The position numbers were made by a program, and so were the translations under genes. The notes beneath the pieces were generated by a model. The model worked only from the letters and a program-made list of their open reading frames with translations, made no database searches and had not been told where the DNA came from. Positions 1-64,000 of a DNA stretch of 64,000 nt are shown here, one piece after another. The stretch lies in the NCBI RefSeq assembly GCF_003688285.1, contig NZ_RCNT01000005.1:259106-323105 (forward strand), given 5' to 3'. The stretch's first letter is position 1; every line of letters begins with the position of its first letter. Source of the DNA: Rhodophyticola porphyridii. Its GTDB lineage: Bacteria; Pseudomonadota; Alphaproteobacteria; Rhodobacterales; Rhodobacteraceae.

Positions 1-1958
1 TTGATATGGTCCTGCAAGGCATCGGTATAGGTCGATTTCAGCTTGGAAAGCTGCCGCCAGTCCAGCACCCGCGCGGGCAGATCATGGCCCTGCGCGGCCA
101 GATCCTCCAGCACGTCTGCGCCCGTGGCATAGGCCCCGGTCTTGCCCTTCTTGCCCCCCTCCAGACCCATCTGATCGAACAGGATCTCGCCCAGTTGCTT
201 GGGCGAGCCCACGTTGAACGGCGTCCCCGCCAGGGCGTGGATCTCATGCTCCAGCCCGGCCATTTTCTGCGCGAATGCGTTGGACATGCGGCTGAGCGTA
301 TCGCGGTCAACCTTGATCCCGGCCATCTCCATGCGCGCCAGCACCGGCACCAGCGGGCGCTCCAGCGTTTCATAGACCGTGGTCACCTGCGCGCGGTGCA
401 AGGCGGGCTTGAACTGCTGCCAGAGGCGCAGGGTGATATCCGCATCCTCCGCCGCATAGGGCGCCGCATCGGCGATGCCGACCTCGGCAAAGGTGATCTG
501 CGATTTGCCGCTTCCCAGGAGGGATTTGATCGGGATCGGCTGATGCCCAAGATAGCGGTCCGAGAGCGTGTCCATGCCGTGCCCGTGAAGCCCCGCATGC
601 ATCGCGTAGGACATCAGCATCGTATCGTCGATGGGCGCCACATCCACCCCGTAGCGGGCAAGGATCTTGGCGTCGTACTTCATGTTCTGCCCGATTTTCA
701 GGATCGACGGTTCCTCCAGCATCGGCTTCAGCGCATTCAGCACATCGGTCAGCGGCAGTTGACCATCGACCCGTTTCTCTCCGCCGAAAAGATCGTCCCC
801 GCCCTCCCGGTGGCCCACGGGAATGTAGCAGGCCAGGCCCGCCTCCGTCGATAGGCACACGCCCACCAGATCGGCGGTCATCTCGTTCAGGCTGGTGGTT
901 TCGGTATCGACCGCCACGTATCCCACGGCATGGGCCCTGGCGATCCACGCCTCCAGCGCGGCCATGTCGCGCACGATCTCATAGGCGGAATGGTTGAAAG
1001 GCACGGCTTCCGGCGCGCCCTCGGCCACGGGGGCGGGCGTATCGGCGATCTCGGGCGCCTCCACACCCATCTGCTCGGCGATCCGGCGGGTGAGCGTGCG
1101 AAACTCCATTTCCGCCAGAAACGCCATCAGCGGGCCTGGCTCGGGGTCCTTCACCTCCAGCTCTTCCAGAGTCACCTCGATCGGTGTTTCCGTATCCAGC
1201 GTCACCAGCCGTTTCGACAATCTGATCTGCTCGGCAAACTCGATCAGCGTCTCGCGCCGCTTGGGCTGCTTGATTTCGTCCGCCCGCGACAGAAGCGTCT
1301 CCAGATCCCCGTATTCGTTGATCAGCAGCGCGGCGGTCTTGACGCCGATGCCGGGCGCGCCCGGAATGTTGTCGACGCTGTCGCCCGCCAGCGCCTGCAC
1401 GTCCACCACCCGATCCGGGCCGACGCCGAACTTGGCCTCGACCCCCTCGCTGTCGATGCGCAGGTTCTTCATCGCGTCCAGCATTTCGACGCCGCCACCG
1501 ACAAGCTGCATCAGGTCCTTGTCCGACGAAATGATCGTGCAACGCCCGCCCGCCTCGCGCGCCTGCCGTGCCAGTGTCGCGATGATGTCATCGGCCTCGT
1601 AGCCCTCCAGTTCCAGACAGGCGAGGTTGAACGCGCGCGTGGCTTCCCGCGTCAGCGGGATCTGCGGGCGCAAATCCTCTGGCATTTCATCGCGGTTGGC
1701 CTTGTACTGGTCGTACATGTCATTGCGGAACGTGTGCGATCCCTTGTCGAAGACAACCGCCGCATGGGTCGGCGCATCGGGTCCGGTGTTCCCCTCGATC
1801 ATCTTGTGGATCATGTTGCAAAAGCCGCTCACCGCACCGACGGGCAGACCGTCGGATTTGCGCGTCAGCGGCGGCAGCGCATGGTAGGCGCGAAAGATGA
1901 AGGCCGACCCGTCCACGAGGTGCAGATGATGTCCCTTGCCGAATTTGTCGCCCGCCAT
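1..1958 (-). CDS. polA: DNA polymerase I, 5' part (cut by window start)
   Basis: Replication and repair polymerase; the frame is open from an ATG at 1958 to the window edge, giving about 652 of the usual 900-1000 residues. Residues 1-290 match the 5'-3' exonuclease domain, with the acidic motif EGYEADD near 122 and a helix-hairpin-helix PGAPGIGVKTA near 200. The 3'-5' exonuclease motif DTETTSL lies near 349, so proofreading looks intact. The final visible residues enter the polymerase domain; its catalytic motifs lie outside the window. A GGAG precedes the ATG at good spacing. The partial gene is a window effect, not a broken gene. Confidence 0.93.
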   Translation of the reverse strand, partial: MAGDKFGKGHHLHLVDGSAFIFRAYHALPPLTRKSDGLPVGAVSGFCNMIHKMIEGNTGPDAPTHAAVVFDKGSHTFRNDMYDQYKANRDEMPEDLRPQIPLTREATRAFNLACLELEGYEADDIIATLARQAREAGGRCTIISSDKDLMQLVGGGVEMLDAMKNLRIDSEGVEAKFGVGPDRVVDVQALAGDSVDNIPGAPGIGVKTAALLINEYGDLETLLSRADEIKQPKRRETLIEFAEQIRLSKRLVTLDTETPIEVTLEELEVKDPEPGPLMAFLAEMEFRTLTRRIAEQMGVEAPEIADTPAPVAEGAPEAVPFNHSAYEIVRDMAALEAWIARAHAVGYVAVDTETTSLNEMTADLVGVCLSTEAGLACYIPVGHREGGDDLFGGEKRVDGQLPLTDVLNALKPMLEEPSILKIGQNMKYDAKILARYGVDVAPIDDTMLMSYAMHAGLHGHGMDTLSDRYLGHQPIPIKSLLGSGKSQITFAEVGIADAAPYAAEDADITLRLWQQFKPALHRAQVTTVYETLERPLVPVLARMEMAGIKVDRDTLSRMSNAFAQKMAGLEHEIHALAGTPFNVGSPKQLGEILFDQMGLEGGKKGKTGAYATGADVLEDLAAQGHDLPARVLDWRQLSKLKSTYTDALQDHI

Positions 1959-2069
1959 TGCCGTCTCCCACACTGATGCTCTTGGTTCTACCCAAGTGCC
2001 GCGCTCTGCGCGACTGCCTTTTTCGGGGCACCGGCGTCGGGGGCATGTGGGACCCGCCGACGCTTCGGC

Positions 2070-2732
2070 TCAGCCGTGATGCCACCAGAGCGACAGGCGC
2101 ACCGCATAGGGTGTGGGCGTCCAGATCCCGGCCTCCACACCTGCAGCGCGCAACATCGTGCTGATCCAGGTATTGCAGGTGCGAAAGATGTGAAACCGCC
2201 CCCGCGCCTCCAGAAATCCGTCCGCTTCGGTGAAGCTCGCCTCGGGAACGGGCACACCGGTGGAGGTTGCGGCGATGGCCGCCAGCAGCGCGTCGTATTG
2301 CGCCCGCGTCAGGGATACCCGGGCGTAGTCGAACCCCGGCGGCAACATGCCCAACGCCTCCACCCGCAGAACCGAGCCATCGCCAGCGACCGCGCGGGCC
2401 AGCGCGTTGCCGGTGATGTCTGCGTAGCTGCCCGCCGTGGTGTAGAACGCGCGGGCGCCCCAACCGACCAGGAAATGCGCCACCAGCGGGTGCCGGACGG
2501 GAACGCCCGCGGCCTCCGCATCAGACAGGGCGGCGCGGCTTTCCGCCGTGGCCGGCAGGAGGAAATCGTAATGGATCGGGCCGGCGATCAGGCCGATCTC
2601 CACCGTCTCCGTCCCGTCGCGGGACATCTCCGCCACGGGACCCGGGATGAGGGCGCCGATGATCGCTGCGGCCAGATACATACAGATGATCAGCACCGGC
2701 GCCAGCGCGACGCGGCGCAGCGCCCGGCGCAT
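2070..2732 (-). CDS. DUF2459 / TIGR02117 family protein
   Basis: A 220-residue protein with one N-terminal membrane segment (about residues 8-30) and a likely periplasmic remainder. The pattern of IHYDFLLP near residue 53, a central GWGARAFY stretch and RTCNTW near the C-terminus fits the DUF2459 (TIGR02117) family, whose function is unknown. The start codon overlaps the stop of the upstream small zinc-finger gene (TGATG), so the two are probably co-transcribed. No enzymatic role can be assigned. Confidence 0.75.
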   Translation of the reverse strand: MRRALRRVALAPVLIICMYLAAAIIGALIPGPVAEMSRDGTETVEIGLIAGPIHYDFLLPATAESRAALSDAEAAGVPVRHPLVAHFLVGWGARAFYTTAGSYADITGNALARAVAGDGSVLRVEALGMLPPGFDYARVSLTRAQYDALLAAIAATSTGVPVPEASFTEADGFLEARGRFHIFRTCNTWISTMLRAAGVEAGIWTPTPYAVRLSLWWHHG

Positions 2733-2920
2733 CAGCCCTTGCCGATCTGATCCGCGAAATCCTCATGGATGTATCGCTTGTCGCAATAGCCGCATTCGAC
2801 CCAGCCCCGGTCGGGCGGGATCTGCAACCAGACCCGCGGATGTCCCAATGCACCCTCCCCGCCGTCACAGGACACGCGCCATTGAGTGACAATCTCGGTT
2901 TCAGGGGCATCCTGGGTCAT
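2732..2920 (-). CDS. zinc-finger (CHCC type) small protein
   Basis: A 62-residue protein with one Cys near the N-terminal third, a His in the middle and a C-terminal CGYC pair followed by KRYI. This fits the zf-CHCC family related to the NDUFS6 subunit of complex I. Alphaproteobacterial members are short, free-standing proteins often annotated only as zinc-finger domain proteins. Its stop overlaps the start of the DUF2459 gene. Whether it associates with respiratory complex I here is inference from the family. Confidence 0.75.
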
Positions 2921-3022
2921 TCTGGTCGTCCTCGTTCTTGCCCGTCGGGGGCTTACGGCCTAAGTGCGGGGTCCATATTGCAGGTTGCCCCCTTTCGGGC
3001 AAGCCCGGGAAGGAGGGGCCAC

Positions 3023-3955
3023 ATGTCAGGCAACGCGATCGAATTGACGGGGCTGCGCAAGACCTATGCGGCGGCCGGCAGCAGCCCGGCGAAAGAGGCG
3101 CTGAAAGGGATCGATCTGACGATCCCCCAAGGGTCGATCTTCGGGCTGCTCGGTCCGAATGGCGCAGGCAAATCGACGATGATCAATATTCTGGCCGGAC
3201 TGGTCAACAAGACCTCGGGCAAGGTCAGGATCTGGGGCTTCGATCAGGACGTGAACCCGCGCCAGTCCCGCGCCGCGATCGGGGTGATGCCGCAGGAGCT
3301 GAACCTCGATCCGTTCTTTACCCCGCGCGGCGCGCTGGAGGTGCAGGCCGGGCTTTACGGCGTGCCCAAGGCACAACGCCGGACGGACGATATCCTGCGC
3401 CTGATCGGACTGGAGGACAAGGCCGAGGCCTATGCCAGATCGCTTTCGGGCGGGATGCGGCGGCGGCTGCTTCTGGGCAAGGCGCTCGTCCATCATCCGC
3501 AGATCCTGGTTCTGGACGAACCGACCGCGGGCGTGGATATCGAGTTGCGGCAGATGCTCTGGGCCAATGTCCGCCGCCTGAACGAAGAGGGGATGACGAT
3601 CATCCTGACGACCCATTATCTGGAAGAAGCCCAGGAAATGTGCGACGAAATCGCGATCATCAATCATGGCGAGGTGATCGTCCGCGACCGCACGGACAAC
3701 CTGTTGGCCCGGATGGACGCGAAGACCCTTGTCATCACGCCCGAGGCGCCTTCGGGCCCGATCGACGTGCCGGGCGGGGTGGAATGCCTGACCCGAGACG
3801 ATGGCGCGCTGGTGTTCCACTATCACCGGTCGGAAGTCTCGGCCAATGCGATCCTGGAAGCCGTCCGCAAGGCCAAGATCACCATTCGCGACGTGGCGAC
3901 GGAAGAGCCCGATCTGGAAGACGTGTTCGTGGCGCTGACCTCAAGCAACGCCTGA
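3023..3955 (+). CDS. ABC transporter ATP-binding protein
   Basis: A 310-residue nucleotide-binding subunit, probably of an ABC-2 type exporter. Walker A GPNGAGKST lies at about 45-53, the signature LSGGM near 141, Walker B LVLDEPT near 162 and the switch His in TTHY near 197. The open frame runs further upstream, but the ATG at 3023 has a strong AGGAGGGG just before it and begins the conserved fold. No permease gene lies next to it: the next gene is convergent and unrelated. The roughly 80-residue C-terminal extension fits the YadG/NodI-like group. Substrate unknown. Confidence 0.85.
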   Translation: MSGNAIELTGLRKTYAAAGSSPAKEALKGIDLTIPQGSIFGLLGPNGAGKSTMINILAGLVNKTSGKVRIWGFDQDVNPRQSRAAIGVMPQELNLDPFFTPRGALEVQAGLYGVPKAQRRTDDILRLIGLEDKAEAYARSLSGGMRRRLLLGKALVHHPQILVLDEPTAGVDIELRQMLWANVRRLNEEGMTIILTTHYLEEAQEMCDEIAIINHGEVIVRDRTDNLLARMDAKTLVITPEAPSGPIDVPGGVECLTRDDGALVFHYHRSEVSANAILEAVRKAKITIRDVATEEPDLEDVFVALTSSNA

Positions 3956-4420
3956 TCAGACCCGTTTCGCCCGGGTCAGGAAGCAGTTGTTGCGCGCGGA
4001 TCGCACATCGACGAAGGCGACCTCGGGATCCCGCAGCAGGGTCTCGCAGCGGCTGGCCACCTCCTCAGCCGGGGTGATCGCGCCCGTGCCGTAGATGATC
4101 CGCTCCTCTGCATTATAGGCTTTGACAAGAAAATCCGGAGAATAGGTCAGGAGCTCGGGCGCCGGCCCGTCACCGGGCGCGCAGGCGTCGGCGCAGAGGA
4201 AAATCGGGCCACTTTCCGCGTAGGGATGCAGAGCGGCGAACGGCCGGTGGTTCAGAACCAGCGCCTCCCGACCGGCAGGTACATTTCGCAGGCAGTGACG
4301 GCAGGGCATTCCCTGCCCGTCGGAGACCATCCGCTCGGCCACCATGCCGTTGGCATCCGGCGCTCCGGATCTGAGCGCCTCGACAAGATCGGTGGGCAGG
4401 GCTTCGAAAGTGACGGACAT
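3956..4420 (-). CDS. DUF1203 family protein
   Basis: A 154-residue protein with the CRHC pair and the GPIFLCAD and RIIYGTG stretches typical of DUF1203, a family of unknown function. The start at 4420 is preferred over an upstream in-frame ATG because GGGAG stands 8-10 bases before it. The stop abuts the stop of the convergent ABC ATPase gene with no spacer. No membrane segment or signal peptide is seen. Confidence 0.75.
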   Translation of the reverse strand: MSVTFEALPTDLVEALRSGAPDANGMVAERMVSDGQGMPCRHCLRNVPAGREALVLNHRPFAALHPYAESGPIFLCADACAPGDGPAPELLTYSPDFLVKAYNAEERIIYGTGAITPAEEVASRCETLLRDPEVAFVDVRSARNNCFLTRAKRV

Positions 4421-4503
4421 GGCTGTTTCTCCCCGATAAGTCGTCATCGGAGCCATCATGCGGTGCCGGCCCCCTCGCCGCGACCCGGATGTTGCGCATG
4501 CGG

Positions 4504-6081
4504 TCAGTCGTCGAACAGATTTGGGGTTTCCGCAAGGGCCACGGCCACCTCCCGCGAGCCGCCGAAAAAGCTGTGCAGCACATCGGCGTTCTCCTCGGCC
4601 AGGCGATCCTGGCGCAGGCGCAGGTGATTGGGGAAGTCCGCCTCGCGGATCCGGACCGATTCGTAATCGAACTCATAGCGCAGCGTCGGCAGCAGCCGGT
4701 CGACGATCTTTGCCGGGGTTTCCGGCGCCGCCAGCCCCACCCGCTCGGCATGCCCGATCAGATACGCATCGTCGAAGATGCACTGGATCTCCAGCAGTTT
4801 GACATTGGCCCGGTCGGACATGAAATCCTGCATCAGGTCGATATTGTTGGGATCGAGGCAGATAATCATCTGATCGGTGTCATAATAGTCGAACAGCATC
4901 CGCATCACCGCGCGGCGGTGGCGGTTGCGCTTTTCCAATGTGCGCTCCAGCCCGCCGAGATGCGGGATGGCGCAGGATGCCTCATCGAACAGATACTCGA
5001 TCCCCCTGATCCCGGTCGCGGCTTCGGCGGCATGCAGCAGCCGCTTGGCCACATGCCATTTCTTGCAGACGATCATCATCAGGTCCCGGTCCTGACCAAG
5101 GGTCGATTCCCGCTCCCAGAAGCGCGGCGCGAACCGCCGCCCGATCCGCCCCCGACCGGTGAGGAACGTGTAAAGCTTCTCCCCATCGCCAGAGAGCGAG
5201 AAATTGGTTTCGCTGGAGGCCCAGAGTGCGCCAAGCCGGTCTTTCAGAAACATCGCTTCGGGGCTTATCTTGCGGGCAAAAAGGTAGTCCTGACTGATCA
5301 GCAGATCATAGTGATCGTTGTAGAACGTCACCGGCATCCCGTAATCGGAAAACATCTTGAAGGTCAGCGAGCGCGTCTCGATCTCCACATCGGCCACCAG
5401 ATGGCGCACCAGCGTCTGAAAAAACGTCTCGTCGGGGATCCAGGTCGTGCGGAAGAACCGGATCACATCGGGGCGCTGCCGGCAGAACCCCAGCACCGCC
5501 TCCACCGTGCGGCGGCGCAGGCACCACCACTGGCTGCCGATCATGATTTGCAGATCCTCGGGGATACTGCGTTCCAGTCCAAGGCGCCGTTGCGTGTTGA
5601 ACAACAGGTAGAACAGCCACTTGTTCTTCCGCTCGTTGACCAGATGCCGGTAGACCAGACGCTCGCGCTTGAACCCGGTCTTGATCCAGTCGGAGGTGAA
5701 GAAATCGAAGCTTTCGATGTAGTCCTTGTCGGCCGCGTCCAGAAAGCGCCGCGCATAGGCACCGGATTTGATCGACATGCAATCGCCCGACAGCATGTAG
5801 AAATGCGTGGCCTTGGGAAAGGCGGCCTCCGCCGCCTCCAGCGCGTTCAGACTGGCCTGCACCAGCGACCATTCCCCCCAACCGCATTTGATGCGCTTTC
5901 TGGCGAAGACGACGCCCGGATTATCCGCCAGAGCCGTGGTGATGGCCGCATAGTCCGCCTGGCTGGCGCGCCCGTCGAAATGGATCGACACATAGTCGCC
6001 TGTCGCCGTCAGACGCTCCGCCTGCCGTATGATGGCGGGCGCATCCTTGTGGCATAGGAGGATGAAGGCGATCTTTGCCAT
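4504..6081 (-). CDS. Branch-type beta-1,6-N-acetylglucosaminyltransferase-like glycosyltransferase
   Basis: A 525-residue protein. The N-terminal half resembles the core-2/I-branching (Branch, GT14) glycosyltransferases: it opens with IAFILLCHKDAP, has IHFDGRAS near 33, the LSGDCMSIKS segment near 96 and a WIPDETFFQTL segment near 215, which in this family includes the probable catalytic Glu. The C-terminal half is a less conserved extension seen in Rhodobacteraceae homologues. It is divergent from a sulfotransferase 142 bp away, so both may act on one surface polysaccharide. Acceptor and sugar donor cannot be read from sequence. Confidence 0.72.
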   Translation of the reverse strand: MAKIAFILLCHKDAPAIIRQAERLTATGDYVSIHFDGRASQADYAAITTALADNPGVVFARKRIKCGWGEWSLVQASLNALEAAEAAFPKATHFYMLSGDCMSIKSGAYARRFLDAADKDYIESFDFFTSDWIKTGFKRERLVYRHLVNERKNKWLFYLLFNTQRRLGLERSIPEDLQIMIGSQWWCLRRRTVEAVLGFCRQRPDVIRFFRTTWIPDETFFQTLVRHLVADVEIETRSLTFKMFSDYGMPVTFYNDHYDLLISQDYLFARKISPEAMFLKDRLGALWASSETNFSLSGDGEKLYTFLTGRGRIGRRFAPRFWERESTLGQDRDLMMIVCKKWHVAKRLLHAAEAATGIRGIEYLFDEASCAIPHLGGLERTLEKRNRHRRAVMRMLFDYYDTDQMIICLDPNNIDLMQDFMSDRANVKLLEIQCIFDDAYLIGHAERVGLAAPETPAKIVDRLLPTLRYEFDYESVRIREADFPNHLRLRQDRLAEENADVLHSFFGGSREVAVALAETPNLFDD

Positions 6082-6223
6082 TTCCGAAACAGAAGCCTCA
6101 ATCTTTCCTTATAGTTGTGCCACTAATACCTGATATCGGTTGAAGAAACCCTAGTTGTTTGCTTTTTCGGTATCAATCAGCGCGCTATAAGGCGTCGACT
6201 ATCGAGTAGGAGGTGCTCCGCCC

Positions 6224-7042
6224 ATGGGTTTTCCCGGAACCTGGATGACCGAAAGCGAAAGCGTGGTCTATCGCGTGGTGCCCAAATGCGCCTGCTCCAC
6301 AATCGGCCAGATCATGTATTACTCCGATCAGGGCGCGTATTTCGATGGCGACATCCATGACGCCAAGGCGGGCATCCACAAATGGGCGCTTGACGCCAGC
6401 CAGCCCAAGATCGAGGCGAATGTGAAAGCGCATAAATCCTATGCCTTCACCTGCGTGCGCAACCCTTATACGCGCATCCTGTCCAGCTTTTTCGACAAGA
6501 TTTGCGGCGTTCAGCGCAACGGCAAGCGGTACCGCGGCAACATGGTGCCGCTGCTGATCCAGAAATACGGGATCGAGGTCGGCGGCGATGACGGCAAGGA
6601 GGAGTTCGACCAGATCAGGAGCTTCCGGCGCTTCCTGCTGTTCGCGCGCGACACCATTCGCTGGCGGCGCCCGATGGACCCGGATATCCACTGGTCGGCG
6701 ATGTCGGGCCATATCTCGACCTTCATCGTGAATGGCGGGCGCTACGACCACATTTTCTGGACCGAAAAGTTCAATGAGGGGATGCAGACCGTTCTGGACG
6801 CGATCCCGATGGCCCATGAGGTCGCGCTGGACGCCGTGCCGCGGTTCAACGAATCCGAAGGCCATGGCCCCAGGCGCGCCCACCCGGTCGAAGACTATTT
6901 CGACGATCTGTCGATGCATCTGGTCTATGAGATCTACAAACGCGATTTCCAGTTGTTCCGGTATGATTTCGAAGATCCGTCCAACAAGATGCCCATCGGA
7001 GAGATCGATCTTGACGAGGTTCATGCGAAACTGGGCGACTAG
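6224..7042 (+). CDS. sulfotransferase family 2 protein
   Basis: A 272-residue protein with both PAPS-binding landmarks of the carbohydrate sulfotransferase family: the 5'-phosphosulfate loop PKCACST at residues 20-26 and the 3'-phosphate segment RNPYTRILSSF starting near residue 79. It probably transfers sulfate from PAPS to a sugar. No signal peptide is seen, so it should act in the cytoplasm on a precursor. An AGGAGG lies about 10 bases before the ATG. It is divergent from a Branch-type glycosyltransferase and overlaps the next gene by 20 bp. Confidence 0.8.
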   Translation: MGFPGTWMTESESVVYRVVPKCACSTIGQIMYYSDQGAYFDGDIHDAKAGIHKWALDASQPKIEANVKAHKSYAFTCVRNPYTRILSSFFDKICGVQRNGKRYRGNMVPLLIQKYGIEVGGDDGKEEFDQIRSFRRFLLFARDTIRWRRPMDPDIHWSAMSGHISTFIVNGGRYDHIFWTEKFNEGMQTVLDAIPMAHEVALDAVPRFNESEGHGPRRAHPVEDYFDDLSMHLVYEIYKRDFQLFRYDFEDPSNKMPIGEIDLDEVHAKLGD

Positions 7043-7739
7043 GCTCTTCGCCGCGGCCCTGATCTCCGCGGGGCCCGTCTGGGCAACACCGCCGCAGGTC
7101 GTGACCGTGGAGGATGCACTGTTCGCGCGCAACGCCGATACTCTGTTTCTGCTGCGCACGATCACGGACAATCACGGGCTGCACATGGTCCGGCAGACCG
7201 ATACACTCCTGATCCATCGCTCTCTGGCCGGGGGCGACGACCGCGGATTTCGCGGTGTGGCGCGGGTGATCGACTTCGGCCCCGATGGCGCGCCGCGTGT
7301 CGAGACACTTCCCCTGCAAGACCCGGCCAACCCCTATGATCTTTTTGCGGGTGCCGACGCCTGGCCGCTCGGCGCGGGGCGCATCGCCCTGCCCGGCGAG
7401 GTTCCGGTAACGCTCGACCGGACCGGCCTTGAGTACCGCCCGAACCCCGCTATCCCGTCCGGGCCCGCCTATCGCCTGTCGGCCGAGGATCTGGCCGCGC
7501 GGATCGAGGATACGTTGCGCGCCGGTCGGCAGATCCTGCCGCCGCATGCGCTTGGTGGCGGCAGCACCGGCGCGGATGCGTTCGATCCGGCGGCCTTCGA
7601 TCCGGTGGCGGACTGCCGGCCCGATGCCGCGATGCGGCTCTTTCATGCCGACACGGACCCCGCGCTTGTCCGGCTGACATGCGAGGATGAGGAGAGCGGC
7701 CAGCGCGCGACGCTCTGGCTGGTCCTACCGCAACTCTGA
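7023..7739 (+). CDS. exported protein of unknown function
   Basis: A 238-residue protein that I do not recognise. It begins with a signal peptide-like stretch (charged start, LFAAALISAGPVWA, likely cleavage after about residue 21). Two cysteines in the last 45 residues could form a disulfide. The ATG at 7023 lies inside the end of the sulfotransferase gene; the 20-bp overlap implies translation coupling and co-transcription. The frame is open further upstream, but only this start provides a signal sequence. Confidence 0.6.
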   Translation: MRNWATRLFAAALISAGPVWATPPQVVTVEDALFARNADTLFLLRTITDNHGLHMVRQTDTLLIHRSLAGGDDRGFRGVARVIDFGPDGAPRVETLPLQDPANPYDLFAGADAWPLGAGRIALPGEVPVTLDRTGLEYRPNPAIPSGPAYRLSAEDLAARIEDTLRAGRQILPPHALGGGSTGADAFDPAAFDPVADCRPDAAMRLFHADTDPALVRLTCEDEESGQRATLWLVLPQL

Positions 7740-7776
7740 CCCGCAAAGCGCCTCCCTACGCGCGTTCAGAACCCGG

Positions 7777-9156
7777 TCAAAGCCCGGCCGCCAGCGCCTC
7801 CGCCACCACAGCTTTCAGGGTCATGCCCTCGGTCTCGGCAAACTCCAGATCGCTCGTCCCGAGATAGCTGTCCTGGTTCCGGGCGGTCCAGCCATTGGTG
7901 GCCAGCCGGTAGATGCGCGCGGGATCGATCTCGATTTCGGCGGCGTGAATGAAATCGCCGGTCCGCTGGTCCAGACTGCCGGCCTGATGCTGGTTGGCGC
8001 GGGTCATGATCTGCGCCAGCACATCGCCCGGCACCTCCGCCACCGCGATCGCCCCGTCGAACCGGATAAACGCGTCGAAATCATAGCGGGTCAGCGGACC
8101 CGCGGCCAGAGGCGCGCCGAAGGTCGTGTGACCCAGAACCGCCAGATCCGCCTCGCTTGCCGCGCGCACCGCCTCGGCGGCCAGCAGGATCGAGGCGGGC
8201 AGGTCCAGCGCCTCGGCCCGTTCGGTGATGACGGCTGTATCCCCCGTGGTCAGGTGCTCGGCCTTCACCGCCGCGATCGTCTCGGCCAGGGCCGCGTCGC
8301 CGCCCATGGGGGCGATCGCGCGCATCTCATGGCTCACGGTCACGCCCTCGCCGGTCCTGCTCAACCCGATCACCGCAAGGTTGCGCGCCCAGGCCCCACC
8401 GTGAAGATAGTTCAGCCCGTCGGCCTCATGGACAAAATCCAGATGGTCATGAGCCCCGAGGATCAGCGTGCCCGCCGCCAGATCCGGCAGGATCGCCCGA
8501 TCCGCCATAACGCCCGCGTGGCTGACCAGCACCGGCAGGTCGGCGCCGCCGGTCGCGTCGGCGAACGCATCCGAGACGAAGCCCACAGGATCCAGAAGGC
8601 TGAGCGTATCCCGGGCGGGCGGGCGGTAGACGAAGGGGTTGTCGGTTCCCACACCCATCAGAGCGATGTCGATGCCGCCCAGCCCCATACGGGTGGATAC
8701 GGGCGCAAAGAACCGCCCCGTCCGGCGGTCCACCAGATTGCCGATCACCTGCGCGCCCGCCGCCGTGGCGCGGGCCACGAACACCGTCATATCGTCAAGG
8801 ATCGCGGTTTCGTGATTGCCCAGATTGACGACCAGCGGCAGTTCCGCCGCCAGAGCCTCAAGAAACGCCCAGTCCGCACTGGCGCCGGACCGCGTGGCCG
8901 CCACGTTCCCGCGCTCGAACAGATCGCCGTTGATTACCATGCCCACGGGCACGCCGGCCCCGCGCACGATGCCGCGCACCTCCTCCAGCAGCGCGGGAAG
9001 CCGCGCATAGGGCGAATGCAGATCCGAGATGCTGAGCAGAATCGCATCCGAGCTGTCCTGCGCGCGCGCCCGAGCGGGCAGACCCGCGGCAATCGGGGTG
9101 GCGGCGATGGCCTTCAGAACCCAGCGACGGTCCAGGGCCGCAGTAAAACTCTTCAT
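7777..9156 (-). CDS. Tat-exported metallophosphatase / 5'-nucleotidase-like protein
   Basis: A 459-residue protein. The N-terminus reads DRRWVLKAIAATPIAAGL, a twin-arginine signal. The metallophosphoesterase core follows: the first metal motif as SISDLHS, NGDLFERG near 90, LGNHE near 125, a VSHAG segment and GAHDHLDF near 235. The C-terminal part resembles the 5'-nucleotidase C domain, with NGWTARNQDSYLG near the end. It probably hydrolyses phosphate esters in the periplasm. It is divergent from pstB, and a weak Pho-box-like sequence lies between them, which would fit a phosphate-starvation role (inference). Confidence 0.75.
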   Translation of the reverse strand: MKSFTAALDRRWVLKAIAATPIAAGLPARARAQDSSDAILLSISDLHSPYARLPALLEEVRGIVRGAGVPVGMVINGDLFERGNVAATRSGASADWAFLEALAAELPLVVNLGNHETAILDDMTVFVARATAAGAQVIGNLVDRRTGRFFAPVSTRMGLGGIDIALMGVGTDNPFVYRPPARDTLSLLDPVGFVSDAFADATGGADLPVLVSHAGVMADRAILPDLAAGTLILGAHDHLDFVHEADGLNYLHGGAWARNLAVIGLSRTGEGVTVSHEMRAIAPMGGDAALAETIAAVKAEHLTTGDTAVITERAEALDLPASILLAAEAVRAASEADLAVLGHTTFGAPLAAGPLTRYDFDAFIRFDGAIAVAEVPGDVLAQIMTRANQHQAGSLDQRTGDFIHAAEIEIDPARIYRLATNGWTARNQDSYLGTSDLEFAETEGMTLKAVVAEALAAGL

Positions 9157-9208
9157 GGGATCGTCTCCGTCACAAAAGGGTATCAAAGATCCTGTCTAGT
9201 GAAGGCAG

Positions 9209-9226
9209 GTGACATCAGTCTGACGT
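9209..9226. promoter_or_regulatory. weak candidate Pho box
   Basis: Two heptamers, GTGACAT and CTGACGT, stand 11 bp apart as direct repeats between the divergent metallophosphatase and pstB genes. The known PhoB consensus is CTGTCAT-N4-CTGTCAT; each copy matches five of seven bases. A match this good could arise by chance in a 190-bp spacer, so location is the main support. Confidence 0.28.
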
Positions 9227-9349
9227 GATTCCTCAGGTTTGTGAAACTTTCATGAAATCTTGCCCCGGTTCGATCCAGATCAACATCCCGTCTCTGTCCG
9301 CGTGAGACCTTCGAGATCAAGGATCAGGACCAAAATCAGGAGCGCCAAG

Positions 9350-10177
9350 ATGTTCGACACTGCTGACACGGACACCACCACGACCACCACCGTCATCCAT
9401 CCCTCGGGCCGCAATACGCCGCCATTCATGGAGATCCGCGACCTCAACCTCTGGTATGGCGAGAAACAGGCGCTGATCGACGTGAATTTCGATCTCCATC
9501 CCGGCGAGGCGCTGGCCTTTATCGGTCCCTCCGGCTGCGGCAAATCCACCGCGCTGAAATGCCTGAACCGGATGCATGACGACACGCGGGACGTGCGGAT
9601 CACCGGCCAATTGGTGCTGGATGGCGAAGACATTCACCACCCCGACGTGGACCCGCCGCTTCTGCGCCGGCGTTTCGGATGGGTCGCGCAGAAGCCCAAC
9701 CCGTTCCCCTCCTCAATCTGGAACAATGTCGCCTACGGAGCCCGGCTTCACGGGCTGATGCGCGACAAGGCGGAGCTGGAGGGCCATGTGGAAACCTGCC
9801 TGCGCCGCGCCCATCTGTGGGAGGAGGTGCGGGACGATCTGCACCGCAAGGCGGGCACCGATCTGTCGGGCGGGCAGCAACAGCGGCTGTGCATCGCCCG
9901 CGCGCTGTCCACCCAGCCCGATGTGCTGCTCATGGACGAGCCCACCGGCTCCATCGACCCGATCGCGACCGCCAAGGTCGAGGAACTGGTGCTGGAGCTG
10001 AAGGAAAGCAAGGCCATCGTCATCATCACCCATTCGATGATGCAGGCCCGCAGGGTCGCGGACCGCGTGGCATATTTCCATCTGGGCCGGCTTCTGGAGA
10101 TCGGTCCCACGGAAACCATGTTCACCAATGCCAAGACCCGCGAGGCGCGCGCCTTCATCGACGGCCAGTTCGGCTAG
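9350..10177 (+). CDS. pstB: phosphate ABC transporter ATP-binding protein, PstB type, without partners
   Basis: A 275-residue ATPase with Walker A GPSGCGKST at 59-67, signature LSGGQ near 172 and Walker B LLMDEPT. The stretch QKPNPFPSSIWNNVAYG is diagnostic of PstB rather than other importer ATPases. An AGGAG precedes the ATG at 9350. A Thr-rich tail of about 25 residues precedes the fold. No pstS, pstC, pstA or phoU lies nearby, so it must either serve permeases encoded elsewhere or be a paralogue with another role. Confidence 0.85.
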   Translation: MFDTADTDTTTTTTVIHPSGRNTPPFMEIRDLNLWYGEKQALIDVNFDLHPGEALAFIGPSGCGKSTALKCLNRMHDDTRDVRITGQLVLDGEDIHHPDVDPPLLRRRFGWVAQKPNPFPSSIWNNVAYGARLHGLMRDKAELEGHVETCLRRAHLWEEVRDDLHRKAGTDLSGGQQQRLCIARALSTQPDVLLMDEPTGSIDPIATAKVEELVLELKESKAIVIITHSMMQARRVADRVAYFHLGRLLEIGPTETMFTNAKTREARAFIDGQFG

Positions 10178-10199
10178 GCCCGCGGGCCCGCAACGCGGC

Positions 10200-11921
10200 T
10201 CATGAGGCCAGATCGCGCTGCCCCTCGGGGTCGGTTACATCGGCGATTGCGGGGCGAGCGGTGCCGTCCATCACCAGCCGCGCGGCCTGGGTGGCGGCGT
10301 CCTGGAACGGGCGCAGCACCAGATCGGCGCCGGCCAGCCGCATCGCCTCCCCCGTCCTGTCATTGTGGACGGCCACCGCGACCTTTCCCGCAAAGCCCAA
10401 CTGACGCAGCGCCAGCACAAGGGCGCGGCGCGGATCGTCATGGGTGATGCCCGTGTCATGCTCCGGCACCGCCGAAACCGCCCATTGCACGTTCGACAGC
10501 GGCAAATGGGCCAGAAACTCCGGGTCGGTCGCGTCGCCATAGACCACATCCATGCCCTGATCGCGGGCGAAGCGGACCGCGACCGGATTGAAGTCGACCC
10601 CCAGAACACGCTGCCCCTGCTCCGCCAGTTCGCGGGAGATCGCCATGCCATAGCGGCCAAGGCCGAACACGATGACGTCATGAGCGCGCGTGGGCGCCTC
10701 GCTTCGATCCTCCATCGCGCCTGCCGAGGCGCGTTCGAACACGCCCAGAACCGGCTCCACCCGGTCATAGAGCTGGTGAGAATAGGTGATCATGTAGGTC
10801 GAGGCCGCGATGGTGATCAGCCCGACCAGCGTGACGAGTCCGAGCGCCTCGTCGCTGACATGGCCGATGGAGACACCCATCGCCATGAATATCAGGGAAA
10901 ACTCGCTGATCTGCGCCACGGTTAGACCCGCCAGAAACCCGGTTCGCTTGCGGTACCCCATGGCCCCCATGATCGCCAGTACGATCAATGGGTTTCCGAT
11001 CAGAACGAAGGCGGAGAAGATCAGCGCGGCGAAGACGCTGGCGCCCAGAACCGACAGATCCAGCGATGCGCCAAGGGCGATGAAGAAAAACAGAAGCAGA
11101 AAGTCGCGCAGGCTTGCCAGACGCGCGGCAATCGCCTCCCGGAACGGGGTGGAGGCGAGCGAAACGCCCGCCAGCAGACCGCCCAGTTCCTTGCCGAAGC
11201 CCAGATAATGGCCCAGCGCCGCCAGCATCGCCGCCCATCCGATGGCGAAAGAGACCAGCAGTTCGGGTGACCGGGACAGCCGCTCCACCAGCGGGTCGGC
11301 GAGATAGCGGATGAACAGCCCGACCGCCACCAGCATCAGCGCGCCATAGCCGAAGACGGCCAGCACATCGGTCCAGGCGCCATCCTGGCCTGCCCCCACA
11401 CCGATGGCCGACAGCACGATCATCGCCATCACCACCACCAGATCCTGCACGATCAGGAACCCCAGCGCGATGCGCCCGTGCAGCGAGCCGAGTTCGCGCT
11501 TGTCGGTCAGCAGTTTCACGATGATGATGGTGGAGGAGAAGGTCAGCGCCACCGCGATGTAAAGGCTCGTGACCCAGCCGAAGCCAAGCGCCAGCCCGAT
11601 CAGGAAACCGAAGATCGTGGTGAAGGCCACCTGCCCCAACCCGGTCAGCAGCGCTACCGGCCCAAGGGTTCTGACCATGTTCAGATCCAGCTTCAGCCCG
11701 ACAAGAAACAGCAGCACCGCAATGCCAAGCTCGGCCAGCAAATCGATCTGGATATCCGAGCGCGCGATGTCCAGAACCGACGGCCCGGCCAGGATACCCA
11801 CGGCGATGAAGCTCACGATCAGCGGCTGGCGCAGCATCAGCCCGACGAAGCCGACCGACGCCGCCAACACCAGAAGGGCGGCGATTTCGTAGAAGATATA
11901 GCTGTTGAGCGCGTCTGTCAT
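10200..11921 (-). CDS. Kef-type monovalent cation:proton antiporter (CPA2)
   Basis: A 573-residue membrane protein with about 12 hydrophobic helices in the first 390 residues (sodium/hydrogen exchanger fold) and a C-terminal TrkA-N domain whose Rossmann motif GLGRYG lies near residue 420. The layout matches KefB/KefC/YbaL-type potassium efflux or antiport systems, in which the nucleotide-binding domain gates transport. The ATG at 11921 has GGAGG at good spacing; the open frame further upstream is not needed. No KefF/KefG ancillary subunit is adjacent. Confidence 0.85.
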   Translation of the reverse strand: MTDALNSYIFYEIAALLVLAASVGFVGLMLRQPLIVSFIAVGILAGPSVLDIARSDIQIDLLAELGIAVLLFLVGLKLDLNMVRTLGPVALLTGLGQVAFTTIFGFLIGLALGFGWVTSLYIAVALTFSSTIIIVKLLTDKRELGSLHGRIALGFLIVQDLVVVMAMIVLSAIGVGAGQDGAWTDVLAVFGYGALMLVAVGLFIRYLADPLVERLSRSPELLVSFAIGWAAMLAALGHYLGFGKELGGLLAGVSLASTPFREAIAARLASLRDFLLLFFFIALGASLDLSVLGASVFAALIFSAFVLIGNPLIVLAIMGAMGYRKRTGFLAGLTVAQISEFSLIFMAMGVSIGHVSDEALGLVTLVGLITIAASTYMITYSHQLYDRVEPVLGVFERASAGAMEDRSEAPTRAHDVIVFGLGRYGMAISRELAEQGQRVLGVDFNPVAVRFARDQGMDVVYGDATDPEFLAHLPLSNVQWAVSAVPEHDTGITHDDPRRALVLALRQLGFAGKVAVAVHNDRTGEAMRLAGADLVLRPFQDAATQAARLVMDGTARPAIADVTDPEGQRDLAS

Positions 11922-12063
11922 ACGTAGCGGCCTCCGGCAATGTTGTTGCGACGATGGCCTGGCTGGATTGGATGCCCGGGCCTGCCAAAGCACCGCTACC
12001 CTGTTACAGAGATTCCAGTCAGCAAGTCACTGCAACAATTGATAGGAAAAGCCTTCCTGTCGC

Positions 12064-13287
12064 TTAGGCAAGCGCCGCGGAGGGTGTCTGCACCAGACCC
12101 TGCCCGCGATCAGCGATATCGGTGCCCTCGACGAACCCGTCCCGCGAGGCGCTGGTCAACATCCGCGCCTCCACCGCCCGGCTGGTCAGCGGCACGCCCG
12201 CGCCCGCCAGTGCCTGCCACCAGAGCGCGGCAGCGCCGGCCACGTGCGGGCAGGCCATGGAGGTGCCGTTCAGCGCCACCAGCCCGCCCCCGGTCGCGGC
12301 GGAGAGGACATTGACCCCCGGCGCGCTCAGCACCGGGTTGGTGTTGGAAAAGGGCGCAACCGAAAGCACGCCGCCCGCCTCCGAAACCGCGCCGACGGAA
12401 ATGACCCCCTCGGCCGCCGCCGGGACGGAGGCCGAAACCTCGAAATCCGGGTTCGTCTCGCGCGCGCTTTCGTTGCCGCTCGCCGCCACCACGATCACCC
12501 CGCCATCGAAGGCGGCCTGTGCGCGAAACAGGTCCATGATCCGGTCGAACATGCGCAGGTTCATCCGGTAGGCCTCCAGCGCGATGGAGGTGGCCAGGAT
12601 CACCGGCATGCCCTCCTCCGCGACCAGTCGCTCCGCAAATCCGGGAAAATCGAAGCCGAGCGACATCGAGACCACCCGCACCCGGTTGCTGGAGGCCCAT
12701 TTCAGCGCATCGAACAGCATCTCCGAACTGCCCGAGCCGTCATCGCCCAGAACCTTGCCGATCAGGGCCGTCTCGACCCCGGGGGCAACGCCGATCCGCG
12801 TGCCCTCCACATCCCGTCCGAAAATCGTGCCCGCGCAATGGGTGCCGTGACCGTTCGGATCGCCGTCACCATCGCCGGAAAAATCCCGCTGCTCCAGTTG
12901 CACGCCCCGGAATGCCGGATGGGTGGCATCGATGCCGGTATCCAGCACGGCCACTTTCACGCCCGCCCCATCAAACGGGCTGTCGGCGGCGCCGATCCGC
13001 GCCACGCCCCATGTAGGCCCATCCCCCGCGCCCGGCCCCGGCGTGGCGGAGGCAACCGGCATCACCAGCCGGGTCGGCATGGCACGGGCGACGTGAAGCA
13101 CGCCCGGGTCATGCTCAAGGCTGCGAGCCTCGGCGCTGTGCATCTCGGCGGTTTCGAAGACGGGGTCGGGCGGAATGGTCGATGCCATGCCGCGGCTGAA
13201 AGGCTCGCCCGCCGCCCCGGGTACGCCGAAGGGCTGCCCGCGCCGCAACGCGGTGTTTTCATCGCGCAGGATGATGTAGCGATCCAT
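12064..13287 (-). CDS. subtilisin-like S8 serine protease
   Basis: A 407-residue peptidase with the complete catalytic triad: Asp in VAVLDTGID near 114, His in GHGTHCAG near 146 and Ser in GTSMACPHVAG near 344; the oxyanion Asn is in AASGNES near 262. About 100 residues precede the catalytic domain and may be a propeptide, but no signal peptide or Tat motif is visible. ATG 13287 is preferred over GTG 13296 because a GGGG element sits 8 bases upstream. The substrate and how, or whether, it is secreted are unknown. Confidence 0.85.
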   Translation of the reverse strand: MDRYIILRDENTALRRGQPFGVPGAAGEPFSRGMASTIPPDPVFETAEMHSAEARSLEHDPGVLHVARAMPTRLVMPVASATPGPGAGDGPTWGVARIGAADSPFDGAGVKVAVLDTGIDATHPAFRGVQLEQRDFSGDGDGDPNGHGTHCAGTIFGRDVEGTRIGVAPGVETALIGKVLGDDGSGSSEMLFDALKWASSNRVRVVSMSLGFDFPGFAERLVAEEGMPVILATSIALEAYRMNLRMFDRIMDLFRAQAAFDGGVIVVAASGNESARETNPDFEVSASVPAAAEGVISVGAVSEAGGVLSVAPFSNTNPVLSAPGVNVLSAATGGGLVALNGTSMACPHVAGAAALWWQALAGAGVPLTSRAVEARMLTSASRDGFVEGTDIADRGQGLVQTPSAALA

Positions 13288-13384
13288 GATCGGCACCCCG
13301 AAAAATCTGTTTCAAGAACAACGGACTGCGGCGGTTATGCGCGTGACGGCCCCGGCTCTTGCTAGCAAATCGCGGGGTGCGGAC

Positions 13385-14389
13385 CTAGCCTTCGATCTGG
13401 ATCAGCCCCTCTTCGGCGAAGAGCTGCCTGAGCGGGCGATGCGGGCGCGGCCCGATATGGCGGATCACCTCGGCCGCGGCCAGAACACCCATGCGCCCCG
13501 CCATTTCAAGGCTCTGCTCCGTGGCCAGCCCGTAAAGGAACCCGGCGGCGAACTGATCGCCCGCGCCGGTCGCATCCACCGGGGTGATCTTCTCCACCGG
13601 CACCTCCACCTGCTCGTCATCGCGGCGCAGGATCACCGCCTCGCCCGAGCGGGTGCACACCAGCGTCGGGCAAACCATCGCCGCCTCACGCAGGGCCACA
13701 TCCAGATCGTGCGTTTCGTAAAGCGACAGCCATTCGGCCTCGTTGCCGATGACGAAATCCATCTCATCCTCGATCAGCGCCCGAAAGCCATCACGGTGGC
13801 GGTCCACGCAAAACGGATCGGACAGGGTTATACCCGCCTGTCCGCCTGCCGCCCGGCATGCGGCTGCTGCGGCAAGAAAGGCGGATTTGCCCTTGTCCTT
13901 GTCGAAAAGATACCCCTCCAGAAACAGGAGTTTCGCGGCGCCCATCACACTTGGGTCCACGTCCTCCTCGCTCAATTCGGAGGACACGCCCAGATAGGTA
14001 TTCATGGAGCGTTCTCCATCGGGCGAGACGAAAATCATCGAGCGCGACGTCGGCAGATGCTCGCCGTTCACCGGCGGGTTCGGAAAATCTGTGCCTTCGG
14101 CCACCATGCTGTCGGCATAGAACCGGCCAAGCGCGTCATCCTTGACCCGGCCGACAAAGGCCGTGCTCAAACCCAGCGTACCAAGGCCCGCCAGCGTGTT
14201 GGCCACTGACCCGCCCGGCGTCTGGACCCGGTCCGACATGGCGGCGTAAAGCACCTCCGCGCGTTCGCGCTCGATCAACTGCATGATGCCCTTGGTGATG
14301 CCCATATTGTCCAGGAAACTGTCATCGCCATGGGAGATCACGTCGACGACCGCATTGCCGATGCCCACCACGTCATAGGTTTTGCTCAT
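13385..14389 (-). CDS. PfkB-family carbohydrate/adenosine kinase
   Basis: A 334-residue kinase of the ribokinase family. The N-terminal GIGNAVVDV and GGSVANTLAGL segments and the C-terminal DATGAGDQFAAGFL motif near 273-286, with the catalytic Asp in GAGD, are all present. Adenosine kinase is the usual name for this alphaproteobacterial subgroup, but the substrate is not proven by sequence. The ATG overlaps the stop of nth (ATGA), showing an nth-pfkB transcription unit. A longer frame upstream runs inside nth and is rejected. Confidence 0.82.
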   Translation of the reverse strand: MSKTYDVVGIGNAVVDVISHGDDSFLDNMGITKGIMQLIERERAEVLYAAMSDRVQTPGGSVANTLAGLGTLGLSTAFVGRVKDDALGRFYADSMVAEGTDFPNPPVNGEHLPTSRSMIFVSPDGERSMNTYLGVSSELSEEDVDPSVMGAAKLLFLEGYLFDKDKGKSAFLAAAAACRAAGGQAGITLSDPFCVDRHRDGFRALIEDEMDFVIGNEAEWLSLYETHDLDVALREAAMVCPTLVCTRSGEAVILRRDDEQVEVPVEKITPVDATGAGDQFAAGFLYGLATEQSLEMAGRMGVLAAAEVIRHIGPRPHRPLRQLFAEEGLIQIEG

Positions 14390-15030
14390 AAGGTCTTGTC
14401 CTCGAATTGGCACAGATCGCGGATGATGCAGGCCGCGCATTTAGGTTTGCGCGCCACACAGATGTAGCGCCCGTGCAGGATCATCCAGTGATGGGCATGC
14501 TGCTGGAATTCCACCGGAATATTGTCTTCTATGGCGCGCTCCACCGCATCGACATCCTTGCCCGGCGCAATGCCCGAACGGTTGCCGAGGCGGAAGATAT
14601 GCGTATCGACCGCCTGCGCGGGATAGCCCCACCACATGTTCAGGACCACATTCGCGGTCTTGCGCCCCACCCCGGGCAGCGATTGCAGCGCCGCGCGAGA
14701 GGACGGCACCTGCCCGTCATACTGCTCCACCAGAATGCGGCTGAGCTTGATGACGTTCTTCGCCTTGTTGCGATAGAGCCCGATGGTCCTGATATGACCG
14801 ATCAACGCCTCTTCGCCGAGGTCCAGCATCTTCTGCGGTGTGTCCGCGATCTGGAAAAGCGCGCGCGTGGCCTTGTTCACGCCTGCATCCGTCGCCTGCG
14901 CGGACAGGGCCACAGCCACGACCAGCGTGTAGGCGTTCACATGCTCCAGCTCGCCTTTCGGCTCCGGTTCGGAGGCGCGAAAACGCGTGAAAATCTCGTG
15001 GAGCGTATGATAGTCGAGCTGTTTGGCCAT
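14386..15030 (-). CDS. nth: endonuclease III
   Basis: A 214-residue DNA glycosylase/AP lyase of base excision repair, close to the 211 residues of E. coli Nth. The helix-hairpin-helix LPGVGRKTANVV near 115-126 contains the catalytic Lys, and VDTHIFRLGNRSG near 138 contains the catalytic Asp. The C-terminal C-X6-C-X2-C-X5-C spacing for the [4Fe-4S] cluster is exact (about residues 190-206). The ATG at 15030 gives the family length; the ribosome-binding site is weak. It overlaps the following PfkB kinase gene by 4 bp. Confidence 0.93.
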   Translation of the reverse strand: MAKQLDYHTLHEIFTRFRASEPEPKGELEHVNAYTLVVAVALSAQATDAGVNKATRALFQIADTPQKMLDLGEEALIGHIRTIGLYRNKAKNVIKLSRILVEQYDGQVPSSRAALQSLPGVGRKTANVVLNMWWGYPAQAVDTHIFRLGNRSGIAPGKDVDAVERAIEDNIPVEFQQHAHHWMILHGRYICVARKPKCAACIIRDLCQFEDKTL

Positions 15031-15127
15031 TTCGGGCAACCGTATGGCGCGGCAGAACCGGCACGGCAAGCCCCCGGTTGATTACCGCCAATTCTTTGCG
15101 AAATGTTCGCGCTTTGCCCCGGCGCGG

Positions 15128-15142
15128 TTAACGAGGTGTTAA
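15128..15142. promoter_or_regulatory. candidate CtrA-binding site (TTAA-N7-TTAA)
   Basis: TTAACGAGGTGTTAA matches the full CtrA half-site pair TTAA-N7-TTAA of alphaproteobacteria. It lies 38 bp before the first possible start of the Hint-domain gene and 98 bp from the divergent nth start. TTAA is rare in this GC-rich DNA, so an exactly spaced pair is unlikely by chance. CtrA control is inference. Confidence 0.45.
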
Positions 15143-15179
15143 TCATCGGCCTGTAAAGATCGGAGACCGAAAGTCGACC

Positions 15180-16217
15180 TTGAAAGGCACTGCCTTGCCC
15201 CGCATTCGTCTTACCGCCTACGATCCTCTGGCCCTCGTCTATGACCAGCGGGAGGCGACATTCGCCCTTGGGGCCGGGTTCGATCCCCGGCGGGACGAGA
15301 TCGAGATGATCGTCACCCCCGGCGCGACCGGCGGGCCGTCGCCTGCGCCCGTGGCCAGTATCGTCACCCCCGCCGACAGGCCCCGGATCAGCGGCGCGGT
15401 CGATGCCGTCCCCTATGCACGGCTGCGCGCGCCCGACGGCCCGGCAATCTGTCTCGACCGGATCGAAATCGACGGGCGGGCGGTGGGCTATGCAAGTTCC
15501 CGACCGCTTGTGCCGGGCCTCGGCTATGCCGACCTGACCGGCGACGATGTACCGGGCGCACCTGCCCATGCCGACAGGGCAGGCTCATGCACCGCGCATG
15601 ATCTGCCCGGTTTCGCCTCCGACGCGCTGGTGGCGACCGGGGCCGGGTTGCGCCGGGCGGACAGCCTGCGCGAAGGGGACATGGTGCTGACCCATGACAA
15701 CGGATTGCAACCCGTTCGCTGGATCCTGCACCACCGCATGCCCGCAGGCACACCCGCGACGGGCCCCGGCCCTGCTCCGCTGCAGCTTGCCGCAAGCGCG
15801 GTGTCGGCCGGGCGGCCCGAACAGCCGCTGATCGTTTCGGGCTCTCTACGGATCCAGATCCGCGAACCGATGGCCGAGCTTCTGTTCGGCGAGCCGCAGG
15901 TTTTCGCACAGGCGAGCCGGCTGGCCGATGGCGGCGGCATTGCCGCGCTGCCGGCCGGTACCTCCGGCACCGTTGTCCAGCTTCTCTTCGACGCCCATGA
16001 ACTGGTGCAGGCCAACGGGCTCTGGGTCGAAAGCCTCTGGCTGGGTGAGCCGACCCTGAATGCCCTGCCGCCGATGGCGCGGGTCATCGCCCAGCAAATC
16101 GCCCGCGGGCTATCCGACCGGCCCTGCCTTGCCCATCTCGATCTGGCACCCGAGGAAATCCTCTGCCTCTATCCGCAGCGCCAGAGACAGCGGGAAACGC
16201 GCGCCAGCGTCACCTGA
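15180..16217 (+). CDS. Hint-domain protein
   Basis: A protein of up to 345 residues. The middle (about residues 138-270) fits the Hint_2 (Hedgehog/intein-like) domain common in Rhodobacteraceae: LPGFASDALVAT begins it, followed by LREGDMVLTHDNGLQPVRW. The first residue of the Hint block is not the usual nucleophilic Cys, but a Cys lies nine residues before the block. Such proteins are often thought to be self-processing or surface-linked, though roles are unclear. The start is uncertain: TTG 15180 or TTG 15195, with no ATG in the first 40 codons. A CtrA-like site lies just upstream. Confidence 0.72.
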   Translation: MKGTALPRIRLTAYDPLALVYDQREATFALGAGFDPRRDEIEMIVTPGATGGPSPAPVASIVTPADRPRISGAVDAVPYARLRAPDGPAICLDRIEIDGRAVGYASSRPLVPGLGYADLTGDDVPGAPAHADRAGSCTAHDLPGFASDALVATGAGLRRADSLREGDMVLTHDNGLQPVRWILHHRMPAGTPATGPGPAPLQLAASAVSAGRPEQPLIVSGSLRIQIREPMAELLFGEPQVFAQASRLADGGGIAALPAGTSGTVVQLLFDAHELVQANGLWVESLWLGEPTLNALPPMARVIAQQIARGLSDRPCLAHLDLAPEEILCLYPQRQRQRETRASVT

Positions 16218-16300
16218 CACTGGCCGTCCGTTAGGCGCAAGAACCGGGTCGCATCCGCCATCGACGCCCCCCTATCCTTGACCAAAGGATGGAGCGTAAG

Positions 16301-17164
16301 ATGAATGAGATGACCCAACCGGAAGCCGACACCGCCTATCACTTCAACGTGGTACGCCGCGCGATCGACATCATCGATGCAGCACCCGCGCCCGGCCCCT
16401 CGCTGGAGGATCTGGCGCGCGCGCTCAAGATGAGCCCCGCCCATCTGCAACGCGTGTTTTCCAGATGGGTCGGCGTATCCCCCAAACGCTATCAGCAATA
16501 CCTGATGCTGGATCATGCCAAGCGCCTGCTGGCCGACCGGTTCACGGTGCTGGATACCGTGGCCGAAACCGGCCTTTCCGGCGGCGGCCGCCTGCATGAT
16601 CTTTTCCTGCGTTGGGAAGCGATGAGCCCCGGCGACTACGCCCGTGGCGGCGCGGGCCTGACAATCCGCTACGGCTGGTTCGACAGCCCGTTCGGCGACG
16701 CTCTCGCCATGGGGACCGAGCGGGGCCTCTGCGGAATGGCCTTTGCCTCCGAAGTCGGGCGCGAGGCCGCCTTTGCCGACATGTCGGGGCGCTGGCCCAA
16801 TGCGGACTACGTTGAAGACATGGTCGCGCTGGCCCCCTGGGTCACCGCCGCCTTTGGTCGGACCGGTGAGACACGCCTGCACCTGATCGGCGCGCCCTTC
16901 CAGATCAAGGTGTGGGAGGCGCTCCTGTCGATCCCCTCCGGGCAGGTCACCACCTATTCCGAGATCGCCGGGGCGGTCGGAAACCCCCGCGCGGTGCGCG
17001 CCGTCGGCACCGCCGCGGGGCGCAATCCGATCAGCTGGCTGATCCCCTGCCACCGCGCGATCAGGAAATCGGGTGCGCTGGCGGGCTATCACTGGGGGCT
17101 GCCGGTCAAACGCGCCATGCTCGCCTGGGAAACCGCCGCAGAGGACGCCCGCAACTCCGCCTGA
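16301..17164 (+). CDS. Ada/Ogt-type methylated-DNA--protein-cysteine methyltransferase with AraC domain
   Basis: A 287-residue fusion. Residues 30-115 form an AraC-type helix-turn-helix domain (MSPAHLQRVFSRWVG). The C-terminal 90 residues are the O6-alkylguanine transferase domain, with the active Cys in IPCHR near 249 and the arginine-finger helix NPRAVRAVGTA. The zinc-binding Cys domain that starts E. coli Ada is absent, so methyl-phosphotriester sensing is not expected. ATG 16301 is chosen over 16289 because GGAG lies six bases before it. Confidence 0.85.
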   Translation: MNEMTQPEADTAYHFNVVRRAIDIIDAAPAPGPSLEDLARALKMSPAHLQRVFSRWVGVSPKRYQQYLMLDHAKRLLADRFTVLDTVAETGLSGGGRLHDLFLRWEAMSPGDYARGGAGLTIRYGWFDSPFGDALAMGTERGLCGMAFASEVGREAAFADMSGRWPNADYVEDMVALAPWVTAAFGRTGETRLHLIGAPFQIKVWEALLSIPSGQVTTYSEIAGAVGNPRAVRAVGTAAGRNPISWLIPCHRAIRKSGALAGYHWGLPVKRAMLAWETAAEDARNSA

Positions 17165-17183
17165 CCGGGCGGCCCCTCCGAAC

Positions 17184-17208
17184 CGGCGGCTTTCCGCCGT
17201 CGCTTTTT
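17184..17208 (+). terminator. possible intrinsic terminator after the Ada-like gene
   Basis: The hairpin CGGCGG-CTTT-CCGCCG is followed by TCGCTTTTT, 20 bp after the stop of the alkyltransferase gene. The stem is short (6 bp) and the T-run is five. Confidence 0.5.
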
Positions 17209-17303
17209 CCGGTGTTATTGAATAACAAGGCCCTGCTATTGCAGATAGCCAGGGAGGCCCGTGACAGATACCGGGCCAGAAGACATGGGAAAAGGGCAGC
17301 TAC

Positions 17304-17957
17304 ATGACCATTCGTAAAACCGGCATCGCCGTAACCGCCATCGCCGCATTGGGCCTCACCGCCTGCGTGCCGACCAACACCGATCCGAACGCGAACCGCA
17401 CCCGGGACGGTGCGATCATCGGCGGTATCCTGGGGGCTGCGATCGGGGCGCAGGCCAATGACAGCGACCGGGGCATGGGCGCCGCAGCAGGGGCGGCCGT
17501 CGGCGCGCTTGCCGGCGCGGGCATCGGCCAGATGCTGGACCGTCAGGCGCGCGACCTGCGATCGTCGATGGCCAATGACCAGATTTCGATCAACAACACC
17601 GGCGAAGAGCTGGTGGTGACTATGCCCGAGGGCATCCTGTTCGCCGTGGACAGCGCCGCCATCCGCCCCGGCCTGCAAAACGATATCCGCGCCCTTGCGC
17701 GCAACCTGCAGCAGTACCCCAACACCACGGTGGATGTGATCGGCCATACGGACGACACCGGGTCGGCCGCCTACAATCAGGATCTGTCCACGCGCCGCGC
17801 CAATGCGGTCGCCGGCGTGATTCTGGAGGAAGGCGTCAGCCCCGCGCGCGTCCGCAGCTATGGCCGGGGCGAAACCGCACCGATCGCCACCAACGCCACT
17901 GCGGCGGGCCGCCAGCAAAACCGCCGGGTGGAAATCGTCATCCGCCCGATGAACTGA
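17304..17957 (+). CDS. OmpA-family outer membrane lipoprotein
   Basis: A 217-residue protein. The N-terminal signal ends in the lipobox LTAC (Cys 22), so it should be lipid-anchored. Residues 35-75 are a glycine zipper-like, Ala/Gly-rich stretch with two GAAxGA-type repeats. Residues 105-215 are an OmpA peptidoglycan-binding domain, with VIGHTDDTGS near 152 and the C-terminal NRRVEI motif. This is the YfiB/Pal-like layout that links outer membrane to peptidoglycan. It is not next to the tol genes, so it is probably not Pal itself. Confidence 0.88.
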   Translation: MTIRKTGIAVTAIAALGLTACVPTNTDPNANRTRDGAIIGGILGAAIGAQANDSDRGMGAAAGAAVGALAGAGIGQMLDRQARDLRSSMANDQISINNTGEELVVTMPEGILFAVDSAAIRPGLQNDIRALARNLQQYPNTTVDVIGHTDDTGSAAYNQDLSTRRANAVAGVILEEGVSPARVRSYGRGETAPIATNATAAGRQQNRRVEIVIRPMN

Positions 17958-17980
17958 CGCTTCCGCCGGTTCAAAAATCC

Positions 17981-18008
17981 GAACCCGGCCCCCGAACGGG
18001 CCGGGTTC
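17981..18008 (+). terminator. strong hairpin after the OmpA lipoprotein gene
   Basis: GAACCCGGCCC and GGGCCGGGTTC form a perfect 11-bp stem with a 6-base loop, 23 bp after the stop codon. There is no T-run, so it could stabilise the mRNA end or act with Rho rather than be a classic terminator. Confidence 0.45.
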
Positions 18009-18094
18009 GCGCCCCGCGATGTTTCGGCCAGATGGCCCGGAGCCGCCCGGCCGCGCAGCATTCCCCATCACAAGCCTAGACAACCCGCCCGTGC

Positions 18095-18113
18095 TGGTCA
18101 TATGTTTTGACCA
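18095..18113. promoter_or_regulatory. candidate GntR/FadR-type operator
   Basis: TGGTCA and TGACCA form a perfect inverted repeat with a 7-bp spacer, 22 bp before the GTG start of the GntR regulator. FadR-subfamily operators have TGGT...ACCA half-sites, though usually with a shorter spacer. Autoregulation is the simple reading. Confidence 0.4.
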
Positions 18114-18134
18114 ATTGGGAGGGAGGGCCCGGTC

Positions 18135-18902
18135 GTGCCGTTTCAGCGCATAGAGGCGGAAAAACTGTCCCACTCCGTTGTGCGACAGATCGAAGAGTTG
18201 ATCCTGCGCGGCATTCTTCGGCCGGGCGAGCGGCTCCCGTCCGAGCGGGAGTTGAGCGAACGCCTGGGCGTGTCGCGGCCGTCACTCCGCGAAGCCATCG
18301 CCGAATTGCAGACCCGCGGCCTGCTCGCCACACGGGCGGGCGCCGGCATCTATGTTGCCGATGTGCTGGGCAGCGCCTTTTCCGAGGCCCTGATCCGGCT
18401 GTTCGCCGCCCATGACGAGGCGGTGTTCGACTATGTGTCCTTCCGCCGGGATCTCGAAGGGCTGGCCGCCGCCCGCGCGGCCGTGCATGGATCGGACACC
18501 GATCTGAAGGTCATCGACACGCTTTACCATAAGATGGAGGCCGCTCATTCCAAGCGGAACCCCTCGGACGAGGCGGAACTGGACGCGGAGTTTCACCTGG
18601 CCATCATCGAGGCCAGCCACAATGTGATCATGCTGCACATGATGCGGTCGATGTTCGACCTGCTGCGCGAAGGTGTCTTCTACAACCGCCAGATCATGTT
18701 CAAGCAGCGCACAACCCGCGACCTGCTTCTGGAACACCACCGCATCATCAACGACGCGATTCAGGCCCGCGATCCCGAGGCCGCCCGCGCGGCGATCATC
18801 ACCCATATGAACTATGTGGAAGAAGACCTGAAGAATCAGCAGCGGGCCGAGAAGAACGAAGAGGTGGCGAGGCTGCGCTACCAGCACGAAAAGACGCGCT
18901 AA
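18135..18902 (+). CDS. FadR/GntR-family transcriptional regulator
   Basis: A 255-residue repressor-type protein. Residues 10-75 are a winged helix of the GntR type (LPSERELSERLGVSRPSLREA). Residues 95-235 form an FCD ligand domain, with likely metal ligands in the Asp of DAEFHLAI near 151 and the His residues of that motif and of EHHRIINDAI near 200. This matches the PdhR/LldR/FadR branch, which senses organic acids. GTG 18135 is used; a purine-rich stretch precedes it. The effector cannot be named. It is convergent with the enolase-superfamily gene, overlapping it by 4 bp. Confidence 0.82.
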   Translation: MPFQRIEAEKLSHSVVRQIEELILRGILRPGERLPSERELSERLGVSRPSLREAIAELQTRGLLATRAGAGIYVADVLGSAFSEALIRLFAAHDEAVFDYVSFRRDLEGLAAARAAVHGSDTDLKVIDTLYHKMEAAHSKRNPSDEAELDAEFHLAIIEASHNVIMLHMMRSMFDLLREGVFYNRQIMFKQRTTRDLLLEHHRIINDAIQARDPEAARAAIITHMNYVEEDLKNQQRAEKNEEVARLRYQHEKTR

Positions 18903-20119
18903 TCCTCCGCCCCGCCCGCGAAGGCATTGCCGCCCTGCCAGTCGCAGGGCGCGTCGCGCATCTCCAGATGAAGACGGTCGCCGGTATAGGCATGCGCCGC
19001 CGCCACGGCGTCCTCCAGCGCGATGCCCAGACCGGGCGCGGCAGGCGCCTCGACAAAGCCGTCCGTGACCCGTGGCCGCCCCGATACCAGAGCGTCATGA
19101 AAGGGCGTCTCGATCGCCTCGACCATCAGCAGGTTGGGCGTGCTGATGCCGAAATGCACATTCGCGGCCCATTCCACGGGCCCGGCGTAAAGATGCGGCG
19201 CCATCTGCGCATTGTGGCTTTCGGCCATCGCGGCGATCTTCTTGACCTCCCAGATGCCGCCAGCCCGGCCAAGGGCCGGCTGCAGGATGCGCACCCCTGC
19301 GCGCAGAACCGGGGCAAACTCCGCCTTGGTGCAAAGCCGTTCGCCGGTCGCGACCGGGATCGCGCTGGCCGCCACGACCTCTGCCATGGCTGCCATGTTG
19401 TCGGGGGGAACCGGCTCTTCGTACCAGAGCGGGTCATAGGGCGCCAACGCGCGCGCCAGCCGGATCGCGCCTGCGGTCGAAAACTGCCCGTGGGTGCCGA
19501 AAAGCAGATCGGCCCGCCCCCCAACCGCCTCCCGGATCGCCGCGCAATGGGCGACGGATCGGGCGATATCGGACAGCGCGGGCATATGTCCGCCGCGCAT
19601 CGTGTAGGGGCCGGCGGGGTCGAATTTCACCGCAGTCCAGCCGTCATCGGCCAGGGCCGCGGCAGCCTCGGCCGCCATATCGGGGCTGGTCCAGAAAGCG
19701 CGAGGATCGTGGTGGTCCATCGGGTACAGATAGGAATAGGCGCGCAGACGATCGTTCATCCGCCCTCCGATCAGTGCCCAGACCGGCCGATCCCGCGCCT
19801 TGCCCAGAATGTCCCAGCAGGCCATTTCCAGTCCGGAAAATGCGCCGATCACGGTCGGATCGGGCCTCTGCGTGAACCCGCTCGAATAGACCCGGCGGAA
19901 CATCTTCTCGATACTCTCGGGGCTTTCGCCCTCCATATGCCGCGCAAACACGTCGCCGATGACCGCGCGCATCGCCTCCGGCCCGACAGCCGCGGCATAG
20001 ACCTCCCCCAATCCGGTGATCCCGCAGCTGGTGGTGACCCGGACGATCAGCCAGTAACGCCCGCCCCAGCCCGGCGGCGGCGGCGCGATGACAAACACCT
20101 CAAGATCGGCGAGTTTCAT
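18899..20119 (-). CDS. mandelate racemase / muconate lactonizing enzyme family protein
   Basis: A 406-residue enolase-superfamily protein, probably acting on a sugar acid. The N-terminal capping domain covers about 1-130. In the barrel, a Lys lies in AVKFDPAGPYT, metal-ligand Glu residues in WYEEP and ATGERL, and a catalytic-type His in APHLYAGP. The place of the first metal ligand reads LLFGTHGQF, with Gly where Asp is usual. ATG 20119 follows an AGGAG; the longer open frame is not used. An alcohol dehydrogenase gene lies 132 bp upstream on the same strand, so both may serve one catabolic route. Substrate unknown. Confidence 0.78.
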   Translation of the reverse strand: MKLADLEVFVIAPPPPGWGGRYWLIVRVTTSCGITGLGEVYAAAVGPEAMRAVIGDVFARHMEGESPESIEKMFRRVYSSGFTQRPDPTVIGAFSGLEMACWDILGKARDRPVWALIGGRMNDRLRAYSYLYPMDHHDPRAFWTSPDMAAEAAAALADDGWTAVKFDPAGPYTMRGGHMPALSDIARSVAHCAAIREAVGGRADLLFGTHGQFSTAGAIRLARALAPYDPLWYEEPVPPDNMAAMAEVVAASAIPVATGERLCTKAEFAPVLRAGVRILQPALGRAGGIWEVKKIAAMAESHNAQMAPHLYAGPVEWAANVHFGISTPNLLMVEAIETPFHDALVSGRPRVTDGFVEAPAAPGLGIALEDAVAAAHAYTGDRLHLEMRDAPCDWQGGNAFAGGAED

Positions 20120-20251
20120 GGCGGGCTCTCCTTTTTCCGGGGGCCGGAGAACCGACCAGATCACGTTTCGCCGAACGGGTCCAGATGACCCGATGCAGCT
20201 ATCGGCGGACCCCGGGGCGCAGCCTTGCTATCCGGAGCGGGCGCGCGTCCG

Positions 20252-21394
20252 TCACCCCGGCAACGCCTGATCTCCCGCAATCCCCGCGGGACCGGTACCG
20301 CCCGGGGAGACGCCCCGAAACACGATGACATTGCGCCGCGCCTTACCACTTCTGGTATCGGCGATCGCCTCGTTGATCTGGTCCAGCGTCCACCGCCCGG
20401 TCACCAGTTCATCAAGCTTCAGACGGCCCTGCCCGTAAAGCTCGACCATCCAGGGAATATCGCGTTGCGGGACAATCTCGCCCATCAGCGAGCCGCGCAT
20501 ACCCTGCCCAGTCGCGGCAATGATCACCGGCTCATAGCTGGCCGTGTCGCCCGAATGCGGCATACCGACCGCATAGACCGTGCCTTTCGGCGCCAGAAGC
20601 CGCATCGCCAGATCATAGGCCGGGATCGCACCGACGGAGACCAGCACATGATCGGCGCCGCGACCGCCGGTCAACGCCCGGATCGCTTTCAACGGCTTCG
20701 GCTCGCTTGCCAGCATTCCGTCGGTGGCTCCGAATGCCCTGGCATCCTCCAGTTTCGACGGCTCCAGATCCATCGCGATGATCCGTGCCGCGCCTGCGAT
20801 CCGGGCCCCCTGGATCGCGTTCAGGCCTACACCTCCCGCGCCGATCACCACCACGTTCTGCCCCGGCCGGATACCGGCGGTGTTGACCGCCGCACCGACG
20901 CCCGTCGGCACTCCGCAGGCCAGAAGGCACGCCGCCTCCGGCGCCAGGTCGCCCACGCCAACGACCTGGCTCTGGTCGACCACCACCTTTTCCGCGAAGG
21001 CCGCGCATTTCAGGCCCTTGACCAGCGCGCGCCCGTCCGCGCCCGTCAGGCTTGGCGCCACCGGCGCGGCGGAACTGCAATAGACCGGCGCGCCCGAGGC
21101 ACAATCGACGCAAGTGCCGCAGGCGCGGATCAGCGTCACGATCACCCGCGCGCCAGCCTCCAGACCGGTCACGCCGGGCCCGAGACCGGTGACGATCCCG
21201 GCCGCTTCATGGCCGTAGACCGCCGGCAGGCCGCCGCCCCATCCGCCGTCGATATAGGAGATGTCGGAATGGCAGATGGCCACCGCCTCCAGCGTCACCT
21301 CCACCTCGCCCGCGGCAGGCGCGCGCAGGGTGACCTCCTCGATTTTCAAAGGTTCGCCAAAGGCATGGCAGACGGCCGCGCGGATGAGTGTCAC
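20252..21394 (-). CDS. zinc-dependent alcohol dehydrogenase (MDR family)
   Basis: A 380-residue medium-chain dehydrogenase. Catalytic zinc ligands are in ICHSD and YGHEAAG near 40 and 62; structural-zinc cysteines are in RACGTCVDC and VYC near 92-106. The NAD site is GAGGVGLNAIQ near 195. The layout, with an extra central loop, resembles the class III/S-(hydroxymethyl)glutathione dehydrogenase branch, but the substrate is open. The start is GTG at 21394 with GAAGGA seven bases before it. It sits upstream of the enolase-superfamily gene on the same strand and divergent from pcaD. Confidence 0.82.
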   Translation of the reverse strand: MTLIRAAVCHAFGEPLKIEEVTLRAPAAGEVEVTLEAVAICHSDISYIDGGWGGGLPAVYGHEAAGIVTGLGPGVTGLEAGARVIVTLIRACGTCVDCASGAPVYCSSAAPVAPSLTGADGRALVKGLKCAAFAEKVVVDQSQVVGVGDLAPEAACLLACGVPTGVGAAVNTAGIRPGQNVVVIGAGGVGLNAIQGARIAGAARIIAMDLEPSKLEDARAFGATDGMLASEPKPLKAIRALTGGRGADHVLVSVGAIPAYDLAMRLLAPKGTVYAVGMPHSGDTASYEPVIIAATGQGMRGSLMGEIVPQRDIPWMVELYGQGRLKLDELVTGRWTLDQINEAIADTRSGKARRNVIVFRGVSPGGTGPAGIAGDQALPG

Positions 21395-21541
21395 CGATAA
21401 ATCCTTCTCGCTTTAAGGCAGAGTGCGAAGGGTTTTACCCGCCCGCAAGCCCATTCGCGGCGTGCAAGGTCCGTTTGCGCCACCACGCCCGGCTTGCGGC
21501 ACGGGCCGATCTGTCAGACAAAGCCCCTGAGGGAGGATCAC

Positions 21542-22342
21542 ATGAACAGCATCCAGCTTGGCGATATCCATCTGCATGTGCGGCAGGATGGCGACCCGAA
21601 CGGCCCACCGGTGGTCTTCGCCAACTCGCTCGGCACCGATCTGCGGCTTTGGGACGATGTAGTGGCGCGGCTTCCGCAAAGCCTGCGGATCATCCGCTAT
21701 GACAAACGCGGCCACGGGCTGTCGGCCTGCCCTCCCGCGCCCTATTCGATGGGTGCATTGGTGCGCGATGCGGAGCGGCTTCTCGACGCGCTGGAAGTGC
21801 GTGATTGCGTGTTCGTGGGCCTCTCCATCGGCGGCATGATCGCGCAGGGGCTGGCCGCCAAACGGCTCGATCAGATCCGCGCCGTGGTCCTGTCGAACAC
21901 CGCCCCCAAAATCGGAACGCGCGAGATGTGGCATGAGCGGATCGCAATGGTGGAAACCCAAGGTCTCACGGCGATGTCGGATACGATCCTCCAACGCTGG
22001 TTTTCCGTGACCTTCCGGGAGAGCGCGGCGGTTCTGCCCTGGAAACGCATGGTCGAAACCACACCGGCGGCGGGCTATGCCGGGTGTTCCGCCGCGATTG
22101 CGGGGACCGATTTCTACACCACCACGGCGGCGCTGCGCCTGCCCGCGCTGGTGATCGCGGGGTCCGAAGACGGCTCCACCCCGCCAGATCTGGTGCGCGA
22201 AATGGCCGGGCTCATCCCCGGCGCGCGGTACGAGCTGATCCGCGAGGCGGGCCATCTGCCTTGCGTTGAAAAGCCCGACATCTACGCCGGCCATCTGGTT
22301 GATTTCCTGACCGGTCTGGGCGTGATTGAGGGCGCATCATGA
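21542..22342 (+). CDS. pcaD: 3-oxoadipate enol-lactonase
   Basis: A 266-residue alpha/beta hydrolase of the beta-ketoadipate pathway, cleaving 3-oxoadipate enol-lactone to 3-oxoadipate. The nucleophile Ser lies in GLSIGGM near 95, the acid in AGSEDGST near 209 and the His in EAGHLPCVE near 238. NSLGTDLRLWD near 29 and RYDKRGHGLS near 58 are typical of PcaD. GAGGGAGG precedes the ATG. It overlaps pcaB by 4 bp (ATGA), the usual coupling for pca genes, which strengthens the call. Confidence 0.88.
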   Translation: MNSIQLGDIHLHVRQDGDPNGPPVVFANSLGTDLRLWDDVVARLPQSLRIIRYDKRGHGLSACPPAPYSMGALVRDAERLLDALEVRDCVFVGLSIGGMIAQGLAAKRLDQIRAVVLSNTAPKIGTREMWHERIAMVETQGLTAMSDTILQRWFSVTFRESAAVLPWKRMVETTPAAGYAGCSAAIAGTDFYTTTAALRLPALVIAGSEDGSTPPDLVREMAGLIPGARYELIREAGHLPCVEKPDIYAGHLVDFLTGLGVIEGAS

Positions 22343-23673
22343 GCATCTCGCCCTTCGACAGTGCTCTCTACCACGATCTGTTTACGGATCGCGAAACCGC
22401 GAAACTGTTCACCGACAGCGCCGAGATCCGCGCCCTGCTTCTGGTCGAGGGGGCGCTTGCCAAGGCCCAGGGCGCGCTTGGCATCATCCCGGCTGAGGCG
22501 GGCGACGCCATCCACCGCGCCAGTCTGGAGGTCCAGATAGACCCCTCCGCCCTGTCTGCCGCCACGGGCCAGAACGCCGTTCCGGTCCCTGCATTGGTGG
22601 CCGCCTTTCGGGCCGAGATAGGTGACCGGGAAGCGGCTCAATACGTCCATTGGGGGGCCACGTCGCAGGATATCATCGACACCGGCCTGATCCTCCGGCT
22701 GCGTCAGGTTCTGGCGCGGATGGAGGGCGAAATATCCCGCCTTTGCAAAGCGTTGGCCGGCCATGCCGGGAGGCATGCGGAAACGCCCATGGCCGGCCGC
22801 ACCTATGGCCAGCGGGCGACGCCCACCAGCTTCGGAATGGTGGCGGCGGGCTGGGGCCATCCGTTTCTGGCGCATCTGGATCGCCTCGATCAGCTGCGCC
22901 CGCGCCTTCTGACGATCTCGCTGTCCGGGGCGGCTGGCACGGGCGCGGCCCTCGGCACCGACCTGCCCGCCCTTCGCGACGCGCTGGCAAAGGCGCTTGG
23001 CCTGGCCGCGCCGCACGCGTCCTGGCACAGCCAGCGCGACCGGATCGCAGAGCTTGCGGGCTGGCTGGCGCTGGTCGCGGGCTCGGCCGGAAAGCTGGGC
23101 GAGGATCTGGTCCTGCTGACCCAGACCGAGATTGCGGAAATCTCTCTGGGCTCCGCCGGAGCCTCCTCGACCATGCCGCAGAAACAGAACCCGGTCGGCC
23201 CCTCGGTTCTGGTGGCGCTGGCCCGGCATGTGGCGGCGCTCAACACCGCGATGCAGGGCGCAATGCTGCACCGGCAGGAACGGGACGGCGCGGCATGGCT
23301 TGGCGAATGGCTGAGCCTGCCGCCAATGGTGGCGGGGGCCGCAAAGGCCTTGGCACTCGCCGCCGATCTGGCCGAAACGCTGACGCCGGATACCGCGCGC
23401 ATGGCCTCCAACATCGCCGATCCGCTGGATCTGATCCATGCGGAAGCCTACAGTTTCCTGCTTGCGGAGCGCATTTCCAGACCGGAGGCACAAAACAGGA
23501 TCAAAGGGTTATGTGCCGAAGCTCAGACATCCGGCACGCCACTTGGCAATCTGTTGGCCCGCGATTTTCCCGATCTGGACCTTGCCGCCGCGCGCGATCC
23601 GCGACGCGCGCTTGGCCACGCCCCCGCCGAGGCGCGCGCCTATGTGGAGGCCGCGAAGCAGCGGTTTTCCTGA
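22339..23673 (+). CDS. pcaB: 3-carboxy-cis,cis-muconate cycloisomerase
   Basis: A 444-residue member of the fumarase/aspartase superfamily that lactonises 3-carboxymuconate in protocatechuate breakdown. The signature GSAGASSTMPQKQNP near 270-285, HWGATSQDIIDTG near 100 and the GRTYGQRATPTSFG segment near 153 are all typical. Its start overlaps pcaD. pcaH, pcaG and pcaC, which supply and use its product, are not in the window, so the pathway is split over loci or incomplete. Confidence 0.9.
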   Translation: MSISPFDSALYHDLFTDRETAKLFTDSAEIRALLLVEGALAKAQGALGIIPAEAGDAIHRASLEVQIDPSALSAATGQNAVPVPALVAAFRAEIGDREAAQYVHWGATSQDIIDTGLILRLRQVLARMEGEISRLCKALAGHAGRHAETPMAGRTYGQRATPTSFGMVAAGWGHPFLAHLDRLDQLRPRLLTISLSGAAGTGAALGTDLPALRDALAKALGLAAPHASWHSQRDRIAELAGWLALVAGSAGKLGEDLVLLTQTEIAEISLGSAGASSTMPQKQNPVGPSVLVALARHVAALNTAMQGAMLHRQERDGAAWLGEWLSLPPMVAGAAKALALAADLAETLTPDTARMASNIADPLDLIHAEAYSFLLAERISRPEAQNRIKGLCAEAQTSGTPLGNLLARDFPDLDLAAARDPRRALGHAPAEARAYVEAAKQRFS

Positions 23674-23758
23674 GCAAATCCCCTTGGGGATGGACAGCCC
23701 ACGGCTGGCCCGATAGGTAAACGCGCTGTCCGACGCGGCGGCAGAACCGGATTTTCCC

Positions 23759-24994
23759 ATGCGCAGCCGCCTGCCTGTCATCTTCATTCTGATCACCGTC
23801 GCCCTCGACGCCATCGGCATCGGGCTGATCCTGCCCGTGATGCCGGATCTTATCCGCGAGGTCCGTGGTGCCGATCTGGCCAATGCGGCTTTGTGGGGCG
23901 GGATCCTGTCGGCCGCCTATGCGGTAATGCAATTCGGCTTTTCGCCCACCCTCGGCAATCTCAGCGACCGGTTCGGACGCCGCCCGATCCTGCTGGTCTC
24001 GATGGCGGTCATGGCGCTGGATTATGCGGTGATGGCGGTGGCAGGCACGATCTGGCTGCTGCTGGCGGGCCGCATCGTCGCGGGCATCGCCGCGGCCACC
24101 CATGCTACCGCCCTGGCCTATATGGCCGACATCACGGAACCGGATAAACGGGCGCAGAATTTCGGCCTGATCTCGGCAGGCTTCGGCGTCGGCTTCATTC
24201 TTGGCCCGATCCTCGGCGGACTGCTTGGCGGGCTGGACCCGCGCGCACCCTTCATCGCCGCGGCCTGTCTCGCGGCGCTCAGCTTCGTCTTCGGCTATAT
24301 CGTTCTGCCGGAGTCCCTGCCGCGGGAAAAGCGTCGCCCGCTCCGGTGGCGCCGGGCCAATCCGCTTGGCGCGTTGCAGCATGTGGGCGCCCTGCCGGGT
24401 GTGAGGCTGCTGCTGATCGTGATGCTGGTCTACCAGATCTCCAACTTCGTCTATCCCGCGGTCTGGGCCTATTACACGCAAGCCGCGTTTGGCTGGGGCA
24501 CCGGCAAGGTGGGCCTGTCGCTTGCGCTGTACGGTCTGGCGATAGCCGTGGTGCAGGCGGGACTGATCCGTCTCATCCTGCCCCGCCTGGGCGAGGTCCG
24601 CGCGGTCTACTGGGGTCTGATCCTGAACATGGTCTGTCTGGTCGCCTACGGTCTGGCAAGCCAGGGCTGGATGATCTGGGCGCTGATCCCGATCTCGGCC
24701 ATCGGCGCGATCGTGGCCCCGGCCATGCAGGCGGTGATGTCGCGGGCGGCGGGCGCGGACCAGCAGGGCGAATTGCAGGGCGTCCTGTCCTCCATCGCAG
24801 CCCTGTCGATGATCCTGTCGCCACTGATGATGACGCAGGCGTTTTTCTGGTTCACCCGCGACGGCGCGGATCCGGTGCTGCCCGGCGCGCCCTTCCTTCT
24901 GTCGGCGGTCCTGATGTCGATGTCCTTTGCGATCTTCGCCATCGGCCTTGGCCGCAGGCGATCTCAGGCTGCCTCCGACAACACCTCGCTGTAA
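23759..24994 (+). CDS. MFS transporter, TetA-like drug efflux family
   Basis: A 411-residue protein with about 12 hydrophobic helices. Loop 2-3 has the MFS motif as GNLSDRFGRRPIL near 70, and the N-terminus (LDAIGIGLILPVMPDLIRE) is characteristic of the TetA/TCR group of proton-driven efflux pumps. Chromosomal members are common in alphaproteobacteria; tetracycline resistance should not be assumed. No TetR-type repressor lies next to it. The last 31 bp overlap the convergent ammonia-lyase gene. Confidence 0.83.
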   Translation: MRSRLPVIFILITVALDAIGIGLILPVMPDLIREVRGADLANAALWGGILSAAYAVMQFGFSPTLGNLSDRFGRRPILLVSMAVMALDYAVMAVAGTIWLLLAGRIVAGIAAATHATALAYMADITEPDKRAQNFGLISAGFGVGFILGPILGGLLGGLDPRAPFIAAACLAALSFVFGYIVLPESLPREKRRPLRWRRANPLGALQHVGALPGVRLLLIVMLVYQISNFVYPAVWAYYTQAAFGWGTGKVGLSLALYGLAIAVVQAGLIRLILPRLGEVRAVYWGLILNMVCLVAYGLASQGWMIWALIPISAIGAIVAPAMQAVMSRAAGADQQGELQGVLSSIAALSMILSPLMMTQAFFWFTRDGADPVLPGAPFLLSAVLMSMSFAIFAIGLGRRRSQAASDNTSL

Positions 24995-25941
24995 AGCGCC
25001 AGATCCACATTCCCGCCCGAGGCCGTGGCGATCACGGCATCGCCCTCCAGCGCATCGCCATGGAACAACGCGGCCGCAAGGGCCACCGCGCCGCCCGGCT
25101 CGATCACCAGCTTCAGCCGGGCGGCCGCAAGCCGCATCGCCGCGCGCACCTCGACATTGCTCACCACCAGCCCGGGGCCGCAACGCGCGGCCATGATCGG
25201 AAAGGTGATCTCCCCCGGCGAGGGTGTGAGGATCGCATCGCAAAACCCTGTTTCCGGGCCGCTATTCCGGACAATGGCGCCCGAGACGAGCGAGCGCGCG
25301 GTATCGTCGAACCCCTCTGGCTCGACCGGTCTTACCCGCATCCGCGGCGCGCGCGCTTCCAGCGCCAGCGCGATGCCCGACGTCAGGCCGCCGCCGCCGC
25401 AACAGCTCAGCACCTCCGCCTCGGTCACGCCCTGTTCCGCCGCCTGTTCGGCAATCTCCAGCCCGCAGGTGCCCTGTCCGGCGATGACCAGCGGTTCGTC
25501 ATAGGGCCGGATCAGGGTCAGCCCCCGGTCGGCCTGCAGCCGCGCGCCGATCTCCTCGCGCTTTTCACGCCCGGCGCGGTCGTAGAGCACGACCTCGGCG
25601 CCGAAGGCGCGAGTGTTGTCGATCTTCAGCGCCGGCGCATCCTGCGGCATGATGATGGTGGCCGGCACACCATGAAGCTTTGCCGCCAGCGCGACGCCTT
25701 GGGCGTGATTACCCGAGGAGAACGCCAGAACCCCCGCCGCGCGCCGCTCGGGCGTCAGACCGGACAGGGCTGACCACGCACCGCGGAATTTGAAGCTGCC
25801 CGTATGTTGCAGGCATTCCGCCTTCACCAGAACGCGCCGGCCGGCGATCTCGTCCAGAAACGGGGAGGACAGCAAGGGCGTACGCCGGACATGGCCCCTC
25901 GCCCTGTGAGCCGCGGCCTCTATCATTTTGATATCACTCAT
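24964..25941 (-). CDS. threonine/serine ammonia-lyase-like PLP enzyme
   Basis: A 325-residue fold-type II PLP enzyme. The PLP Lys lies in HTGSFKFRGA near 51, SSGNHAQG near 76 binds substrate, and the phosphate loop is CCGGGGLTSG near 178. The C-terminal ACT regulatory domain of biosynthetic IlvA is absent, so it resembles catabolic threonine dehydratase, serine racemase or hydroxyaspartate ammonia-lyase. It is the last gene of a three-gene run with 4-bp overlaps (dehalogenase, hydrolase, this gene). Confidence 0.82.
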   Translation of the reverse strand: MSDIKMIEAAAHRARGHVRRTPLLSSPFLDEIAGRRVLVKAECLQHTGSFKFRGAWSALSGLTPERRAAGVLAFSSGNHAQGVALAAKLHGVPATIIMPQDAPALKIDNTRAFGAEVVLYDRAGREKREEIGARLQADRGLTLIRPYDEPLVIAGQGTCGLEIAEQAAEQGVTEAEVLSCCGGGGLTSGIALALEARAPRMRVRPVEPEGFDDTARSLVSGAIVRNSGPETGFCDAILTPSPGEITFPIMAARCGPGLVVSNVEVRAAMRLAAARLKLVIEPGGAVALAAALFHGDALEGDAVIATASGGNVDLALYSEVLSEAA

Positions 25942-26777
25942 GAGACACGGTCCAGAAATTCGGAGATCAGGGCAACCGCGCCGGGCTCGTCCAGAAACGG
26001 CACATGTCCACGGTCCGGGATCTCGGCCACCAGCATGTCAGGCCGCCTACGGCGCATCTCGGCGGTGGTCTGCCTTGACAGCAGGTTGGAGTTCGCGCCG
26101 CGGATCAGGGCAAGCGGCAACCCGTCCAGCGCATCGAAGAGCGGCCAGAGGTCCGGCGCCGGCTGCGTCGTGTCAAAGGCGGGGGCCACGGCCTCCCGCA
26201 GGCGCGGATCATAGCGCAGATGCAGTCCGTCCTCCTCCTCCCGCCAGATCCGCCGCGCCATGTCCGCCCATGTGGCGGGCGGGACATTCTGAAAATCCGG
26301 CGCATAGCTTGCAGGCAGGGCCGCGGCACCTTCGGACAGCGTGGCAAATCCGGGACGCCGGCCGATGTAATCCATGATCGCGTCCAGCCCGCCGGGGTCG
26401 ATCACCGGGCCCACATCGTTCAGCACAACGCCGGAAAGCCGCTCCCTGGCGGTCGCCGCCAGCATCATCGCCACCAGCCCGCCGCGCGATGTGCCCAGGA
26501 TGGCCACCTTGTGCAGCCCCAGATGGTCCAGCAGGGTCAGCACGTCGCGCGCCTCCTGCGGAACATTGTAGCTCATCGGGTCGGGGGCGTGATCCGATGC
26601 CCCGCGACCACGGAAATCCATCCGTATGATGCGCGCGCGCTCCGAAAAGGCCGCCACCACAGGCTCGAAATCCTCCATGTTCCGGGTCAGCCCGGGCAGG
26701 CACACTAGCGGCGCACCCGCCCCCTGGTCCTCATAGGCGAGACGCAGACCATCGTCAGAAACCGCATATCGGATCAT
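25938..26777 (-). CDS. alpha/beta-fold hydrolase
   Basis: A 279-residue hydrolase with the nucleophile elbow GTSRGG near 97, an oxyanion segment LPGLTRNMEDF near 28 and a C-terminal His in IPDRGHVPFLDEP near 257. No signal peptide. ATG 26777 is chosen because it overlaps the stop of the upstream dehalogenase gene (ATGA) and starts the fold; the longer open frame is a shadow of that gene. Substrate not known; the operon context suggests a catabolic role. Confidence 0.8.
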   Translation of the reverse strand: MIRYAVSDDGLRLAYEDQGAGAPLVCLPGLTRNMEDFEPVVAAFSERARIIRMDFRGRGASDHAPDPMSYNVPQEARDVLTLLDHLGLHKVAILGTSRGGLVAMMLAATARERLSGVVLNDVGPVIDPGGLDAIMDYIGRRPGFATLSEGAAALPASYAPDFQNVPPATWADMARRIWREEEDGLHLRYDPRLREAVAPAFDTTQPAPDLWPLFDALDGLPLALIRGANSNLLSRQTTAEMRRRRPDMLVAEIPDRGHVPFLDEPGAVALISEFLDRVS

Positions 26778-27466
26778 GCGGGATCGGCCCGGGCCACGTC
26801 GGGCACGCAGCGCAGATCCCGGGCGGTTTGTCCGGGCTTGCCAGATAACCTGTCCACCGGCTCCCCGGCGCGGTTCACCCAGAGCACCCGGAACCCATAG
26901 GAGGCCGCCGCGGCGGCATCCCACCCGTTCGACGACACGAACAAAACCTCGTCCTTGGAGACATCCAGATGGCGGCCCACCAGCGCATAGACCCGCGCAT
27001 CGGGCTTGAAAACCCGCTCTTCCTCGACGCTCAGCACTGCATCGAGCAAATCACCGATCCCTGCGCTGTCCACCGCGCCTTCCAGCATCTTGGGCGATCC
27101 GTTCGACAAAATCGCCGTCTTCATCCCGTTGGCTTTCAGCGTGGCCAGGGTTTCCGGCACTTCAGGATAAGCTGGTAAGGTCCAGTAAAGGCCCAATAAT
27201 CGCTCCCTGAGTTCCGGATCGGCCTGATCGGTCACATCCAGCGCCCAATCCAGCCCGTCCTGCGTGATCTGCCAGAAATCCACATGGTCGCGCGTGATTG
27301 TGCGGATCCATGAATATTGCAACTGCTTGGCACGCCAATGACTGGAAACCTGTTGCCAGACCGCGGCGAACCCTTCCAGCCCGTCTTCCTCCGCCAGATT
27401 TCTCGCGGCGGCGTTTACGTCAAATAATGTCCCATACGCATCGAATACACAGGTTGTAACCGGCAT
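26774..27466 (-). CDS. haloacid dehalogenase, type II (HAD superfamily)
   Basis: A 230-residue HAD enzyme. The nucleophile Asp is in VFDAYGTLFD (residues 7-16); motif II is LSNGSPKM near 118, the Lys is in RVFKPDARVY near 150 and the acidic motif is SSNGWDAAAA near 174. This full set matches (S)-2-haloacid dehalogenases of the L-DEX type, though relatives act on phosphate esters. ATG 27466 follows AGGAAGG. It leads an operon with the alpha/beta hydrolase and the ammonia-lyase-like gene. Confidence 0.85.
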   Translation of the reverse strand: MPVTTCVFDAYGTLFDVNAAARNLAEEDGLEGFAAVWQQVSSHWRAKQLQYSWIRTITRDHVDFWQITQDGLDWALDVTDQADPELRERLLGLYWTLPAYPEVPETLATLKANGMKTAILSNGSPKMLEGAVDSAGIGDLLDAVLSVEEERVFKPDARVYALVGRHLDVSKDEVLFVSSNGWDAAAAASYGFRVLWVNRAGEPVDRLSGKPGQTARDLRCVPDVARADPA

Positions 27467-27624
27467 GGCATCGCCTTCCTGTTTTGGTGGCGCCATGGTG
27501 ACACAGGCCGCCTCTTCCGACAATTCTCAACAGCAATATTTACTTAGGTCGGAATTCGGCTAGGTTCGGGGGATCATCGCGCTGCGGATCGCGGCGCAAA
27601 AATCCCCCCCAACAAGGATGTCAT

Positions 27625-28053
27625 ATGACAAAGGTCACCCAAGGCACTTCGGTATCGTTCCACTACACCGGAACCCTCGACGACGGGTCCGTGTTCGACA
27701 GTTCGGACGGCCGCGACCCCCTGCAGTTCACCATGGGCGAAGGTGAGATCATACCGGGGTTGGAAGCCGCATTCGAGGGCATGAACCTCGGCGACAGGAA
27801 AACCGTCACCGTCCCCGCCGATCAGGCCTATGGTCAGCATATCGCCGATGGCGTCCAGCAGGTCCCGCGGGAGGCCATTCCCGACGATATCCCCTTGGAA
27901 CCGGGCACAAAACTGCAATTACAGACGCCCGAGGGGCAAACCATGGTCGCCGCCATCACCGAGGTGTCGGATACCCAGGTGACGCTCGATGCGAACCACC
28001 CGCTGGCCGGTCAGGATCTGACTTTCGCGGTGCATATCGTGGCGCTTGGCTAG
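27625..28053 (+). CDS. SlyD-type FKBP peptidyl-prolyl isomerase
   Basis: A 142-residue FKBP with the split PPIase core (VSFHYTGTLDDGSVFDSS, residues 10-27; GEGEIIPGLEAAFEGM near 38) and the IF chaperone insertion near 70-125, as in SlyD. The His-rich metal-binding tail of E. coli SlyD is missing. It probably aids folding in the cytoplasm. It is convergent with fabI, with only 4 bp between stops. Confidence 0.88.
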   Translation: MTKVTQGTSVSFHYTGTLDDGSVFDSSDGRDPLQFTMGEGEIIPGLEAAFEGMNLGDRKTVTVPADQAYGQHIADGVQQVPREAIPDDIPLEPGTKLQLQTPEGQTMVAAITEVSDTQVTLDANHPLAGQDLTFAVHIVALG

Positions 28054-28057
28054 AGCG

Positions 28058-28846
28058 TTAAAGGTTCTCGGGCTGCATCATCCCAAGTACATGATAGCCG
28101 CCGTCCACGACAATGATCTCGCCCGTGGTACAGGCTCCGTAGTCCGAGGCGAGATAAACCGCCGTGCCGCCGATCGCCTCCAGCGTTGCGTTGGCGCGCA
28201 GGGGGGCGTTCGCCTCGGTCGTCTTGAAGGTCTTTCGCGCCCCACCAATCGCGGCCCCGGCCAGCGTCTTCATCGGGCCCGGGCTGATCGCGTTCACGCG
28301 AATGCCCTCGGGGCCCAGATCGTTGGCAAGATAACGCACCGCTGATTCCAGCGCCGCCTTGGCCACACCCATCACATTGTAGAACGGCGTGACCCGGTTG
28401 GATCCCTGATAGGTCAGCGTCAGGATCGTTCCGCCATCGGGCATCAGCGCCGAGGCCCGCCTGGCCACGTCTATCAGCGAATAGCAGGAGATCGTCAGCG
28501 AGGTTTTGAAGTTCTCGCGCGTGGTGTTGATGAAACGCCCCGTAAGTTCGGATTTATCTGAAAACGCAATGGCATGGACCACGAAGTCGATACTGCCCCA
28601 GACCTTTTTCAGCCGTTCGAAACAGGCATCCATCGAGGCGTCATCGGTCACATCCACGTCGATCAGAAGATCCGAGCCAAGCGATGCGGCAAGCGGTTCC
28701 ACGCGTTTGCCGAATGCCTCCCCCTGATAGGAGAAGGCCAGTTCCGCCCCCTCCGCATGCATCGCCCGCGCAATGCCCCAGGCGATGGAGCGCTCATTGG
28801 CGACCCCCATGATCAGCCCGCGCTTGCCCCTCATCAATTCCGACAT
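28058..28846 (-). CDS. fabI: enoyl-[acyl-carrier-protein] reductase (NADH)
   Basis: A 262-residue SDR-type enzyme doing the last reduction of fatty-acid elongation. The FabI signature Tyr-X6-Lys is in FYNVMGVAKA near 155-162; the N-terminal GVANERSIAWGIA loop is typical. ATG 28846 begins the conserved MSELMRGKRGLIMG stretch. It follows fabB by 4 bp, and fabA-fabB-fabI form one minus-strand unit. FabI is the target of triclosan-type inhibitors in other bacteria. Confidence 0.94.
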   Translation of the reverse strand: MSELMRGKRGLIMGVANERSIAWGIARAMHAEGAELAFSYQGEAFGKRVEPLAASLGSDLLIDVDVTDDASMDACFERLKKVWGSIDFVVHAIAFSDKSELTGRFINTTRENFKTSLTISCYSLIDVARRASALMPDGGTILTLTYQGSNRVTPFYNVMGVAKAALESAVRYLANDLGPEGIRVNAISPGPMKTLAGAAIGGARKTFKTTEANAPLRANATLEAIGGTAVYLASDYGACTTGEIIVVDGGYHVLGMMQPENL

Positions 28847-28850
28847 TTTT

Positions 28851-30080
28851 TTATCCGTTGTATTTCGACAGCAACATCGAGCCGTTGGTCCCGCCAAACC
28901 CGAAGGAATTGGTCATGACCGTGTCGATCCCCGCATTTTCGACCAGCGCCGTAGCGATCTCGGCAGGGTCAAGCCCCGGGTCGAGGGTTTCGACATTGAT
29001 CGACGGGGCGATGAAATCATGCTCCAGCATCAGCAGACAGAAAGTCGCCTCCAAAGCACCCGCCGCACCCTGCGCATGGCCCGTCATGGACTTGGTGGAG
29101 GAAATTGGCGGCGTCTTCCCCTGGCCGAACACCCGGCGCACCGCCTCGACCTCGCCGACATCGCCCACCGGCGTGGAGGTGCCATGCGCGTTGATGTAAT
29201 CGATCTTGCGCCCCTCCGGCAGGGTCTGCAGCGCCAGCCGCATCGCCCGTTCGCCGCCTTCGCCCGAGGGCGCGACCATGTCATGCCCGTCGGATGTGGC
29301 TGCAAATCCGGTGACCTCTGCATAGATCCTGGCGCCGCGCGCCAGCGCATGTTCCAGTTCTTCCAGCACAAGGATCGCGCCGCCGCCGCCAATCACAAAC
29401 CCGTCGCGATCAGCGTCGAATGCCCGGCTGGCGCGTTCGGGCGTCCCGTTGAATTTGGAACTCATCGCGCCCATCGCGTCGAACAGGCAGGAAAGCGTCC
29501 AGTCCAGTTCCTCCGCACCGCCTGCGAACATGACATCCTGCTTGCCCATCATGATCTGTTCGGCGGCCGCCCCGATGCAATGCAGCGATGTGGAGCAGGC
29601 GGAGGTGATCGAATAGTTGATCCCCTTGATCTTGAAGGCCGTGGACAGATTGGCGCTGATCGTCGACGACATGCATTTGGGCACGGCGAACGGCCCGATC
29701 CGCTTGGTCGCCTCGGTCTTCAGGACGGTCTGATGGGCCGCGAACATGGCGCTGGTCGACGGCCCGCCGGAGCCCGCGATCAACCCGGTTCGCGGCGTGC
29801 TGATCGTGCTTTCCTCAAGCCCCGCATCGGCGATGGCCTGCGTCATTGCGATATGGGCATAGGCCGCGCCCGGCCCCATGAACCTGAGCGCGCGCTTGTC
29901 CACATGCTCGGTCACGTCGATTTTCAATGTGCCGGCGATCTGGCTGCGGAACCCGTGCTCGGCCATTTCGGGCGAAGCTTCGATGCCGGATTTACCCGCT
30001 TTCAGCGCGGCGGTGACCTCGTCGGCCCCGTTTCCGATCGGCGAGACGATTCCCAGACCTGTAACAACCACACGGCGCAT
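28851..30080 (-). CDS. fabB: 3-oxoacyl-ACP synthase I
   Basis: A 409-residue condensing enzyme needed with FabA for unsaturated fatty acids. The active Cys is in [12 protein letters not shown] near 163, the two His in [12 protein letters not shown] near 298 and [11 protein letters not shown] near 333, and the C-terminal FGFGGTN loop is present. Pairing with fabA marks it as FabB rather than FabF; fabF is separate near acpP. It lies 22 bp after fabA and 4 bp before fabI. Confidence 0.93.
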
Positions 30081-30102
30081 GAACGCACCCTCCCTCGCAA
30101 AC

Positions 30103-30612
30103 TCAGCTTTCCGACAACGCGACCTTCATGTCCTTGACCTGATAGATCACTTCTCCGTCAGCCTCCACCCGTCCGTCGGCCACTCCCATGGTCAGGCGCC
30201 GGGTCTGGATTGCCTTGGTGAAATCCACGAAATACGTCAGCATCTTGCGATCGGGCCGGACCATGCCGGTCAGCTTCACTTCGCCCACACCAAGCGCGTA
30301 GCCGCGCCCCTGCCACCCCCGCCAGCCGAGATTGAACCCGGTCAGCTGCCACAACCCGTCCAGCCCCAGACAACCGGGCATGATCGGATTACCGGGGAAA
30401 TGGCACTCGAAAAACCACAGATCGGGGGTGATATCGAACTCGGCCCTGACATGGCCCTTGCCGTGCTCGCCGCCATCGCCGGAAATGTCGGTGATCCGGT
30501 CCATCATCAGCATGGGCGGTTCCGGCAACTGGGCATTGCCCGGCCCGAACAACTCGCCCCGCGCGCATTGCAGCAACGCATCTTTGTCAAAGCTCGTTGG
30601 AAAATCCGCCAT
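30103..30612 (-). CDS. fabA: 3-hydroxydecanoyl-ACP dehydratase/isomerase
   Basis: A 169-residue hot-dog enzyme that makes the cis double bond precursor in unsaturated fatty-acid synthesis. The active His is in [14 protein letters not shown] near 70, and the Asp is in [12 protein letters not shown] near 84. Its length matches E. coli FabA (172). CAGGGA lies before the ATG at 30612. It heads the fabA-fabB-fabI unit and is divergent from irr with 188 bp between starts. Confidence 0.94.
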
Positions 30613-30800
30613 ATGTCCCTGCCTGCCGCTACACGTAGCATTCTCAGATGCGTTTGCTTCCTTGTCCCTATCACTGGGGCGGCAAAGCTGGCAAGTGCGG
30701 GCCGTTTGGTCACAGATCGCGGAACTGTTGGCAAAACCGTTTGAAAAACGGGGGCCAAACGCCATATAAAAGGGCTGAAACGCCAGGAAAGACCCCGCTT

Positions 30801-31220
30801 ATGACCCCTGAAGCCCTTGAACGCGGCACCAAATGGCTCGCTCAGGCCGATCTGCGGCCCACGCGGCAGCGTCTGTCTCTCGCCACGCTTCTTGTGGGGG
30901 ACGGTCAGGACCGGCATGTGACGGCTGAGGGGCTGCATGCCGCGGTGTTGGGCACCGGCGACAAGGTTTCGCTGGCCACGGTCTACAACACGCTCAAGGC
31001 GTTCTGCGACGCGGGCCTGATGCAGGAGGTCACGGTCGACGGATCGCGGTCCTATTTCGACACACGGATGGACGATCACCCGCATTACTACTGGGAAGAT
31101 GACGGAAGGCTGACCGACGCGCCCGCCTCCCAGTTGAAAATCACCTCCCTGCCGACCCCGCCCGAGGGGCACGAGATCGCCAAGGTCGATGTGGTCATCC
31201 GGCTCCGCCGCAAGAACTGA
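30801..31220 (+). CDS. irr: Fur-family iron response regulator Irr
   Basis: A 139-residue Fur-family protein. The winged helix has LRPTRQRLSLATLL near 19 and the recognition helix SLATVYNTLKAF near 59. The HPHYYWEDDGRLTDAP segment near 92 matches Irr, the haem-responsive alphaproteobacterial branch, rather than Fur, Zur or Mur. The N-terminal haem regulatory motif of Bradyrhizobium Irr is absent, as in other Rhodobacteraceae. ATG 30801 starts the conserved part. Divergence from fabA-fabB-fabI is a common arrangement in the group. Confidence 0.85.
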   Translation: MTPEALERGTKWLAQADLRPTRQRLSLATLLVGDGQDRHVTAEGLHAAVLGTGDKVSLATVYNTLKAFCDAGLMQEVTVDGSRSYFDTRMDDHPHYYWEDDGRLTDAPASQLKITSLPTPPEGHEIAKVDVVIRLRRKN

Positions 31221-31351
31221 TCATATCCGGACAGAATCTGCCGCTTCGGTGTATCCCGCAAGGGTCTACGCCTGAGCGTTTTCCACTGGCCTTTGCGCTC
31301 GCAGCATTGTAACGCCCTGCCAACTCCACTTTTATCCAAGGCCGTTCCCTC

Positions 31352-33172
31352 ATGGACCTCCGCAATATCGCGATCATCGCGCATGTCGATCATGGCAAAA
31401 CCACACTTGTGGACGAACTGCTGAAGCAGTCCGGCGCATTCCGCGACAATCAGGCCGTGGCAGAGCGGGCGATGGACAGCAATGACCTGGAACGCGAACG
31501 CGGCATCACCATTCTTGCCAAGGCTACCAGCCTGGAATGGAAGGGCATGCGCATCAATATCGTCGACACGCCCGGCCATGCCGATTTCGGCGGCGAGGTG
31601 GAGCGGATCCTGTCTATGGTGGATGGGGTAGTGTTGCTCGTCGATGCGGCCGAAGGGCCGATGCCACAGACCAAGTTCGTGACGTCCAAGGCGTTGGCGC
31701 TCGGCCTGCGCCCCATCGTGGTGCTGAACAAGGTCGACAAGCCCGATGCTGAACCGGACCGGGCCCTGGACGAATGTTTCGATCTCTTCGCCAATCTTGG
31801 CGCCGATGACGATCAGCTCGACTTCCCGCATCTCTACGCCTCCGGTCGCGCCGGGTGGGCCGATGACACGCTCGACGGTCCGCGGAAAGATCTGACCGCG
31901 CTCTTCGACCTCGTTGTGTCCCATGTGCCCGCCCCGAAACAGATCGCCCATGACAAGGAACCGTTTCGCATGCTGGCGACCACGCTCGGCTCCGATCCGT
32001 TTATCGGCCGCATCCTGACCGGACGGGTCGAAAGCGGTACGCTCAAAGCCGGCGAAACCGTCAAGGCACTGTCCCGCGACGGCGAGAAGATCGAACAGTT
32101 CCGCGCGACCAAGATTCTGGCGTTCCGAGGTCTCGGCCAGCAACCGATCGACATCGCCGAAGCAGGTGACATCGTCAGCATTGCGGGCATGTCCAAGGCC
32201 ACCGTGGCCGACACGGTCTGTGACCTCTCGGTGACCGAGGCGATCCCGGCACAGCCCATCGACCCGCCCACGATCACGGTCACTTTCGGCATCAATGACA
32301 GTCCGCTGGCCGGCAAGGACGGCAAGAAGGTTCAGTCCCGCGTGATCCGCGAGCGCCTGATGAAAGAGGCGGAATCGAATGTCGCGATCCGCGTCACCGA
32401 CACCCCCGGCGGCGAGGCCTTCGAAGTCGCGGGCCGTGGCGAACTGCAGATGGGCGTTCTGATAGAAAACATGCGCCGCGAGGGGTTCGAGCTGTCGATA
32501 TCCCGCCCGCAGGTTCTTTTCGTTGAAGAAAATGGTGAGAAACTGGAGCCTGTCGAAGAGGTGACCATCGATGTCGATGACGAATACACCGGCGCCGTGA
32601 TCGAAAAACTGACAGGTCCGCGCAAGGGTGAGTTGTCGGAGATGAAGCCTGCGGGTGCGGGCAAGACGCGGATCGTGGCGCTTGTGCCGTCCCGCGGCCT
32701 GATCGGCTATCATGGGGAGTTTCTGACGGATACCCGTGGAACCGGCGTTCTGAACCGCGTCTTCCACGCGTGGGAGCCCTACAAGGGGCCGATCCCGGGC
32801 CGGCGCGCCGGTGTCCTTATCTCGATGGAAAACGGCACATCGGTCGCCTATGCGCTCTGGAACCTCGAAGAGCGGGGCAAGATGTTCATCGGCGCGCAGG
32901 AAGCCATCTATACCGGCATGATCATCGGCGAACACAGCCGCGACAACGATCTGGAAGTAAACCCGCTGAAAGGCAAGAAGCTGACCAATGTCCGCGCCTC
33001 CGGCACCGACGATGCGGTCCGTCTTACGACGCCAATCACGATGTCTCTGGAACAGGCCATCGCCTATATCGACGACGACGAGCTGGTCGAGGTCACGCCC
33101 AACGCGATCCGCCTCCGCAAACGCTTCCTTGATCCCCATGAGCGCAAACGCCAGGCCCGAGCGGCCAGCTGA
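31352..33172 (+). CDS. typA: translational GTPase TypA/BipA
   Basis: A 606-residue ribosome-associated GTPase of the EF-G type used in stress and low-temperature growth. G1 is [10 protein letters not shown] near 11, G2/G3 are RGITI and [12 protein letters not shown] near 72, and G4 is [10 protein letters not shown] near 127. Domains II, III, V and the TypA-specific C-terminus follow ([19 protein letters not shown]). Length is normal for the family. A clear intrinsic terminator lies 9 bp after the stop. Confidence 0.95.
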
Positions 33173-33181
33173 ACGCAAAGA

Positions 33182-33207
33182 AACGGCGCCCCACGCGGCG
33201 CCGTTTT
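33182..33207 (+). terminator. intrinsic terminator of typA
   Basis: AACGGCGCC, loop CCACGC, GGCGCCGTT, then a short T-run. The 9-bp perfect stem lies directly after typA. Confidence 0.85.
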
Positions 33208-33239
33208 CCGTTATCTCTCAATTGACTGGAAACCGTCCT

Positions 33240-34058
33240 TCAGGTGGATGAGCCCCCGCAAGGGAGCAGATGATCCATCTTCATCGACGGTTGGTCGCAA
33301 CCGGCCTCTCCCACGATCTTTGCAGGCACGCCCGCCACCGTCTTGCAGGCTGGGACATCTTCAAGAACTACCGACCCTGCGGCCACGCGGGAGCAATCCC
33401 CGACCCGGATATTACCCAGAACCTTCGCACCCGCCCCGATCAGAACACCGTTCCCGATCTTCGGATGCCGGTCCTCTTCTTCCTTGCCGGTGCCGCCAAG
33501 GGTCACGGAATGCAGCATCGAAACGTTGTCGCCCACCACCGCCGTCTCCCCGATGACGATGGAATGAGCATGGTCGATCATGATCCCCTGCCCGATCCGC
33601 GCCGCGGGATGGATATCCACACCGAACACCTCGCTCACCCGCATCTGGATGAAATAGGCAAAGTCCTTGCGCCCCTGCCGCCACAGGAAATGGCCGACCC
33701 GATAGGCCTGGATCGCCTGGAAACCCTTGAAATACAGAAGCGGCTGCAAGAAGCGATGGCAGGCGGGATCGCGCTCGTAAACCGCGACGATATCGGCGCG
33801 GGCCGCGGCGCCAATCCCCGGATCGGCGGCAACGGCCTCATCGGCAATCTCGCGCAGGATCTGCTCCGACATGTCGCCAGATGTCAGCTTCTGCGCCACG
33901 CGATAGGCCAGCGCCCTCTCCAACGTGGCATGGTGCAGGACCGATCCATGCACCAGCCCGCCGAGCAAAGGCTCGGCCTGAACCGCCTGTTGCGCCTCGG
34001 CGGTGATCCGCGACCAGACCGGGTCGATCTCTGCGATATGGGTGCGGCGTTCAGCCAT
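33240..34058 (-). CDS. cysE: serine O-acetyltransferase
   Basis: A 272-residue enzyme that makes O-acetylserine for cysteine synthesis. The N-terminal helical domain (to about 140) is followed by left-handed beta-helix repeats; the catalytic stretch IDHAHSIVIGETAVVGDNVSM near 165 and HPKIGNGVLIGAGAKVLG near 197 are typical. The ATG at 34058 begins the family's N-terminus; the frame upstream is open but lacks conservation. It stands next to the tail end of the GTA cluster, the usual place for cysE in Rhodobacteraceae. Confidence 0.93.
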   Translation of the reverse strand: MAERRTHIAEIDPVWSRITAEAQQAVQAEPLLGGLVHGSVLHHATLERALAYRVAQKLTSGDMSEQILREIADEAVAADPGIGAAARADIVAVYERDPACHRFLQPLLYFKGFQAIQAYRVGHFLWRQGRKDFAYFIQMRVSEVFGVDIHPAARIGQGIMIDHAHSIVIGETAVVGDNVSMLHSVTLGGTGKEEEDRHPKIGNGVLIGAGAKVLGNIRVGDCSRVAAGSVVLEDVPACKTVAGVPAKIVGEAGCDQPSMKMDHLLPCGGSST

Positions 34059-34140
34059 GGCGGCCTCCTTCGGGGCAGTCTGCCGACCCTTTATACCAGA
34101 TCGGCAGGCCATCCCAAGACAGAAACCGTGATCGACGCCA

Positions 34141-34848
34141 TCAAACGGCGTTGGGCAGGGCGAGGCTCGCGTAATGGACTGCAAGCCGGATGGTCCCGCC
34201 CGTGAAATCCGCGCCTTCCGCAGAAATCAGCAATTCCGTGGGGGCCCAGTACACGGTCGGCGTGGTCGGCCCCGAAACCCAGGAGTTCTGGCTGACGCCC
34301 AAACCGGAACCATAACGCAGATCGTCGCCCGCAACGCCCAGCCGCCAGGTCGTGGCACCGCCAATCGCGGCGGTGACCAGTCCTGTCACACCGAAGACAA
34401 TCGAGCGGTCGGGAATGACCACGGGCGTGGTGACCGTCGGGCCCGCGGTCAGGGCCACGTCGATCTCATCCGAGCGCAGCGCCATCCCGGCTCCGTTCTG
34501 GGTCAGCGTTACCGCCCCGGCGCGCCAGTCCTCACCGTCATGCATGGCCAAAACGCCGTCATCGAGGATCACGGCGCGGAAACCTTTCCGCGGAGCGACG
34601 AAATCCCACCCGCCATTGAGGTAAATAGCGATTTGGCCGCCTTGCCCGGCCCATGCGTTGACCCCGTTGGAGGGCACGCCATAGCAATCGCCTTCTTCGG
34701 CCACAGCGGGCGGGTCGTTCACGCTCAGCGACTTCAGGCGCAGCTGCACCATCCCGTCAAGCCGGCTGAGGGCCTCGTTCACGGTCACATGTTTCTGCGC
34801 CTGCGACGGGCTGAGAAGAGGCAGGTTCAATTGCGGCGTATCAGTCAT
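34141..34848 (-). CDS. DUF2793 protein, distal GTA gene
   Basis: A 235-residue protein with the N-terminal DUF2793 pattern NLPLLSPSQAQKHVTVNEAL (residues 8-27) and WAGQGGQIAIYLNGGW near 65. DUF2793 proteins commonly follow orfg15 in roseobacter GTA clusters and are thought to be tail-fibre or spike components. The C-terminal 100 residues are rich in Gly and Thr and are not recognised. ATG 34848 overlaps the orfg15 stop by 8 bp. Confidence 0.75.
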   Translation of the reverse strand: MTDTPQLNLPLLSPSQAQKHVTVNEALSRLDGMVQLRLKSLSVNDPPAVAEEGDCYGVPSNGVNAWAGQGGQIAIYLNGGWDFVAPRKGFRAVILDDGVLAMHDGEDWRAGAVTLTQNGAGMALRSDEIDVALTAGPTVTTPVVIPDRSIVFGVTGLVTAAIGGATTWRLGVAGDDLRYGSGLGVSQNSWVSGPTTPTVYWAPTELLISAEGADFTGGTIRLAVHYASLALPNAV

Positions 34849-37738
34849 CAATCATGATCCTTGTGAAGGGGCCCGGGCCGAACCGCCCGGATATTTGAGC
34901 AACATCAATGCTGTAGGGCGCGACAGTACCATCGCTACCGCGCGCTGAATCGTCATAGATCCAGCCCGGCTGGCTGACCGTCACCTCGCGTTTCAGCCCG
35001 CCCGAATCGCGCACCTGCACCAGATAGGTCTCGGCATCCTCGCCAAGCGGAACCTCGGTTCCCTGCCAGGTATCGCCATCGATACGGGTCCGCCGTATCC
35101 ATGTCACCTCCAGCCCGCCGGTTCCGGCCCGCGCCCGCACATGCGCCGGAGCATAGGGTCTCAAGCCCACACCGTCGAAGGCCAGGACACGCTCCTGATA
35201 GCTTGCATCGTCCAGCGCGCGGCGCGCCGGACCGACACGGTAGTACCGCGCCAGACCACGTGCCGAGATGGCCAGATCAATCTGCTGCGGGCGTCCATCC
35301 AACAGCACGAACAGGCTGCCCGGTGGCCAGACATCGGGCATCACCCCGTCACTGCCCGCCTGCCCCCGCAGCCGCATGGAAATCTCCCACAATCCGGCGC
35401 CGACCAGTTCGGCATCTGCAAACTGGACCACTTCCCACGGGCCTTCGTCACCCGCGCCGATCGCGGCGACATTGGCCCCGTTCAAAACGGCCTCCCGATC
35501 AGCCGACGACAGGCCGCCGCCGGATGCGATCCGCACCCTGAACGGCGCGCCACGGTCCCAAAGACCTGCGCTCGCCGCGAAGAGCGGTGTTTCCAGCGTG
35601 CCAATGATGGCGCCCGCCTCGATCAGGCGGTTCAGCGCATACCCGTTCGCACTGCTTGAGGAATAGAGCGCAACCGAGCCCGGCCAGGGTTTGGCCGCGA
35701 CGGCAAGATGGGGCGCATGCTCCACTTCCTCGCCGCTCAGAAGCGGCAGATCCATGAACACGGGGCTGACCGGCAATGGCGGGACAAAGGCTTGCTGTGG
35801 CACCGCCTCGTCGGTCGCATCGGACGGCTCGGCAAGGCTGCGCTCCACCCGCACCGCCTCGATCCGCCGTGCGCCGATATCCTCTACCCGGTCGATCCGC
35901 CAGGTGGAGCCATCTTCCAGCGCGATCATCGCACCGGCACCCAGATCCCGGCGCGACGGCGGCAGATCGAAGCTCACCGTATCGCGCGCCACGCGCGCCT
36001 CCGCCAGCCAGCGCTCGGCGATGCCCCGCCCCTCGGCCAGCGTCAGCGCCAGAGGCAACTCGCTCTGGCTCACGCCGATATCGTCATCATCTGGGAATAT
36101 CGCTTCGGCCACGCGGGTTTCGAACGCGCCATCCGCCTCCGTATAGCCGAGCCGCACCCTGCCGACGGTCTCCGCCTCCGGCGCCCGTGTCAGGCGCAGG
36201 CCCGCCGCGCCATCCTCATCGACGGCCGTTGTCTCGGCCAGAATCCCGCCATCCGGCAGCAAGGGCAGATGCAGGAAAACCAGCTTTCCATCCCTCTCCA
36301 CCGCGCCGAACCCATAGGCCAGCATCAGGGGCTGCAACCGCGCCCGCGCCGTTTCGATATCGGAAGAGACATGCCCCCGCACGAATCCGAACAGACCCGA
36401 GACATCGTAGTCGGTCACCCCCGCCTTTTCGCAGATCTCCGCCACCACCATGGCAAGCGGCTGGCCGGAAACTCGGCCGGTGATCCAATGGCCCCGCCCG
36501 TAATTCTCCCCGTCGCTCCAGATATCACGCTTGTTCGGAAATGCGGGCCAAGGCCGCGCATCCCATGCCCAGACATGCGCCTTTGAGAGATCCACCATCG
36601 GCGCCCCATAGATCGGCGAGAGCGGATTATTGCTCGGGTCGCTCCAATAGGCGATCGTTGCGCGCAGATACTGCGCCTGGATCAGATCATCCCGCCGCCC
36701 GTCGGAGAAGTAGGGCAACGCCGTTTCCGAACTTTTGGGGTCGAGAAACTTGTTGGGCTGGTTGCTTCCCTTGTCGACCGCCCCGCAGCCGAACTCGGTG
36801 AACCAGATCGGCTTGGATTTCGGAACCCACGGGCTTGGCGTCGCCAACTGATACCCGCCCCTGCGATCGGCATGAGGCGAGGCCCACCACTCGCGGATCG
36901 CCTTGTAGCGATAGACCCATGGCGCATTGGTCAGGCCATCGGAAACCGCTTCGTAGATGCTTAGCTCGCCGGCATCGGTTTCCGGCCACGGCGCGACGGG
37001 TTCGCCTTTGGTCACATTGGCCGGGTCGATCGGCCCGGTCCAGCGTGTGTCGGCCGCGCCCGCCCAATAGCCTCCCAGCATGCCGGAGCCGTCCGAAATG
37101 CTGCTCATCCCGACAAGCCGCCCGTCGATCCACAGCTTCACATGTCCCGGCGCGACCGGGCGAAGTTCCCAGACCAGTTCATGGATCTGTCCGTCAAACG
37201 GCAGCAGATCTGTCGACAGATCCAGAACCACGGTTCCGGTGTCAGACGCGGTCTTCGCGCTGGAGCCATCCCCCGCCCGCAACCGGAAGGTCGCGCCTGC
37301 GTCACGCACACCCATCCACGCGCCGAACCCCGCAGCGCCGGCTTCCCAGAGGGTCGCCTCAACGGCCGTGTCCGGAAACCTTACCTGCCCGGAAAACACG
37401 ACCGTCTCCTGACGGTAAGCCACGGCAAAGCTGCCCGAAACGCCCGGCGCCATGGTTTCCAGAAACTGCGTCGACCAGATGACCTGCCCGCCCAGCCGCA
37501 TCCGCCCGAACAGCTGCGCAATCGGGCTGCCCTCGTTGGCGCCCGTCAGGCGAAACCGCTCGACCCGGCCCACCTCGACCGGGTCCGATCCGGAGCCCAG
37601 AAGCCGTTGGTCGATGACCCGGCCAAGGGTCACCCCCACGGCCCGCCCGACCACGGCACCGGTCAGGCCCAGAAACGTGCCCGTGCCCGCTGCTCCTCCG
37701 ATGGCCGCACCCACCGCTGACAGAACTATCGTTGCCAT
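34841..37738 (-). CDS. GTA tail-tip/host specificity protein (orfg15-like), apparently chimeric
   Basis: A 965-residue protein; intact orfg15 products are usually near 1300. Residues 1-95 match the standard N-terminus (VIDQRLLGSGS near 41, VGRVERFRLTG near 56). From about 265 onward the normal sequence returns: the end of the GTA TIM-barrel region (PWVYRYKAIREWW; SKPIWFTEFGCGAVDKGSN), then the phage-tail domain to the C-terminus. Residues 96-264 do not fit. They look LamG/concanavalin-like, with FDGQIHELVWELRP and VKLWIDGRLVG. Most of the barrel's N-terminal half is therefore missing. The frame is open throughout. GAAAGGA precedes ATG 37738. Confidence 0.8.
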   Translation of the reverse strand: MATIVLSAVGAAIGGAAGTGTFLGLTGAVVGRAVGVTLGRVIDQRLLGSGSDPVEVGRVERFRLTGANEGSPIAQLFGRMRLGGQVIWSTQFLETMAPGVSGSFAVAYRQETVVFSGQVRFPDTAVEATLWEAGAAGFGAWMGVRDAGATFRLRAGDGSSAKTASDTGTVVLDLSTDLLPFDGQIHELVWELRPVAPGHVKLWIDGRLVGMSSISDGSGMLGGYWAGAADTRWTGPIDPANVTKGEPVAPWPETDAGELSIYEAVSDGLTNAPWVYRYKAIREWWASPHADRRGGYQLATPSPWVPKSKPIWFTEFGCGAVDKGSNQPNKFLDPKSSETALPYFSDGRRDDLIQAQYLRATIAYWSDPSNNPLSPIYGAPMVDLSKAHVWAWDARPWPAFPNKRDIWSDGENYGRGHWITGRVSGQPLAMVVAEICEKAGVTDYDVSGLFGFVRGHVSSDIETARARLQPLMLAYGFGAVERDGKLVFLHLPLLPDGGILAETTAVDEDGAAGLRLTRAPEAETVGRVRLGYTEADGAFETRVAEAIFPDDDDIGVSQSELPLALTLAEGRGIAERWLAEARVARDTVSFDLPPSRRDLGAGAMIALEDGSTWRIDRVEDIGARRIEAVRVERSLAEPSDATDEAVPQQAFVPPLPVSPVFMDLPLLSGEEVEHAPHLAVAAKPWPGSVALYSSSSANGYALNRLIEAGAIIGTLETPLFAASAGLWDRGAPFRVRIASGGGLSSADREAVLNGANVAAIGAGDEGPWEVVQFADAELVGAGLWEISMRLRGQAGSDGVMPDVWPPGSLFVLLDGRPQQIDLAISARGLARYYRVGPARRALDDASYQERVLAFDGVGLRPYAPAHVRARAGTGGLEVTWIRRTRIDGDTWQGTEVPLGEDAETYLVQVRDSGGLKREVTVSQPGWIYDDSARGSDGTVAPYSIDVAQISGRFGPGPFTRIMIDD

Positions 37739-37742
37739 GTCT

Positions 37743-38174
37743 TTATGTCCTTTCGGGGAAGGCAAATCGCGCGACGATGCGCCGTGCCCAGGGCGCGCTC
37801 AGCGCGCTTTCCACCACGCCATGCCCGGAATAGGCGTGGATGAATGTTGCCGCAGGGCCGATATTCCCCTGAAGCCCCAGATGCTTGGTGACAGATCCGT
37901 GACGCATGCGAAACAAAAGCACATCGCCCGTTGCGATCTCGGTGAGGGGTTTGGGGCAGAGATGCCGAAGCGCCGCCGCCCAAAGCCGCTCAACCCCTTC
38001 GGGCTCCGACCAGTCCTGCGAATAGGGCCGTACCGCTTCGGGTTCCGCGCCATAGATCTCGCGCCAGACGCCGCGCAGCAATCCAAGGCAATCGCATCCC
38101 GCGCCCTTGCAGCTTGCCTGATGCAGATAAGGCGTTCCCAGCCAGCCACGGGCCACAATCACGACCCTGCTCAT
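37743..38174 (-). CDS. GTA NlpC/P60-type peptidase (orfg14)
   Basis: A 143-residue cysteine peptidase-like protein. CDCLGLLRGVWRE near 27 carries the catalytic Cys, with a His in the GSVTKHLG segment near 97 and another in AATFIHAYSGHGV near 112. In RcGTA this tail-tip peptidase is thought to help open the recipient cell wall. It lies 4 bp before orfg15 and overlaps the orfg13 remnant by 4 bp, so the original operon spacing is kept on this side of the deletion. Confidence 0.83.
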   Translation of the reverse strand: MSRVVIVARGWLGTPYLHQASCKGAGCDCLGLLRGVWREIYGAEPEAVRPYSQDWSEPEGVERLWAAALRHLCPKPLTEIATGDVLLFRMRHGSVTKHLGLQGNIGPAATFIHAYSGHGVVESALSAPWARRIVARFAFPERT

Positions 38175-38395
38175 CGGCGTGACCCACCGTCGCGCGCATT
38201 GGTTCTGGCGGGATAACTCATCAGCCAGTCGTCTCCTGGAATATCCGGAAAACCTCTGAAATTCAGCAGGTTGTTGAACTTCAGCCGGCAGGTCTCCATG
38301 CGCTTGTCACACCCTGCCTCCAGCCGGATCATGTCGCCGGGCGCAACCGGCGCGCGAAACGGCTCCCATAACTCGACACTGCGTACATGCGACAC
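38171..38395 (-). pseudogene. 3' remnant of GTA orfg13 (DUF2163)
   Basis: About 74 codons in frame. The sequence CDKRMETCRLKF followed by NFRGFPDIPGDDWL is the typical C-terminus of DUF2163 proteins, which are about 290-300 residues when whole. The N-terminal three quarters are gone: directly upstream in the same direction lies the portal gene's 5' end in another frame. The GTG at the left of the fragment is part of the junction, and no ribosome-binding site supports it as a real start. Confidence 0.8.
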
Positions 38396-38495
38396 GCCCG
38401 GCCCCGCCCCAGGCCATCACCCGGCCCGCCGCCGAGGCCTTGGCCTCCGGCACTTCGACCGTGCCGCGTTTCAAGAAATCAAACACCATCCGCAT
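38396..38495 (-). pseudogene. 5' remnant of GTA portal gene (orfg3)
   Basis: About 33 codons. VFDFLKRG, then VPEAKASAAGRVMAWGGAGR, is the characteristic N-terminus of GTA/HK97-type portal proteins of Rhodobacteraceae. AGGAG stands two bases before ATG 38495 and eight before ATG 38489, so 38489 is the likelier start. After GRVA the frame runs into orfg13 DNA out of frame and stops at 38307. About 360 portal codons are missing. Confidence 0.8.
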
Positions 38496-38587
38496 CTCTC
38501 CTCAGTCCATGAAAAAGGGCGCCGCCGCATCATGCGAGGCACCCCGACAAGGGCGGATGAGCGCCCCTTCGACCAAATCCACCTTCG

Positions 38588-39997
38588 TTACAGCGTCCGC
38601 ACCGCGGGGTTCCGATAGGCCCGCGCCGGCCCCAGCATCCCGTCGGTCAGCGCCCATACCAGCGCATCCACCCGGTCCGGGCTCCCGCGACCCTCGAACC
38701 CGGTCAGCGCCATCTTGCACATCTCGTCTTCCAGTTCCGGCAAGGCGCCCAGATGCCGGACCCTGCCCTGCTCATACAACGCCGCCACAGGCTCCGCGCG
38801 GGCCACCTTCCCGCGAGAGGCCCGCACCGCCCGGTAATTCACCAACGGATCGGTCTGCCGCATGATCGTTTCGACTAGATCGCCGCCCTGATTGACCTCC
38901 GCCACCATCCGTCCGGCCCCGTGCCGGTGATAGGCCGCACTCGCGACTTCCGCCCAGCCCTGCGGCGTTGCCGCCCGGACCGAGCAATCCTCGATCACGA
39001 CCGCGTGCCATTTTTCGGGCGGCCCGTCGCGGACAACGCCCACAACCACGATCCCGCACGCATCGGAGCCGTCATGTCCCGTCACCGGCGGGTCCACCGC
39101 CACGATCACGCGCGCGCCGTCGGGCACCGCCTCGACCCGTGCGGCATCCAGATCCGCCCGCCGCCACAGCGCGCCATCCACATCCTCCAGCAGTTCCCCG
39201 TCCAGCTCCTGCCGGCCCAGTCGCGTATTCCCGTAGCGCTCCCTCACATCGTCCAGAAAGGACGGCGCCAGATAGGCCCGGTTCGCCTCCGTCGGCGCGC
39301 TTGTCATCACCGTGTTCTCCCGGGTCAGCAGATCCTTCAGGACCGCCACATTGCGCGGTGTAGTAGTGACGACCTGTTGCGGATGGCGGCCTAGCCGCAG
39401 CCCGAACTGCAACATGTCCCAGGTGTCCTGCGCCCGTTTCCACTTGGCCAACTCATCGACCCATGCCGCATCGAATTGCGGCCCCCGCAGCGCCTCCGGG
39501 TCATGAGCGGAGTAGAGCCGCGCCTCGGCGCCGTTCGGCCAGACCAGCATCCGCTCCCCGGCCACCCAGTGCGGACGCCGGTCGGGCGGAGAGCAGGCCA
39601 ATATCCCGCTCTCGCCCTTCACCATGACGGCCAGCGCCTGGTCGTAGGTCTCCCCCACCAGCGCCAGCCGCCGCGCCCGTCCCGGCGCCTCGGCCGTGCC
39701 GCCTTCGACCATCATCCGCACCCATTCGGCCCCGGCGCGGGTTTTCCCCGCGCCGCGACCGCCCAGGATCACCCAGGTCCGCCAGTCCCCCTCCGGCGGC
39801 AATTGATGCGGCAAGGCCCAGACATCGAAGATGTAGGGCAGCGCCGCCAGCGCCTGATCACTCAGGCTTTCCAGAAACGCGTCCACCTCCGCTTGCGGCC
39901 TCAAGGCAAGCCAGGCGGAGGCCGATCTCCTCGCGCGCTGCGTCAAGGTCAAGTCCTCCCCCCCCGGCAGCGGCCCCGTGTCTGTCTCCTGCGTCAC
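38588..39997 (-). CDS. GTA large terminase subunit (orfg2)
   Basis: A DNA-packaging motor of up to 469 residues. Walker A is GGRGAGKTRAG near 79, with the coupling Walker B region at FDAAWVDELAKW near 174. The nuclease-domain acidic residues are in VAVDPPVTGHDGSDACG near 300 and in the SPDRVDALVWAL segment near 445. The length is normal, so it appears whole. ATG 39997 would overlap the small terminase gene by 140 bp; a GTG at 39883 would reduce this to 26 bp, so the start is uncertain. With no capsid or portal in the cluster it has no local partner. Confidence 0.85.
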   Translation of the reverse strand: MTQETDTGPLPGGEDLTLTQRARRSASAWLALRPQAEVDAFLESLSDQALAALPYIFDVWALPHQLPPEGDWRTWVILGGRGAGKTRAGAEWVRMMVEGGTAEAPGRARRLALVGETYDQALAVMVKGESGILACSPPDRRPHWVAGERMLVWPNGAEARLYSAHDPEALRGPQFDAAWVDELAKWKRAQDTWDMLQFGLRLGRHPQQVVTTTPRNVAVLKDLLTRENTVMTSAPTEANRAYLAPSFLDDVRERYGNTRLGRQELDGELLEDVDGALWRRADLDAARVEAVPDGARVIVAVDPPVTGHDGSDACGIVVVGVVRDGPPEKWHAVVIEDCSVRAATPQGWAEVASAAYHRHGAGRMVAEVNQGGDLVETIMRQTDPLVNYRAVRASRGKVARAEPVAALYEQGRVRHLGALPELEDEMCKMALTGFEGRGSPDRVDALVWALTDGMLGPARAYRNPAVRTL

Positions 39998-40238
39998 GCG
40001 CTTTCTCCCGCATCTGCAAGGCGAACATATAGGCGTTGTTCATCGCCCTGAGGTCCTTGGTGACCTCCTGTTCGCCCACCGTCTTTTCTGCCCGCAGCGC
40101 GTCAATCGCATCGGACAGCACCTCCAGCGCCACATCGAACGCCTTCATTGCCTCGGCCACGATCCCTTCGGCCCGTGCCAGGTCGTTGCGGTCCGTTTCC
40201 GGACCGGGTGTTTCGTGAGTAATGGCTGTCAAGTTCAA
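39858..40238 (-). CDS. GTA small terminase-like protein (orfg1)
   Basis: A 126-residue protein, the first gene of the GTA cluster. The helical stretch AEGIVAEAMKAFDVALEV with KDLRAMNNAYMFALQMREKA fits orfg1, now regarded as the GTA small terminase. The end of the protein is Gly- and Arg-rich and overlaps the terL reading frame. ATG 40238 is the first reasonable start. Confidence 0.72.
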   Translation of the reverse strand: MNLTAITHETPGPETDRNDLARAEGIVAEAMKAFDVALEVLSDAIDALRAEKTVGEQEVTKDLRAMNNAYMFALQMREKARDAGDRHGAAAGGGGLDLDAAREEIGLRLACLEAASGGGRVSGKPE

Positions 40239-40275
40239 TAGTCCCCGTGCTTAAAACCCGCACGAGCGAGAAATG

Positions 40276-40304
40276 AAAAAACGACCGCGGGATATCAAAT
40301 CCCG
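40276..40304 (-). terminator. intrinsic terminator between mltG and the GTA cluster
   Basis: On the minus strand CGGGAT, loop TTGAT, ATCCCG is followed by CGGTCG and six T. It lies 200 bp after mltG and 38 bp before orfg1, so it would insulate the GTA genes from the fatty-acid operon. The remaining spacer (40305-40504) shows two GTTAAC sites and no gene. Confidence 0.65.
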
Positions 40305-40504
40305 GGCCGCTTACCCACTTCTTCCAGCATGTCACAAGTGATGCCACAGACCGCGCGCACAGTCAATAAGTTTTTCATTTACAAAGGGTTAACAGGGCTC
40401 GCACGGCGTTACACTCTGTTAACGTCCCGTGCCTCCTTCTCCCCAAGGTGCCAGGGCCACGGAGAGGCTGGGATCCCACGCCGCGATCCGCATCGCGCGG
40501 GGCC

Positions 40505-41671
40505 TCACTCGGTCGCGGATGCCTCGCGTTCCGCTTCGATCTGGCGCCAGCGGGCCACGTTCCGGTTATGCTCCTCAAGGGTTTCGGCGAAGGCATGGCC
40601 CCCCGTCCCATCGGCAACGAAGAACACGTAATCCGTTTCGTCCGGGTTCAGCGCCGCCTCGATTGCGGCCCGTCCAGGGTTTGCGATCGGGGTAATCGGC
40701 AGGCCGTCGATCACATAGGTGTTCCACGGATTGTCATCGCGCAACTCGCTCTGCCGGATGCCGCGGCCCAATACACCACGCCCGTTGGTGACCCCGTAAA
40801 TCACCGTCGGGTCGGTCTGCAACCGCATCCCCCGGTTCAGGCGATTCTCGAAAACGCTCGCCACCCGGCCGCGCTCTTCCGGCACCGAGGTTTCCTTCTC
40901 GATGATCGACGCCAGAATCAGCGCCTCCTCGATCGTGTCCAGCGGCACGTCATCGGCACGGGCCTCCCAGGCCGCTGTCAGGACCTCCTCCTGTGCCGCC
41001 TGCATCCGCGCCAGCAACTCCTGCCTGTCCGCGCCGCGCTCTACCTCATAGGTGTCCGGCGCCAGCATGCCCTCCTGCGGCAGTTCCGGCACCTCCCCGC
41101 TCAGAAACTCCGCCTGGTTGAGCCCCTCGACGATCTGCCAGCTGGTCAGCCCCTCGGGCACCGAAACCCTGTACACCACCTGTGCATCGCTGCCCGTCAG
41201 CTCCCGGTAAATCTCCGGCACTTCCTCTTCATAGGCAAAGGTCGCCAGTTCGATGATCTCGCCCGTGCCCGGCACACGCTCCCGCAGACGCATCTCGCCC
41301 GTGCCCTGGTTGCGCAACACGAATGTCGCCGTATAGCGAAAGGTCGAGGCCGCCCCGGATGTCACGATATCCAGAATCTCCGCCATGGAGGCACCCGCCG
41401 GGATCTCGTAATTCCCGAAGCGCAGTTCCCCGGCCTGTCCGGTGTAATCCGCACCAAGCCGGAAGACCATCGGACTGGAAATGGCCCCGTCCTCGGCAAG
41501 CCCCTCCGACACGCTGCGCAGGCTCGCGCCCCGCTCCACTTCGAAAAAGATCGCCTGCTGCAAGGGCCCCGACGTGGTGAATTCCCGCTGCCCCCAGCCG
41601 ATCGCCGCCGCAAAGGCAATGAACGCCACGATCAGAAAACTCAGCCCGTTGGCGGCAACGTGTTTCCACAT
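40505..41671 (-). CDS. mltG: endolytic transglycosylase MltG
   Basis: A 388-residue inner-membrane murein transglycosylase that cuts nascent glycan strands. One membrane helix lies at about 8-28, a LysM-like region follows, and the YceG catalytic Glu is in LASIIEKETSVPEERG near 257. The motif QTDPTVIYG near 290 is typical. It follows fabF by 4 bp on the same strand, the usual acpP-fabF-mltG order. Confidence 0.93.
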   Translation of the reverse strand: MWKHVAANGLSFLIVAFIAFAAAIGWGQREFTTSGPLQQAIFFEVERGASLRSVSEGLAEDGAISSPMVFRLGADYTGQAGELRFGNYEIPAGASMAEILDIVTSGAASTFRYTATFVLRNQGTGEMRLRERVPGTGEIIELATFAYEEEVPEIYRELTGSDAQVVYRVSVPEGLTSWQIVEGLNQAEFLSGEVPELPQEGMLAPDTYEVERGADRQELLARMQAAQEEVLTAAWEARADDVPLDTIEEALILASIIEKETSVPEERGRVASVFENRLNRGMRLQTDPTVIYGVTNGRGVLGRGIRQSELRDDNPWNTYVIDGLPITPIANPGRAAIEAALNPDETDYVFFVADGTGGHAFAETLEEHNRNVARWRQIEAEREASATE

Positions 41672-41675
41672 AAGG

Positions 41676-42932
41676 TCAGACTTTCCCCATGATCAGGCAG
41701 GCATTCGTTCCGCCAAACCCGAAAGAATTCGATTGAACCACGTTGATCTCGCCCTCGACCTTGGTGTTGGCACAAAGGTTGATCCGGGTTTCGGCCGCCG
41801 GAGTGTCCAGGTTGATCGTCGGCGGTGCCACCTGATCGCGCAACGCCAGGATCGCGAAGATCGCCTCGATCGCACCGGCCGCGCCCAACAGATGCCCGGT
41901 CGCCGATTTGGTGGACGACATCAGCAGGTTTTCCGCATGGTCCCCCATCAGCCGCTCCACGGCCCCCAGTTCGATCGTGTCGGCCATAGTGGATGTTCCA
42001 TGGGCGTTCACGTAATCCACCGCCGAAGGCTCCAGCCCCGCGCGTTTCAGGGCCGCCCGCATAGCACGCTCCGCGCCTTCGTGATCCGGCGGCGGCGCAG
42101 TGATGTGATGGGCATCGCCCGACAGGCCGTAGCCCAGTATCTCCGCGTAAATCCGTGCGCCGCGGGCCTTCGCATGCTCGTACTCCTCCAGCACGACTAT
42201 ACCCGCGCCCTCTCCCATGACGAACCCGTCGCTATCCGCGTCCCAGGGCCGGCTGGCCTTCTCCGGCTCATGGCCGCGCTTGGTGCTAAGCGCCTTGCAC
42301 GCGTTGAACCCGGCCACGCCGATTGCGCCGATCGGGCTTTCGGCCCCGCCGGCGATCATCACATCCGCATCGTCAAGCATGATAAGACGCGCCGCGTCGC
42401 CAATCGCATGCGCGCCGGTCGAACAGGCGGTCACGACCGCATGGTTCGGTCCCTTGAAACCGTAGCGGATGCTCACCTGACCGCTGACAAGATTGATCAG
42501 GGCACCGGGCACGAAGAAGGGCGACACCCGCCGCGGCCCGCGTTCGTTCAGCGTGATCGAGGTCTCGGCGATGGAGTTCAACCCGCCGATCCCGGATCCG
42601 ATCATGACCCCGGTCCGGATCCGGTCTTCATGGGCCTCCGGCATCCAGCCCGCGTCTTCCACGGCCTGCTGCGCGGCGGCCATTCCGTAAAGGATGAATT
42701 CGTCGACCTTGCGCTGCTCTTTCGGCTCCATCCAGTCATCCGGATTGAACGTGCCATCAGTGCCGTCGCCCCGCGGCACTTCACAGGCATAGGTGGTGGC
42801 AAAGCCCGTCGTATCGAACTTGGTAATCGTGCCCGCGCCCGATTTTCCGGCCAGCAAACGCGACCAGCTTTCTTCGACTCCACAGGCCAAAGGCGTAACC
42901 AGCCCCAGCCCGGTAACAACCACTCGCCTCAT
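41676..42932 (-). CDS. fabF: 3-oxoacyl-ACP synthase II
   Basis: A 418-residue condensing enzyme for fatty-acid elongation. The active Cys is in VTACSTGAHAIGD near 168, the His are in NAHGTSTMADTIE near 309 and SATGHLLGAAGA near 346, and FGFGGTNA closes the protein. It is a paralogue of fabB at 28851 but belongs to the acpP-linked FabF branch. A spacer of 278 bp with a terminator separates it from acpP, so it has its own promoter. Confidence 0.94.
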   Translation of the reverse strand: MRRVVVTGLGLVTPLACGVEESWSRLLAGKSGAGTITKFDTTGFATTYACEVPRGDGTDGTFNPDDWMEPKEQRKVDEFILYGMAAAQQAVEDAGWMPEAHEDRIRTGVMIGSGIGGLNSIAETSITLNERGPRRVSPFFVPGALINLVSGQVSIRYGFKGPNHAVVTACSTGAHAIGDAARLIMLDDADVMIAGGAESPIGAIGVAGFNACKALSTKRGHEPEKASRPWDADSDGFVMGEGAGIVVLEEYEHAKARGARIYAEILGYGLSGDAHHITAPPPDHEGAERAMRAALKRAGLEPSAVDYVNAHGTSTMADTIELGAVERLMGDHAENLLMSSTKSATGHLLGAAGAIEAIFAILALRDQVAPPTINLDTPAAETRINLCANTKVEGEINVVQSNSFGFGGTNACLIMGKV

Positions 42933-43157
42933 ATCCCGCCCCTTATCTTCTCAGCGCAATTCGACACCTGATACCGCCATTGGGTGATCCGGGGCAATCC
43001 CCAGCCCGGCGATCACGTGGTGGGCGTCCGGTTCTCTATATCCCGCCCGGCAAGATGCTGCATGCAATTCCAACTGGGGATACCGCCCGGCCGTGGCCTG
43101 CAAACCAAAGGGCGACAACCCGTGTTTCCGGTGGAAAACAGCCCGCAAAAAGCAAAA

Positions 43158-43179
43158 CGGCACCCGCAAAAGGATGCCG
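43158..43179 (-). terminator. intrinsic terminator of acpP
   Basis: On the minus strand CGGCATCC, loop TTTTGC, GGGTGCCG (one wobble pair) is followed by TTTTGCTTTTT. It lies 31 bp after the acpP stop. Confidence 0.75.
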
Positions 43180-43210
43180 CCTGCAAATTCCAAAACTGGC
43201 AATCGATCGC

Positions 43211-43444
43211 TTACGATGCTTCCTTGATGAATTTCACCGCATCGCCGAAAGTCTGAATGGTTTCGGCCGCATCGTCGGGAATCTCGATGCCGAATTCCTC
43301 TTCGAATGCCATGACCAGTTCAACGGTATCGAGCGAATCTGCGCCCAGATCATCGATGAACGAGGCGTTTTCCGTTACTTTGTCCTCTTCCACGCTCAGG
43401 TGCTCGACGACGATTTTCTTCACGCGATCTGCGATGTCGCTCAT
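43211..43444 (-). CDS. acpP: acyl carrier protein
   Basis: A 77-residue acidic protein. The phosphopantetheine Ser is in [11 protein letters not shown] near 37. Sequence and length are those of AcpP. A terminator follows, so it can be expressed much more strongly than fabF. An esterase gene lies 158 bp upstream, between acpP and fabG. Confidence 0.96.
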
Positions 43445-43602
43445 GGTCTTTCCTCATCCGTTGCGGGCAGACATAGTCCGTGCCACCCTTCGTTTCGCCC
43501 ATCTGGCGGTTTCCAAACCGGACAAGCCGGTTCATTTCCGTCTGGCGTTCCCGCCCCCCGGCAAATCTGCGCCGCCTATAGCATACTCCGAAGCGAAGGC
43601 AA

Positions 43603-44565
43603 CTATGCTGGTTGCGGTTTTTCCGGTCCCTCCCGTTCTCTCGAATCGCCCGTTTCCCTTGCAATATGGCGGCTCAGAAATCCGCCCAGCTCGGCAATGG
43701 CCCGGTCCGCCTCGGGCACACGTCCGGCCATCAGATGCCACACATGGGGCACCCTGGGCCAGATATCCAGAACCACCTCACGCCCGGCCCGCCGCAGCAA
43801 ATCGGCCATGCGAACCCCGTCGTCGCGTAAAACCTCGGTTTCGCAAGCCTGTATCATCACCGGTGGCGCGCTCGAAAAATCTCCGAATAGCGGCGAAACC
43901 CGCGGATCATCCGGATCGTGCCCGTTCAGATACTCCATGACCCCGCGATATCCCCATTTCACCGGGATCAGCGGGTCGCGTTTCAGGTTCCCGGTTATCG
44001 AAGCGCCGGAAAAGGTCATATCCGTGATCGGCGACATCACGCCGGCCACCGCCGGCATCGGCAGGCCGTCCCGCCCCAGAACATGCAGCAGCGACAGAAC
44101 CAGCCCTCCGCCCGCGCTGTCTCCGGCAAGGGCGATGCGGTCCGGCGCGTGCCCCGCCGCCAAAAGCCCCCGGTAAGCCGCCAGCGCATCGTCCAGCGCC
44201 GCGGGAAACGGATGCTCCGGGGCCAGCCGGTAGTCCGCCAGAAACCCCTCCAGCCCCGCCTCGGCCGCAAGGGCCGCCACCAGATGGCGATAGGACCTGA
44301 CCGATCCCAGAACAAAGGCGCCGCCATGCAGAAACAGCAGCACGCCGTTTTTCGCCTGCCCCCGCCGTCCCGCCCAAACGCCCGGCACGCCGCCGATCCT
44401 GTCCGCCCGCAGCGTCAGATCGCGCGGCGTTTTGTAGACGATCCGCGCGTTCAGATTGAACAGCGCCCGCGCCACCGGCTGCGGAAAAGGCAGCGCCAAC
44501 ACGGGTTTCTGCCCATATCGGGCCAGTATCAGGCTCACCCGCTGCTGCCAGGAGATGCCGCTCAA
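43603..44565 (-). CDS. HSL-family alpha/beta hydrolase (esterase/lipase)
   Basis: A 320-residue esterase of the hormone-sensitive-lipase family (family IV). The oxyanion motif is FLHGGAFVLGS near 78, the nucleophile is in AGDSAGGGL near 148, and the Asp and His lie in the DDGVRMADLLRR and PHVWHLM segments near 250 and 278. No signal peptide. It sits between acpP and fabG and overlaps the fabG stop by 4 bp, so it is translated with the fatty-acid genes. A link to acyl-ester metabolism is inference. Confidence 0.84.
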   Translation of the reverse strand: MSGISWQQRVSLILARYGQKPVLALPFPQPVARALFNLNARIVYKTPRDLTLRADRIGGVPGVWAGRRGQAKNGVLLFLHGGAFVLGSVRSYRHLVAALAAEAGLEGFLADYRLAPEHPFPAALDDALAAYRGLLAAGHAPDRIALAGDSAGGGLVLSLLHVLGRDGLPMPAVAGVMSPITDMTFSGASITGNLKRDPLIPVKWGYRGVMEYLNGHDPDDPRVSPLFGDFSSAPPVMIQACETEVLRDDGVRMADLLRRAGREVVLDIWPRVPHVWHLMAGRVPEADRAIAELGGFLSRHIARETGDSREREGPEKPQPA

Positions 44566-45299
44566 AGCATCGCCATCCCGCCATTCACATGCAGCGTGGT
44601 CCCGGTCACATAGCCCGCTTCCGGGCTTGCAAGATACACCACCGCCGCGGCGATCTCGCCCGGTGTGCCCATCCGGCCCGCCGGGATCTGTGCAAGGATC
44701 TTGGTCTTCTGCTCGTCGGTCAGCTTGTCGGTCATGGCCGTTTCGATGAAGCCCGGCGCCACCGCGTTGACCGTGATCCCCCGCGACGCCACTTCATAGG
44801 CCAGCGATTTCGACATCCCCACCATCCCCGCCTTGGAGGCCGCGTAGTTCCCCTGCCCCGGGTTGCCCGTGGCGCCCACGACCGAGCTGATATTCACGAT
44901 CCGGCCCCAGCGCGCCTTCATCATGCCGCGCAAAACACCCCGGCACAGCCGCATGGTGGAGGTCAGGTTCACCTCCAGAACGCTGGCCCATTCCTCGTCG
45001 GACATCCGCATGAACAGATTATCCCGCGTAATCCCCGCGTTGTTCACAAGGATATCCACAGACCCCATCGCCGCGATCGCCTGTTTCGGCAATGCCTCGA
45101 CCGCCTCTGCATCGCTCAGGTTGCAGGGCAGGACATGGGCCCGCCCGCCCAGTTCCGCGGCCAGCGCCTCAAGCGGCTCCACCCGCGTTCCGCTCAGACC
45201 CACAGTCGCGCCCGCGGCGTGCAGCTGTCGGGCGATATCCGCGCCGATCCCGCCTGACGCCCCGGTCACCAAAGCGCATTTGCCCGTCAAGTCCGTCAT
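44562..45299 (-). CDS. fabG: 3-oxoacyl-ACP reductase
   Basis: A 245-residue short-chain dehydrogenase. The NADPH motif is TGASGGIGADIA near 13, NNAG lies near 87, and the Ser-Tyr-Lys triad is in ISSVVGATGNPGQGNYAASKAG near 137-154. ATG 45299 is preferred to GTG 45302 because AGGAG is six bases before it. It lies in the order fabD, small membrane protein, fabG, esterase, acpP. Confidence 0.94.
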   Translation of the reverse strand: MTDLTGKCALVTGASGGIGADIARQLHAAGATVGLSGTRVEPLEALAAELGGRAHVLPCNLSDAEAVEALPKQAIAAMGSVDILVNNAGITRDNLFMRMSDEEWASVLEVNLTSTMRLCRGVLRGMMKARWGRIVNISSVVGATGNPGQGNYAASKAGMVGMSKSLAYEVASRGITVNAVAPGFIETAMTDKLTDEQKTKILAQIPAGRMGTPGEIAAAVVYLASPEAGYVTGTTLHVNGGMAML

Positions 45300-45317
45300 C
45301 ACAGTCTCCTTTTGAAA

Positions 45318-45878
45318 TCAACCGCCGGTCACCAGCCCGAACCCGGAGAAATCCTCCCCGGTCAGGATGCGGCCCTCTGCGCCCGCATCCAGCGTGGCCT
45401 GGTAAAACGCGTCATCGCCCAGCATATCGGCCACATAGCGGCGGCGTTCCTCATGGGCCACGTCATCCTCGGCAAGGTCCGCGCCGCCCCAGTCGCTGAT
45501 CACGATCTCGGCCGCCGCGCCGATCTGCCGCCCGGCTCCCGCCAGCACCAGCCAGACCGCATCTCCTTCGATCCGGGCACCCGGCGCCACCTCGGTCGTC
45601 AGCCCCAGCCTCCGGATGCGATAACCGTTCTGAAGCAACGCCGTGATATCCGCGGCCCCCGGCATGTCGCCCAGAACCACGGTTCTCAGGCCCGGGTTCT
45701 GCTCCACCAGCATCTCGAACCGCTCCGGGCTGGCCCCCGTCATCGGGCCCGACATGTACATCCGGTCTCCCTCCACCCGGAAAACCGTCGCGCCCGCGGT
45801 TGCGAAATACAGCAAACCGGCGGTGGCGGCCCCCAGAATGACAAGGCCGAGACCCCAGAACAGAACGCGCCTAGCCAT
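45318..45878 (-). CDS. membrane-anchored protein of unknown function within the fab cluster
   Basis: A 186-residue protein with an N-terminal membrane segment (about residues 5-27) and a presumably periplasmic rest. VVLGDMPGAADIT near 67 and GAAAEIVISDWGGADL near 120 weakly recall ClpP-crotonase-like periplasmic proteins, but no catalytic residues can be assigned. It overlaps fabD by 8 bp and ends 18 bp before fabG, so it is co-transcribed. I do not recognise the family with confidence. Confidence 0.6.
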   Translation of the reverse strand: MARRVLFWGLGLVILGAATAGLLYFATAGATVFRVEGDRMYMSGPMTGASPERFEMLVEQNPGLRTVVLGDMPGAADITALLQNGYRIRRLGLTTEVAPGARIEGDAVWLVLAGAGRQIGAAAEIVISDWGGADLAEDDVAHEERRRYVADMLGDDAFYQATLDAGAEGRILTGEDFSGFGLVTGG

Positions 45879-46818
45879 TGCTCAGCGCCTCGGCCGCAGC
45901 CGCCTTGACCTCATCGGCGGTTCCCACAGTGCGGGTGGCAATCTCCCGGTCGATCCGGCGCACCATGCCCGACAGCGCCTTGCCCGCACCAATCTCCCAG
46001 GTTTCGGTCACGCCATGGGCCGCCATCCAAACTACGCTCTCGCGCCAGCGGACGGACCCGGTGACCTGATCCACCAGATTGTTCCGGATCAGCATCTTGG
46101 AGGTTTCGGCATGGGCCGTGACATTCCCGACAAGGGGCACCACCGGCTCCTCGATATCCACATGGCTCAGCGCCTCGGCCATCGCGCTGGCGGCGGGCTC
46201 CATCAGGGCGCAGTGAAACGGGGCGCTGACCGGCAGCAGCACCGCCCGTTTCGCGCCCTTGACCTTGGCAATCTCCACCGCGCGCATCACCGCGCCCCGG
46301 TGGCCCGACACCACCACCTGCCCCGGATCGTTGTCGTTCGCGGCCTGACAGACCTGTCCGTCCGCCGCCTCCTTGGCCACCGCCATGGCCGCCTCGAAAT
46401 CCAGCCCCAGAAGCGCGGCCATGGCGCCCTCGCCCGCCGGAACGGCCGCCTGCATCGCCTCGCCCCGGTGCCGCAGAAGCCGCGCCGCATCGGCCAGCGT
46501 GATCGACCGCGCCGCGCAAAGCGCCGAATACTCGCCCAGCGAATGCCCCGCCACATAGGAGGCTGCCGTCACCTCGACGCCTTCGGCGCGCAAGGCCGCC
46601 ATCGCCGCCATCGACGTGGCCATCAGGGCCGGCTGCGCATTGCGCGTCAGGGTCAACTCGTCGATATCCCCCTCCCATATCAGTCTGCTCAACCCATCGC
46701 CAAGCGCCTCGTCGACCTCCTCGAAGACGGCTTTGGCCTCTGGGTAGGCATCGGCCAGATCACGGCCCATGCCGATTGTCTGCGCCCCCTGTCCGGGAAA
46801 GATAAAGGCTCGGATCAT
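45871..46818 (-). CDS. fabD: malonyl-CoA-ACP transacylase
   Basis: A 315-residue enzyme that loads malonate onto ACP. IFPGQGAQTIGMG near 5, the nucleophile Ser in AGHSLGEYSAL near 94 and the His in SAPFHCALM near 204 are typical. ATG 46818 follows a GGAGGAG. It is the first gene of the minus-strand fatty-acid cluster. Confidence 0.95.
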   Translation of the reverse strand: MIRAFIFPGQGAQTIGMGRDLADAYPEAKAVFEEVDEALGDGLSRLIWEGDIDELTLTRNAQPALMATSMAAMAALRAEGVEVTAASYVAGHSLGEYSALCAARSITLADAARLLRHRGEAMQAAVPAGEGAMAALLGLDFEAAMAVAKEAADGQVCQAANDNDPGQVVVSGHRGAVMRAVEIAKVKGAKRAVLLPVSAPFHCALMEPAASAMAEALSHVDIEEPVVPLVGNVTAHAETSKMLIRNNLVDQVTGSVRWRESVVWMAAHGVTETWEIGAGKALSGMVRRIDREIATRTVGTADEVKAAAAEALSNG

Positions 46819-46974
46819 GGGATGCTCCTCCACATCGCTGGCTTCGAGGATCGGGGCTATCGCATGAAACAGCTCTTCGCAATTGCGAACAGGCCTTGTG
46901 CGTTGCGCCGGGCGCGCCAGCCGCTAACTCTGAACCATCAATTGCAACCCAGCACGGCAGAGGATCGAAGGATC

Positions 46975-48213
46975 ATGACGGCAACCGACGCCCGGCCCGA
47001 CCACCCCGGCCCCCGCAACAGTTCGCGGCGTTATGGCTCAGTGGCAAAAACCCTCCATTGGCTGACTGCGCTGCTGCTTCTGACCGCCATTCCGCTCGGG
47101 CTCGTCGCCAATGCCTGGCCCTATGACAGCTCCGCGCAACTGGCCGTCAAGGCACTGCTGTTCTCGCTGCACAAGACCATCGGGCTTCTCGCCTTCTTCG
47201 TGGCGCTTGCGCGGATCTTCTGGGCGGCGATCCAGCCGCGGCCGCAAACGCTGATCTCCGGGCGGCCCATTCAAGTTCTCTTGGCCGACGCAACACATCT
47301 CGTGCTCTATGCAAGCCTCGTGATCGTGCCGCTTTCAGGCTGGCTGCACCATGCTGCGACCACCGGCTTCGCGCCGATCTGGTGGCCGTTCGGTCAGACC
47401 CTGCCCTTTGTTCCCCAGTCGGAGGCAGTGGCCGGATTCTTCGCCGCCTGGCACTGGCTTTTCACCAAGCTTCTGGCAGCCGCGATCCTGCTCCATATCA
47501 TTGGCGCGCTGAAACACCATTACATTGACCGGGATGCAACGCTTGCGCGGATGCTGCCGGGCCAGCCGGCGCTGCCGGACCGGATAGCGGACGGTGGCGC
47601 CGGCGGACATCATCGCGCCATTATCCTTGCGATCGCGATCTGGGTGCTGGCGCTTGCGGGCGGCACGCTCCTCGGCCTGCAAACCGACGATCGGGCCACT
47701 ATCCCGCGTTTGGCGGAGGTGCAGTCGGAGTGGGCGGTGCGGGACGGAACGCTGGAAATCACCGTCCAGCAACTGGGCAGCGCCGTCACCGGCAGTTTCG
47801 CCGACTGGACGGCCGAGATCGACTTTGCCGAAGCGCCGTCTGATGGGCTCCATGGCCGCGTGGACGTGGTCATCGCCATCGGGTCGCTTTCTCTCGGCGG
47901 CGTTACCACACAGGCGCTCGATGCGGAATTCTTCAACGCCGCCGTCTTCCCGACGGCCCGTTTCTCCGGTCCCATCCGCGCGGCGGATCAGGGCTACGTC
48001 GTCGATGGCGTGCTGTCGCTTGCCGGTCGGGATGTGCCTGCCGTTCTGCCCTTCACGCTGGCCATCGCCGACGATACCGCGACAGTGTCCGGGCAGGTGA
48101 CGCTTGATCGCCGCGATTTCGGGATGGGCCCCAGCTATCCCGATGAAAGCAGCATGGGTTTCGGTGTGGATGTGCGGGTCGCCCTGACGGCGGTTCGTGC
48201 CGAGGCGGAGTAA
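46975..48213 (+). CDS. cytochrome b561-YceI fusion protein
   Basis: A 412-residue fusion. Residues 18-185 form a four-helix di-haem cytochrome b561 domain; candidate axial His are in KTLHWLTAL near 27, LHKTIGLL near 62, GWLHHAATTG near 122 and ILLHIIGALKHHY near 172. A fifth helix lies near 215-235. Residues 245-410 are a YceI-like lipocalin domain, probably periplasmic. It may pass electrons to or from an isoprenoid quinone-type ligand (inference). The frame is open far upstream, but ATG 46975 begins the fold. It is convergent with a separate yceI gene. Confidence 0.8.
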   Translation: MTATDARPDHPGPRNSSRRYGSVAKTLHWLTALLLLTAIPLGLVANAWPYDSSAQLAVKALLFSLHKTIGLLAFFVALARIFWAAIQPRPQTLISGRPIQVLLADATHLVLYASLVIVPLSGWLHHAATTGFAPIWWPFGQTLPFVPQSEAVAGFFAAWHWLFTKLLAAAILLHIIGALKHHYIDRDATLARMLPGQPALPDRIADGGAGGHHRAIILAIAIWVLALAGGTLLGLQTDDRATIPRLAEVQSEWAVRDGTLEITVQQLGSAVTGSFADWTAEIDFAEAPSDGLHGRVDVVIAIGSLSLGGVTTQALDAEFFNAAVFPTARFSGPIRAADQGYVVDGVLSLAGRDVPAVLPFTLAIADDTATVSGQVTLDRRDFGMGPSYPDESSMGFGVDVRVALTAVRAEAE

Positions 48214-48259
48214 CCTCCGCCCGTCCCCGGCCCCCGCACAACGCCCCCATGTCGGCCAA

Positions 48260-48288
48260 AAAGAAAGCCGCCCCTTTCGCAAGGGGCG
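48260..48288 (-). terminator. intrinsic terminator of yceI
   Basis: On the minus strand CGCCCCTT, loop GCGA, AAGGGGCG is followed by GCTTTCTTTTT. It lies 37 bp after the yceI stop and between two convergent genes. Confidence 0.75.
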
Positions 48289-48324
48289 ACCCGGCACGCG
48301 ACCGTGCCCGCGGTGCTGCCGCGC

Positions 48325-48930
48325 TCAGCTTTCCATGTCTGCGGCGCGGATCGCTTCCACCGAAATCACCACGCTGACCTCGTCGCCCACGAAGGGGGTG
48401 AAGGCACTCAAGCCGAACGCCGTCCGGCTCAAGGTGGCGGTCGCGTCGAAGCCGGCCACCAGCGCGCCGTTCATCTGCGGCAACGGGCTGGACCCGGCGG
48501 AGTTCAGGGTCGCGTCCAGCACCACTTCCTGCGTCGTATCGCCGATGGTCAGATCGCCTGTGATCAGGGCCGTGTCGTCGCCGGTCACCTCGATCCCGGT
48601 GGAGACGAAGGTGATCATGTCGTCTTCGGAGGCGGCAAAGAAATCATCGCCCAGCATATGGGCGGTCCGTGCCTCCCAACCGGTGAACATCGAGGTCGTG
48701 GGCATCGACACGCTGACAGACGAGTTTGCGGGATCATCGGCGTCGAACATGATCTCGCCCTCGAAACCGGAAAACATGCCATAGGTCGTGGACAAGCCCA
48801 GATGGTTCCAGCTGAACACAATCTGGCTGTGCGATGCGTCAAGCCGGTAAAGCTCCGCATCGGCAAGGGCTGGGGTGGTTGTGACTGCGGCAAGCAGCGC
48901 GGCAGAGGACAGAAGACGTTTCATGGTCAT
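48325..48930 (-). CDS. YceI-family periplasmic protein
   Basis: A 201-residue protein with a clear signal peptide (KRLLSSAALLAAVTTTPALA, cleavage near residue 23) and a lipocalin-like YceI domain. LDASHSQIVFSWNHLGLS near 30 is the family's opening motif, and ATLSRTAFGLSAF near 165 its closing one. YceI proteins bind long isoprenoids. ATG 48930 has GGGAG at the right distance. It faces the b561-YceI fusion gene, so two YceI domains are encoded side by side. Confidence 0.88.
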   Translation of the reverse strand: MTMKRLLSSAALLAAVTTTPALADAELYRLDASHSQIVFSWNHLGLSTTYGMFSGFEGEIMFDADDPANSSVSVSMPTTSMFTGWEARTAHMLGDDFFAASEDDMITFVSTGIEVTGDDTALITGDLTIGDTTQEVVLDATLNSAGSSPLPQMNGALVAGFDATATLSRTAFGLSAFTPFVGDEVSVVISVEAIRAADMES

Positions 48931-49294
48931 GGGAACTCCCTGAAAGAACAAACTCATAGCAGAGTAAATCTCGGATCTTCCCAGCATATGGCAACCCGAT
49001 CTGCCTCAACAGATCCTGTGCATCAACGCACGAGTGCAATCCGAGTTGGCCATACTTGGCCGCCGACCGACTTCGACCGGCCGATCCTCGCCAACCGCGC
49101 CCGCCCTGGTCGGCGAAATTCCTCCGCCGTCCAGCGCGAGGCGGCGGGTTTCCCCTTGCGCCATGGGCGAACCCTTCCTATAAGGCGCCCTTCCTCCGTC
49201 GTTGCTTTTACACCGGCGTGGTCTCTCGTGACCGGGGGGCGGAGGATCATCGCCCCGGTCTTTGAAACACGCTTTGATATGAACTGGAGATGAC
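48931..49294. other. 364-bp intergenic region before rpsF
   Basis: No reading frame here looks real. The region must hold the divergent promoters of yceI and rpsF and the long 5' leader of the ribosomal operon. A GC-rich inverted-repeat stretch (about 49200-49262) precedes the rpsF ribosome-binding site (GGAG at 49287). No known riboswitch was recognised. Confidence 0.5.
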
Positions 49295-49648
49295 ATGCCG
49301 CTCTATGAGCATGTGATGATTGCGCGTCAGGACCTGTCCAACACGCAAGCCGAAGGCCTTATCGAACATTTTGGCTCCGTGCTGTCCGACAATGGCGGCA
49401 CCCTCGTGGATCACGAGTACTGGGGTGTCAAAACCATGGCCTACAAGATCAACAAGAACCGCAAGGGCCATTACGCCTACATGCGTTCGGACGCGCCTGC
49501 GACCGCGGTGCAGGAGATGGAACGCCTGATGCGTCTGCATGACGACGTGATGCGGGTTCTGACCATCAAGGTCGATGAACACCCCGAGTTGCCCTCGGTT
49601 CAGATGCAGAAACGTGACGAACGCGGCGACCGCCGCGAGCGCCGTTAA
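49295..49648 (+). CDS. rpsF: 30S ribosomal protein S6
   Basis: A 117-residue ribosomal protein; the N-terminus [12 protein letters not shown] and the central [18 protein letters not shown] stretch are typical of S6, and the charged, Arg-rich tail is usual in this group. First gene of rpsF-rpsR-rplI; 17 bp separate it from rpsR. The single-strand-binding gene often found here in other bacteria is absent. Confidence 0.96.
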
Positions 49649-49665
49649 GGGAAGGATCAAGACCA

Positions 49666-49893
49666 ATGGCTGCAAAACCGTTTTTCCGCCGTCGCAAATC
49701 CGACCCGTTCGAAGGCGACAACGCACCGAAGATCGACTACAAGGACACGCGCCTGCTGCAACGCTATATCTCTGAGCGTGGCAAGATCGTGCCCAGCCGC
49801 ATCACCGCCGTCGGTGCCAAGAACCAGCGCCGTCTGGCTCAGGCCATCAAGCGTGCGCGGTTTCTCGCCCTTCTGCCCTACGCCGTGAAATAA
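49666..49893 (+). CDS. rpsR: 30S ribosomal protein S18
   Basis: A 75-residue ribosomal protein. [29 protein letters not shown] and the Arg-rich C-terminus ([18 protein letters not shown]) are diagnostic. It binds S6 on the platform of the small subunit. Twelve bp separate it from rplI. Confidence 0.97.
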
Positions 49894-49905
49894 GGAGAAC
49901 GACCC

Positions 49906-50556
49906 ATGGATGTTATCCTTCTTGAACGTGTGGCCAAGCTGGGCCAGATGGGCGAAGTGGTTTCGGTCAAGGAAGGCTATGCGCGCAACTATCTCTTGCC
50001 GCAGAAAAAGGCCCTCCGCGCGAATGAAAGCAATCTGAAGGCCTTCGAAACCCAGAAGGCCCAGCTTGAGGCGCAAAACCTCGAAACCAAGGCCGAGGCA
50101 GACAAGATGGGCGAAAAGCTCGCCGGTCAGCAGTTTGTCGTGATCCGCTCCGCCTCCGATTCCGGGGCGCTCTACGGCTCGGTCACCACCCGCGATGCAG
50201 CCGATGCCGCCACCGCCGATGGCTTCACGATCGACCGCAAGCAGGTTGCGCTCAGCCGTCCGATCAAGGAACTGGGCCTGCACACCGTGCATGTCGTCCT
50301 GCACCCCGAGGTGGAGGTGGACATCACGCTAAACGTGGCCCGCTCCGTCGAGGAAGCCGAGCTTCAGGCCTCCGGCAAATCGATCCAGGAACTGGCCGCT
50401 GAAGAAGAGGCCGCCGCGGAGTTCGAGATCGCCGAGCTCTTCGACGATATCGGCGCCGCGCAACTGGACGATCTGGAGGAGGCGCCCGCCGAAACCGGCG
50501 GCGACGCGCCGGTCGAAGACGCAGGCGACAGCGAAGACGGCGACAAGACCGCCTGA
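49906..50556 (+). CDS. rplI: 50S ribosomal protein L9 with acidic tail
   Basis: A 216-residue protein. Residues 1-150 are a standard L9: the N-terminal RNA-binding domain ([19 protein letters not shown]), the linking helix and the C-terminal domain ([15 protein letters not shown] near 127). About 65 further residues form an Ala-, Glu- and Asp-rich tail without predicted fold. E. coli L9 has 149 residues; such tails occur in related Rhodobacteraceae. An intrinsic terminator follows. Confidence 0.95.
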
Positions 50557-50582
50557 TCTTCCACATCACCGGAAAAAATCGA

Positions 50583-50612
50583 AACCGCGCCCTTACCCGG
50601 CGCGGTTTTTTT
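50583..50612 (+). terminator. intrinsic terminator of rpsF-rpsR-rplI
   Basis: AACCGCGCC, loop CTTACCC, GGCGCGGTT, then eight T from the end of the stem. A 9-bp perfect stem, 26 bp after the rplI stop. Confidence 0.9.
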
Positions 50613-50761
50613 CATGCCCTGACGAAGCGTCAAGGCCCGTCCGCCACCTGGGGCCGCTGTCCCGCCTCCCAAGGGGGGATGCAACGAGACCGGGCGAAAT
50701 CCAGAACAGCAAGACCCGCCTCAGTTGGCGGGTCTTGCGATGTCGTCAGGCTGGAAACCGG

Positions 50762-52105
50762 TCAGTTGTTCCACGTCTCCATGTTCAGCGTGGCGGGGCA
50801 GCTGTTCCCGCCGAAGCTGCCGACCCAGATATCGACCCGCCCGTTGAGTAGGTGCGCGCCCCGCAGATCCAGCCGCGGATCCAGATTGCCGTTGCTGTCG
50901 TCATCATAGAACCACTGCCCATTGGCCGCGTTCACGATCAGCGTACTGTCGCATTGGCTGTCCACGTCGATGGCAAGCCGATACTGGTCCATCCCGCTCA
51001 GGAAGAACGTGTAATCCGGCGTCGCGTTGGCATAGCCCCCCGCGCCGATGCCGCAATCGCCGACGGGCGTGCCGCCACCAGCCTGAACGCCATAGGCCTG
51101 CGGGCTGTAAAGTTGCTGACCGGTGATGTTCACCTGCTGACCCGACAGCGCGAAATTCGGGCAGCCACCGGCCTGTTGCGGCTGAGGAGCAGGCGCTGTG
51201 ACATAGAAGGTCTCCATGTTCAGCGTCGCGTTGCAGGGCGCGCCGGAATAGCTGCCGACCCAGACATCGACCCGCCCGTTCAACGCCTGGGCACCGACCA
51301 GATCGAGGCGGGGGTTCGGATACCCCGCGCCGTCATCGTCGAAATGCCACATGGTATCGGCGCTGTTGACCAGCAAGGTCGTATCGCATTCCGCCACTAC
51401 GTCTATCGCAAGACGGTAGGGATCCATCCCGCTCAGATAGAAGGAGTATTGCGGCGCGGCGCTGAAATAGCCGGTGCCCTGGAACTCGCCGCAACTCGAT
51501 GCCGGCGTGGTGCCCTGCGCCTGAACCCCATAGCGCTGCGGTGCGTAAAGCTGGTCACCGGTAAGCTGGATCTGCGCACCCTGCATGTTCCATGTCGGGC
51601 AGCTTGCCGGTGCCGGGGTGGGAACGGGCGCGGGCGCTTGTGTGAGGAAGGTCTCTAGTGTCACGGTCGCGCTGCACCCGCCGCCTGCGAATGTGCCGAC
51701 CCAGACATCGACCCGCCCATTGGTCTGCGCCGCGGTCGCAAGCTCGATCCGCGGATCGAGGTTGCCGTTGCTGTCATCGTCGAAAAGCCACTGACCGTTG
51801 GCCGTGTTGACGAGCAGTGCCGCATCGCACGGGCTGTCCACATCGATGACCAAGCTATAGCTGTCCATTCCCGACAGATCGAAGGAGTAATCGGGCGCCG
51901 ACCGGAAATTGCCCGATCCCAGAGTGCCAAGACCGCAATTGGCCAGGCTGTTATCGCCGCCGGCCTGCACACCGAAGGTGGTCGGGGAGTAAAGCTGGTC
52001 GCCGGTATAGGTGAAGGACCCTCCGGCCAGTTGGTAGGCCGGGCAGGCCAATGCCGCCATGCCCATGGACAAGAACAGAAAAATGCTGGCTAGGAATAAT
52101 TTCAT
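50762..52105 (-). CDS. secreted protein of three tandem repeats, function unknown
   Basis: A 447-residue protein with a signal peptide (LFLASIFLFLSMGMAALA, cleavage near 20). Three modules of about 130 residues follow, at about 21-155, 169-300 and 318-447, joined by Pro/Ala linkers. Each module opens with Cys-Pro, has YSPxxxGVQA, a central YxFxLSGMDxYxLxIDV, an acidic turn such as FDDDSNGNLDPR, and ends NGRVDVWVGxF...C. The pattern resembles pre-peptidase C-terminal (PPC-like) beta-sandwich domains; the acidic turn may bind calcium. Five Cys per module are well conserved. It may be a surface or extracellular protein; no enzyme domain is seen. Confidence 0.68.
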   Translation of the reverse strand: MKLFLASIFLFLSMGMAALACPAYQLAGGSFTYTGDQLYSPTTFGVQAGGDNSLANCGLGTLGSGNFRSAPDYSFDLSGMDSYSLVIDVDSPCDAALLVNTANGQWLFDDDSNGNLDPRIELATAAQTNGRVDVWVGTFAGGGCSATVTLETFLTQAPAPVPTPAPASCPTWNMQGAQIQLTGDQLYAPQRYGVQAQGTTPASSCGEFQGTGYFSAAPQYSFYLSGMDPYRLAIDVVAECDTTLLVNSADTMWHFDDDGAGYPNPRLDLVGAQALNGRVDVWVGSYSGAPCNATLNMETFYVTAPAPQPQQAGGCPNFALSGQQVNITGQQLYSPQAYGVQAGGGTPVGDCGIGAGGYANATPDYTFFLSGMDQYRLAIDVDSQCDSTLIVNAANGQWFYDDDSNGNLDPRLDLRGAHLLNGRVDIWVGSFGGNSCPATLNMETWNN

Positions 52106-52428
52106 CGGAATTCCCTCCCGTAAACGTATCAGTGTCAAACATGTGGGCGCAGGCAGGACCCTCCGACCACGATCCGGATCAACTGCCCTGCGCCGGCCAT
52201 GGATGCGGCAACGTATCTTCCACGTACCGGGCATGGACGGGTCGGGCCGCCCCATGACCGGGGCACACCGACAACGATAGGCGGATTGCCGCCAAACGCA
52301 TAGGGAAAACCTTTCTCGGGGCATGCCTTTTTTATGCGTTTTGCATGTAAAAAGGGCCGCCCTAAGGACGGCCCAAATCACACTGTCTGATGGTCTGCGA
52401 TATCGGCTGCGCGGGTCGCGCCGACGTC
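52106..52428. other. 323-bp intergenic region with the tig terminator
   Basis: No gene is supported. The right part holds the trigger-factor terminator (52349-52374); the left part must hold the promoter and ribosome-binding site (GGGAGGG) of the triple-repeat secreted protein. Short frames here lack start signals. Confidence 0.55.
52349..52374 (-). terminator. intrinsic terminator of tig
   Basis: On the minus strand GGGCCGTCC, loop TTAG, GGCGGCCC is followed by five T. The near-perfect stem lies 55 bp after the tig stop. Confidence 0.85.
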
Positions 52429-53757
52429 TCAGTCCTCGTCTTCGAGCGCCTCGACGGCCTTTTGCAGATCGTCCTTGGAGACGTCCTTGTCTTCCACCGC
52501 CGCCATTTCGAAGATGAAATCAATCACCTTGTCCTCGAAAAGCGGGGCCCGAAGCTGCTGCTGCGCGGCCTGATTTTTCTGAATGAACTCAAAGAACTGG
52601 CGCTCCTGCCCCGGATACTGCCGGGCCTGATTCATGATCGCCTGAGTCATCTCGGCATCCGAAACCTGAACATCGTTCTTCTGCCCAAGCTCTGCCAGAA
52701 GCAGGCCCAGACGGACGCGCCGTTCGGCCAGCGTCTTGTGCTCCTCGGTGGGCTCGATCTCCGGGTGGTCATGGCCCTGCACGTCGGGGTTTTCCTCATG
52801 CCAGAGCTGATGGGCGATCTGGCCGGCTTCCGCATCGACCAGCGACGGCGGCAGATCGAACTTCACCAGATCGTCCAGCTGGTCCAGCAGTTGCCGCTTC
52901 AGCACCTGCCGGGCGGCGCCGGAATACTGCGCCTTCAACTGCTCCTCGATCTGGCCCTTCAACGCGGCCAGATCCTCGGCCCCGTACTGCTTGGCCAGCT
53001 CGTCATTCATCTCGGCCGGTACGGGTTTCTTGACCTCTTTGATCTTGCACTCGAACACGGCCGCCTTGCCGGCAAGATGCTCGGCCTGATACTCCTCGGG
53101 GAAGGAGACCTCGACATCCTTTTCCTCGCCCGCCTTGGTGCCGACAAGCTGCTCTTCGAAGCCCGGAATGAAACTGTCGGACCCAAGGACCAGCGGGTAA
53201 TCCTCCGCAGCGCCACCATCGAACGGCTCGCCATCGACCTTGCCAAGGAAGTCGATCACCACCTGATCGCCCTTGGCCGCCTTGCCTTTCTTGGTCGCGA
53301 AGTTCTGCGCGCTTTCGGCGATCTTGCCCAAAGCCTCGTCGACCTCCGCCTCCGCGGGGGACACGACCAGCCGCTCCAGCTTCAGCTTCTTGTAGTCCAC
53401 ATCCGGAATATCCGGCAGCTTTTCGTAGGACATGGAGACAACGATATCGTCGCCTTCCTTCCAGTCCTCGTTGACCATCTTGATCTCGGGCTGCATCGCG
53501 GGACGGTCGCCGCTCTCCTCCAGATGGCCCTGCATCGCGCCGTCGACGGTTTCCTGCATTGCCTCGCCCATCAGGCGCGGGCCGAACTGCTTCTTCAGAA
53601 GCGGCAACGGCACCTTGCCCTTGCGAAAGCCCTTCATTTCAACCTCGGGCTGCGCCTCGGCCAGTTTTTCGTCCACCTTCGCGTCCAGCTCGGCGCCCGT
53701 GATGGTGATTTCATAGGCGCGCTTCAGTCCGTCGTTCAGCGTCTCGGTGACGTTCAT
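52429..53757 (-). CDS. tig: trigger factor
   Basis: A 442-residue ribosome-bound chaperone. The ribosome-binding loop [14 protein letters not shown] lies near 43, the FKBP-type PPIase domain spans about 150-235 ([20 protein letters not shown]), and helical C-terminal arms follow, with an acidic end. ATG 53757 is preferred to the ATG just before it, because GAGG is then six bases away. The original upstream neighbour appears to be tRNA-Leu, now separated by a prophage remnant. Confidence 0.95.
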
Positions 53758-53842
53758 CATTGTCCTCGCATAGGTGAAAAGGGCACCCGGCGGGTCCCTT
53801 GGCAGAATTTGCGCCTTACTAGTGGGGGGCCGGGGGGCGTTC

Positions 53843-53863
53843 AACCCCGAAATGAAAGGGGTT
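53843..53863 (-). terminator. hairpin that probably belonged downstream of tRNA-Leu
   Basis: On the minus strand AACCCC, a 9-base loop and GGGGTT directly follow the 11-bp att repeat. Before island insertion this hairpin would have lain directly after the tRNA-Leu CCA end. There is no T-run, so terminator activity is uncertain. Confidence 0.4.
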
Positions 53864-53874
53864 TGGTGCGGGTG
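53864..53874. repeat. distal att repeat of the tRNA-Leu island
   Basis: TGGTGCGGGTG, identical to 63633-63643 and in the same orientation. The sequence beyond it to the left is trigger-factor upstream DNA; to the right is phage DNA. Confidence 0.7.
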
Positions 53875-53876
53875 TC

Positions 53877-54155
53877 CTGACCGCGCCGCTCCGCCGCCGC
53901 AAGCCGACGATGTATTTCGTGAACTCCATAGGCGACTTGTTCCATGAGGACGCGCCCAACGACTGGATCGACCGCGTCTTCGCCGTGATGGCGATGGCCT
54001 CGCACCACACGTTCCAGGTGCTGACGAAGCGCTCCGCGAGGATGCGAGACTACCTTGGCGGCGACCGGTTTTCCGACAGTCACGCCAGCGAGCGGATCGC
54101 CTATGCGGCCATGACCTTGGTGGACGAGTCCACCCGCGGCATCTGTTTCGCGTGA
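53877..54155 (+). pseudogene. fragment of a DUF5131 (phage Gp37/Gp68) gene
   Basis: About 80 codons resemble the middle of DUF5131 proteins: [19 protein letters not shown], then [29 protein letters not shown]. The N-terminal third is cut off at the att repeat, and the C-terminal part is lost where the frame runs into the opposite-strand tail-fibre gene near 54100. Whole proteins are about 250-400 residues. The visible ATG at 53910 is internal. This marks a rearrangement at the island's left end. Confidence 0.65.
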
Positions 54156-55006
54156 TGTTCGGTGGTGGCCGGGCTCATGATGAGGGTTGTGGAGGTGCCC
54201 GGCGCCGCCGCTGCATTGTCGGCAAAGGCCGATTGGGCGCCCGCCTTCAGCAGGCCGTATTTCGGCACTACGAACCGCGTGCCATCGTAGAACACCGGGA
54301 TGATGTCGCCCACCGCCCAGTCTCCATCCGCGATGTCGCTTAGCGAGTTGGAGGCGTCGATCTTCTTGATGTCCTTCGCGCCCAGCGCGTCCACATTCAG
54401 GGTCGCAGCCCCGGTCGGCGCACGATCCGCGCGCAGCAGCCATGCCTGTTGGTCTGCATATGCCGTCACCGGATCGCTGGAAACGATGGTGAAAGCGTTG
54501 CCCGTGCCGCCGGTCGTCACAGGCCGGATCGCGTTGGTCAGACGTTGCGCCTCGGCAACGATCTGCGCGGTAGTTGCGAAGGACGTCGAGGCAAAGGTCG
54601 ACGCAGAGCCAAGACCCAAAAGGCCGCGAAGCGCGGCCTGGTCCTCTGCCGTCACAAGCCCCTTGAAATAGGACGATGCCGCCGCGAACTGCTCGGCCAG
54701 CGTCCACGCGGTCCCGGTCCAGACATAGGCGTCGTATTCCGGGCTCTTGATGTAGAGGTTGCCCTGGGCCAGCGCACCGCCGGTGTTGTTGGTCGTGGGC
54801 GGAGACGATGCCACACCAAGGTAAAGCTCGCTCGACGCCGCATCCGCAATCTCGGTGATCAGGTAGGTGATGGCATCGTTCACGCCGGTCTTGATATCAT
54901 CAAGCGCGACATCGAGATCGGCGCGATCAACCGTTTCCGTCGCCGTGAACTGGTCGACAAACTGCCAGACGCGCGTGATCGTCTTGCTTCCAAGGTTCCA
55001 TGGCAT
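54101..55006 (-). CDS. phage tail-fibre-like protein
   Basis: A 301-residue protein rich in Ala, Thr, Ser and Gly. An N-terminal helical stretch (to about 55) precedes repeated short beta-type segments, including [20 protein letters not shown] near 85 and [11 protein letters not shown] near 165, which are common in phage tail fibres and appendages. The last 12 codons are read across DNA that also encodes the DUF5131 fragment on the other strand, so the true C-terminus may be lost. It lies downstream of the broken polyvalent gene on the same strand. Confidence 0.6.
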
Positions 55007-55072
55007 CGGGCGCGCTCCGCTATCGTGCTTTGCGGGCAGGATAGGGAGAGGGTCAGGCGTTGTGCGGCGGAA

Positions 55073-55234
55073 TCAGGGGGCGGCGACGTCTTCTGACGGC
55101 ACGCACCGGGGGTCGTCGGGGAGAATGTCCACCCTGCCCCACGCGAAAACCAGAACGCCAAGCGCAACCGACAGAGCCAGATAGGCGCCGACCCATTTCA
55201 CATAGGCCAGAAGCCAGCTATCGCGCCAATCCAT
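55073..55234 (-). CDS. small single-span membrane protein of the prophage
   Basis: A 53-residue protein. A membrane helix covers about residues 14-33 (GAYLALSVALGVLVFAW lies within it), preceded by a Trp-rich start and followed by an acidic tail with one Cys. GGAAAG lies eight bases before ATG 55234, and the start overlaps the end of the polyvalent gene by 17 bp. Size and position between phage late genes would suit a lysis-type or virion-associated membrane peptide, but no family is recognised. Confidence 0.5.
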   Translation of the reverse strand: MDWRDSWLLAYVKWVGAYLALSVALGVLVFAWGRVDILPDDPRCVPSEDVAAP

Positions 55235-58200
55235 CGAAGATACTTTCCGAGCTGTAGGGCGTGTTGCGCATCATCGCGCGAACATAGGCCCGGTTCAAGA
55301 GAAGGTATGCGGAGGCCTGGTCCTGCCTGCGGCCTACCGTGCCGCGGCGCAGACGTTCGGCCTCGAGGCGCACATCGGAGTTGCGCCAGAGGTCGGCCCG
55401 CCAGCGGATCTCATGGGGAACTGGATCGCCCGCTTCCTCATACCGGCGTGCCTGGTTGTGGGCGGCCTCCAGTTCGCGTCGCCGGTCCCAGTAGAGTGAG
55501 GATGTCCACCAGCCCTGCGGCGGCACATACATATCACGGAGAAGAGGCACATCCTGCGGGTCAACCTCGCCCTCGCCAAGCGTCAGCGCAATAAGGTTGG
55601 CCGACTGTCCGATGAAGCGACCCGCACCGCCGGTCAGGAATCCCGCCACATGGTCGATGCTGTTGGGGCTGACATCGACCAGCCCGCTTTCCGCATAGCT
55701 TCCGCCGGTCCACATATTCACCCGCTGCGCGATCAGACGGGACGCCTGCGTCGCTCCACTGGTGTGATAGTAGGCGTCGGGTAGTCCAGGCTGACGATAC
55801 CGTGGATAGATCGGAGCCCCGGTGAACCGCTTGTTGGTCGCCATTTCCACGATCGGAGATGCGATCGTCGGCGTGATCGTGTGGATCAGGTCTTGCCCCG
55901 AGATCGGTGAGAAGGAGTTGAAGGCCAGCACCGCGACGTCGCCCAACGCGGTCCGCTCATTGCTCACTCCGCGCTCAAGCCGCGACAACCGGTTTCCGAT
56001 GTAAGGGAAGACGTTGTAGCCGTAAGGCAGGAACAGGCGCACCGAAGTGTCGGCGCTGTTGGCCAGTCCTGCACCGTCCGCGCGCTCCCGATCCGAGCTG
56101 CCAGGCAACATCAGAACCGCGTTCATGCCATGCGTCCAGTCGGGGATCTTGTCGTAGAATAACTGGCCATCCTCGTCCTCGTCGGACAAGTATGCATTGG
56201 CCTGATCCAGCAGGAAGCCGATAGCGACCAAACCCAGTGTGGCGCGGCGCGCATAAGCGCTGTCCTTGAGCGACTTCAGGATCATGTGCGTTCCCTGGAA
56301 GCCCGCGTTGGAGAAGGTATAGGCGGCGTTGATGATCGACCCCATTCGCCGCGGCGGTTGAAGTTCACGGTCAGGTTTTTCCCGAGGCTTGCCGCCTCCT
56401 GGATCGTGTATCCCTCTTCGCGCGCCGCAACGAACGCGGCGAGGCGCACGGCATTGTCGGCGGCGAGGTTGATCCTCTCGATCGCTGCAAGAAAGGGGTT
56501 CTCGCTGATCCGTGGCGTCAGCATGCCCGCAGCCATGCCGATCGGCCCCGACCGGCGCCGCGCCATGCGTTCCAGTCGCGCCTGGCTGGCCTCCGGGTTC
56601 TCGATGATCCAGAACGATACCTTGCCCCCGGCCTCGTCGAACTCGCGGAAATACTTGGCCCATTTGGTATCGGCCTTACCACCCAAGCCCCGATATGCCC
56701 CGGCCAATGCTTTCGGCCAGTCGCGCAGCATGCGCCGCTGGATACGGGCGCTGTTGGGGAATCTGCGCACGTTGATGGTCGCAGTCAGCATGTCGCGCAT
56801 GACGTTCTTGGGAAGGAACGGTGGGTTGAGCATTGTGTTGATGGTCGAGAAATACGGGCTGAACAAAGATAGCGCGCGCACCGGCCCTATCATCTCGTTG
56901 GTGCCCACCAGCCCCATGGCCCGCGCCAATCGCGGATCATGCAGCATGACACGATGCTCCTCGCCGCCCACCTTCACTGCGAACTCATTTGCTGCTTGGA
57001 TCAGAGTGATCGGCGAAAAGGCGCGCTCCTCGACCAGCCCGGTGGTCTCATTGAATACCCGGCGGGTCTCGGCTCTTTTCACGGTCCAGAGGTTTTTCGA
57101 CGGCAGATCTTTCGCCAGTCGATAGAGGTGCTGACCCACCGGGTTCTTCTCCGACCGCACCACGGCCTCCTGCGCCTGCGTCAGTGCCGCGATCAGCGGG
57201 TTGAACGCTTCAGAGCGGCGGCCCATCGCCATGCGGCTTTCCTGCCCGCGCATGTTGTAGCCGCGGCCCAGCCCGGTCATGTCCATTTCGGCATCGGCGT
57301 TGTCGGTCTCCGCCCAGCCTTTCAGCGGAACATAGTTCGCATATGCTTTTCGCCATGCCTCGGATTGGAACTCGCTCATCAGTCCTGCGTCCACACGCAG
57401 CTGGATCGACCACTCGCGCAGCGCGTCGACCTTCTTGCCGATCTCGCGGTAGACTTCGGCGGTGTCGCTGCCCTCTATCTCGGACAGGATCAGTGCGGCT
57501 TCCTCCGACGACATGCCCGAGCCGCCGTCCGGCATGTCGGGGTTGATCTCCGCGATCCGCTCGTTCCGCTCGACCGCGTGGCGGGCGTAGAGGTAGCGGC
57601 CCACCGTTTCCGCGGTCACGCCCTTGGTCTTGGCGATCAGGTCCATGATCGGCTCGAAGTAGTCATGTTCGATCTGGTCCAGCTTGTAGCCCGCGCGGCC
57701 CGAGTACATCTCCTCGCCGAGGTAGACGTTGAGGTCGTCTGGAACCGGGGCACCCATGACGGCCTCGATGCGTTCGAGCGAACGGAGGAAGGGCAGCATC
57801 CGGTCTTGAATACGGACGCGGACCTGGTCGGTGGTGTCGTTCACGCCGCCGCGGGCTTCGCGCAACCGCTCGCGGATGCTCATCTCGTTGGCGCCGAAGA
57901 GGGCATCCCAGACGCGCCGGTCGAGCAGATGGAGAGCGCCGCGGGTTTCCTCGATCAGGCCGGGGCTGCGCTGGTGCTTCATCAGGCGGTCGGTCTGAGA
58001 CTGCCAGCCGCGCGGGCGGGCGTTGATTTCGGCCTTGCGGGCATAGGTGCCGCGGGCCATCGCGTGGATTATGTCGCCGGAGGTCTGCATACCCAGACCG
58101 CGCGCCCAATTGCGGACAGCTTTGAGGAAGTTGGCGATCTTGCGCAGCGCCTGAACTACCAGCGGCTCACGAATGAAGGCACGGCTCTTGGTTTCGTAGA

Positions 58201-59352
58201 CCTCGCCGAAGGCTTCGGCCACGGCCTCCTCGATCTGTTCCTCTCGGGTCAGGTCGGGATACCGCGCCGAGATGGCATAGCGATCCATCCAGTCGGCTTC
58301 CGCCGTTTCAGACAGTAACGACCACTCTTCCCGAGTGAAAAGTCCCATGTGCCAGTAGATGTGAAGCGCCTCGTGGCCCAGGGTCCAGCGCGGGTTGAGC
58401 GTGTTGCCGATCGTGACAACCATCCGCCCGAAGTGATCTGCGTACGCGCGGCCTTGATGAACAAGAGACGGGTCGAATTGCAGGTCCACGTCCTTGAACC
58501 CCAGCCGATCAAGCTCCGCGCGCAACGACTTGTAGACACGGCTTTCCGCCATTGCCTCGCTGTATGGTACATAGGGGCCATGGTCGACACGCTGACGGCC
58601 TTGCTGATCGCGCGCCATCGTCACGTTGATGGTGTTCTTGCCCTGCATGAAGCCTTGCAGCGACATCGCCCCGGCCTCGCTGTTGGGGATGAAGCTGCGG
58701 CGCTTGTAGTTCATCATTTCGATCTGGAACCCAGCGCGCTGGAACGTACCGCCAGAACGCATGTCTTCGTGGGCTGTGTTCGGCCCAGGGATGATCTCGA
58801 CGCGCTGTTCGCCTCCGACGCGCCGTCGCACGATGCGATGGACCGAGGAAAGATGCACGGTGCACCCGGTCATGACCGATTGCATCACCTCGCCTGCGCT
58901 CATGTCGATCTCGGGCGTGCCTACGCCCAGGTTTTCGAGCGTGCGCGTCAACTCCTGGGGCGGAATCTGCCGGCCCAGGAGGGTGCGACATCATCCAGCT
59001 TGATCCGCACGATCTTCGGACTGCTGGCCGGAAGCCGGTCCCAGATCGGCAGGAGCGCGCCCGTCACCATGTGGATGGTGTCCTCGCGGAATGCCGGCGC
59101 ATCCGCGATTTGCTGATCCCAGTCGATCCGCGCGTCTGTTTCCTCTATCATCTCATAATTGAAACGATAATCCGGGCTGTCGATGACATCGCGGTGCGTA
59201 GCCGAGTAGCGGTGATAGGTCGGGATGACCTCGCCGCGGTCATCGGTGCGCGTCGAGGCAGGCCGAAAGCCATAGACCTTGCCGGCCTCCTTGCTCCGCT
59301 TCCACTGCACCCCGGAATACTTGGTGATGTCGTCGAAGCGCGTATCCACCAT
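55218..59352 (-). pseudogene. broken giant phage polyvalent protein (strawberry-notch-like end, metallopeptidase, LPD38-like region)
   Basis: Three frames join into one protein if one base is added at about 58989 and one in the C4 run at 56340-56343. Piece 1 (59352-58990) resembles the C-terminus of phage strawberry-notch-like proteins (HMVTGALLPIWDRLP). Piece 2 holds LGHEALHIYWHMG near 58380, an HExxH-like zinc motif (HEALH), then long helical regions. Piece 3 ends with NAAYTFSNAGFQGT and PDWTHGMNAVLML, like large polyvalent protein domain 38. Such proteins are usually several thousand residues and may be injected with phage DNA. The N-terminal part before 59352 is missing. Confidence 0.6.
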
Positions 59353-59466
59353 GACGACGCAACTCTTGATGCGGCGGCAGCAGTCTTGGCCAAGTCGAAC
59401 CGCGCCGAAGATGTTCGGCTCGCCACGATGTGGCGCGACATGCGCGCCCGTGAGGTGGCGAAATGA
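59353..59466 (+). pseudogene. 3' fragment of a phage early gene
   Basis: The last 35-40 codons (LDAAAAVLAKSNRAEDVRL, then MWRDMRAREVAK) look like a real phage protein end and overlap the next gene by 4 bp (ATGA). No start with a ribosome-binding site exists, and the frame further left runs opposite to the polyvalent gene, so the 5' part is probably deleted. Family unknown. Confidence 0.4.
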
Positions 59467-59672
59467 ACGGCCTTCTTGATCACCCCATCCGCGTTTGCGC
59501 CCCCATGCGCCCGGATCAACCCTACCTCGCCCAGATCAAGGGCTTGGGCTTCTCATTCTACGCCCCGACCGCGATGGCGGCGAAGCGAAAGGCCGAGGAG
59601 TGGCGGCAGGCCGAGTATCTCAAGATCACCAGTAAGGCGCAGCGTGTCGGGCGCGAGGAGGCCGCAGAGTGA
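59463..59672 (+). CDS. small phage protein, unknown
   Basis: A 69-residue basic protein with IKGLGFSFYAPTAMAAKRKAE in its middle. It overlaps neighbours by 4 bp on both sides, as in compact phage early operons. No family recognised. Confidence 0.55.
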   Translation: MNGLLDHPIRVCAPMRPDQPYLAQIKGLGFSFYAPTAMAAKRKAEEWRQAEYLKITSKAQRVGREEAAE

Positions 59673-60064
59673 TCCGACAGCCCTCCACCTACGCTCAGCT
59701 CTACGACTGGCATATCCGGGCGATGCGTGGCGAGGATGTCCCGCGTCACGACGGAGACGCCTACGCTGGATGGTTCAAACGCCGCCTCGTGGAAGGTGGG
59801 CCATGGGTGCCGGTGCGGATCTTCGTTGAGCGCGAGATCGACGCCGACACAGGCGAGCTTGCTGGTCCTGAACGGCTGGTCATGGAGGTCGAGGGCATCC
59901 GTTCCGACCGCGACCCGGCCGATACCTTTTCTTGGCTCACCCCGATCAGCCGCGCCGAACACGACCGCCTCACCGACATGCGGCTTCGTGATCCGCGCTT
60001 CTTCACAAGCACCGACCGCATCGACCTTTCCGAAGCGCCAACATTGCCCCCAGGAGTATTCTGA
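59669..60064 (+). CDS. phage protein, unknown
   Basis: A 131-residue protein starting with GTG (GTGA overlap with the preceding gene). The sequence is acidic and Arg-rich, with WHIRAMRGEDVPRHDGDAY near the start and SWLTPISRAEHDRLTDM near 88. The last base is shared with the first base of the next ATG. No family recognised. Confidence 0.58.
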   Translation: MIRQPSTYAQLYDWHIRAMRGEDVPRHDGDAYAGWFKRRLVEGGPWVPVRIFVEREIDADTGELAGPERLVMEVEGIRSDRDPADTFSWLTPISRAEHDRLTDMRLRDPRFFTSTDRIDLSEAPTLPPGVF

Positions 60065-60872
60065 TGGAACCCGACGACCTGATCGCCGAAGCCAACCCCC
60101 GAGCAGTCATGGGCGCGAACAAACCGCCCCGTATGACCCCGACCTGCATCAGCAGTTCGAGGATCGCACCGCCGAGTTCATCGCAGCCAGCCAGAAGTGG
60201 CTTGACCTGCCCGAGATCACCGAGGAAGCGCACGCCCAGGCCCTGACCGACCAGATCGACGGGCTGCGCAAGCTGTTCAAGAAGGTCGATGAAGCGCGCA
60301 CCGAGGCCAAGGCTCCGCACCTCGCGGCGGGCAAGGCCGTGGATGACGCTTTCGGCCCGATCAAGAAGCGCCTTGAGGTCTGCGCCAACGAGTTGAAGAA
60401 GAAGTTCGAACCGTGGATGGTTGCGCAGCGCCAGAAGGCGGAAGCAGAGGAGCGCGCCCGCCGCAAGGAAGCCGACCGGCAGCGCCGCGAGGCTGAAGAA
60501 GCCGTACGCAAGGCGCAGGCCGAAAACAATCTGGCCGCAAAGTTCGAGGCGGAGGAAAAGGCCAAGGCTGCGGCCGAGGCCGAAAAGCTGGCGAAGCAGA
60601 GGATCGACACAAACGCGAAGTCGGCCACCGGCTCAGGCCGCACCATCGCCCTGCGCACCGTCCACGAGGTCGAGATCGTTAACATCAACCTGCTGTTCAT
60701 GCACTACCGCGACCGGCCCGAGGTAGCGGAGTTGCTCCATCGCCTCGCGTTGGCCGACGTGCGCGCGAAGGACGTAGATCACCGCAAGATCCCCGGCATC
60801 GTCATCAATAAAAAAAGCAGGTCGCAGCTTGATGGCAAAGCCTCTGAAATACCTGCCCGGCAAACGGATTAA
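60064..60872 (+). pseudogene. phage coiled-coil protein, frameshifted
   Basis: The start (MEPDDLIAEANPRAVMG) and the body (YDPDLHQQFEDRTAEFIAAS onward) are in different frames; adding one base to the C4 run at 60127-60130 joins them. The body has a long Ala/Glu/Lys/Arg coiled coil (about 60400-60610). Adding one base to the A7 run at 60810-60816 would end the protein KKKQVAA at 60832 as TGATG with the next start; as read, it runs on to 60872. It lies just before a RecT-like gene, so it may have been a recombination-module protein. Restored length would be about 256 residues. Confidence 0.6.
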
Positions 60873-61089
60873 GACCATTGGCGAGTTTGCCGATGAGATC
60901 GGCACAGGCCGATACCTGATCGATTGGCATGGTGGTGTGCCGCCCGAGGGCAGGCAGGGGCGCCGCATTAATCCAGGATGGGCCGCATCCTGGCAGTTCA
61001 ACATGATCTGTTCGTTGATCGAGCGCGGATGCCTCTTCTGCACCATCCCGAACCCCAAACACCCCCACAACAAGGAACCAATCGTATGA
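60832..61089 (+). CDS. small phage protein, unknown
   Basis: An 85-residue protein beginning MAKPLKYLPGKRIKTIGEF, with a basic start and a middle RYLIDWHGGVPPEGRQG. Two Cys form a C-X7-C... C-X2-C-like arrangement near 62-72 (Cys-Ser to CLFC). ATG 60832 is preferred to TTG 60829. It overlaps the RecT-like gene by 4 bp (ATGA). The basic start and WHGGVPP segment suggest a nucleic-acid-linked role, but no family is recognised. Confidence 0.5.
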   Translation: MAKPLKYLPGKRIKTIGEFADEIGTGRYLIDWHGGVPPEGRQGRRINPGWAASWQFNMICSLIERGCLFCTIPNPKHPHNKEPIV

Positions 61090-62072
61090 ACACTCAAGCG
61101 CCCGTTGCTGTCGCCGCTCCCACGAAAACCACAACGTCCGGCATGGGGTTGCTGATGAACCCCGACACCTTCGCCCATGTCCAGCGCGTCGCTGGCATGA
61201 TGGCCAACAGTGCATTGTTCCCCGAGCACCTGCGCAAGGGCGGCGAGAAACAGGCGATCGCCAACGCTGTATTGGTCTTCGACATGGCGTTCCGCATGAA
61301 CGAGAACCCGCTGACCGTGGCCCAGAACATCTACTTTGTCGGCGGCAAGCCGGCCTGGATGACGACCTACATAATCGCGCGAGCGAACCAGTCAGGTGTT
61401 TTTTCTGACCAGATCGAGTGGGAGGTGGAAGGAAAAGGCGAAGCGCTGACTGTCACTGCCTTTGCAACGCTGGCCAAGAGCGGGCGGAAGGCAGAGGCAA
61501 GTGTCGAAATGGCCATGGCCAAGGCCGAAGGCTGGACCAGCAACAAGAAGTATTCGAGCATGCCGGAGCGGATGCTTCGCTGGCGCGCCGCCACCGCCTT
61601 GATACGCCTCTATGCGCCGGAAGTGGTGATCGGAATGCCGGTTCAGATTGAATTGGAAACTGGCGAGATGCGCGACAACACCCCGCGCGAGACCGTGCGC
61701 CACGCATCAAGCGAGGCACCGATCGAAGCCGAGGACGTGCTAGATGCTGCGGAAACCGTGAGCGATGACGCTCCCCGGAACACGGAGAATGACGACCTCG
61801 CCAAAGACGCCGCGGGCCTCAACGGCAAGGCAGATGCGGAGCCCGAACAGGCCGAGGCCAACCAGGAATCCGACAGCGATCCAGACATGGAACGGTTCCA
61901 GCACCTCACCGACAGCATCCTGCGGGACATCGGCGACGTGGAGCCCGCGGGTGTCGATGACGTACTCGAACTCTACGATGGCCAGATCAAGCAACTGGAG
62001 TCTGTCGCGCCCGACCTGCACGCCATGGTGATGAAGGCGGCCAACGAGAAGCGGAGGGGGGGTGGCCAGTGA
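61086..62072 (+). CDS. RecT-like phage recombination protein
   Basis: A 328-residue protein. The first 215 residues fit phage RecT-family single-strand annealing proteins: FAHVQRVAGMMANSALFPE near 28, FRMNENPLTVAQNIYFVGGK near 69 and a helical WTSNKKYSSMPERMLRWRAA segment near 158. The next 80 residues are an acidic, Glu/Asp/Ala-rich stretch, and a conserved-looking C-terminal helix closes the protein. RecT proteins anneal single strands during phage recombination. It overlaps both neighbours by 4 bp. Confidence 0.65.
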   Translation: MNTQAPVAVAAPTKTTTSGMGLLMNPDTFAHVQRVAGMMANSALFPEHLRKGGEKQAIANAVLVFDMAFRMNENPLTVAQNIYFVGGKPAWMTTYIIARANQSGVFSDQIEWEVEGKGEALTVTAFATLAKSGRKAEASVEMAMAKAEGWTSNKKYSSMPERMLRWRAATALIRLYAPEVVIGMPVQIELETGEMRDNTPRETVRHASSEAPIEAEDVLDAAETVSDDAPRNTENDDLAKDAAGLNGKADAEPEQAEANQESDSDPDMERFQHLTDSILRDIGDVEPAGVDDVLELYDGQIKQLESVAPDLHAMVMKAANEKRRGGGQ

Positions 62073-62350
62073 GCCGCGCCGAGGTAATGCAGGTGGGCCG
62101 CCTGGCCATGCGCGTCGAAGGCGATTTCTGGGTCGCATACTACGCTCTGCCAGACACCATGGAAGGCGCGCTTTTCCTCGGGTCTATCCGCATGGCGTTT
62201 GTGCAAGACATCGCCGCAAAGGAAACTTTCATGGCGCTGATGCGCGACGCGGTGTCGGACATCGTCAAGGGGCACACTGGAATTGCCCCGGAATGGCCCG
62301 ACCCGCACGGCACGCCGGCGCCTGAGCATGAGCGCGCGGGGCGGACATGA
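62069..62350 (+). CDS. small phage protein, unknown
   Basis: A 93-residue protein with a GTG start (GTGA overlap) and an ATGA overlap with the next gene. RVEGDFWVAYYALPDTMEGAL near 15 and an IVKGHTGIAPEWPDP end are seen. No family recognised. Confidence 0.55.
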   Translation: MSRAEVMQVGRLAMRVEGDFWVAYYALPDTMEGALFLGSIRMAFVQDIAAKETFMALMRDAVSDIVKGHTGIAPEWPDPHGTPAPEHERAGRT

Positions 62351-62541
62351 CCCCCATCTTCGCCACTGAGCGTAATGCTGCGAGGCTACTGGATATGAAG
62401 CCTCCTCAGTTTTGTGCATTGGTCGAGGCGGGTAGCCTGCCACCAGGCAAAGAAATCGCGCCAGGTGTCGTTCGTTGGTACGTTCCTGATCTCGTCGCCA
62501 TACTCAATGGCGATGCGACATCGGAGGAGTTCCAATGGTGA
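62347..62541 (+). CDS. excisionase/AlpA-like small DNA-binding protein
   Basis: A 64-residue protein with a short winged-helix pattern (ATERNAARLLDMKPPQFCAL, then LPPGKEIAPGVVRWYVPDL) as in phage excisionase or AlpA/MerR-like helix-turn-helix proteins. It sits just upstream of the integrase and overlaps it by 7 bp, the classic xis-int arrangement. Confidence 0.68.
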   Translation: MTPIFATERNAARLLDMKPPQFCALVEAGSLPPGKEIAPGVVRWYVPDLVAILNGDATSEEFQW

Positions 62542-63530
62542 GGGAAGCGGACAGGAAATACCTGTCGAAGGTCACACCTAACTGGAGAGTGTATTATTAC
62601 TTCCGTCGGGGAAGTACCTATGTTCGCTTGCCCGACAACCCTGATAGCCCCGAGTTCGATCAGGAATACTGGGCAATTCGATCAGGCAGGAAGCGCAAGC
62701 CAGTCAAGACAAGCTTCAATGCGCTCATTGAAAGCTACTATCAATCGCCTCGTTTCACACGGCTGCGCGAAAGCACACAGGCTGAATATCGCAGGGCCCT
62801 GGAGGCTATCCGCGAAAAGAACGGGACCAAGGATTTTGCGCGTCTCCGCCGCAGAGACGTCATTGCAGCGCGCGATGCTCATGCAGGGACATGGCGCAAG
62901 GCCAACGCGATGGTGGAGACGATTTCGATCTTAGCGCGCCATGCCATCGACCTGGAATGGATCACAGACAATCCAGCGCGCGGAGTGGAGAAACTGACGG
63001 GTGGAGAGTATGAGCCGTGGCCCGAATGGGCGCAGCGCGCTTATGAGCGGTACTGTGAGGAGCATGGCCTGACGATTGAGCTGACCGCCTATCACCTTGG
63101 AGTCGGGACAGGGCAGCGCATCGGCGATGTGTGTAAGATGGAATGGGATCACTTTGACGGTGATTACATGAGCGTTGTGCAGGAGAAAACCGACACAAGG
63201 ATTTGGATATATTGCCCTCGAAAACTCAAAGATTACTTGGGTTTATTGCCGAAGTCTGGAAAGTTCATACTGTCAAAAAACCTGACTGCGCCCATGGCCA
63301 AGCGCAGAATACAGGCCCGAGTTATGAAGGTCCGCGAGGCAATCGGCGCAGAAAAGTATGTTATTCACGGGTGGCGCTACACCGCTGCGATGGAGCTGGC
63401 CGAGGCAGGGTGTTCAGATAGCGAGAGTCGGGCCGTCACCGGGCATAAATCGCTGGACATGGTACGCAAGTATCGGTCACGCGCCCGACAGAAGCGGCTG
63501 AGCAAGAAGGCGCAGGAGCGGCGGGGATAG
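62535..63530 (+). CDS. int: tyrosine-type site-specific integrase
   Basis: A 331-residue phage integrase. The N-terminal SAM-like core-binding domain covers about 65-150. Catalytic residues are complete: Arg in GTGQRIGDVCKM near 197, His and Arg in IHGWRYTAAM near 278, a second His in VTGHKSLDMV near 301 and the nucleophile Tyr in VRKYRSRAR near 312. It lies about 100 bp from the tRNA-Leu 3' end, its likely attachment target. Unlike other island genes, it shows no frameshift. Confidence 0.9.
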   Translation: MVREADRKYLSKVTPNWRVYYYFRRGSTYVRLPDNPDSPEFDQEYWAIRSGRKRKPVKTSFNALIESYYQSPRFTRLRESTQAEYRRALEAIREKNGTKDFARLRRRDVIAARDAHAGTWRKANAMVETISILARHAIDLEWITDNPARGVEKLTGGEYEPWPEWAQRAYERYCEEHGLTIELTAYHLGVGTGQRIGDVCKMEWDHFDGDYMSVVQEKTDTRIWIYCPRKLKDYLGLLPKSGKFILSKNLTAPMAKRRIQARVMKVREAIGAEKYVIHGWRYTAAMELAEAGCSDSESRAVTGHKSLDMVRKYRSRARQKRLSKKAQERRG

Positions 63531-63632
63531 AACATGAAAAGAACAGGAATCTGCGAAACAAAGTGTGAAACACTCAAATCCCTGACGGACCGCGAGTATA
63601 ACGACCGCCCAAATATGCGTTACAAATCAATA

Positions 63633-63643
63633 TGGTGCGGGTG
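63633..63643. repeat. att repeat within the 3' end of tRNA-Leu
   Basis: TGGTGCGGGTG, identical to 53864-53874. On the minus strand it is the acceptor 3' strand, discriminator A and CCA of tRNA-Leu. Confidence 0.7.
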
Positions 63644-63717
63644 GAGGGACTTGAACCCCCACGCCTTGCGGCGCCAGAACCTAAATCTGGTGCGTCTACC
63701 AATTTCGCCACACCCGC
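63633..63717 (-). tRNA. tRNA-Leu (anticodon UAG)
   Basis: An 85-nt class II tRNA. The 7-bp acceptor stem (GCGGGTG with CACCCGC), a D arm with TGGTAGACGC, anticodon stem CCAGA/TCTGG with loop TTTAGGT (anticodon TAG), a long variable arm (GCGCCGCAAGGCGT), T loop GGTTCAAGTCC and an encoded CCA are all visible. It reads CUN leucine codons. Its 3' end is the integration site of the adjacent island; the gene remains whole. Confidence 0.95.
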
Positions 63718-64000
63718 ATGCGCCGCGGTCTTTAGCAGAGGGCTTGGTCACAGTGTAGAGGCAAAACGCATCGGCCGAGCCAGGTGTCGCACACTCCCAC
63801 TCCCCGTTCCGCGCGACAGGAACAAGGCCAAACCGGCAGGTATAGGCCAGCGCAACCCTCGCGCCCGCCGCCCCGCGCGCCCACCGAAAGCGTCTACGGG
63901 AGATTGCCGGACGATGCCCCTTTGTCACGGCGCAAAACCGCCCAATCAAAAGGCTTTGAGAATTCCGCCTGTATCGGTTAACCTTTTTTTAATCACAATG
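63718..64000. other. 283-bp region upstream of tRNA-Leu to the window end
   Basis: No gene is supported; frames here overlap the tRNA or lack start signals. It must contain the tRNA promoter (minus strand). The right end is AT-rich and has a CtrA-like motif. Confidence 0.5.
63978..63992. promoter_or_regulatory. candidate CtrA-binding site (TTAA-N7-TTAA)
   Basis: TTAACCTTTTTTTAA has the exact CtrA spacing. The gene it might control lies beyond the window end. The T-run makes an accidental match more likely than for the site at 15128. Confidence 0.3.

Follow-up and report, generated by a model that had tools for sequence, protein, structure and literature searches.

Two deletions in the gene transfer agent cluster of Rhodophyticola porphyridii and a recurrent terminase-g15 chimera among its relatives

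The cluster region and its two junctions

Open reading frames and profile searches place the minus-strand end pieces of an RcGTA-type head-tail gene transfer agent (GTA) cluster between mltG and cysE in the window (the whole 64,000-nucleotide stretch analyzed, C18:259106-323105). The genome (G000) is a 3.84-Mb draft of 22 contigs with a stated completeness of 100, in which the cluster region is placed once. The features are collected in Table 1, with gene numbers and functions as in R. capsulatus. We take the upstream flank to be an mltG/yceG-type gene, and the downstream flank, by synteny, to be cysE. The gene in the small terminase position, g1, was without a Pfam or NCBIfam match.

Table 1. 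Features of the cluster region, in window coordinates
Feature	Coordinates	Strand	Basis and remarks
mltG/yceG-type gene (presumed), upstream flank	40505..41671	-	388-aa ORF; G002 98.7% identical and syntenic
g1, small terminase position	39858..40238	-	126 aa; G002 96% identical; assigned by position
g2, large terminase, full length	38588..39997	-	469 aa; Terminase_6N and Terminase_6C; G002 98.5% identical
Portal (g3) fragment, 36 codons + 2 nt	38386..38495	-	ORFs and G002 alignment; start at 38495
Junction J1, 2-bp overlap TG	38386..38387	-	G002 alignment
3' end of g13 (baseplate hub), 71 codons and stop	38171..38387	-	TIGR02218 positions 196-265 of 266
g14, NlpC/P60 cell-wall peptidase, intact	37743..38174	-	TIGR02219, NLPC_P60
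g15, megatron	34841..37765	-	974 aa; NF048004, Phage-tail_3, Rcc01698_C; GTA_TIM only from profile position 159
Junction J2 inside g15, 9-bp repeat CTGGAAACC	37454..37462	-	G002 alignment
DUF2793 protein after g15, intact	34141..34851	-	PF10983
cysE (presumed), serine acetyltransferase, downstream flank	33240..34064	-	Protein identical to G002 over 273 aa

The window resembles RcGTA-like Rhodobacterales clusters (R. capsulatus g1-g15) in gene order and neighbors, with mltG/yceG before and cysE after, and in the family matches of g2, g13, g14 and g15. The conserved GTA location between mltG/yceG and cysE is kept, in agreement with the original prediction of a still-syntenic cluster, whereas the complete head-tail set g1-g15 at that site is not: an R. 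capsulatus-type cluster is complete, but here portal to g13 and part of g15 are deleted and the genome is without a capsid match. In the description given in PMC9552610, yceG precedes g1 and cysE1 comes after the cluster in R. capsulatus, and RcGTA is not excised and is without att sites.

The nearest relative found, Boseongicola sp. H5 (G002), is 94-96% identical and collinear, and its alignment to the window is broken off exactly at two junctions, J1 and J2. At J1, the G002 match is to portal up to 38386 and to g13 from 38387, the two sides share only the bases TG, and 7,587 bp of G002 (L032 5456-13042) are absent from the window. The join is out of frame, so that the portal frame closes after 62 aa (38307-38495, minus strand). 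The predicted out-of-frame joining of the portal start to the 3' end of orfg13 is thus seen against G002, with remnants slightly longer than the 33 and 70 codons first given. The g13 fragment is 98.6% identical to G002 g13 residues 224-294. Between 30001 and 45000 of the window, the first 223 codons of g13 are absent, as are the rest of portal, g3.5, g4, g5, g6, g7, g8, g9, g10, g10.1, g11 and g12, confirming the predicted removal of everything from portal through orfg12. Among the missing genes, the genome-wide search covered capsid and g13: capsid had no match in the whole genome at E 1e-20 (it was matched in 236/295 genomes of a family sample), and g13 had one weaker match, at 1.6e-44. In 400,000 random joins within the cluster, an overlap of at least 2 bp arose with P = 0.19, and J1 does not need short-repeat recombination. 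As a separate observation, the g13 tail (38174-38386) has a dS of 0.415 against G002, compared with 0.07-0.29 in the other genes compared.

J2, which the original prediction of a single-event loss overlooked, is an in-frame loss of 1,566 bp inside orfg15. It joins g15 residues 94::617, leaving g15 522 aa shorter than in G002; residues 95-616 of the G002 protein, including the first part of the GTA_TIM domain, are lost. The deletion ends share the 9-bp direct repeat CTGGAAACC, an overlap of at least 9 bp having P = 0.00012 in 400,000 random joins, and J2 fits short-repeat recombination.

Selection on the leftover genes and fates of the cluster in the genus

We compared the leftover genes with those of G002, in which g1-g15 are free of stops. 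Portal and g13 fragments aside, the leftover genes are open in G000, and their dN/dS against G002 is low (0.039 for g2 and 0.074 for the C-terminal part of g15). Changes were assigned to branches with G004, or with G006 where G004 failed, and 78 unpolarised changes were dropped. The ratio of nonsynonymous to synonymous changes (N:S) in the leftovers was 26:94 on the G000 branch versus 23:74 on the G002 branch (Fisher p 0.75), and no relaxed selection on the leftovers was detected in this branch test against intact G002; five control genes gave 9:90 (G000) and 5:61 (G002). Because there is no excess amino-acid change compared with the intact sister, the loss is recent. The losses in G000 have not had time to leave a trace in these counts and may be very recent. 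The proposed dated loss holds only loosely: the loss postdates the divergence from the Boseongicola sp. H5 lineage, and no relaxation is detectable on the branch.

The unlinked GTA regulator gafA and the holin and endolysin genes are also present in G000. The holin gene (PF11351) is open, as is the gene beside it, which we take by position to be the endolysin. Likewise open is gafA, identified by its place between lipA and guaA, the synteny described in PMC6363796, and by conservation. For these three genes together, N:S was 15:46 (G000) versus 5:42 (G002; p 0.08), at most a tentative hint of earlier relaxation, to which we give no weight.

Across the genus set of seven genomes (G000-G006), G000 has lost structural genes that its close relatives retain. 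The G002 cluster is complete, no gene is absent from G004, where g12 spans two frames, and in G003 (L039) g1-g14 are followed by the beginning of g15, where the locus ends. The two-frame match of g12 in G004 (L033:11782-12410) suggests a frameshift or a sequencing error in an otherwise complete cluster. In G001 and G006, which are 96.9% identical over 15.4 kb, a common larger deletion joins terminase to g15 in frame. G005 (2.6 Mb) carries mltG and cysE on different contigs, gave no match for holin, capsid, g13 or the end of g15, and has no gafA between lipA and guaA; it has lost the cluster altogether, and the genus shows several fates.

The leftovers of the shared deletion gave N:S of 14:7 in G006, versus 5:72 in five control genes, and of 17:34 in G001, versus 6:60 in control genes (20 and 48 changes unpolarised). 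Between G001 and G006, dN/dS was 0.096 for the terminase part, 0.192 for the C-terminal part of g15 and 0.254 for DUF2793, with 0.010-0.035 in the control genes mltG, fabF, cysE, lipA and guaA; values below 1 argue against a simple neutral remnant. Three further observations concern these two genomes. The terminase part of G001 (L036) has stops at codons 10 and 99, of which codon 10 may precede the real start. Some 900 bp just after the junction (L035:6900-7800 in G006) differ by 0.7-1.0% from G001, compared with about 3% around them, and may be a recombination tract. G001 also has two GTA_holin_3TM genes (C12:527063 and C12:954252), where the other holin-bearing genomes of the genus have one.

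Origin of the broken cluster

That genes have been lost is plain from the content of the region, both junctions, the lack of a capsid match in the genome and the open leftovers. We consider it highly probable that an RcGTA-type cluster close to that of Boseongicola sp. H5 was recently knocked out by two independent illegitimate-recombination deletions. One would have removed 7.6 kb from portal to g13 with a 2-bp overlap, fusing the leftovers out of frame at J1; the other would have eliminated 1.57 kb of g15 at J2 by way of the 9-bp direct repeats, keeping the frame but costing the protein the initial portion of its TIM-barrel domain. Judging from known GTA gene functions, particle assembly would be impossible without portal, protease, capsid, adaptors, tail tube and tape measure. 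With gafA and the lysis pair remaining, the strain would no longer produce particles but might still receive DNA from GTAs. The loss of particle production, the order of events and their selective cause are matters that we infer.

The original prediction had instead put the locus down to a single deletion, with portal and g13 each carrying a copy of the 10-bp repeat GTGTCGCATG. This sequence does sit at the junction and in the G002 portal, where it occurs as a single copy (L032 5446) in the 20-kb region. However, it is missing from g13 of G002, whose best 10-mers fit it at 7/10, the nearest beginning 26 bases from the breakpoint, and it is absent from all of the G004 region, portal and g13 included; lack of the 10 bp in either gene of a relative is the outcome that the original prediction itself named as its refutation, and G002 shows it. 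The g13-side match starts only at TG, so that the true overlap is 2 bp rather than 10, and there are two deletions and not one; this explanation has next to no chance of being correct. It is also quite improbable that the strain is intact and that the assembler skipped 7.6 kb and 1.57 kb through collapse or a chimeric contig. The genome is indeed a draft, but two separate junctions with just 2 and 9 shared bp give an assembler little cause to join, and capsid is unmatched in the whole of an assembly with so high a stated completeness.

A remnant kept for a new job, for example as a surface complex of peptidase, megatron and DUF2793, would account for the whole open leftover genes with low dN/dS against G002, for the in-frame J2, and for the older-looking shared loss of G001 and G006, whose leftovers still have dN/dS below 1 (with 17:34 on the G001 branch). 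Yet the G000 branch behaves as that of the intact sister, so that a recent loss suffices without any function; moreover, the G006 leftovers drift (14:7 versus 5:72) and the G001 terminase part has two stops. We therefore regard such a remnant as improbable, and favor recent loss of a GTA by two deletions.

Pseudogenized and lost alphaproteobacterial GTA clusters, with cheater readings, are described by Kogay et al. 2024 (PMC10883770). Those clusters are like the present one in being broken in a lineage with intact relatives, and are read there as possible recent cheaters or as loss through deletion bias; the case described here differs in that comparison with a 94-96% identical relative fixes both breakpoints at single-base precision. 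Overall, the window is a real and recent two-deletion GTA loss, a good but ordinary case, GTA loss being already known.

Cluster loss across the family and a recurrent terminase-g15 chimera

The family sample covers 295 genomes from 294 genera, 266 of which matched the C-terminal 651 aa of g15; the corresponding numbers for capsid and g13 were 236 and 234. By comparison of the lists by eye, 32/266 genomes have the g15 end but no capsid match at E 1e-20, some of them being fragmented assemblies or prophage matches; the matches in G133 and G290, with low identity and extra copies, look like prophages. Deletion junctions of their own were found in nine genomes (G009, G019, G217, G024, G067, G098, G137, G145 and G231) and in the records named Litoreibacter arenae, Tateyamaria sp. 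Alg231-49, Thalassovita mediterranea and Fertoeibacter niger. These named records were identified by way of terminase, and their retention of the 5' end is thus partly an effect of ascertainment. G098 and G137 are probably the same species as L112 and L086, with coordinates alike. Internal deletion is a common end for GTA clusters in the family, and among the junctions read, none other than the one described below was seen in two clearly different species.

This junction makes a single in-frame gene of terminase Glu182 (about 183 by alignment) joined to g15 Glu836 (about 827 by alignment). The window is without it, g2 being full length and the junctions being g3::g13 and g15 94::617. The same join was first found in G166, G262, G092, G265, G114, G065, G159, G162 and G006; a search of 394 genomes with the G006 chimera gave at least 13 full-length fused matches, and 24 chosen genomes added three chimeras (G359, G161, which is cut by a contig end, and G077, which is frameshifted). 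The chimera thus occurs in at least 17 genera, that of the window counted, at loci including L035:6254-8791 (G006), L036 (G001), L177, L180-L182, L184-L187, L226-L230, L288, L293 and L296. In 18/18 loci read, the join is at the same residue, ...RGPQFxxAWxDE being followed by xGCxAxDxG...; because terminase supplies the Asp that precedes the join and g15 the Gly that follows, the position of the crossover is known to within one or two codons. Both the Terminase_6N and the GTA_TIM Pfam domain are interrupted by the join, which leaves the ATPase half of terminase, with Walker A and B kept, on the C-terminal 650 residues of the megatron. Walker A (GGRGAGKT) was kept in 16/16 fused loci aligned.

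In trees, most fused genes adjoin the intact genes of their own relatives; g15 and flank trees agree for G065, G114/G159, G399 and G001/G006, and for the others the partners are not the same in both trees or have no counterpart in the flank tree. A tree of residues 40-330 with 16 fused and 62 other rows (G161 and G077 left out) rejects a common origin of the sequence surrounding the junction: one clade of fused genes had p-AU 1.15e-70, and the tree requires a minimum of 11 changes, implying at least 11 origins if the deletion cannot revert. We also considered, and rejected, several local causes. A DNA-homology hotspot is not supported, the longest exact run at the site being 2-8 bp (median 4) in 60 complete-cluster genomes and the window's own genome; equally good registers at the fusion site numbered about 100,000 in the median (range 214 to 2.2 million). 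Nor is there support for a conserved recombination site: across 60 loci, the two positions ranked at the 0.145 and 0.585 quantiles of synonymous conservation. A recently transferred junction tract would raise identity beside the junction, but fused-fused pairs, at 0.694, were no more alike there than intact-intact pairs, at 0.723. Polarity on cysE was set aside, cysE1 of R. capsulatus being described as lying on a separate transcript (PMC9552610).

With respect to constraint, fused pairs were slightly less conserved in g15 than intact pairs at equal mltG identity (5/5 bins). A rate test on the genomes with flank data (13 fused, 40 intact) showed a modest speed-up of fused g15, with a mean residual of 0.040 against an intact sd of 0.031 (p 0.005); the terminase part gave p 0.052, and acceleration was absent in several fused lineages, most clearly in G126. 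Constraint on the chimera is largely kept, which fits losses of differing age or partial function.

It is possible that the chimera is an artefact of the genome collection. The fused g15 part evolves faster, and broken fused copies exist in G001, G334 and G077, both of which speak against an artefact. On the other hand, the acceleration is small and not seen in every fused lineage, and 3/60 complete clusters also have a g15 stop, although those three were fetched for their short frame. Stops flagged in G166, G399 and G265 were absent from the codons mapped in these genomes, and either lie in the unaligned N-terminal stretch or are alignment effects. In addition, two contigs, G054:C54 (L317 position 1) and G180:C14 (L318 position 4597), start at the first base of the Glu836 codon, which we cannot explain; neither genome had a terminase match at E 1e-10, and both are fragmented and probably MAGs. 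Such starts would be expected if fused and intact forms were mixed in the assembly. Outside the collection, no plasmid or phage record gave a match spanning 80% of the chimera, and viral contigs had at least 120 matches to the intact pattern and none to the fusion; a collapsed cluster would rarely be classed as viral, which limits these viral-collection negatives. No report of the Glu182::Glu836 fusion was found in the open-licence PMC literature, as judged from titles and abstract openings. The recurrence of the exact join rests on one genome collection, and we cannot explain it.

We tentatively suggest, with more doubt than confidence, that GTA clusters in the family, Rhodobacteraceae as named relatives indicate, repeatedly collapse to one chimera, either as a selected, convergent second domestication or as an ancient producer/non-producer polymorphism with re-homogenised flanks. 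In the latter alternative, of equal interest to domestication, a single old deletion allele would be shared between species, with recombination continually evening out the sequence on either side of it. Redfield and Soucy 2018 (PMC6209664) argue that defective alleles are not spread by GTAs since their carriers make none. The GTA-minus cells of that model are non-producers with defective GTA alleles, as the strain of the window would be; the argument bears on the recurrent junction and not on the window.

Overall, a recent loss resolved to the base, beside an intact 94-96% identical relative, provides a usable natural knockout pair. The recurrent chimera in the relatives is the part most worth following: if it is real, how GTAs die becomes a testable question on selection or polymorphism.
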